Origin: a virus
Virus record (IMG/VR): IMGVR_UViG_3300023175_001558
Location: 1 to 24,329 of that record
DNA: 24,329 nt
Strand: one strand, 5' to 3'
Shown here: piece by piece, positions 1 through 24,329 of the stretch
Numbering within the stretch: the first letter of the stretch is position 1
Layout of the letters: every line of letters begins with the position of its first letter
Position numbers and translations under genes: made by a program
Notes under the pieces: generated by a model
The model's input: only the letters and a program-made list of their open reading frames with translations
Told to the model about the DNA's origin: nothing
Database searches by the model: none

Positions 1-7
1 ATAATAT

Positions 8-1555
8 TTAGCTTGCTGAGTATGGATTAGTGCCAGTAAAAGGAGTTTTAAGATATAAGTTAGCCGCACCTTGCAATGCACGGAAATTATTATAATCAGT
101 TGCTGCGGTGCCAGTTGTGGGATCGTATAGTCTATTAGACTCACTTACTTCTTGTAGCCAGCGTAAACACTGTTCTTGAGTATAGTGCGGTCTTGCTTCT
201 AACAAACACGCTAGTATACCAGCAACTTGTGGAGATGCCATACTAGTTCCGCTAATTTTTGTAATATCCCAACTATTATTATCAGGGTGTGGTGCAGTGC
301 CATTAGCCAATGCTATTGTACTACCTGTTGCAATACTACTCATAATAGGGCCGCCAGGTGCACTGATATCAACACGTGGTCCTTTTTCACTACTATTAAA
401 CAGTGGTTCTTGTCCACTTACGTAAACATAACTAATATTGCCTACACTGATAACACCTGGTTGTGCCATGGGTGTTGAACCACGATGATAATATGTAGTA
501 CCATATACACTGCTAGTCCAATAGTTATTGTAGTCTTGTCCTCCAGGAACATCACATTTATGACTACCATTCCCAGCCGCCGCTACCATGATAATACCAT
601 CATCCAAACAGTCTTGAATATCAGCATCGACACTGGCAATACGAATCGGATGTGTATAAATGCCTTCGCTCTGTTGTCCTTGAATCATACCATATTGTGA
701 CTGCATTAGCGTGTCAGTCCATGGCGTGCCTCTCCAATTACCACCAGTAATATTTTCATAATTAGCAAAATATCCCCAACTCATATTAACAATAGTTGGA
801 CGAATAGGAACACTGTCATTTTGTGGATTAGCAGTCTTTTTACTGTTGTGCCACGCTCTAAGCATGTTAAAACTTGCACTGGCACCAAATGTATTGCCTG
901 GGTCATCTAAGATTTTTAAACTGTATATGTTGGCATTACGAGCCCAACCAAAACGTCTACCTACTGCAATACCTGCAACGTGTGTACCGTGACCATCTAT
1001 ATCTCTGTGATACTGTGCTGGCTGAGTATATGTTCCACTAAGTCCACTAATACTTGGCCAATCAACAGTTTGATATCGTACTGTTGTCCCGTCAGCATCA
1101 CTAATAAATTCTGGGTGATCTGGTTGAATACCACTGTCTTGAATTACTACATCAATGTCTTGACCACTTAGTGTATATGGAAAATTATAAGGAACAGTTC
1201 CACTTACGCCGCCATATGGATCAGCACCACTGGTACAACTTAACAGTCCCCAGTTACCTTGGTCAGGTGCCAGTGTGCTTCCTTTTTCATAAGCTCTTGT
1301 AGTTTCATCTAAACTTGCATTGACGAGATGATAGCCGTTTTCTATTTTACTACCATAACGTACATCTACAATACGTGGGTCGTTTCGCAATTCAGCTGCC
1401 TGCTCACGTGTCATAACAAAGTCAAAGTTACGTTTACTGCCAGGCTTTTCGTCATGTAATTCATATCCAGCATCCATCATCTGGTTTACAAATTCTTCTG
1501 TATCTACACCTTTATGTAGAGTAACTACTGCTCTGTTCTGATCTTCAGTACTCAT
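8..1555 (-). CDS. Subtilisin-like (S8) serine protease, 515 aa
   Basis: This is a serine peptidase of the subtilase family with a complete catalytic set. Asp140 lies in VVIQDSG, His189 in DGHGTHVAG, the oxyanion Asn329 in AAAGNG, and the nucleophile Ser438 in SGTSMASPQVAG. Residues 1-75 resemble an inhibitor I9-like propeptide (alpha/beta, with an FVMTREQAAELRNDPRIVDV segment). There is no signal peptide or membrane segment, so it probably works inside the cell or on the virion. The ATG is preceded by AAGGA at good spacing, and the gene starts 9 bases after the stop of the 719-aa fibre gene, so the two are probably co-transcribed. It is clearly paralogous to the N-terminal half of the 1021-aa protease (shared DVVIQD, PTIVN-SWGY and NWGL segments) but lacks that protein's C-terminal beta domains. 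The substrate is unknown; processing or modification of tail fibres, or attack on host surface protein, are guesses. Confidence 0.93.
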   Translation of the reverse strand: MSTEDQNRAVVTLHKGVDTEEFVNQMMDAGYELHDEKPGSKRNFDFVMTREQAAELRNDPRIVDVRYGSKIENGYHLVNASLDETTRAYEKGSTLAPDQGNWGLLSCTSGADPYGGVSGTVPYNFPYTLSGQDIDVVIQDSGIQPDHPEFISDADGTTVRYQTVDWPSISGLSGTYTQPAQYHRDIDGHGTHVAGIAVGRRFGWARNANIYSLKILDDPGNTFGASASFNMLRAWHNSKKTANPQNDSVPIRPTIVNMSWGYFANYENITGGNWRGTPWTDTLMQSQYGMIQGQQSEGIYTHPIRIASVDADIQDCLDDGIIMVAAAGNGSHKCDVPGGQDYNNYWTSSVYGTTYYHRGSTPMAQPGVISVGNISYVYVSGQEPLFNSSEKGPRVDISAPGGPIMSSIATGSTIALANGTAPHPDNNSWDITKISGTSMASPQVAGILACLLEARPHYTQEQCLRWLQEVSESNRLYDPTTGTAATDYNNFRALQGAANLYLKTPFTGTNPYSAS

Positions 1556-1564
1556 AAATTATCC

Positions 1565-3724
1565 TTAAACAATATTAATCAAACCGTTCATTGCACTGTG
1601 ATATTGACATACATAGTACAGTGTATTTGGTGCATCCATTTGTACTGTCCATTCAATAACACCGCTTTCTGTACCACCATTTGTCAAATTGTCAGTATAC
1701 AGGTTTGAGGCATTGTATGCACCACTCGATGTCTGAATATGGAAAGGATGTCCTGGGGTATTGATATTAAATTTATATGTAAATCCACGATATAGGTATA
1801 ATGTTGGATTGTCGTCACCATCAGTACCAGCACCAGTATATTGGTAACGTCCTGCGTCAGGTGCTGTTACACTAAATGTTGGAACACCAGTAGCAATGTT
1901 TGACACCTGTGTGTCTACATAATTCTTAGTAGCTGCATCCTGTAAATCAACTGGATCTAATACATTTGTAATTTTACTGCTATTTGCATTAATGTCGCCA
2001 ACAGCAATTAAACTGATATCACTTGCACTTTCCAGTGTAGCAAATCCAAGTCCTGTACTGTCTAAACTTGTTACTGTAAGTGTATTGTTGATTGTAACAG
2101 CATCGTTAGTGACAGCACCACGTGCAGTTACGTCACTAAGTGTGTCTGTGCTACTTCCAATATCACTAGTAAGTGCTACTGTACCGCTGGCATCTGGGAA
2201 TGTAATAGTTCTGTCAGCTGTGGGGTCAGTGACATTAATAGTAGTTTCAAATGCATCGTCTGTAGCACCTTCAAACTGTATACTGTTAAGTCCTGTAATG
2301 TCTGCATCTAAACTTAGTGAAATAAAGTTAGTTGCGACTTCAGCATTAATTTGTCCAGTAGTTCCTAGGAATGTAAGTGTCTCAGTTGATGTATCAAATG
2401 TATGGGTACCAATGTTACCAGCAATACCAAATGTACCGCCACCACCAGCATCAGTATCGTTAATCCAACTACTGCCGTTATACTTTAGTACTTGTCCAGT
2501 TGTTGCTGAACTAATGCTAACATCTCCCAAGTCATTAATACTAGCATTGCTTATATTAGAACCTGTAATTGTTGCTGTTGGTGTTTCTCCATATACTATA
2601 ATTGTAAATGGTGAAAAGTTACTTGGCGTACGGCCTCCACTATTATCATAAAACTCTGCCGTAAATCCAGTTGTTGATTTATTACTAATACCAACATGGT
2701 AATCATCAAATGTTTCACTGTCAGTTACAACTGTATATTGTGTATTTGCTTGCGCATTATCAAAAGTAAAATCTAATGATGAGTTTCCACTATTCCAGTT
2801 ACTCCAGCTAATACCAGTAGCGGAACCGTTAGACGTAGTTTCTACATTTGCAAATGCAAATGGTGCAATAACTGTGTCAGTACCACCAGCACTTGTCTGG
2901 TCCGCAACCCAAGCATAGTCACTTCCGTTCCAGCTTAAAATTTGGTTTGCAGTTGCGCTACTTGTATTAAGATGTGTATCTACGTCACTGTCAGTATAAC
3001 TTGTGCCGCTAGTAACTGTTGTGAAACTAAAATTACCTGAACCGTCTGTTGTTAATACTTGACCGTTAGTACCATCACTGATACTTAGATCTGTTAATGC
3101 ACTGGGGATTGTTGGTTTATTTGTAAGACTATTGTAGTCACCATCAAATGCATTACTAGTTAATTGATATCCACTTAAATCTGGGGGAGTGTATGTAAAG
3201 TGTCCACTGGTACTGTTGTATGCTAAATTTGCAGTACCTGCTGCGGCAACAGTAACACTCAAGTCTGTAAGCTCAATACCGCCACCGCCAGCGCCGCCAT
3301 CAGCTGCTGGTACCCAGTTAGTACCATCGTATTTTAGTATTTGTCCTGTAGTAGCAGGTGTTGATAAATCAACATCATTTAAATCACCAATATTAACTGG
3401 TACACTGCTATCATCAGCAAGTTTAATCCAACTACCAGCATGTGCATAGTATGCAGCGCCTTCATTATGAACGTGTGCAAACATGCCGTGATAACTACTT
3501 GCTGCTGGCAAGTCAACTAAATCTTGGTATAAAAATGTAATACGGTTGCTACCAGTTACATCCATTTTACCAGTTGCACTGTTTACTAGTGTAAGTGGGG
3601 TGTCGCCACCCAGTGCATTGTATAACTCTAAAAAGTTATCATTATTTTTATCTAATGCATCTCTTAACGGATCACCAGTGCCATCATTTGCCACTGCACC
3701 AATATTTACTAACTGTCTAGACAT
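1565..3724 (-). CDS. Tail-fibre-like structural protein with C-terminal cupredoxin-like domain, 719 aa
   Basis: The composition (Gly/Ser/Thr/Asn/Asp), repeated beta segments and phage-fibre phrases identify a fibre or appendage protein; examples are LTDLSISDGTNGQVLTTDG (211-229), a DPTADRTITFPDASGT stretch in the middle, and DAATKNYVDTQV near the C-terminal part. Residues 1-125 match the N-terminus of the 317-aa protein downstream of uvsE, including a His-rich YHGMFAHVH...GAAYYAHAG block at 78-97. Residues 208-280 are also shared with that paralog. The last ~105 residues form a cupredoxin-like domain: His659 (GHPFH), Cys706, His709 and Met712 (YYVCQYHSAMNG) match the type-1 copper ligand order. 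The RBS is AGGGGA upstream of the ATG, with a CATAAATA late box 22 bases before the start. It is followed by the 515-aa protease. The exact virion location is not known. Confidence 0.88.
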   Translation of the reverse strand: MSRQLVNIGAVANDGTGDPLRDALDKNNDNFLELYNALGGDTPLTLVNSATGKMDVTGSNRITFLYQDLVDLPAASSYHGMFAHVHNEGAAYYAHAGSWIKLADDSSVPVNIGDLNDVDLSTPATTGQILKYDGTNWVPAADGGAGGGGIELTDLSVTVAAAGTANLAYNSTSGHFTYTPPDLSGYQLTSNAFDGDYNSLTNKPTIPSALTDLSISDGTNGQVLTTDGSGNFSFTTVTSGTSYTDSDVDTHLNTSSATANQILSWNGSDYAWVADQTSAGGTDTVIAPFAFANVETTSNGSATGISWSNWNSGNSSLDFTFDNAQANTQYTVVTDSETFDDYHVGISNKSTTGFTAEFYDNSGGRTPSNFSPFTIIVYGETPTATITGSNISNASINDLGDVSISSATTGQVLKYNGSSWINDTDAGGGGTFGIAGNIGTHTFDTSTETLTFLGTTGQINAEVATNFISLSLDADITGLNSIQFEGATDDAFETTINVTDPTADRTITFPDASGTVALTSDIGSSTDTLSDVTARGAVTNDAVTINNTLTVTSLDSTGLGFATLESASDISLIAVGDINANSSKITNVLDPVDLQDAATKNYVDTQVSNIATGVPTFSVTAPDAGRYQYTGAGTDGDDNPTLYLYRGFTYKFNINTPGHPFHIQTSSGAYNASNLYTDNLTNGGTESGVIEWTVQMDAPNTLYYVCQYHSAMNGLINIV

Positions 3725-3746
3725 AGAAAAATCCCCTGTATGTCAT

Positions 3747-3754
3747 TATTTATG
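3747..3754 (-). promoter_or_regulatory. T4-type late promoter box (CATAAATA) for the 719-aa fibre gene
   Basis: CATAAATA on the minus strand, 22 bases upstream of the ATG. It shares its surroundings (CCCCTGTAT, TTATTTATGCTA read on the plus strand) with the region upstream of the paralogous 317-aa fibre gene, so gene and promoter appear to have been duplicated together. Confidence 0.65.
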
Positions 3755-3759
3755 CTAGA

Positions 3760-6700
3760 TTAAGGATTGTCAACTATGGTAATAACTGCCCGGCCAATGT
3801 TAGTTGCAAGATATGATTCTTTATAAAATAAAATTTGTATTGTTTCAGGACCTTCAGTATTAGAGTCAGTTGCTATACCGCCCCCTATTACATATTCATC
3901 ATTACTATTTCTACCAATAGTTCCTGAATTTTGTAATCCAAAAAAGTCTGAATTTAAAACAGCATTACCTGATAAAGTATAATAAATTTGACTGGGGAGA
4001 TTGTAAACATAACTAGGTGTTAAAGTAACTGTAAAACTTGAGCCTTCATAAAAAGGATTTTCATATAACTCAGGATTAGGATCAACTGGTTGAGTTCCAG
4101 TTACAGCAACATTATATTCAACTGGAGGTCTGTCGTAAATTTTAACCTGTATTTCACCTTTAAGGTTTGCACTCGTAGTCACTGGACTATCATATAATCT
4201 CAAGTAAAAGAATTCAGGTGCTTCAGTCTGTGCATCGTTGAATATATACATTGATGCTCCTGCATATCCTATAGTTCCTACAGTAAATTCTTGCTGGCCT
4301 AATGGCTGGTAGTCAGATCCTTCATAAGCAGACCCAGAAGTTTGTGTAATCCAAACTGGTGTGCCAGGAGGTGCAAGGGTAATATCTTCTGGAGTAGCTT
4401 TTATAACTACTGCTGTTTGTTCATAAACAGAGCCTGGGCCGCCTTCATCAAAAGCGTTTTCAGGCTCAATTTCAAAAGTCCAATTAATACTCGGTCTATC
4501 TTCTAATACATGTACTGTCCTGTAAAGCTGAGTTACATTGCCGTCGCCATCTCTTTCTTCAAATATTATTTCAAATGTCTTAGGACTTTCAGAAACATAG
4601 TCAGCCACAAACCCAAAATTTATTTCAATTTCTTCACCAGCTGATACGCTGTATGGTATTCCGCTTTGGTAATTTGCAAAGGCGTAGAAGTCAGAGTTGT
4701 TTATGTTTCCGTCCATCCTAACATAAAATGTATATGTGTCATTGGTAGGTATATACCCGTTTCCTCGCACTGCATAACTTAATGATTCACCTTCATAAAT
4801 TACGTCTCCGTCTCTAGATGGATTGTTTAAATCTGGTGTTATTATGATTCCTGGTGTTCTATTTGATGTGTCTTCTATTGTTATTAATGCAGTATCACCT
4901 GAATCAATCCTAAACAATAAACGTTCAGTACCTTCAGTGAGTTCATCATTTGTTACTGTTATAGTTAGTGTAGATTCCCAGATATTATCAGAATTTAATG
5001 AAAACGTCATATTACCAGTTAGTGGAACATCTACATCGTCTTGTGTTATTCCATCACCTAAAATTTCATATGAAACAGTACGTTTTGATTCTGGTAAATC
5101 TTGCCTTGCCTGTACTGTTATTGTTGTTGTTGGGCTTTCAACTTCGTCCACAGTGAAACTAGAAACTACAAAACCGTATCCGTATTCTTCTTTTGTGTCA
5201 TTTAGTTTTGTGGTGTATTTTTCACTAAATGGATTAATTAAAAACTTTTTAGCCATTCCTTGGAATGATGAATCGTCGAAATAGTTTGGATCAGATGTAT
5301 TATCCCTATCTTCTGTTTCAACCTGATATTTATTTACACTAGCAAACTCTAATAACCATTTTTTACACTGTGCACTAGTAGCTGTAGGATTTATTTGCAA
5401 GTATAGTGCTAATATACCAGTAACTTGCGGTGCTGCCATACTTGTGCCAGTAATACATAAATTATTGTACGCATTATTACCAAAATAACTAGCCGAAAAA
5501 GTTCTGTTTGGGTCAAGTGCAAGCATATCAGCATTGTTTGTTGCCGCCCAAATCCTAGTCCCTGGTGCTGCAATATCATTTGCTGGGCCACGTACAGAAC
5601 TTCTTGTCAATACTTCTCCGAGACTAGCGCCAAAAACATTTATGCCAGTATTTGAGTAATTAGCAACAGAAATACCATCAGCTGACCATGGTGAACCAGG
5701 TCTATTATAATAAATTGGATCACCAGCTGGTATATCAATCCAGTCGCCACTAGAAGTGTAATGATTGTCATAATCAATACCTCCAGGCAGGTCATGTTTA
5801 TAACCTGAATTTCCACCTGCATTGACAAATACAACACCAGCATCTATCATATCTTGACATGCTTCGTTAACTGCTATATTTGATGCTTCATGTCTAACAG
5901 AAGGACCAAATCCAAGAGATCTATAATTTGATCCATTTAGAGAAGTTGTACCTGTACTTGTTCCTCTGAATACAACGTCAGTTAAAGAATTGCTGTCTAT
6001 ATAACCTGGAACATACCAACCGTACCCCCAACTTGCGTTAACGATAGTTGGTCGTTTATATCCAGTATTAGGATCAATAGGTTTTTGTTCATGCCACAAT
6101 CTAATTAAATTAAAGCAGTCGATTGTACCAATCCCGCCTGCTGAATCAAAACGTATACTATATATACGTGCATTTTTAGCATAACCGTGTCTTTTTCCTG
6201 CTGCAATACTTGCAACATGTGTTCCGTGATACCCTACGTCACCATAATGAGATGATGACATTGCACCACTACTACCAGTTTCTGCATACCAATCGATTTC
6301 CATAAGTCTAGTATTACCGTCAGCATCTTCCCATTCAGGGTGTCCGGTCATAACACCATTATCTTGAATTACAACGTCTACACCTGTGCCATCAAGTGCA
6401 TAAGGATATTTGACACCAGTGCTAATATCATACACTCTCAACGGATCAAATATGTCAGTTTCGCCTTCTATATAGGCTAGTGGGTCTTTTCTAGAAGTAC
6501 TAAACAGCCCCCAGTTTGTAAAATATCCATCTAATACACTTGTGCCATTCCTCCAAAATATATCACGCTGTTCAGCAAATATATCATATGTGTTAAATGT
6601 AAAGACTTCGACTGCCTTAACATCTTTATGACTTCTTAATAATGATGCTTCTTCTTGAGTTAGGAAAAATTCTGTTGATTTTAAACTTAATTCCATTGGG

Positions 6701-6825
6701 TTAGATATTGACACTGCTCTAGTAGGTATTAAGTTATCAGTGTCTGTGGTGTTATCAGTTCTAATAGTGTTTAAAAAATCTTCTACAACATCGACATTAG
6801 CTAGTGTTACTATGTATCTATTCAT
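3760..6825 (-). CDS. Subtilisin-like (S8) protease with C-terminal Calx-beta-like domains, 1021 aa
   Basis: The N-terminal half is a complete subtilase: Asp155 (VVIQDNG), His200 (GYHGTHVAS), oxyanion Asn339 (NAGGNSG) and Ser462 (TGTSMAAPQVTG). Residues 1-75 are a propeptide-like region resembling that of the 515-aa protease (FFLTQEEASLLRSHKDVKAV). From about residue 550 to the end there are about four all-beta modules of 100-125 residues. Each closes with an acidic strand of the type VxIxDxP (ITIEDTS ~657, VHVLEDRPS ~785, VKIYDRPP ~905, VITIVDNP at the C-terminus) and contains EGxE or EGPE-like segments, as in Calx-beta repeats. No signal peptide is seen. The ATG has an AGGAAA ribosome site and begins 13 bases after the 317-aa fibre gene. 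The beta modules suggest anchoring to a virion or to a surface; this is inference. Confidence 0.9.
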   Translation of the reverse strand: MNRYIVTLANVDVVEDFLNTIRTDNTTDTDNLIPTRAVSISNPMELSLKSTEFFLTQEEASLLRSHKDVKAVEVFTFNTYDIFAEQRDIFWRNGTSVLDGYFTNWGLFSTSRKDPLAYIEGETDIFDPLRVYDISTGVKYPYALDGTGVDVVIQDNGVMTGHPEWEDADGNTRLMEIDWYAETGSSGAMSSSHYGDVGYHGTHVASIAAGKRHGYAKNARIYSIRFDSAGGIGTIDCFNLIRLWHEQKPIDPNTGYKRPTIVNASWGYGWYVPGYIDSNSLTDVVFRGTSTGTTSLNGSNYRSLGFGPSVRHEASNIAVNEACQDMIDAGVVFVNAGGNSGYKHDLPGGIDYDNHYTSSGDWIDIPAGDPIYYNRPGSPWSADGISVANYSNTGINVFGASLGEVLTRSSVRGPANDIAAPGTRIWAATNNADMLALDPNRTFSASYFGNNAYNNLCITGTSMAAPQVTGILALYLQINPTATSAQCKKWLLEFASVNKYQVETEDRDNTSDPNYFDDSSFQGMAKKFLINPFSEKYTTKLNDTKEEYGYGFVVSSFTVDEVESPTTTITVQARQDLPESKRTVSYEILGDGITQDDVDVPLTGNMTFSLNSDNIWESTLTITVTNDELTEGTERLLFRIDSGDTALITIEDTSNRTPGIIITPDLNNPSRDGDVIYEGESLSYAVRGNGYIPTNDTYTFYVRMDGNINNSDFYAFANYQSGIPYSVSAGEEIEINFGFVADYVSESPKTFEIIFEERDGDGNVTQLYRTVHVLEDRPSINWTFEIEPENAFDEGGPGSVYEQTAVVIKATPEDITLAPPGTPVWITQTSGSAYEGSDYQPLGQQEFTVGTIGYAGASMYIFNDAQTEAPEFFYLRLYDSPVTTSANLKGEIQVKIYDRPPVEYNVAVTGTQPVDPNPELYENPFYEGSSFTVTLTPSYVYNLPSQIYYTLSGNAVLNSDFFGLQNSGTIGRNSNDEYVIGGGIATDSNTEGPETIQILFYKESYLATNIGRAVITIVDNP

Positions 6826-6838
6826 TATGTTTCCTATC

Positions 6839-7792
6839 TTAATGCAAGTCTACCCAAACACCATTTGCATATCCCTGGAATTTGTTTGTATCAGTATTAT
6901 AAACTGTGTCTCCATTTAGTGCAGTTAAAGCATCACGTTGTGCAGTTGTAAAGTTAGCAACTCTAAAAGGAGTAGTATTTCCTACCGCAACACGATTTGT
7001 TGCATTTAAGTTAATATCAGTGGTACTATTAATATCTGTTAAACCAGTACCAGTAATATATAAACTATCAACTGTTAATGTATTAAACGTAACATCATCT
7101 GTAGTATCAAGTGATTGGTTATATGATGTCCCGCCACTGCCTGTTTGATCAGTTACCCATGCATAATCACTACCATCCCAACTTAGAAGTTGATTTGTTC
7201 CTGCTGTACTTGTATTAAGGTGTGTATCAACATCACTGTTAGTATAGCTAGTACCACTTGTTACAGTTGTAAATGAAAAGTTACCAGCACCGTCAGTTGT
7301 TAAAACTTGTCCGTTTGTACCATCACTAATACCTAGATCAGTTAATGCACTGGGGCCTGTATCATTGGCAGGTTCCCAAGCACTGTTTGCACTGCTCCAT
7401 TTTAACACCTGTCCATTTGTCGGGGCTGTTGTTGTAGTATCTACATCAACTAAATCACCAATATTAATATTACTTAGATCACTTTTATTTGCTAATTCAA
7501 CCCAATTACCTGCATGAGCAAAATAGGCAGCACCTTGTGTGTGTACATGCGCAAACATGCCGTGGTAACTGCTAGCTGCTGGTAAATCTAGTGTATCATT
7601 GAATAAAAATGTAATCTTGTTTGATCCAGTAAGATCAAGTTCACCGTTATTGATAATAGTAGTTAATGTGTCACCACCTAACGCAGTATAAACTTCAATA
7701 AAGTTATCATTTAATTTATCTAATGCTGAACGTATTGGTTCACCAGTGCCGTCATTTGCTACTGTGCCAATATTTACGAATTGTCTTGACAT
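6839..7792 (-). CDS. Tail-fibre-like structural protein, 317 aa, paralog of the 719-aa fibre
   Basis: The N-terminal ~125 residues align with the 719-aa protein (MSRQFVNIGTVANDGTGEP, and the His-rich YHGMFAHVH...AYFAHAG block at 76-94). Residues 148-220 repeat the shared LTDLGISDGTNGQVLTTDG...SDVDTHLNTS...LSWDGSDYAWV module. The C-terminus (GDTVYNTDTNKFQGYANGVW) is a small domain common at the ends of phage fibre proteins and replaces the cupredoxin end of the paralog. RBS GGGGA lies upstream of the ATG and a late box sits 23 bases before it. An inverted repeat at 7802-7833 can mask this RBS on read-through transcripts. It is followed after 13 bases by the 1021-aa protease. Likely an appendage component; assembly position unknown. 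Confidence 0.88.
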   Translation of the reverse strand: MSRQFVNIGTVANDGTGEPIRSALDKLNDNFIEVYTALGGDTLTTIINNGELDLTGSNKITFLFNDTLDLPAASSYHGMFAHVHTQGAAYFAHAGNWVELANKSDLSNINIGDLVDVDTTTTAPTNGQVLKWSSANSAWEPANDTGPSALTDLGISDGTNGQVLTTDGAGNFSFTTVTSGTSYTNSDVDTHLNTSTAGTNQLLSWDGSDYAWVTDQTGSGGTSYNQSLDTTDDVTFNTLTVDSLYITGTGLTDINSTTDINLNATNRVAVGNTTPFRVANFTTAQRDALTALNGDTVYNTDTNKFQGYANGVWVDLH

Positions 7793-7801
7793 AAAATAAT
7801 C

Positions 7802-7833
7802 CCCTGTATTACACTTATTTATGCTATACAGGG
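7802..7833 (-). promoter_or_regulatory. Inverted repeat enclosing a late promoter; predicted RBS-masking hairpin
   Basis: Perfect 8-base arms, CCCTGTAT at 7802-7809 and ATACAGGG at 7826-7833, are separated by 16 bases that contain the CATAAATA box. On a minus-strand transcript coming through from uvsE, the 3' arm carries the AGGGGA ribosome site of the 317-aa fibre gene and would be base-paired. A transcript starting at the late box (start expected near 7810) lacks the 5' arm, so the site is free. Genes such as e, soc and 49 of T4 are regulated this way. Confidence 0.65.
7816..7823 (-). promoter_or_regulatory. T4-type late promoter box (CATAAATA) for the 317-aa fibre gene
   Basis: CATAAATA on the minus strand, 23 bases upstream of the ATG, lying in the loop of the inverted repeat at 7802-7833. 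Confidence 0.7.
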
Positions 7834-7838
7834 AGGTT

Positions 7839-8903
7839 TTATGCTGCTTTTAGTATACCAGTAAATGGATCTTTTTGCATATAATACTGTTGATAAAGTT
7901 GTGTACTGGCTAAGTTCTTCATTTTAGCCTCTACCATAATATCAAATTTATCCCAAAAACTCAAGGCCCACTCATTGCTTGCAGTATTCCAGCAATAGTC
8001 TGAATGTGCTCTTAGTTTTTGTTTTTTGTATGAGGATTCAAGTAGTGTGTCCATGTCTGGTCGTACACTTGATGAAGCATCCTTGATATAGTCCTCACGG
8101 CTAAGGCTGTAATGCATAGTAGGACGCACACCACGCCAACTATCGATAATAATACTAATGCGCTCGTCGTCATGTCGAATATATTCTCCTGTCTTGACCC
8201 AGTGATGATGTATGTCCATCACCAAGGGTACATCTTTACTTAGCTCTAGGCTTGCTTCGAGTCCCCAGGAGTTTTCGTCGTTTTCGATAGTGATAGTGTT
8301 TCGTGCTTCTGTAGACAATCTTGGAAGGATGTCTTGGATACCGGCTGGACCTTTTTTACCTGAGATGTGGACGTTACACTTGAAGTCTTGCCAGTTCTGA
8401 CCGTAGCCCATCCACCTGATGATATCCGCATGATATTCAAACTCCTCTAATGAACGTTCGACCACATCCGGATTATCGGAAGCAAGAACGGTAAACTGAC
8501 CAGGGTGCATAGACAAGCGTACATCAAGCTCACGTGCAATATCGCCAACTTTCGAGTACGCTCGCTCGAGCCGTGTTCGGAGATCTGCTTGCCTATAGAA
8601 ATAAGCCCAATCACCATGAGTATAAGCAGGCAACAAATTACTGCCAATACGTACCATGCGTAATGATTCTGGTAAAGATCCAACATATCTAATTAGCCTT
8701 TCTAAATTTGCCACGTTGTCAAAAGCAATTTCATAAAGTCTTTGCTCTGCTACTTCACGTGACTGTCTGTTAAGCCATGTAATAGTTGTAGATCTTTCAG
8801 TATACTGTGACTGAATTTCTTTAAGTATTTTAGGCTTTTGTGTTTGGTCCGGGTGCATGTATTTACATGCGAACCCGATACGTTTTATGCTACTATTAAA
8901 CAT
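7839..8903 (-). CDS. uvsE: UV-damage endonuclease (UVDE/UvsE family), 354 aa
   Basis: UVDE nicks DNA 5' to UV photoproducts and starts alternative excision repair. It is a TIM-barrel metal enzyme related to endonuclease IV. The family signature residues are present in order: the N-terminal IGFACKYMHP, SMHPGQF (His133, Gln136), NVHISGKKG (His179), ITIENDE (Glu207), MDIHHHW (Asp230, His232), MHYS (His264), AHSDY (His300) and a C-terminal DIMVEAKMKNLA (Lys327). The chosen start is the ATG at 8903, which overlaps the stop region of the 74-aa gene (ATG-TTTAA), because the family N-terminus (RIGFACKY) begins right after it. A longer reading upstream would run through the 74-aa gene in another frame and adds nothing family-like. 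Translation is probably coupled to the 74-aa gene, since no strong ribosome site is seen. It probably protects phage DNA in sunlit water. Confidence 0.95.
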   Translation of the reverse strand: MFNSSIKRIGFACKYMHPDQTQKPKILKEIQSQYTERSTTITWLNRQSREVAEQRLYEIAFDNVANLERLIRYVGSLPESLRMVRIGSNLLPAYTHGDWAYFYRQADLRTRLERAYSKVGDIARELDVRLSMHPGQFTVLASDNPDVVERSLEEFEYHADIIRWMGYGQNWQDFKCNVHISGKKGPAGIQDILPRLSTEARNTITIENDENSWGLEASLELSKDVPLVMDIHHHWVKTGEYIRHDDERISIIIDSWRGVRPTMHYSLSREDYIKDASSSVRPDMDTLLESSYKKQKLRAHSDYCWNTASNEWALSFWDKFDIMVEAKMKNLASTQLYQQYYMQKDPFTGILKAA

Positions 8904-9120
8904 ATTGTTGTAATAACTCTGTTGTTTGTTTTGCAGTAAAGGTATGCTTAAACTTGCTAGGGAAGTTTGCACGGATTGCTTGCTGTTGTTTACGTGTATA
9001 AGGTACAGCAATAAACGCATCTGAGCCGTATACTTGTTGTGCAAGTTGGTACTGCGATGCACTAATTTTTTGTGCAAAGTTAAAAATAGTTAAGCCGGGT
9101 TCTGTTACTAGATAGCTCAT
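8896..9120 (-). CDS. Small conserved-type protein of unknown function, 74 aa
   Basis: A soluble protein I do not recognise, rich in Gln and Ala (AQKISASQYQLAQQVYGSD, TRKQQQAIRANFPSKF), with predicted helices and no membrane segment. It is supported as a gene by a strong ribosome site (AAGGAGA) 7 bases before the ATG, a near-consensus promoter just upstream (9147-9175), and end-to-start overlap with uvsE. Its place as first gene of an early-type unit with uvsE suggests early expression; a role in repair is only a guess from position. Confidence 0.8.
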   Translation of the reverse strand: MSYLVTEPGLTIFNFAQKISASQYQLAQQVYGSDAFIAVPYTRKQQQAIRANFPSKFKHTFTAKQTTELLQQYV

Positions 9121-9146
9121 AAGTGTCTCCTTACTGTTACTATATC

Positions 9147-9175
9147 AGTATAGAGTAAAGCGTCTTGGTTGTCAA
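9147..9175 (-). promoter_or_regulatory. Sigma70-like promoter for the 74-aa gene and uvsE
   Basis: TTGACA (9170-9175) and TATACT (9147-9152) on the minus strand with a 17-base spacer. The spacer shares an AAG-CG-TTTACT core with the promoter at 11654-11682. The -10 ends about 26 bases before the ATG at 9120. Confidence 0.85.
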
Positions 9176-9178
9176 CAC

Positions 9179-9745
9179 TTAATTGAATAAATGTTTATAC
9201 TTTGTATAAAAATCCAGTGCTTCTGTTTTTGTCATAGTTGGATATTTTTTGTATCTGTTATGCAAACTATCCCAATCTCTCATAGCTGGGTGTGTTTTTT
9301 CACCAATGCTAAGACGAGTTGCATAACGCCAGCCATCCAAGTTTTTGCTTTCTACCCAACGGTTATGCATAAACTTTGCGGCTGTTTCTTTGATATTTTC
9401 ATATACATCATCTTCCATTTCAATTTCAAATGGGTGTTGCATATCTTTGTCTGGGTCATATAAGTTACTGGCTTCTATTTCAAAGTCATCACCGTATCTC
9501 ATTTCCCAAGCACTTACAATAAATTCTGCTTCAGTTTTGTTTAAATGACGGGTTAAGTGTACTACGTACACATATGGAAACCCGTCATCAGCAATATCTT
9601 CATCTTCAACTTCTACTTCAAGATCCTCATCTTCATCATAAATTGGCACACCAGGCGGTGTGAATTTTAATACAGTATCAAACCATAGATCCATTTCTTG
9701 ATCAGTTAAGTCTCTTGCTGTTAAAAGTCGAATATACTGTTGCAT
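9179..9745 (-). CDS. Acidic protein with RyR-like domain, 188 aa
   Basis: Residues 36-54 are extremely acidic (YDEDEDLEVEVEDEDIADD). The C-terminal part, about 116-168, fits the ryanodine-receptor repeat (RyR) pattern also found in bacteria and phages: an upstream HxxW (His127, Trp130), Lys134, DGWRY (137-141), EKTHPAM (149-155) and a following SLHNRY. RyR domains are thought to bind ligands or partners; their role in phages is unknown. Its ATG overlaps the stop codon of the EF-hand protein by one base (TAATG), so the two are translationally coupled. No membrane segment is present. The RyR assignment rests on motif reading alone. Confidence 0.75.
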   Translation of the reverse strand: MQQYIRLLTARDLTDQEMDLWFDTVLKFTPPGVPIYDEDEDLEVEVEDEDIADDGFPYVYVVHLTRHLNKTEAEFIVSAWEMRYGDDFEIEASNLYDPDKDMQHPFEIEMEDDVYENIKETAAKFMHNRWVESKNLDGWRYATRLSIGEKTHPAMRDWDSLHNRYKKYPTMTKTEALDFYTKYKHLFN

Positions 9746-10194
9746 TATTTTCTCTTACGTACTATTTTAATTTCTTCTTCTGCGGCAGGCTCTTTTTTAG
9801 GAGCAGGCTTTGCAGCTGGTTTTGCTGCTGGTTTTGGCGCTGGGCTACTTACTGGCGCTGCCGCTGGAGCCTTTTTTCCAGATGAGTACGCCTGTGTTCC
9901 ATAAAATGCTGCAACAATAGCTGCAACTGACACAAAGTATGTAGGTGCCATATTTCCTAATAGTGTGCCTGCTGTATCTAAATTAAAAAATACAGTTAGC
10001 ACGATTGCAAATGGATATAATAACATTCCAAATAGTGCGAACCACGCCATATTGCGCTGTGCGTCTTGTCTTTTATCTTCGTTTTCTAGCATAATCATGC
10101 GTTCTGAACGTGCGATTTCTTCATCACTTACGATACCGTCTCCGTCAACATCGTACTGTGCATATAAAGAGTCCGATTGTAATTGTTTAGCCAT
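9745..10194 (-). CDS. EF-hand membrane protein with Pro/Ala/Lys-rich tail, 149 aa
   Basis: Residues 15-26 (DVDGDGIVSDEE) form a canonical 12-residue EF-hand calcium loop with Asp at 1, 3 and 5, Gly at 6 and Glu at 12. Two hydrophobic segments follow, about 49-71 and 82-102, so it is probably an inner-membrane hairpin. The tail from ~107 is rich in Pro, Ala and Lys (KPAAKPAAKPAPKK) and ends very basic (RKRK). The start chosen is the ATG at 10194 with AGAAGGAG upstream, rather than a GTG three codons earlier that overlaps the ribosome site. It has its own late box at 10218-10225 and is coupled to the RyR-like gene. Two membrane segments plus a charged tail would suit a holin or other envelope protein, but nothing here proves it. 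Confidence 0.87.
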   Translation of the reverse strand: MAKQLQSDSLYAQYDVDGDGIVSDEEIARSERMIMLENEDKRQDAQRNMAWFALFGMLLYPFAIVLTVFFNLDTAGTLLGNMAPTYFVSVAAIVAAFYGTQAYSSGKKAPAAAPVSSPAPKPAAKPAAKPAPKKEPAAEEEIKIVRKRK

Positions 10195-10217
10195 AATAAA
10201 CACTCCTTCTCACAGAG

Positions 10218-10225
10218 TATTTATC
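10218..10225 (-). promoter_or_regulatory. T4-type late promoter box (GATAAATA) for the EF-hand gene
   Basis: GATAAATA on the minus strand, 23 bases upstream of the ATG at 10194. This is the same spacing as the fibre-gene boxes. Confidence 0.65.
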
Positions 10226-10252
10226 GAAATTATGACTTGTTGTCCAATAAAT

Positions 10253-10348
10253 TTATATAGTAGTAATACTGTCAGTAATTGTTAAATCACCAAATGTTCC
10301 TGCAGCAATTATACTAGGAGGTTTTATACATGTGTAGCTAATGTCACA
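10253..10348 (-). pseudogene. Coding-like remnant downstream of the 233-aa gene, about 31 codons
   Basis: In the -1 frame relative to the 233-aa gene an open stretch reads KPPSIIAAGTFGDLTITDSI and ends at a TAA at 10253-10255. It looks like the C-terminus of a phage structural protein. It has no ATG, no ribosome site of its own, and a stop (10349-10351) just upstream. It overlaps the last ~24 bases of the 233-aa gene. Most likely it is the tail end of an older gene left behind by recombination; a frameshift extension of the 233-aa protein is possible but no slippery site is visible. Confidence 0.35.
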
Positions 10349-11025
10349 TTAACAAATGCTGTCCACTTGACTGTGGCATTTGCTGCACCACTTGCTTTAA
10401 CAACTACTGAATCAGTAGTGTCATTTGCTTCCATAAGTGCATACCAGCTGGTTGAACTTTCACCTAAAATTTCTTCCATTGGATCAGTTAACAATACAGT
10501 TGTACCAGCATCATTAACAACTACACCCTTGATAATATATCCTGCATTTTCATTGTTAGTCCCGCCACGGGCAACAATTTTAGCTTCAACAATACCTGCT
10601 GTATCATCTGGAATATTAATTCTTCCACTGGTAATAGTAGTACTGCCGTCAATTGTGGTGTTAGTAACATCAATTAAAGTAGTATCTGCACTCAGTGTTG
10701 TTTGTATTAATAATTCTATTTCGTTTGCATCAGTGGATGTACCAGTTAAAATGTACTGTATATTCTTTGCTTCTGGAACATATGTACTTCTGAGTGTAAA
10801 TGAGTCCAGTGCATCGTTAAGGCCTGTTTCTATTTCTGTCCATGCTGATTGACTGTATATCCACATCCTTCCGCTTGTACCATGTTGCATATACAAGTCG
10901 CCGTTTCTTGGACTTGCTGGATTACCTACAGATGGTGAAACTGACCCTTGATACAACGTAGGGCCAGACTTGTGGATTTTGAAAGAAGGATAACTTGTAC
11001 CCTTCAGGTTTTGTGTTACTGCCAT
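10324..11025 (-). CDS. Fibre-like structural protein, 233 aa
   Basis: The N-terminal region reads like a phage fibre or virion protein: SPSVGNPASPRNGDLYMQHGTSGRMWIYSQSAWTEI resembles the NGDLY...W modules of fibre proteins. The middle is Thr/Ile/Asp-rich beta structure. The C-terminal ~130 residues (from about YVPEAKNIQY) look like a beta-sandwich that ends in WTAFVNVTLATHV, similar in style to the ends of the 357-, 456- and 684-aa proteins. The ATG has GGAG upstream, and a late box lies 72 bases before it, past a short 5' leader. No catalytic motif is seen. I take it as a virion or fibre component. Confidence 0.78.
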   Translation of the reverse strand: MAVTQNLKGTSYPSFKIHKSGPTLYQGSVSPSVGNPASPRNGDLYMQHGTSGRMWIYSQSAWTEIETGLNDALDSFTLRSTYVPEAKNIQYILTGTSTDANEIELLIQTTLSADTTLIDVTNTTIDGSTTITSGRINIPDDTAGIVEAKIVARGGTNNENAGYIIKGVVVNDAGTTVLLTDPMEEILGESSTSWYALMEANDTTDSVVVKASGAANATVKWTAFVNVTLATHV

Positions 11026-11079
11026 TTTATACTCCGTTCAGTGCCACTGACACTGCCAGTCAACTTTCGTTGCTGTCGA

Positions 11080-11093
11080 TAAGCATTTGCTTA
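11080..11093 (-). repeat. Short inverted repeat in the leader of the 233-aa gene
   Basis: TAAGCA-TT-TGCTTA, six-base arms with two bases between, lies just downstream of the late box at 11098-11105. It would form a hairpin at or near the 5' end of the late transcript, possibly stabilising it. Small enough to be chance. Confidence 0.35.
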
Positions 11094-11097
11094 CAGA

Positions 11098-11105
11098 TAT
11101 TTATC
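11098..11105 (-). promoter_or_regulatory. T4-type late promoter box (GATAAATA) for the 233-aa gene
   Basis: GATAAATA on the minus strand immediately after the stop of the 84-aa gene, 72 bases before the ATG at 11025. This gives the longest leader among the late boxes in this window. Confidence 0.6.
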
Positions 11106-11106
11106 C

Positions 11107-11361
11107 TTACCATTCTTTTTTGTCACCCTGTTGTTCATTGTACTCATAGCCAGCATAGTACTGTTTAATTTCTTCATCAGTCATATCGTCTTTTTCTACA
11201 CGGTCAGACATACCAGTACCACCTACATAATAATGCGGGCGTATGCCACGGCCATAATAACTGTCAGCACTACCACGATCAAAAGGACCGCCATGTCTTA
11301 CAATAGCTGATTTACCAAAAGTAACGTCATACACAGTGCCTTGATATTCAAAAGTTTCCAT
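11107..11361 (-). CDS. Small conserved phage protein with DRGSADSYYGR motif, 84 aa
   Basis: The centre (RHGGPFDRGSADSYYGR, then RPHYYVGGTG) is a pattern I associate with a widespread family of short, uncharacterised phage proteins. The C-terminus is acidic and helical (MTDEEIKQYYAGYEYNEQQGD). Strong ribosome site AAGGAGA lies upstream of the ATG. It follows the 83-aa gene by 11 bases in an early-type unit driven from 11654-11682. Function unknown. Confidence 0.85.
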   Translation of the reverse strand: METFEYQGTVYDVTFGKSAIVRHGGPFDRGSADSYYGRGIRPHYYVGGTGMSDRVEKDDMTDEEIKQYYAGYEYNEQQGDKKEW

Positions 11362-11372
11362 TTTATATCTCC

Positions 11373-11624
11373 TTACGCAAAAAGTGGCTGCATTGTTTCG
11401 TAAATTTTGTTGTAAGCATTTACTTCTGCTTCATACCATTCATAAAAGTCGCTATCGCTGTCAAAACGTGCAAGTGGTGAATCATATGACGCACAATGTT
11501 CTTCCCAAACACGGTCCATTGCTTGCATACCCTCCAGCATGTCTCCACGACCGTAATGCTTCATTGTTACAGTTGCTTCTTCGAACGTCATATCAATTTT
11601 GTTAAAAGCGGGAATACGGAACAT
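11373..11624 (-). CDS. Small acidic protein of unknown function, 83 aa
   Basis: A soluble, acidic protein rich in aromatic residues and Met (WEEHCASYDSPLARFDSDSD, FYEWYEAEVNAYNKIYETM). I do not recognise the family. The start is taken as the ATG at 11624 because a strong AAAGGAGA lies 6 bases before it; an in-frame ATG at 11642 would put that ribosome site inside the gene and has only a weak site of its own. First gene after the sigma70-like promoter at 11654-11682, so probably expressed early, together with the 84-aa gene. Confidence 0.82.
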   Translation of the reverse strand: MFRIPAFNKIDMTFEEATVTMKHYGRGDMLEGMQAMDRVWEEHCASYDSPLARFDSDSDFYEWYEAEVNAYNKIYETMQPLFA

Positions 11625-11653
11625 TTTGGTCTCCTTTGTCATCTTACTCTTAT

Positions 11654-11682
11654 AATATAAAGTAAAACGCCTTACTTGTCAA
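11654..11682 (-). promoter_or_regulatory. Sigma70-like promoter for the 83-aa and 84-aa genes
   Basis: TTGACA (11677-11682) and TATATT (11654-11659) on the minus strand, spacer 17. Its spacer shares AAG-CG-TTTACT with the promoter of the 74-aa/uvsE unit. It lies just after the terminator of the preceding unit, so it restarts transcription. Confidence 0.82.
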
Positions 11683-11703
11683 CAAAAAAGTCACAAAAAG
11701 TTC

Positions 11704-11730
11704 AAAAAAATAGGCGCCCTAGGCGCCTAT
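11704..11730 (-). terminator. Rho-independent terminator after the 78-aa gene
   Basis: Perfect inverted repeat ATAGGCGCC-CTA-GGCGCCTAT (11710-11730), a 9-base GC-rich stem with a three-base loop. It is followed on the minus strand by a run of seven T. It ends the unit containing the 78-aa structural gene and insulates it from the early-type promoter at 11654-11682. Confidence 0.9.
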
Positions 11731-11753
11731 TAAAACATTAAATGTTATTGCTA

Positions 11754-11990
11754 TTAGTCAGCAAATGTTACAACTAGTGTTGAGTCAGTAAGTGTTGGTG
11801 CAGCACCTGTACCTTGGATTGCGATGTGATCGCCGTTTGCTGTACCTTCTACTGCTGCAACTGTGAAACCTGCTTCTGCTGCTTCTGCACAAGCTACTTC
11901 TACGTTTGTGCCTGTTGCTACTACAAAAATGTGTGTTTGTCCGCCTAGGCCAGTGCCGGCACGAACTGCTTGTGATGTTGTTAAAGCCAT
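11754..11990 (-). CDS. Small Ala/Thr/Gly-rich probable virion protein, 78 aa
   Basis: The sequence is simple and rich in Ala, Thr, Gly and Val (TGTNVEVACAEAAEAGFTV, ending LTDSTLVVTFAD), without motifs, membrane segments or charged clusters. The final beta strand resembles the last strand of the 684-aa fibre (YVIVTFVAE). It has a very good ribosome site (TAGGAGAA) before the ATG, its own late box at 12034-12041 and a strong terminator straight after it. That arrangement suggests a short, abundant late mRNA, so it may be a high-copy decoration or fibre-cap protein. Identity is inferred from context only. Confidence 0.75.
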   Translation of the reverse strand: MALTTSQAVRAGTGLGGQTHIFVVATGTNVEVACAEAAEAGFTVAAVEGTANGDHIAIQGTGAAPTLTDSTLVVTFAD

Positions 11991-12033
11991 TTTAATTCTC
12001 CTAAAATTTAAACTTGCGCTTTGCGCTTACTTT

Positions 12034-12041
12034 TATTTATG
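12034..12041 (-). promoter_or_regulatory. T4-type late promoter box (CATAAATA) for the 78-aa gene
   Basis: CATAAATA on the minus strand, 43 bases before the ATG at 11990. A TTGACA (12048-12053) lies just upstream but has no -10 at 16-18 bases, so the late box is the better call. Confidence 0.65.
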
Positions 12042-12063
12042 CTTTCTTGTCAATTTTTTACTT

Positions 12064-14118
12064 TTATTCTGCAACAAATGTTACGATTACATATCCTGCA
12101 CCAGTACTTGCGCCTGTTACACTAGCAATCAACTGTGTTGAACTACCGTAAAGTTGCATTAGATCAACTTGGTAAATGCCAGTTGTTTCTGGATCAATCT
12201 CTTCTGCTGTTGCAATTTCACCAACTGCACCTGATCTACCCAGTGTAATAGTTGTACCTGCTGTGTATGCGCTTGTAATATTAACTTTTGCTTCTACTAC
12301 TCTAACGTTTGCTGGTAGTGCTGCACCAATGTTAACATCACTTGTACCAATTGCTACACGGCGTGTACTGGTAATACCAACTTGGTTAGTTGGGTTTGTC
12401 CAAACTGGAAGACCGTTTGCAACTGTAAGTACGTCACCGTCAGTGCCAATTGCCAGTTTAGCAAGCACACCATCTGCACCAGTATTACCTGCATATAGTA
12501 AATCACCTGATGTGTATGAACTTTGTCCAGTACCACCATGACTTTCAGGTAGTGTACCAGTTACTGCGTCCGCCGCTGCTAAATCAACAGCACCATACTC
12601 TAGTACACCAGCAGCACTAACACGCAATACTTGGTTGTTTAAACCAACACTTAATTTTGTAAGTTTGTTAGTTGCATCACCAAATAGCAAGTCATATTGT
12701 GCATATGTACTTTCGCCTGTACCACCGTTTGTTTCGTCTAGTACACCACTTACACTTGTGCCAGTTTGACCCAAGTCCAGTGTACCGTACCCTAAATTAC
12801 CACTACCATCAACACGTAGTACTTGGTTAGATGTACCAACAGCAAGTTCTGTTGTTGTATTACCACTATTGTCACTTAGATATAAACTCTGATCTGCATA
12901 TGCACTAACATCTGCCGCCAAACCACCACGACTACGGAGCAAGGTATTTGTCGTTGCAGCTGGTTGATCTAAGCTAATCGCTGTCCATGTTGCTGTACCG
13001 CCAGCACCGTCACTAATTAGTGATTGGTATTGTGTAGTACTTGATTTAACAGCAAGGTCGTCATTATCTAGATGGATTGTTGTGCCATCTGTACGTACAT
13101 AAATTCTATTACCGTCTTGTGCCAGACCGTCGTTAGCATAAATGCCACTTACACGGCTAAACTGTGCCCAAGTAATTGGATCTGTACCAAGTGTAGCATT
13201 ACCAGTTGGATTGTTTACAACCCATCCACTGTCTTGCCATACTGTACCTTCCAATACGAATACAAATACACCGCCACCCATTTCACTACCAGCAGCATTT
13301 GCGGCTGAACCAGTGTATGTGCCTAGCGTATGTCCAGTTAATGTCCAACCAGATGGATCAGCACTGGTTGTATCGGTTAGTGTAATTGAAGAACCAGTAT
13401 AGATCAATGTAACTAGACTAATTAATCCACCAGCATCTTGAAATTCAACTGTTAGTCCTGGCACGCCCATTGACTGAATCACGCCAATTGCGCCTGCGCC
13501 ACTAGCAGTATAGTTAACGCCATCAGCAGTTAAATTATATTCATAAACAGTTGCCCCAGCGTATGGGTCTTGTACTGTACCACGTAGTACAATACTACCA
13601 CCAGCACTTGCTGCCGCTTCACCAGCTGGCGCAGCGTTATCTGCATCTGGTGCACGACTTAGTGTACCTGCGCTGCTGTCAAATACCCAAATACCGTTAC
13701 CAACTGCGTCAGCGCCAGTTGCGTCTTTAATCAGTACACGATCACCATCTGCTAGTGTAACACCGTCAATTACACCGCCTGTTAGTGTCCAAACTTCGTT
13801 ACTGTATGACAAGTTTGTCATATCATCTGTTGCTGTTCCGCTATTGACATTGCTGTCAATACTTGTTAAGCCATTTGTTGCAACCCTAACGGCTGCTTTT
13901 GGTTTTAAACCTTGTGCAACACTGTCTACATAATATTTTGTGGCAGCATCACGGTTTTCAACTGGTTCAGCTACACGAAAGTTTACATAGTCATTGTCAG
14001 CAAGGTTTCTAGCGTTAAATGCGTTATCCGCATTATCAAATTTAATTCGACCGTTTGACTTACCAAACTGAACGTCTGAATATAAACCTGATAATCCATA
14101 TTGTTTTGTGAGTGCCAT
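12064..14118 (-). CDS. Long tail-fibre-like protein with GGTGxSSY repeats, 684 aa
   Basis: The N-terminal ~100 residues contain NAFNARNLADNDYVNFRVAE and NRDAATKYYVDSVAQGLKPK, typical of phage fibre N-terminal regions. Several repeat units follow, such as NGGTGESTYAQYDLLFGD and HGGTGQSSYTSGDLLYAG, interleaved with NNQVLRVSAAGVLEYG-type units; these form the triple-stranded shafts of many phage fibres. The C-terminal ~110 residues form a separate beta domain (ISTRRVAIGTSDVNIGAALP to VIVTFVAE) related in style to the end of the 456-aa protein. RBS AGGAAC upstream of the ATG; late box TATAAATA 28 bases before it. Probable receptor-binding fibre or part of one. Confidence 0.88.
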   Translation of the reverse strand: MALTKQYGLSGLYSDVQFGKSNGRIKFDNADNAFNARNLADNDYVNFRVAEPVENRDAATKYYVDSVAQGLKPKAAVRVATNGLTSIDSNVNSGTATDDMTNLSYSNEVWTLTGGVIDGVTLADGDRVLIKDATGADAVGNGIWVFDSSAGTLSRAPDADNAAPAGEAAASAGGSIVLRGTVQDPYAGATVYEYNLTADGVNYTASGAGAIGVIQSMGVPGLTVEFQDAGGLISLVTLIYTGSSITLTDTTSADPSGWTLTGHTLGTYTGSAANAAGSEMGGGVFVFVLEGTVWQDSGWVVNNPTGNATLGTDPITWAQFSRVSGIYANDGLAQDGNRIYVRTDGTTIHLDNDDLAVKSSTTQYQSLISDGAGGTATWTAISLDQPAATTNTLLRSRGGLAADVSAYADQSLYLSDNSGNTTTELAVGTSNQVLRVDGSGNLGYGTLDLGQTGTSVSGVLDETNGGTGESTYAQYDLLFGDATNKLTKLSVGLNNQVLRVSAAGVLEYGAVDLAAADAVTGTLPESHGGTGQSSYTSGDLLYAGNTGADGVLAKLAIGTDGDVLTVANGLPVWTNPTNQVGITSTRRVAIGTSDVNIGAALPANVRVVEAKVNITSAYTAGTTITLGRSGAVGEIATAEEIDPETTGIYQVDLMQLYGSSTQLIASVTGASTGAGYVIVTFVAE

Positions 14119-14146
14119 CTGTTGTTCCTAATCCTCTTGTTATACT

Positions 14147-14154
14147 TATTTATA
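14147..14154 (-). promoter_or_regulatory. T4-type late promoter box (TATAAATA) for the 684-aa fibre gene
   Basis: An exact T4 late consensus TATAAATA on the minus strand, 28 bases upstream of the ATG at 14118. It overlaps the stop region of the 456-aa gene. Confidence 0.75.
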
Positions 14155-15520
14155 CATATGTTATCAAAACTCGTGCTTCACCTTGTGTTGCACCGTTAGC
14201 ATTTAAATAAACATTAATATCTTCTTTTTGTGTTTGTGCATAAATTTCACTAGGAAAACTCTGATATTCTCCAGTGACACTTGTATCATTTTCATGTTCT
14301 GTCATATATTTGGAATTGTCATATTGGTCACCTACTGTAATAGTTGCACCATTATCAAAAGGAGTAACTATTCGTAAACTTACATTTACAACCCTGGCTA
14401 AACCACTCACTTTATAGATAACAGTGGTATTTGCGCTCAAATGGGTAATACTGCGTTCAAAACTTCTGGCATCAACTGCTGAACCAGACTGGCTCTGCAT
14501 AAGAATCCATTGGCCAGCATCGTAAATATAAAATCCCCAATCACCAACCCCAATGTCATGAACATATGCAGTATCTCCGTCACTTGGATTTGCTATATTT
14601 TGTAGATCTGTCAGTGTGTCAATTACATAGCTACTGCTGATACTACCAACATCTACACTACCAGCTGGGTTGAATACCGCACGAGTATTATCAAGTTTTA
14701 TATAAATTGGTTGTCCAGCAGTTCTGCTATCAATACTGTTGGGACTAAAGTTTATTAACTCACCACCGCTACTGGCATTATCTAAAAAGTATAATTCTCC
14801 TGGACCACCATCAGCCAGTTCAATATCTACAACTGGTCCTACAGTTCTTATTCTAAAATAATCATCTGTTGGGTAATTTGTTTCTTCTACGATACCAATA
14901 ATACGTTTTGCATCTTGACTAATATCAGTCAAAAAGTTTGCCGGTGCATAAACACCATTACTGTTTAGGACTATGGCTTGACCAACGCTAAAATTATGTG
15001 TGGGTTGAAAAACTTGCAGAGTATCATTTTTACCACGTTGGGTAAATCTACTCATAATTTGCGTAGCAAACCCTCTGGTAAATCCGGCTGGCAATACATC
15101 TGGCAGTGGGAACAACACTGGCATCTGGTTTTTAGTTTCAAACAAAAATCCAGGACCATCTATTAGACTACCGTCTGCATACTGAGTATAGTCAGTGATG
15201 GCATTCATTTTATCTTCATCACTGGCTTTGAATTCAATTTGTCCAGTTGTCACTAAGTTTATGATTTCATCAATTACAAGAAGTCTACCATTTGAACCAG
15301 TTGTTACGTAATCACCTACTTTTATATCTCTGGCATCATATTGCATAGGAACAACACTGTTGTGGCTACTGTGTAACTGTGCATTAACATCAGCAATAAA
15401 CCGCCACTGTTTAGGTTCACCAGCAGCATCATCTACACCTGACTGCCCTGGCCAGCGATCTGTAATTTCTTGAGTTCTCAAGTATAAACTTAGTAGTTTT
15501 GGAGGGGCAATATTAGTCAT
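14150..15520 (-). CDS. Virion or fibre structural protein, 456 aa
   Basis: Multi-domain, mostly beta protein without enzymatic motifs. The first ~290 residues (from KLLSLYLRTQEITDRWPGQS) look like a virion-protein body. Residues ~305-345 hold a DTLTDLQNIANPSDGDTAYVHD...WGFYIYDAGQWI segment, a motif seen in phage fibre proteins. The last ~105 residues (RSFERSITHLSANTTVIYKV to EARVLITYV) form a beta domain similar in layout to the C-terminus of the 684-aa fibre. The ATG begins 4 bases after the 357-aa gene and has a weak ribosome site, so translation is probably coupled. Likely part of the same appendage. Confidence 0.8.
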   Translation of the reverse strand: MTNIAPPKLLSLYLRTQEITDRWPGQSGVDDAAGEPKQWRFIADVNAQLHSSHNSVVPMQYDARDIKVGDYVTTGSNGRLLVIDEIINLVTTGQIEFKASDEDKMNAITDYTQYADGSLIDGPGFLFETKNQMPVLFPLPDVLPAGFTRGFATQIMSRFTQRGKNDTLQVFQPTHNFSVGQAIVLNSNGVYAPANFLTDISQDAKRIIGIVEETNYPTDDYFRIRTVGPVVDIELADGGPGELYFLDNASSGGELINFSPNSIDSRTAGQPIYIKLDNTRAVFNPAGSVDVGSISSSYVIDTLTDLQNIANPSDGDTAYVHDIGVGDWGFYIYDAGQWILMQSQSGSAVDARSFERSITHLSANTTVIYKVSGLARVVNVSLRIVTPFDNGATITVGDQYDNSKYMTEHENDTSVTGEYQSFPSEIYAQTQKEDINVYLNANGATQGEARVLITYV

Positions 15521-15524
15521 ATTT

Positions 15525-16598
15525 TTAGAACACCAAATTCACATATGCGTATCCATTAGCGTCGGCACCAGCAACTGCGGCAATTACGTCAATAGTAAAT
15601 GTGGTAGTTGGATTATTTCCATCTAATTGTACCTGATAGTTACCAGTTGGATATCTTAATTTAAATTTATTTGTAATATTATCACGGCCATAATAACTTA
15701 CAGATTTAGGCCATGTACCAAACGGGTGTGTTACGGTAATCTGATTACCAATTCTAGTTGCAGTCATATCACTTGGAACATCCAATACATCTTCCAAACT
15801 GCCATCAGCTTCAAAAGTAATACGCATTGATCTTGTAATTGCAGTGGTATCCCAACCAACTTCACTGACACCGCCAGTGCCTGTTGTTAGTACATATATT
15901 CTATCAAGTGTAGTTGGTGGATCAAGTGGAGTAACTTCCCCGTTTCTAACAACAAGTAATCCACCCTCTGCACTGACATTAAAATTAAAGTCAACATCAA
16001 ATATGATGTCAGAACCATTAATAGTAACGTTTAAGTTATTACCGCCAACAATACTGCGGAATTGTAAATCTTCACCAGTTTTGTTATCAAAGATACTTGT
16101 ACCCGTACCAATACTGGATACAGTGTTTACTTCACCATAACCTCTGAAAACAATCTCGTCATCTGTTTGTGTAATAGTTAAATTTTTACTGTCTGGATGT
16201 AATGAAATTGTACGGAAATTAAGAACATTGTCTACTGTTTCTTTATAAACTTCAGCACCAGTGCCAACATTGTCACCTGTGTTTAACAGTGTACCTCCAT
16301 TGGCAATACCAATAGTAATATCATTACCGTCAGTTGTGACTGTTAAGTTGTTGCCTGCTTTAATGCTTCTTAAATTTAATGTGCCGTCTGTTCTACCGCC
16401 ATAGACACTTGTACCAGTGCCTAATGAGCTCACGTCACTGAACACTGCATTTCCGCCCACACTCAACGTTCGTGCAACAAAAACACCTAGTGTAATGTCA
16501 AACTGTAATACCATATCTGCCTGCAATACAGCAGGATTGAAAGATATCATTGGTTGTGTCTGGGACGTTATTGTTGATGAACATGCAAATACTGCCAT
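15525..16598 (-). CDS. Fibre-like structural protein with three ~45-residue repeats, 357 aa
   Basis: After an N-terminal stretch (ISFNPAVLQADMVLQFDITL) come three tandem repeats of roughly 45 residues. Each follows the scheme GTG-x-x-V/I-Y/F ... L-x-F/L-R-S/T-I ... N-L-x-V/I-T ... I: SLGTGTSVYGG...LNLRSIKAGNNLTV, NVGTGAEVYKE...LNFRTISLHPDSKNLTI and SIGTGTSIFDN...LQFRSIVGGNNLNV. A C-terminal beta domain ends YAYVNLVF. The repeats form a beta-solenoid or fibre-shaft pattern common in phage tail proteins. AAAGG lies before the ATG, and a TATAAATA late box is 31 bases upstream; a 7-base inverted repeat (16597-16632) can pair the start codon region with the promoter region. Confidence 0.85.
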   Translation of the reverse strand: MAVFACSSTITSQTQPMISFNPAVLQADMVLQFDITLGVFVARTLSVGGNAVFSDVSSLGTGTSVYGGRTDGTLNLRSIKAGNNLTVTTDGNDITIGIANGGTLLNTGDNVGTGAEVYKETVDNVLNFRTISLHPDSKNLTITQTDDEIVFRGYGEVNTVSSIGTGTSIFDNKTGEDLQFRSIVGGNNLNVTINGSDIIFDVDFNFNVSAEGGLLVVRNGEVTPLDPPTTLDRIYVLTTGTGGVSEVGWDTTAITRSMRITFEADGSLEDVLDVPSDMTATRIGNQITVTHPFGTWPKSVSYYGRDNITNKFKLRYPTGNYQVQLDGNNPTTTFTIDVIAAVAGADANGYAYVNLVF

Positions 16599-16632
16599 AC
16601 TACAAATACCTTTATCGTTTAGTTAGTAGTAT
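16597..16632 (-). promoter_or_regulatory. Inverted repeat spanning late box and start codon of the 357-aa gene
   Basis: ATACTAC (16597-16603) and its complement GTAGTAT (16626-16632) flank the ribosome site of the 357-aa gene. The distal arm overlaps the late box at 16630-16637 and would be absent from, or cut in, a transcript started there. The arms are AT-rich and the loop is 22 bases, so the structure would be weak. Confidence 0.35.
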
Positions 16633-16637
16633 TTATA
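16630..16637 (-). promoter_or_regulatory. T4-type late promoter box (TATAAATA) for the 357-aa gene
   Basis: Exact TATAAATA on the minus strand, 31 bases before the ATG at 16598, just past the stop of the 134-aa gene. Confidence 0.75.
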
Positions 16638-16638
16638 C

Positions 16639-17043
16639 TCAGACGTTCAAAAGTATTTTGTCAATTCTGCCATGTTGTGCTTGGTCATATGCTTGTGCAT
16701 TTAAATATGTACGATCTACTCTTGCACGTAAGTACATGGTGTTTAATCTAAACGTAAATGCATCAGCACCAGTGTCACCTACAATGCCTGTTGGTGAACC
16801 AGGAAGTTGTGGATACTGTTTGTAAGTACTGCCACTAGTCAGATAAATTGGAAACCAATCATTGTCCTGTGGATCACTTACTAGTGTACCTTCAATATAT
16901 AATCTTCCTACAAAATCACTGAAGTTTACACTCACAGTGTGTAGGCCGTCAGTATTACCATAGTAAGCGTCTGCACGGATTTTGTCTCCAGTGTAGTTTA
17001 AACTGTCTTGATGTGTTAACATTGTATAACTGACGGTGCTCAT
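16639..17043 (-). CDS. Small virion structural protein, 134 aa
   Basis: A compact, beta-rich, aromatic protein (VSVNFSDFVGRLYIEGTLVSDPQDNDWFPIYLT) ending in TYLNAQAYDQAQHGRIDKI plus LLNV. The latter is a pattern I associate with small structural proteins of marine T4-like phages. No catalytic, membrane or signal features. The ribosome site AAGGAA lies inside the end of the 54-aa gene, whose stop is two bases upstream of this ATG, so the pair is coupled. It heads the series of fibre genes and may be a fibre adaptor or tail-associated protein; that is inference. Confidence 0.75.
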   Translation of the reverse strand: MSTVSYTMLTHQDSLNYTGDKIRADAYYGNTDGLHTVSVNFSDFVGRLYIEGTLVSDPQDNDWFPIYLTSGSTYKQYPQLPGSPTGIVGDTGADAFTFRLNTMYLRARVDRTYLNAQAYDQAQHGRIDKILLNV

Positions 17044-17045
17044 TT

Positions 17046-17210
17046 TTATTCCTTAATAATCTCTACAAGTGTACCTTCACCTGCTAATTCTTGAATTACA
17101 GCTTCAAGCTGAACTAGTGTATCCTGATCAATAATTTCATGATCTTCGTCACTATCCCTTAGCAGTTTACTGGCTTTAACCACAAACATTGTTTCTGCAA
17201 TTTTTGCCAT
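17046..17210 (-). CDS. Small protein of unknown function, 54 aa
   Basis: Reads MAKIAETMFVVKASKLLRDS, then an acidic DEDHEIID, a short helix (TLVQLEAVIQELAGEG) and TLVEIIKE. It is supported as a gene by a GGAGA ribosome site before the ATG, a late box 27 bases upstream, and close coupling (2 bases) to the 134-aa structural gene. It fills what would otherwise be a 190-base gap in a region with almost no gaps. I do not recognise the family. Confidence 0.8.
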   Translation of the reverse strand: MAKIAETMFVVKASKLLRDSDEDHEIIDQDTLVQLEAVIQELAGEGTLVEIIKE

Positions 17211-17224
17211 AGTAGTCTCCTATA

Positions 17225-17242
17225 AAATAACTATAGTTATTT
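17225..17242. repeat. Perfect 18-base palindrome at the end of the 260-aa gene
   Basis: AAATAACTATAGTTATTT is its own reverse complement. It overlaps the stop codon of the 260-aa gene and part of the late box at 17238-17245. It could be a protein-binding site or, on read-through RNA, a weak hairpin (7-base stem, TATA loop). AT-rich palindromes of this size can occur by chance. Confidence 0.4.
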
Positions 17243-18019
17243 ATCTGAATCTATTTCGTCCTGAGTTACTACTTCTAGCTCTTCCAGTGTCTTGTAGGGA
17301 GTCATGAGTTTAATTTGTAAATAATCAGTTTCATCTTTAAGATAAATTGTTACTCTATGCCAATCATAAAGCCGCCGCCAACCACTGGTTAATTGTCTAG
17401 ATATGTAACTTGCATATCGAGTCCTGCTGGTAGTGCCAGTAATATTGGCAGCAATCCTAAAATTATCACTCAGCCTATAACTATCTTCGTCCAGTGTTTT
17501 TAATATATCATATATGTGTTCAGCACCACCATCTACAATTTCAGTACTGCCAGGCCATATTATTTTATAACGATATTTTTTATAAAATAAATTATCTCTA
17601 ACCAAAATTTTACAATTGTTTTTCATTGTGTCACGCTGTACTTCGTTTGCAGGGCCGTGTACATCAATCAAAAACAATCTAAATCTTTTAATTAGCTTGA
17701 TTGCAATATCAGTATCGTTTAAGTAGACGTGAAATTTACTTTCACGCCTAAGTCTATAATCAATTTTATTACTATCCAAAAACTGTGTAATCTTTTTATG
17801 AACATTGCGAAGTTTGTTCATATCCTCACGGCGGTCTTCATTATTGGTTATAGAATAACCACCACCATGTCTAAATCCAAATAATGTCCATAACTGAATG
17901 TTATCAAATCCTAATCGCAATGAATAAGTTTTGAAAAATAGTTTTTCTGTATAAACATACGTGCACACATCACTGCATGCTTTTCTAACATCAGATATAG
18001 TTGATTTGGATTTGGTCAT
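17237..18019 (-). CDS. Basic protein of unknown function, 260 aa
   Basis: A strongly basic protein (many Lys, Arg, Tyr; for example FHVYLNDTDIAIKLIKRFRL, KNNCKILVRDNLFYKKYRYK, YASYISRQLTSGWRRLYDWH) with an acidic C-terminal tail. There is no membrane segment and no motif I recognise. The start is taken at the ATG at 18019 ([11 protein letters not shown]). The frame stays open further upstream, but that part lies inside clpA and looks like out-of-frame coding. It overlaps the last 29 bases of the ClpA gene, so it is co-translated with it. The charge would suit binding to nucleic acid, but that is not demonstrated. Confidence 0.8.
   Translation of the reverse strand: MTKSKSTISDVRKACSDVCTYVYTEKLFFKTYSLRLGFDNIQLWTLFGFRHGGGYSITNNEDRREDMNKLRNVHKKITQFLDSNKIDYRLRRESKFHVYLNDTDIAIKLIKRFRLFLIDVHGPANEVQRDTMKNNCKILVRDNLFYKKYRYKIIWPGSTEIVDGGAEHIYDILKTLDEDSYRLSDNFRIAANITGTTSRTRYASYISRQLTSGWRRLYDWHRVTIYLKDETDYLQIKLMTPYKTLEELEVVTQDEIDSDK
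17238..17245 (-). promoter_or_regulatory. T4-type late promoter box (GATAAATA) for the 54- and 134-aa genes
   Basis: GATAAATA on the minus strand, 27 bases before the ATG at 17210, overlapping the stop of the preceding gene and the palindrome at 17225-17242. Confidence 0.62.
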
Positions 18020-20216
18020 TTTGAATATCAATCTCAATTCTATTGTGTGTTGAATCACTAAACAACAGTTTACGTGCCAGTGGCTTTTTAATATTCTCAT
18101 TAATTTCACGAGCCATTGGTCTTGCACCCATTGTCTCATTAAATCCACGATCGCTTAACCAATTGGTAACTGCTGGTGTCCATGTAAGATCAATTTCACG
18201 ATCTTTAACCATGTACTTTAGTTCAGTCATAAACTTGTCAGTAACTTGATTAATGTGCCCACGGTCAAGTTTATTAAACTTAACAATAGCATCTAAACGG
18301 TTACGGAATTCAGGACTAAAGAAACTTTTAACTGCTTTGTCTTGTGCACCGTCATGTTTTCCGCCACCAAAGCCAATAACATTCTTTTCACTGTCTGCCG
18401 CACCTAAGTTACTGGTCAAGATAACAACTGCGTTACGTGCACTTACACTTTTACCATCACTACTGGTAACCATACCGTTGTCCATTACTTGTAACATAAC
18501 GTTCAATACATCAGGGTGTGCCTTTTCAACTTCATCCAATAGCAATACACAATTTGGTGTTTTTTCCAATTCGTTAATCAATTGTCCACTACCAGTTTTA
18601 CCATCACCATGTCCTACATAGCCTGGAGGTGCGCCAATCAACTTAGCAACTGTATGACGTTCTTGATACTCACTCATATCAAAGCGTACCAAGTTCATGT
18701 TTAACAACTCACTAATTGCTTTTGCTGTTTCAGTTTTACCAACACCTGTTGGTCCAGTAAACAAATATGTACCTACTGGCTTGTCTTTAGATTTAAGTCC
18801 TGCTTTACTGATGTATACAGCGTCTGCCAATAAGTCAATTGCTTGGTCCTGTCCAAACACACGCTCACGTAGTTTTTCTTCAATGTTAATCATTTGTGTT
18901 TCACGGCGCTTAACATTAACAACTGTGTCCAGTGGAATACGTGCCATTTTACTGATCTCATATTTGATAAGTTCATCAGTAATAGTAATAATACGCTCTT
19001 CTGGTTTACGTGTACGTTGACGAGCAAATGCACTATCAATAACATCAAATGCCTTGTCTGGCAGTTTCTTGTCATGCAAGTATTGTACACTTAAATCAAC
19101 TGCGGCATTGATTGCTTCTGGTGTAATTTGCATCTCATGGTAAATTTCATAAGCACTTACACTCTGCTTGACAATTTCTTTTGCTTCACTTGGTGTTGGT
19201 TCAGGAACATCAATCTTATAAAAACGGCGAGCTAGTGCACGGTCTTTCTCAAACTTTTCACGATATTCTTCATATGTTGTACTACCAATACAGCGTAGTC
19301 GACCTTTTTGCAGTGCTGGCTTTAACAAGTTAGCAACATCCATTGCGCCTTGTCCAGCATTACCTGCACCCATAATCATATGGATTTCATCAATAAACAG
19401 GATAGCATCATCACGTTTATCCAGTACATCCAGGATCTCTTTCATACGCTCTTCAAAATCACCACGGTACTTTGTGCCTGCCAATAGTGCACCAATATCC
19501 AAACTATAAACTGTATGTGATGCAATAGTGTCAGGTACATCTTCATGTACAATACGGTATGCCAGACCTTCTGCAATAGCAGTTTTACCTACACCAGCAT
19601 CGCCTACTAGTACAACATTGTTCTTTTTACGGCGGGCAAGTGTTTGTACTAATTGATCTACTTCTTGCTCTCTGCCAATTAACTTGTCTAGTTTGTGCTT
19701 TTTTGCTTCTTGATTTAAATTAACTGTGTATTTTCGCAGAACTTGGTCGCCAGTATTGCTACCTTGTTTTGCCATTTGTTCGTATTCTTTTTCCAATGCG
19801 CTTAAATATTCTAAAATAATTTCTCTAGTTACACCATTCATTTCGCAGATAAACACTGCTTGGCTATTCTTTTCTGCTAGTACACTCAACAACAAGTCAA
19901 TTGGATTAAGTGTCTGTCTGCCATGAAATAATGCCTGTGTAATTGCACGATTAAAAACTCGTTCCAGTGTAGTAGTCTTTCTTGGACGTAAACCGTCCTC
20001 GTCTACTTTAATACTGTCAAGCTCAGTTGCAACATATGCGTGAGCATGGTCAAGAATATCAATAGGGTTGCCATCAATCTCTTTTACTAATTCAATAATA
20101 TCATCATCTTCAAATAACACACATAAAATGTGCTCTAGGGTAACATATTCATGAGCATGCATCTCAGCAATTTTAAATGCTTTAGATACCATTAACTCAA
20201 TGTGTTCATTTGCCAT
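17991..20216 (-). CDS. clpA: ClpA-type AAA+ unfoldase, 741 aa
   Basis: ClpA unfolds proteins and feeds them to the ClpP peptidase. All parts are present: a Clp N-domain (1-145, double repeat [10 protein letters not shown] / [10 protein letters not shown]); first AAA+ module with Walker A GDAGVGKT (205-212), pore loop GTKYRG (Tyr250) and Walker B LFIDE (273-277); second module with Walker A GPTGVGKT (488-495), pore loop GYVG (Tyr533), Walker B LLLDE (558-562) and sensor-2 GARP (697-700). No ClpB-type middle coiled coil is present. An IGF tripeptide at 614-616, at the position of the E. coli ClpA IGL loop, implies docking to ClpP. Length is close to E. coli ClpA (758 aa). RBS AGAGG before the ATG; 13 bases after dnaJ. 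No clpP is seen in this window, so it would use the host's or one elsewhere in the phage genome. Confidence 0.95.
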
Positions 20217-20229
20217 TAAATTTTTCCTC

Positions 20230-21015
20230 TTATAGGTCTTTTATTTTTGTATCAGGATCCGTGCTAGCAGGAATACTCACATTGATCTGTATAATAAGAT
20301 CGCCTGTTTTACGTGTTCCATATATTGGGAAGCCAGCTTCTGGGATTCTTAACTTTGTTCCTGGCTGTGTACCTGGTTTTATTTTAACACTATATTTCTT
20401 TTTGTCAATACCTGACACTTCAATAGTATTACCAAGTATTGCATCTTTTACGAATATAGTTTCTTTAACTAAACAGTTGTTGTCTATGCGTGTGTATATA
20501 GGGTGCTTTTGCTCTAAAACAGTAACATATAAGTCGCCTGGAGGAAGTTGTTGATTTGTATCATCACCACATCTACTAAACTTAATTTTACTTCCGTTTG
20601 GTACCCCTGCAGGTATCTGAATATTCACTGTTTTTGTTTTGCTTCTGCTAATGTGTATTGTTATGTCTTTATTTACACCAGAAAGTAATTCTTCTAGCGA
20701 AATATTATACGTAATTGTAATATCCTTGTTCTTAGGTTGTCTAAAATTAAAATTGAATTGATTATCAAACTGACTGAATATATCATTCATATTCATATCA
20801 TTGAATGGATTACCGCCTGACTGTTGTGGCTGCTCAAAACTTTGTCTACTATCCTTGTCTTTTATCTGATCATATGCAGCATTTACTTGCTTAAACTTAT
20901 CCTGATCACCGCCGCGGTCTGGATGGTGTTGTTTAGCTAATTTACGATATGCTTGCTTAATTTCTTCGTCACTGGAGTTACGATTAACACCCAGGACACG
21001 ATAAGGATCAGTCAT
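20230..21015 (-). CDS. dnaJ: DnaJ/CbpA-type (class II J-domain) co-chaperone, 261 aa
   Basis: A J-domain at residues 3-62 has the essential HPD (31-33, in KQHHPDRGGD) that stimulates Hsp70 ATPase. A Gly/Phe/Asn/Gln-rich linker follows (about 64-95, with NQFNFNFRQP). Two C-terminal client-binding beta domains come next, including IQIPAGVPNGSKIKFSRCGD and VKIKPGTQPGTKLRIPEAGF. The Cys-rich zinc-finger region of class I DnaJ is missing, so it is a CbpA/DnaJ class II protein. It overlaps the o-spanin stop by 8 bases and precedes clpA by 13 bases. With ClpA it forms a phage-encoded protein-quality set; it would work with the host DnaK, since no hsp70 is in this window. Confidence 0.95.
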   Translation of the reverse strand: MTDPYRVLGVNRNSSDEEIKQAYRKLAKQHHPDRGGDQDKFKQVNAAYDQIKDKDSRQSFEQPQQSGGNPFNDMNMNDIFSQFDNQFNFNFRQPKNKDITITYNISLEELLSGVNKDITIHISRSKTKTVNIQIPAGVPNGSKIKFSRCGDDTNQQLPPGDLYVTVLEQKHPIYTRIDNNCLVKETIFVKDAILGNTIEVSGIDKKKYSVKIKPGTQPGTKLRIPEAGFPIYGTRKTGDLIIQINVSIPASTDPDTKIKDL

Positions 21016-21406
21016 TTAAACTATTATTATGCTCGTTAATTACACGTTCAGATTGTTTATAGTAGTTTTCATATGCAACAATCATAGCCTGTTGTTGCTG
21101 TACAAGTGCACGGATGTCACTAAAGTTTAAACCAAGATCACCATATCCATCGCCAGTGAGTGCATACAGTGCAAATGCCTGACCCCTGGAATCAAGCTCT
21201 GCCATTACTTCATCTACATTGTCACTGTTGATAACAATCCACTCAACCTTGCGCATGTTAAGTTCATCAACAGGAGGTAGTGTTAAATTTGGCTTATTGA
21301 TTGGCTTTGCACTAATCTCAATCGGTGCTATCTGGGGTTGCGAGCAAGCCGCGAGCCCTATAATCATCGTAAAGCCAAGGACACTCTTTGTTAAAAGCCT
21401 CGCCAT
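21008..21406 (-). CDS. Outer-membrane lipoprotein spanin (o-spanin, Rz1-like), 132 aa
   Basis: A lipoprotein signal sequence, MARLLTKSVLGFTMIIGLAAC, ends in the lipobox LAAC with Cys21 as the expected lipidated residue. The mature protein has a short Pro-containing region (KPINKPNLTLPPVDELN) and helical periplasmic segments. The gene starts inside the i-spanin gene in another frame, the embedded or overlapping arrangement typical of Rz/Rz1. Together they would fuse inner and outer membranes at the last step of lysis. The start at 21406 has AAAGGAA upstream and gives a normal signal peptide; an in-frame ATG at 21430 (8 residues longer, GGAG upstream) is an alternative. Confidence 0.82.
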   Translation of the reverse strand: MARLLTKSVLGFTMIIGLAACSQPQIAPIEISAKPINKPNLTLPPVDELNMRKVEWIVINSDNVDEVMAELDSRGQAFALYALTGDGYGDLGLNFSDIRALVQQQQAMIVAYENYYKQSERVINEHNNSLND

Positions 21407-21812
21407 TTTCAGCGTTCCTTTCTTTGTCATTTAGTTCCGCTCCACTTAGTAGTTCAAAACATCTACCAGCATTTTCAGTTCCACGATTGACTGCACGTTC
21501 TATTGCATCTGGATTTGCAATAGCAGCCGCAGTTAAATCTAAACGTTCTAGTTTATCAGCCAGTAACTGATTTTGTCTTCTTATACTTGTATATGCAGCA
21601 TTAAGACTGTCTAGCTCTTGTGTTTGTGCCGCATAGCTGGCTTGTAAACTTTCAAGAGCAGCTTCATTTGTCTCAACTGCTGTCTCCAGTTTAGCATTAT
21701 TTTCAGTTAATGTCATTATTTTTTTCTGACTATCTTGATAATACCAATAGGCACCATACCCTGCTCCGCCAAGCAGACCTAAAATAATCAAAAATGCATA
21801 GACTCTAATCAT
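21318..21812 (-). CDS. Inner-membrane spanin (i-spanin, Rz-like), 164 aa
   Basis: A single N-terminal membrane segment (VYAFLIILGLLGGAGYGAYW, about residues 4-24) is followed by a long coiled-coil stretch (about 33-95, with heptad-like AKLETAVETNEAALESLQAS and DSLNAAYTSIRRQNQLLADK). A periplasmic end holds two Cys (RCFELL, KECPWLY). This layout and the partly embedded lipoprotein gene match Rz-type i-spanins. The ATG overlaps the IF-1 stop codon (TAATG), so it is translationally coupled to infA. Its C-terminal ~30 codons overlap the o-spanin gene. Confidence 0.85.
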   Translation of the reverse strand: MIRVYAFLIILGLLGGAGYGAYWYYQDSQKKIMTLTENNAKLETAVETNEAALESLQASYAAQTQELDSLNAAYTSIRRQNQLLADKLERLDLTAAAIANPDAIERAVNRGTENAGRCFELLSGAELNDKERNAENGEAFNKECPWLYDDYRARGLLATPDSTD

Positions 21813-22030
21813 TACTTGTGCCTATAAACAATACGGCCCTTGGACAAATCATATGGAGACATTTCTACGTCAACAGTATCACCTAAAAGTATATTGATAT
21901 TAAACTTTCTGATCTTACCACTGATTAATCCAATAATATTGTGACCGTTCTCCAGTTCTATTTTAAATGTTGCATTAGGCAAGCACTCTATTACTTTGCC
22001 TGCAAACGTAAAAGTTTCTTCTTTAGCCAT
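21812..22030 (-). CDS. infA: Translation initiation factor IF-1, 72 aa
   Basis: The protein aligns along its whole length with bacterial IF-1, an S1-like OB-fold that binds the ribosomal A site of the 30S subunit. It shows the usual MAKEE start, [14 protein letters not shown], a [18 protein letters not shown] core and the [15 protein letters not shown] ending; length 72 is exactly that of E. coli IF-1. No conserved block is missing. It overlaps its neighbours on both sides by one base (TAATG at each end), so it is locked into an operon with an unknown 174-aa protein and the i-spanin and depends on coupling, as no clear ribosome site precedes it. A phage IF-1 might bias initiation toward late phage mRNA; that is inference. 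Confidence 0.95.
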
Positions 22031-22554
22031 TAATACTTAACCAAAAATTCCATTCTTTCTTTAATCTGGTCTTCTGGTTGGCGATTGAATCTTTTTCTGT
22101 AATCTTCCGGTGTACTCATAATAAATTTATTGAAGTTATCTTTATTGAAAACTTGATCGCCTTCCATTTTATAACCTGTAAATTTCCATTCACCTTTGTC
22201 ACTAGTAATACGATTGATGCTGTTTAGCATATCTCTAATTTTTTTGTATAAGTCTTTATCTCTGCTAAATTCTATAAAAACTTTATATTCACCGTCATTA
22301 TTTGGTGCGCCACTTATTTCTACATCCAAATGATCTAGTGCACCAGTTTCAATAAAGTTACTTAAATCTTTTGCTGGCTGCTCGTAACTAACTGTAATTG
22401 CAACTACACAAACGTTTTCTTCTCTATCTACTTTTGGTTTATATTGGTCTATACTTACTGTGCCCAGTACCAGACCCTGCATCTCTTCATAACTGAGACC
22501 TTCAAATATATTACTGACTGGATACATCATCACTCTTGGCTTCCTCTGCGTCAT
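22030..22554 (-). CDS. Protein of unknown function, 174 aa
   Basis: A soluble alpha/beta protein I do not recognise, with [20 protein letters not shown] and [20 protein letters not shown] segments and a basic-acidic C-terminus ([19 protein letters not shown]). The start at 22554 has GAGG upstream; in-frame ATGs at 22530 and 22527 ([11 protein letters not shown]) with AGAGGAAG upstream are equally possible. It overlaps the end of the 175-aa gene and shares TAATG with infA. Position suggests joint expression with the lysis and proteostasis genes; no function can be given. Confidence 0.78.
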
Positions 22555-23038
22555 CTAAGCCCTCATTATAGGCATCATCAACATCGCTCATATCAATTTC
22601 AACACCGTTAACATTAATCTTTTCACTTTTAAATTCATCTACAAAGTGACGTGGCATTGCAATTTTAACTAACCAAACATCTGTTTTAACCTTTTTAGGC
22701 TTACGTTCGCCTTTATCATTGGTCTCTAAATCATCAGGTGTTTTAATGTCCATGTTTGTAATATATTTCTCTTTCTGGAAATATACATAACAGCCGTGCT
22801 TTGTTAAACGTAGAGCACCCTCTGGGTCAGGCATCATTTTATGTGGATACATCAGTGTAACTTCAATCCAATAACGACTGATGTCAGGACCAGCAACTAC
22901 TTCTCCTACCATCCAATTTTTATATGCATATAGATGCAGTTGATCTAGTACGCCTTCAAACTCTAGTAGCATATCTAGGGCAGTGTTGCCGTCATAAACA
23001 CTAGCAATTGTGTCTTTAATTTGTTGTGTATCAATCAT
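22511..23038 (-). CDS. Protein of unknown function, 175 aa
   Basis: A soluble alpha/beta protein with a long acidic C-terminal tail ([20 protein letters not shown]). Segments such as DISRYWIEVTLMYPHKMMPD and HGCYVYFQKEKYI suggest a beta-rich core. It is the first gene of the minus-strand operon, downstream of both a sigma70-like promoter (23098-23126) and a late box (23068-23075), so it may be expressed early and late. The ribosome site before the ATG is poor. I do not recognise the family. Confidence 0.8.
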   Translation of the reverse strand: MIDTQQIKDTIASVYDGNTALDMLLEFEGVLDQLHLYAYKNWMVGEVVAGPDISRYWIEVTLMYPHKMMPDPEGALRLTKHGCYVYFQKEKYITNMDIKTPDDLETNDKGERKPKKVKTDVWLVKIAMPRHFVDEFKSEKINVNGVEIDMSDVDDAYNEGLDDAEEAKSDDVSSQ

Positions 23039-23067
23039 ATAATTATACCTGGGCTGTTTTATAACAG

Positions 23068-23075
23068 TATTTATA
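23068..23075 (-). promoter_or_regulatory. T4-type late promoter box (TATAAATA) for the 175-aa to clpA operon
   Basis: Exact TATAAATA on the minus strand, 29 bases before the ATG at 23038. It lies downstream of the sigma70-like promoter, giving a tandem early/late arrangement. Confidence 0.75.
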
Positions 23076-23097
23076 CTTTTTACAGAATTTATGATTT

Positions 23098-23126
23098 AGT
23101 ATAATATATCTTGTGTTTTTTGTCAA
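23098..23126 (-). promoter_or_regulatory. Sigma70-like promoter for the 175-aa to clpA operon
   Basis: TTGACA (23121-23126) and TATACT (23098-23103) on the minus strand with a 17-base spacer. Its -10 overlaps a plus-strand TATAAT (23100-23105) that may serve phoH, so the two could compete. Confidence 0.82.
23100..23105 (+). promoter_or_regulatory. Candidate -10 element for phoH
   Basis: TATAAT on the plus strand in the divergent region. A TTTACA at 23079-23084 is only 15 bases upstream, so the match is imperfect. An alternative is TTGTGT followed by 17 bases and AATACT, ending about 23139. Confidence 0.35.
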
Positions 23127-23187
23127 TGTGTTAAATACTATTGAACAATTTGGGCTCGGATCTAGCAAATCAAAAGGAGATCACTAG

Positions 23188-23919
23188 GTGACTAAGAGAG
23201 CTAGAAAAACCAAATCATTCAATAGTTCGGAGCCAATCGTTGACTTCGGGAAATATAAAAAGCGTAATTCAAGGGTAGTAATACTACCAAAAAACCTAAC
23301 ACAGGAGGATTACTTGGCATTACTAGACGATGATACTAAAAACATCGTATTCGCAACTGGACCAGCAGGTACAGGCAAAACTATGCTAGGCGTACTAGCA
23401 GCGGTAAGGGCACTCAAAAACGGAGATTGCGAAAAAATAGTTGTGACAAGACCAGCGGTTAGCGTGGATGAACAACACGGCTTTTTACCTGGAACACTAA
23501 TTGAAAAGATGGCGCCGTGGACACGACCAATATTTGACGTGTTCGAAGATTACTACACTCCAAAAGAAATTACAAGCATGATTGAGGATGGTGTTATTGA
23601 AGTAGCACCACTAGCGTATATGCGTGGACGTACTTTTAAAGATGCGTACATCATTGCTGATGAAATGCAAAATGCTACATCCAATCAAATGAAAATGCTG
23701 CTAACACGTATTGGTGCTAACAGCCGCATTATTGTAACTGGAGACTTAGCTCAACATGACAGGGGGTATGATAATAATGGGTTAAAAGACTTTATCAGTC
23801 TACTTAAAGCATCTGATACTAATCGTATTGGATTTGTAGAATTTAAAAAACAGGATGTCGAAAGACACCCTGCCGTTCAAGAAGTATTGAACATCTACGG
23901 AGACGAAAGTATTAATTAA
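23188..23919 (+). CDS. phoH: PhoH-like P-loop ATPase, 243 aa
   Basis: PhoH family proteins are ATPases widespread in marine phages, often linked with phosphate stress, though their biochemical job is uncertain. Walker A GPAGTGKT is at 58-65, with VTRPAV (86-91) and a Walker B ADE (157-159, in YIIADEMQNAT). A conserved LPGTLIEKMAPW (100-111) and TGDLAQHD (184-191) follow, all in family order. The N-terminal ~25 residues are basic. It starts with GTG at 23188, eight bases after AAAGGAGA. It is the only plus-strand gene here, divergent from the 175-aa gene and convergent with the HAD gene; its TAA overlaps that gene's stop (shared TTAA). Confidence 0.97.
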   Translation: MTKRARKTKSFNSSEPIVDFGKYKKRNSRVVILPKNLTQEDYLALLDDDTKNIVFATGPAGTGKTMLGVLAAVRALKNGDCEKIVVTRPAVSVDEQHGFLPGTLIEKMAPWTRPIFDVFEDYYTPKEITSMIEDGVIEVAPLAYMRGRTFKDAYIIADEMQNATSNQMKMLLTRIGANSRIIVTGDLAQHDRGYDNNGLKDFISLLKASDTNRIGFVEFKKQDVERHPAVQEVLNIYGDESIN

Positions 23920-24329
23920 GCAATAAAATCAACGATCTGAGCCCAGTTGTTTGCTTTTTTAATCCGACTGTCGTCGCAATCAGCGTTATGCTCGTGTGTA
24001 ACTAGGATGGTTTGCAGTCCCATGTCTGCACCAAGCACAGCATTTTCAGTCTTGTCTTCCAACCACCACAGTCCAGTATTTTTGTAAGGCATAAGTGCAT
24101 CATCTTTGTCTGCACCAGTGTCCAAACAAATGACATCCAAAAACACACCTTCTCCAAAAACCTTTTCCAAGTTCTCGATCCGTAACTGCCGTGCATATGG
24201 ATCCAAGCTCATGCTAGTGATACACACAAACCGGTAACCAGCTTCAACTAGTTTGTTAACACCGCTCCGTGCATCCCGTAGTGCGCTCAGACAGCACATC
24301 CAAGCACTCTCGTTAAACTCTTTAACTAA
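23916..24329 (-). CDS. HAD-superfamily phosphatase/nucleotidase-like protein, partial (N-terminus outside window)
   Basis: The reading frame is open to the window edge, so the N-terminus with the DxD nucleophile motif is not visible; 137 codons remain. Visible HAD features are motif II ITSMS, a Lys in GADKDDAL that could be motif III, and the motif IV region WWLEDKTENAVLGADMGLQT with the Glu-Asp pair and the usual helix after it, then TILVTH. Such phage proteins are often annotated as 5'-nucleotidases or NIF/HAD-like phosphatases; the substrate cannot be told from this part. The ATG at 24299 is not the true start because the in-frame upstream sequence (EFNESAW) reads as protein. It converges on phoH with overlapping stop codons. 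Confidence 0.82.
   Translation of the reverse strand, partial: LVKEFNESAWMCCLSALRDARSGVNKLVEAGYRFVCITSMSLDPYARQLRIENLEKVFGEGVFLDVICLDTGADKDDALMPYKNTGLWWLEDKTENAVLGADMGLQTILVTHEHNADCDDSRIKKANNWAQIVDFIA

Follow-up and report, generated by a model that had tools for sequence, protein, structure and literature searches.

The minus strand of the window, the whole 24,329-nucleotide stretch of viral DNA that was analysed, carries two tandem units, each running from a late-promoter-like box through a gene for a fibre-like protein to a gene for a subtilase (Table 1). All four reading frames have the places, order and lengths given in a preliminary description of the sequence, with 13 nt separating fibA from protA and 9 nt separating fibB from protB. 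The leaders of the two units, GCATAAATAAGTGTAATACAGGGGATTATTTTATG and GCATAAATAATGACATACAGGGGATTTTTCTATG, resemble each other and the box CATAAATA stands ahead of each fibre gene, as that description had also noted. With one mismatch allowed, TATAAATA occurs 68 times in the window against 64 expected; because it is not enriched, the support for the box consists of its position and of leader conservation in L221, a syntenic locus. At least four other IMG/VR contigs, drawn from different metagenomes, carry both pairs as well (L003, L004, L005 and L008); this rules out an assembly artefact.

Table 1. Features of the two fibre-subtilase units, in window coordinates
Feature	Position	Strand	Description or evidence
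Box CATAAATA before fibA, late-promoter-like	7816..7823	(-)	Position; leader conserved at fibB and L221
fibA	6839..7792	(-)	317 aa, fibre-like; N-terminal anchor and small 'NKFQGYANGVWVDLH' C-terminal cap
fibA N-terminal anchor, residues 1-102	7487..7792	(-)	72% aa identity to fibB 1-105; 68% to L220/L221
fibA internal module, residues 147-222	7127..7354	(-)	85.5% aa and 79% DNA identity to fibB 207-282; 82% to L006
protA	3760..6825	(-)	1021 aa subtilase; catalytic region residues 146-513, then C-terminal extension of ~480 aa
protA Calx-beta-like segment, residues 550-642	4900..5178	(-)	Pfam Calx-beta, E about 1e-4 to 2e-4, 21.5 bits against a cut-off of 27
Box CATAAATA before fibB, late-promoter-like	3747..3754	(-)	Position
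fibB	1565..3724	(-)	719 aa, fibre-like
fibB N-terminal anchor, residues 1-105	3410..3724	(-)	Likeness to fibA anchor
fibB internal module, residues 207-282	2879..3106	(-)	Likeness to fibA module
fibB C-terminal cupredoxin cap, residues 608-719	1568..1903	(-)	Profile, fold and His-Cys-His-Met copper ligands
protB	8..1555	(-)	515 aa subtilase
protB propeptide-like domain, residues 6-68	1352..1540	(-)	Model: beta-alpha-beta-beta-alpha-beta; low-confidence linker at residues 77-81
protB catalytic residues	D140 1136-1138; H189 989-991; N329 569-571; S438 242-244	(-)	Alignment and model

The two fibres were confirmed to share their N-termini and an internal module of about 70 residues; an alignment over both parts gives 54% identity. 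At the DNA level they are 73% identical across the anchor stretch, leader included, and 79% identical across the internal module of ~76 residues. Both match phrog_677, the baseplate wedge tail fibre connector (fibA 9e-28, fibB 3e-58), and fibB scores 25.4 bits with the T4_gp9_10_N profile, for which fibA, at 24.4 bits, falls just under the cut-off of 25. The anchor resembles the first ~50 residues of the T4 gp9/gp10 connector N-terminus (PF07880), although only the first third of that profile matches and the remainder is unrelated. Neither fibre has a Pfam match to S74, the peptidase of the endosialidase-type intramolecular chaperone; the protease here is a gene of its own, separate from the fibre.

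The C-terminus of fibB had been described as a cupredoxin, and three lines of evidence agree on this assignment (Table 1). The modelled cap (pLDDT 90.6) aligns with rusticyanin at Z 11.3 (rmsd 2.3 over 102 residues), and the four ligands are invariant in 20 of 20 cupredoxin caps. In its fold and predicted copper ligands the cap model corresponds to a type 1 copper cupredoxin of the rusticyanin and plastocyanin kind, from which it differs in being a cap fused to a tail fibre or a protease and in having a copper site that is putative. Which partner bears the cupredoxin, fibre or protease, varies among phages, suggesting that the two draw on one set of surface domains. No cluster carries it on both, and these few cases (8 and 12) are too few to establish mutual exclusion.

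Both proteases belong to peptidase family S8, scoring 109.5 and 92.2 bits with Pfam Peptidase_S8 (cut-off 21.8), and PHROG 9158 matches their subtilase regions at 4e-79 for protB and 9e-66 for protA. Their propeptide-like and catalytic segments are shared, as previously described (33% identity, E 5e-66), and their DNA shows no significant similarity. The equivalents of the protB residues D/H/N/S, that is, the Asp-His-Ser triad and the oxyanion Asn, are kept in protA and in 84 of the 85 protease clusters that cover all four positions. Compared with its homologue in L006, an apparently unrelated phage contig, protB is under purifying selection (omega 0.09). Structure models, with alignments built without rows from GenBank phage records, predict a Proteinase-K-like fold for protB (pLDDT 87.9; TMt about 0.8 for proteinase K), and its N-terminal domain, which gives no match to Pfam I9, aligns over its length with unprocessed pro-subtilisin 3whi. 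Neither protease has a strong hydrophobic stretch or an obvious signal peptide at its N-terminus. The likeness to secreted proteinase K and pro-subtilisin extends to catalytic residues, fold and a putative propeptide; the phage enzymes differ in having no obvious signal peptide, a late gene, a larger catalytic region and a fibre partner. Of the Calx-beta modules proposed for protA, the first C-terminal segment has a match below the cut-off, and the other C-terminal segments have none.

Two other kinds of phage protein were considered and rejected. PF04984, the 'subtilisin-like domain' of the phage tail sheath, is absent from the Pfam matches of both proteases, whose catalytic residues are intact, and a prohead protease of the T4 gp21 type is set aside because protA and protB match S8-type families only. 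Cyanophage S-SCSM1 has a distinct prohead protease gene, SSCSM1_40. A scan of genome contigs returned mostly ordinary cellular subtilases at ~25% identity.

A survey of related proteases yielded 87 clusters at 80% identity, mostly from aquatic phages, 84 of which have an upstream gene. That gene lies on the same strand in all 84, at a gap of -60 to +40 nt in 80 of them (median 6 nt); it matches tail-fibre families and is usually fibre-like, and the arrangement is present in named cyanophages as well. From the protease's side, attachment to a fibre is thus a supported, family-wide rule. Obligate pairing fails from the side of the fibre, since VNIG-type fibres have a subtilase behind them in 14 cases and none in 59. 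The proposed coupling of each protease to its fibre holds as adjacency, and the proposed joint duplication is not supported.

The preliminary description had explained the two units by co-duplication of a two-gene module, for which the identical gene order and the similar leaders and anchors speak. However, protA and protB fall in different clades, and their sisterhood is rejected (AU test on a 29-row alignment, log-likelihood loss 118, p 3e-101). Both have closer protease relatives in other phages, and the protease DNA is unalike where the fibre DNA is not. A simple joint duplication is thereby refuted, and duplication of the whole module within this phage is highly improbable. The anchors are alike and the proteases are not sisters; the repeated element is the leader plus the fibre anchor, with payloads that were probably acquired separately, although duplication followed by replacement of one protease may also have occurred.

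Two further loci point to exchange of payloads. L221 holds a single pair, with a protease of a third lineage that is 34-37% identical to those of the studied phage and stands behind a similar anchor and an 81% identical cupredoxin cap. In L006, a protB homologue (90%) follows the same fibre C-terminal part on a different anchor, and the synonymous divergence of fibre part and protease match. One protease type is also found behind fibres with unrelated N-termini, and on the protease tree both fibre C-cap and N-class cluster (permutation p < 0.005). A rule that the fibre C-terminus always travels with its protease is true for L006 and fails for L220 and L221, where the cap is accompanied by a protease of another clade. 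As judged from these comparisons, fibre-plus-protease pairs are best read as mobile, swappable cassettes.

The interpretation narrowly preferred here is that these mobile cassettes act on the receptor side, with a virion-borne protease that is probably aimed at a host surface protein. The N-terminal anchor would dock the fibre to the baseplate or tail, and the distal fibre part together with the following subtilase would form the exchangeable payload, both genes being transcribed from one late promoter. The protease, having no secretion signal, would fold as a propeptide-bearing zymogen, mature itself and ride on the virion beside its fibre, where it would most likely cut a host-surface protein as sugar-cutting tailspikes cut polysaccharide. 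In the studied phage the leader and anchor occur twice, and each copy would be followed by a payload of this kind.

The record of S-SCSM1 provides evidence on location, as the homologue SSCSM1_228 and the upstream SSCSM1_227 both bear a 'virion protein' mark. Such marks also cover non-structural proteins that the S-SCSM1 paper reports to have been found by mass spectrometry (PMC9602691), and they are missing from several classical structural proteins; in this they track the published measurements. The record has 48 marks, compared with 45 proteins in the paper, and the passages located in its main text do not name the subtilase. The main text of the S-CREM1 paper gives no list of virion proteins. 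SSCSM1_228 is only ~30% identical to the studied proteases and has an 816-aa extension, which could be the part detected. Presence of the subtilase in the virion is thus supported for this single distant homologue. An attached fibre-processing protease would also be in the virion.

The foremost alternative, which is nonetheless unlikely, is that the subtilase cuts the neighbouring fibre or another tail protein at assembly. This fits the tight coupling, the strict order of fibre then protease, the missing secretion signal, the clustering of C-cap and N-class on the protease tree and the joint movement of protB with its fibre C-part. Against it speak the closely similar cap and anchor preceding distant proteases in L221 and the studied phage, the occurrence of one protease type behind unrelated N-termini, and the lack of a protease behind most fibres with this anchor. 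Cassette swapping favours cutting of a host-surface protein over fibre maturation. Some fibre and protease classes are co-inherited on the protease tree, as would be the case for a maturation partner.

An exoprotease freed at lysis or loosely carried, which removes receptors from nearby cells or cell debris much as influenza neuraminidase does, is improbable: late expression, the general subtilase fold and the long surface-type C-terminal extensions of some proteases agree with it, but it explains neither the fixed place directly behind the fibre gene nor the S-SCSM1 mark. Slightly less probable still is an intracellular protease degrading host proteins during takeover, as other phage proteases do, since the lack of an obvious signal peptide is countered by the late promoter shared with the fibre gene, the predicted propeptide-controlled fold and the surface domains common to fibres and proteases.

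Known phage-tail enzymes mostly cut sugars or the cell wall. Tailspike and tail-fibre depolymerases resemble the preferred cassette reading in that a conserved virion anchor is followed by an interchangeable enzyme, which probably works at the surface of the host, and differ in forming one chain and in being glycan lyases or hydrolases, where the present payload is a separate gene for a predicted protease. Fibre-protease pairs occur in many ocean phages and the studied phage has two, which suggests that its tail bears protein-cutting tools. The pairs could tentatively represent a widespread, undescribed class of such tools, namely mobile distal-fibre and subtilase cassettes that fit onto one shared virion anchor, enable phages to break through or strip away protein layers at the host surface, and of which a genome can carry two. 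If so, they would be a protein-directed counterpart of the known tail enzymes in at least 87 sequence clusters, would predict which hosts are protected by a coat of protein, and would be a source of self-activating proteases with natural targeting fibres.

The literature searched contained no account of fibre-subtilase pairing; the papers found on cyanophage or methylophage that mention 'subtilisin' concern the tail sheath 'subtilisin-like domain' and not proteases. An S8 peptidase common to P-HM1 and P-HM2 was listed with no role given (Sullivan 2010). The closest known genes are the cyanophage 'subtilisin-like serine protease' genes of PHROG 9158 (S-H38, S-WAM2, S-H9-1, P-SSM2 PSSM2_297 and S-RSM4 039), most of which have either no name or a name that assigns no role. 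They are of the same protease family and also lie behind a fibre-like gene, and some carry a cupredoxin C-terminus; they differ in having one pair per examined locus and are ~30-36% identical to the proteases described here. The pairing also hints at what many 'hypothetical' genes next to cyanophage tail fibres may do.

The left end of the window, a 24,329-base IMG/VR virus record, carries two tandem pairs of genes, fibA-protA and fibB-protB. Profile matches relate both fibre-like proteins to the T4 gp9/10 N-terminus and to phrog_677, a baseplate wedge/tail-fibre connector family, and identify both proteases as Peptidase_S8 members that also match phrog_9158. A CATAAATA box belongs to each fibre, no late box lies directly before protA or protB, and fibre and protease are spaced by 13 nt (fibA-protA) and 9 nt (fibB-protB). 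The ORF map and boxes confirm the order given in the preliminary description, late box, fibre and subtilase twice over. All four genes occur together on at least four further contigs from different metagenomes.

Genes and cap domain at the left end of the window (feature, window coordinates, strand, description)
fibA	7792-6839	minus	fibre-like ORF
protA	6825-3760	minus	subtilase ORF
fibB	3724-1565	minus	fibre-like ORF
protB	1555-8	minus	subtilase ORF
fibB cap	1568-1903	minus	plastocyanin/rusticyanin-type putative copper-site C-terminal cap

The preliminary description also held that leader DNA and fibre N-termini are alike, and correctly so: the leaders preceding the two fibre genes are near-identical, and the N-terminal anchors (fibA residues 1-102) share 72% protein and 73% DNA identity. 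Its further claim, co-duplication of the fibre-protease module, is excluded. In a 29-row tree, protA clusters with L037 and L040 (support 100/100) and protB with L006, L010 and L054 (100/97), all from other viral loci; an 85-row tree agrees. Constraining protA and protB together (with L006) costs 118 log-likelihood units (p-AU 3e-101), and their DNA has no significant match. The window phage has leader and anchor twice, and each copy is followed by its own payload of distal fibre part plus protease. The second copy may reflect duplication followed by replacement, or a complete foreign unit may have been inserted. A separate contig also has tandem fibre-protease pairs (L057:867-6265; 287+894 aa and 396+538 aa), its two proteases falling in different clades.

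Two loci bear on payload exchange. L221 is syntenic with the window (UvsE 69%, flanking gene 63%, downstream gene 72%, same leader) and holds one fibre-protease pair only; its fibre combines an anchor 68-69% identical with a cupredoxin cap that matches the fibB cap at 81% identity, and its protease shares 34-37% identity with protA and protB. L006, within the stretch available, has none of the tested flanking genes in common with the window, nor the leader. Its protease matches protB at 90% (dS 0.75), and its fibre has a quite different N-terminus from fibB and a C-terminal part matching fibB residues 431-607 at 84% (dS 0.71). Together, these comparisons indicate that distal fibre part and protease can travel jointly, that a cap may also end up with a different protease, and that the resident leader and anchor remain during payload change.

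One scan of viral sequences gave at least 583 relatives; protease relatives grouped at 80% identity formed the 87 clusters examined. The upstream gene lies on the protease's strand in all 84 clusters having one, with a gap within -60 to +40 nt in 80/84 (median 6 nt); the downstream gene is placed less tightly (same strand 72/79, median 21 nt). When scanned singly, 13 of 20 upstream genes matched the PHROG 'tail' category; tail-fibre or fibre-connector families were commonest among all 82, and several of the remaining genes end in the NKFQGYANG-type cap also found on fibA. Named cyanophages examined have a fibre-like or unassigned gene at the same place, amid other tail genes. Of 73 genes that have a fibA-like anchor or segment and a readable next gene, 14 precede a subtilase and 59 precede another gene. 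Pairing is thus the rule when viewed from the proteases, and obligate pairing fails when viewed from the fibres. Three loci (L064:3906-7509, L067:3804-7524, L075:4156-7590) have a single fibre gene with two consecutive subtilase genes right after it; the first subtilase of L064 and of L067 has diverged strongly, its catalytic residues nonetheless aligning.

Both proteases look like working enzymes. Both keep the catalytic set (protB D140, H189, N329, S438), as do 84 of 85 clusters that span all four positions; L020, the exception, has Arg for His. Omega is 0.09 between protB and its 90% relative in L006. In the protB model (pLDDT 87.9), residues 6-68 form an N-terminal domain of beta-alpha-beta-beta-alpha-beta order, a linker of low confidence lies around 77-81, and the catalytic domain resembles proteinase K; from this architecture we infer possible self-maturation. 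Neither protein has a strong N-terminal hydrophobic stretch, making Sec-route secretion unlikely. One protB relative has an insertion of roughly 300 residues within the catalytic region (L017:7995-10481); another is broken into two overlapping frames by sequencing error or recent frameshift (L009:1365-2911).

The cupredoxin assigned to the fibB C-terminus was borne out. The last 112 residues of fibB model as this fold with pLDDT 90.6, and the model matches rusticyanin (Z 11.3; rmsd 2.3 over 102 residues); a profile match also relates them to plastocyanin. The His, Cys, His and Met ligands of the predicted type 1 copper site are invariant in 20/20 cap copies. Cupredoxins end the fibre in 8 clusters, sit on the protease in 12 and on both in none; this exchange between partners suggests that fibre and protease act in the same place. 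Such caps are also C-terminal in many fibres and proteases of other loci, and cyanophage gp9-like connectors match the fibB C-terminal end too.

Cyanophage S-SCSM1 offers virion evidence. Mass spectrometry found 45 virion proteins (PMC9602691), a small mismatch with the 48 genes marked 'virion protein' in its GenBank record. The marks fall on the non-structural proteins that the paper names as detected (NMNAT, QFG06477.1, D-Ala-D-Ala carboxypeptidase; PMC9602691), and several classical structural genes lack them, which suggests that they follow the experiment rather than similarity-based annotation. SSCSM1_228, the subtilase homologue, carries the mark, and so does its upstream neighbour SSCSM1_227; this observation is limited by the 30% identity and long additional C-terminal part of SSCSM1_228 and by the mismatch in number.

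We favour, at little better than even confidence, a virion-borne protease that would be positioned by its fibre and would act on a host surface protein. Fibre maturation by the protease is the less likely alternative, weakened by the re-pairing of fibres and proteases; the late promoter and absent signal peptide are compatible both with it and with a virion-borne surface protease. Such a surface protease would, like known tail-associated enzymes, be linked to the tail; it would differ from them as a protease encoded by a separate fibre-linked gene. Databases name the family 'subtilisin-like serine protease' or 'hypothetical protein', and a cyanophage comparison mentions one S8 peptidase with no role given (PMC3037559). 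A search of open-access papers gave no description of the pairing, cassette exchange or common cupredoxin cap.

Elsewhere in the window, between 7839 and 9120, the frame of a UvdE-type UV endonuclease (7839-9077) and a short ORF with its ATG at 9120 overlap, and the true endonuclease start is uncertain. The window also encodes a ClpA/B-like ATPase (17991-20216; phrog_4871, 5e-249) adjoining a DnaJ gene (20230-21015); nothing ClpP-like was noticed across the window.

Follow-up and report, generated by a model that had tools for sequence, protein, structure and literature searches.

A putative T4-gene-e-type translational lock between uvsE and a tail-fibre gene in an uncultured, probably large phage

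The locus described here places a tail-fibre gene directly behind uvsE, a repair gene with an early host-type promoter, and raises the question of whether an RNA element in the gap between them hides the fibre ribosome-binding site (RBS) on read-through RNA and leaves it free on RNA made late in infection. The window, that is, the whole stretch of DNA analysed (24,329 nucleotides), is a fragment, a 24-kb virus record from an uncultured, probably large phage. For its Clp-type ATPase and a virion protein, the closest counterparts are those of jumbo phages such as Phosso, PA5oct, GAP32 and Atu_ph07, at less than 60% identity.

Architecture of the uvsE–fibre junction

The junction comprises the following features, all on the minus strand.

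9147..9175 (-): early host-type promoter, TTGACA-17-TATACT, of a 74-aa ORF and uvsE (sequence)
7839..8903 (-): uvsE (UV-damage endonuclease), likely start ATG 8903 (phrog_8420; relatives; sequence)
7790..7843 (-): whole two-stem RNA element (predicted fold)
7841-7839 (-): uvsE stop codon TAA (sequence)
7826..7833 (-): 5' arm CCCTGTAT, directly 3' of uvsE and upstream of the putative late start point (sequence)
7816..7823 (-): T4-type late box CATAAATA, in the inner hairpin between the arms (sequence)
7802..7809 (-): 3' arm ATACAGGG, overlapping the Shine-Dalgarno (SD) site (sequence)
7806-7801 (-): SD, CAGGGG (sequence)
7792-7790 (-): fibre start codon ATG (sequence)
6839..7792 (-): gene that the element would control, a 317-aa tail-fibre/baseplate protein with a T4 gp9/10-like N-terminus (phrog_677, phrog_9729)

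The 317-aa protein scores just under the cut-off of Pfam T4_gp9_10_N. Its gene belongs to a tandem duplication of a fibre and subtilisin-like protease module (317+1021 aa and 719+515 aa; window 8-7792, minus strand), which in the sister-lineage contig L014 is present as a single fibre and protease copy (560+543 aa).

In the predicted minus-strand fold, the uvsE–fibre gap from 7843 to 7790 (CAUAAAACCUCCCUGUAUAGCAUAAAUAAGUGUAAUACAGGGGAUUAUUUUAUG) forms 20 base pairs, three of which are G.U, arranged in two stems. The outer stem is a perfect helix of 7 bp that joins 7843-7837 with 7796-7790 and contains the start codon in paired form. The SD stem consists of 9 bp, the ninth being a U.G pair (7834/7801), and encloses an inner stem of 4 bp. 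A sequence-only reading had described perfect 8-base arms around the late box, and these are found at 7833-7826 and 7809-7802; the hairpin that it drew is real but too small, lacking the U.G pair 7834/7801 and the 4-bp inner and 7-bp outer stems. The fold of the whole element has a free energy of -18.7 kcal/mol (z -5.1), and none of 200 shuffled sequences was equally stable. When the upstream arm was swapped for random 30-mers drawn from the phage and two relatives, 2 of 5000 folds were equally stable, and none of 400 random 45-mers placed upstream closed the fibre ribosome site equally well. No Rfam family matched above its gathering score in the 24-kb window.

Predicted opening of the ribosome site on read-through and late RNA

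The spacing known from T4, applied to CATAAATA, puts the late start at A 7810, and RNA beginning there is predicted to be open. Opening SD and AUG together requires 15.8 kcal/mol on the read-through transcript and 1.5 kcal/mol on the late one (z 5.5), and on the read-through RNA the probabilities of being unpaired are 0.04 for the SD and 0.01 for the AUG. The folds bear out the earlier proposal of an RBS that is closed on read-through RNA but accessible when the RNA starts at 7810. The same computation gives near-equal values for T4 gene e (15.6 on read-through versus 1.0 on late RNA; z 5.6) and lower ones for T4 soc (9.2 versus 0.4 kcal/mol).

Locks of this type on T4 e, soc, 49 and I-TevI have been reviewed, with a 100-fold effect on lysozyme (PMC3014915), as have those of homing endonucleases, in a review that also notes that the genes locked in T4 are late ones whose transcripts include early and middle genes too (PMC2988022). 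The geometry of the fibre leader agrees with that of T4 gene e, as the sequence-only reading had held: the SD lies in the 3' arm, the late box lies between the arms and the late RNA is without the 5' arm (PMC3014915). In contrast to gene e, the gene that the leader would control follows uvsE and encodes a tail fibre, the phage is a distant one, and the leader has separate stems for SD and AUG, a GGGG-type SD and a U-rich spacer. T4 soc and gene 49 are likewise late genes whose RBS is paired on long RNA (PMC3014915), but the gene 49 box lies in the 5' arm rather than in the loop. In I-TevI, too, the RBS is sequestered on early and middle transcripts and freed by a late promoter, and similar arrangements have been described for segB and Aeh1 mobE (PMC2988022); the genes controlled there are mobile ones, whereas here it is a virion gene, and a GIY-YIG gene sits at the corresponding junction of the sister lineage.

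Two further leaders of the window were compared in the same way.

3725..3754 (-): leader of the 719-aa paralogue, with late box and SD as at the 317-aa gene and no significant hairpin (fold)
10192..10225 (-): second possible lock, GATAAATACTC..GGAGTGTTTAT, before a 149-aa gene (fold)

For the paralogue, the opening cost is 7.4 kcal/mol on read-through versus 2.9 kcal/mol on late RNA (z 0.7), which is no significant lock. The claim that this leader has no comparable hairpin thus stands, but the class of its upstream neighbour, to which the absence had been attributed, is not the explanation. At window 3740-3780 (minus strand), a TTGACA located 17 bases before AATAAT overlaps the late box of this leader, a possible hybrid early/late promoter. 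For the 149-aa gene, the cost is 11.5 on read-through versus 2.6 on late RNA. Its arms can also be written ATAAATACTC..GGAGTGTTTAT, the 5' arm containing the late box, an arrangement shared with T4 gene 49, and because of this placement the random-arm null is uninformative for both genes. The 149-aa protein carries an EF-hand-like DGDG motif and hydrophobic stretches, and no orthologue of its gene was found among the collection loci searched.

Promoters and proposed mechanism

The promoter at 9175-9147 matches the sigma70 type at 11 of 12 positions and drives uvsE, in line with the sequence-only reading. Sites of the TTGACA-17-TATACT type number three in the window against 0.05 expected, and a similar promoter stands upstream of uvsE in nearly all relatives examined. 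The listed TTG start of uvsE at 9077 falls inside the 74-aa ORF, and relatives align from query residue 59 or later. Between the early promoter/uvsE and the fibre gene, the terminator scan (loop limit 3-8) listed no minus-strand terminator-like site. The late boxes are strand-biased: all 10 ATAAATA boxes of the window lie on the coding strand, their total being the chance number for both strands, and the strand ratios in contigs G001, G007 and G008 are 13:0, 12:0 and 14:0.

Several other features of these regions were recorded. The early promoters (window 9147-9175 and 11654-11682; G005, G007, G013) share TTGACAACCAAGACGTCTTACTGTATANT beyond their hexamers, and a palindrome-like AAGACGTCTT in the early-promoter spacer could be an operator. 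A strong terminator-like hairpin of 10 pairs followed by TTTTT (window 11709-11731, minus strand) lies just upstream of the early promoter 11682-11654. Window 9179-9745 (minus strand) encodes a protein of 188 aa in which a RyR domain (PF02026) scores above cut-off.

The best explanation of the element, which we hold with reasonable rather than strong confidence, is a translational lock of the T4 gene e type. It draws on the sequence, the folds predicted for both RNAs, the early promoter that relatives also have, the strand bias of the late boxes and the covariation of this design at gene A1 of the same phage (below); read-through, the start point, the late sigma factor and the fall in translation are inferred. 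RNA from the early promoter 9175-9147 would run through uvsE and fold at 7843-7790, where one stem would hide the SD and the second the start codon, so that no fibre protein would be made early. Late in infection, RNA polymerase carrying a gp55-type sigma factor would start at about 7810, inside the hairpin; the resulting RNA, devoid of both 5' strands, would stay open and be translated. Genes for gp55-type sigma factors are present in Phosso, PA5oct and GAP32, which makes T4-type late transcription plausible for the phage of the window; no gp55 gene was found on the fragments of its lineage. Judging from positions, a ribosome that terminates on the uvsE stop codon (7841-7839) would sit over the outer stem and some of the 5' arm, and the lock could then open. 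Counting further against the lock are the lack of covariation in the 317 arms, the U-rich tails, which hint at termination, and the fact that hairpin leaders show no tie to early upstream promoters.

Hairpin leaders at other genes and in other phages

In a survey of late leaders of the phage and its relatives, 8 of 94 have an upstream–SD duplex of -14 kcal/mol or lower, against 0.42 expected (p 0.0002). The same survey found 7 such leaders against 1.1 expected in Phosso (p 0.0002), a weak excess in PA5oct and no excess of SD-pairing hairpins in GAP32; candidate leaders lie at Phosso 57871 (minus strand) and PA5oct 134990. The arm sequences differ among hairpin leaders within one genome. A scan of the whole collection for CCCTG-box-CAGGGG returned 11 stretches, six of them from the window's own phage, four before a gp13-like gene and one other; the chance level of such collection-wide patterns was judged by one control with the reversed 5' word GTCCC, which returned none. 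The gp13-like adaptor gene (phrog_211) has the same hairpin design in L431 and L433-L435. In L432 (7666-7699, minus strand), a strong hairpin with AAATCCCCTGAGACTC-like arms surrounds GCATAAATAC, with no start codon found close downstream.

The clearest other case of the design precedes gene A1 (phrog_7595, function not assigned), whose leaders carry CCCTT-box-RAGGG hairpins in the window's phage (at G001 24960) and in at least seven more contigs. Covarying hairpins with the late box between the arms were located at G001 ~24930-24990 (L195, minus strand) and in L389, L401, L402, L403, L405, L407 and L198. The flanking pairs change jointly (A-U/C-G/G-C and G-C/A-U/U-A), and 5 of 11 pairs are changed on both sides among six distinct rows, counts that were obtained with arms placed by hand on the common CCCTT/RAGGG core, a procedure that favours the core and not the variable flanking pairs. 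MAFFT, applied to the full A1 leaders, misplaced the arms owing to their unequal loop lengths. None of 500 shuffles reached the observed number of paired cells or the observed covariation score, both of which lie far above slid controls; since the shuffles ignore relatedness, these counts are not probabilities.

The sequence-only reading had linked the hairpin to an early upstream neighbour. This link is not supported: across six contigs, 5 of 11 hairpin leaders versus 33 of 67 plain leaders lie behind an early promoter (Fisher p 1.0), and the strongest hairpins of lock type precede A1, a gene for which the closest promoter further upstream is, in some phages, of the late type. On the same counts, the idea that hairpins mark early-to-late junctions finds no support.

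The fibre leader in relatives

Near-identical contigs (99.8-100% DNA identity over up to 2.6 kb) carry the element unchanged, an identical 63-nt copy being present at 24 loci, some of which overlap, and because these near relatives are identical the 317 arms offer no covariation. In the sister lineage (L014, G007, G008), uvsE is followed by a GIY-YIG endonuclease gene, then by a small ORF and a single fibre-protease pair; the homing-endonuclease-like GIY-YIG gene between uvsE and the fibre gene lies at 3719-4294 of L014. The orthologous fibre leader shares AGCATAAATAA and ACAGGGGATT with that of the window. It holds its start region in a 12-bp stem and its SD in 5 bp, both of other sequence than in the window, and opening costs 10.7 on read-through versus 1.7 kcal/mol on late RNA (p 0.015). 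Complementary arms in homologues had been set as a test of the lock: the arms of the 317-aa leader are not kept, but a weaker predicted lock of other sequence is found in the sister lineage. In fibre relatives at a greater distance (A2, L316-L385), the late box is frequent, but no strong hairpin holds the SD in its stem.

Alternative explanations

The U-rich sequence that follows the stem in hairpin leaders makes partial transcription termination a serious rival, if on balance an unlikely one. In that case the hairpin with its U-rich spacer would mainly stop upstream RNA, in the manner of an intrinsic terminator, and the internal late promoter would restart fibre transcription, an insulator that would serve behind early and late operons alike. 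The T content of spacers in hairpin leaders (0.50 versus 0.24, p 0.002), the A1 tails of G001, G004 and G007, whose scores of 3.1-3.3 come near that of the likely terminator 11731-11709 (3.6), and the missing tie of hairpin leaders to early neighbours all speak for it. The scores of the 317 tail AUUAUUUU (1.9) and of the G003 A1 tail (0.7), however, are lower, the outer stem runs on through the U-run to the AUG, and the leaders of 719 and L164, which have no hairpin, likewise have U-rich spacers; the terminator scan did not list the fibre-leader site, though its loop limit of 3-8 is strict.

Translational coupling, in which ribosomes finishing uvsE would open the stem and supply the RBS of the fibre gene, would make the hairpin a link between fibre and uvsE translation with no silencing. 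It is possible since the ends reached by uvsE ribosomes overlap the 5' strands, the uvsE stop codon lying inside the outer 5' strand and 5 bases before the SD stem. With 46 bases between uvsE stop and fibre start, no evident need to tie a virion fibre to a repair enzyme, and other genes between the two in the sister lineage, we regard it as very improbable. Chance complementarity, or a DNA palindrome (an operator or recombination site) devoid of RNA function, would suit an element that is identical in all near-identical contigs and whose arms are not common to the sister lineage, but is hard to credit against the null sets (2/5000 and 0/400), the class-wide excess and covariation, the differing arms within one genome and the G.U pairs in the stem.

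Implications

Both reviews describe the lock in T4 and related phages, where the genes concerned are those of lysozyme, soc, 49 and homing endonucleases (PMC3014915, PMC2988022), and a partial literature search found no report of RBS locks in the PA5oct/Phosso/GAP32 group. Its putative presence in distant uncultured phages, where it precedes virion genes and further late genes and covaries at one of them, suggests a general tool of late regulation in the T4 superfamily. That the lock does not track early neighbours raises the question of whether it serves timing or the insulation of each gene from upstream RNA. A tentative and rather doubtful extension is that a compact late-gene insulator, combining terminator, translational lock, late promoter and ribosome site in about 50 bases, is reused across this uncultured phage lineage; if so, each locked gene would depend for its expression on its own promoter alone, regardless of what precedes it. 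Since Phosso and PA5oct, which have candidate hairpin leaders, are in culture, the choice between timing and insulation is testable.
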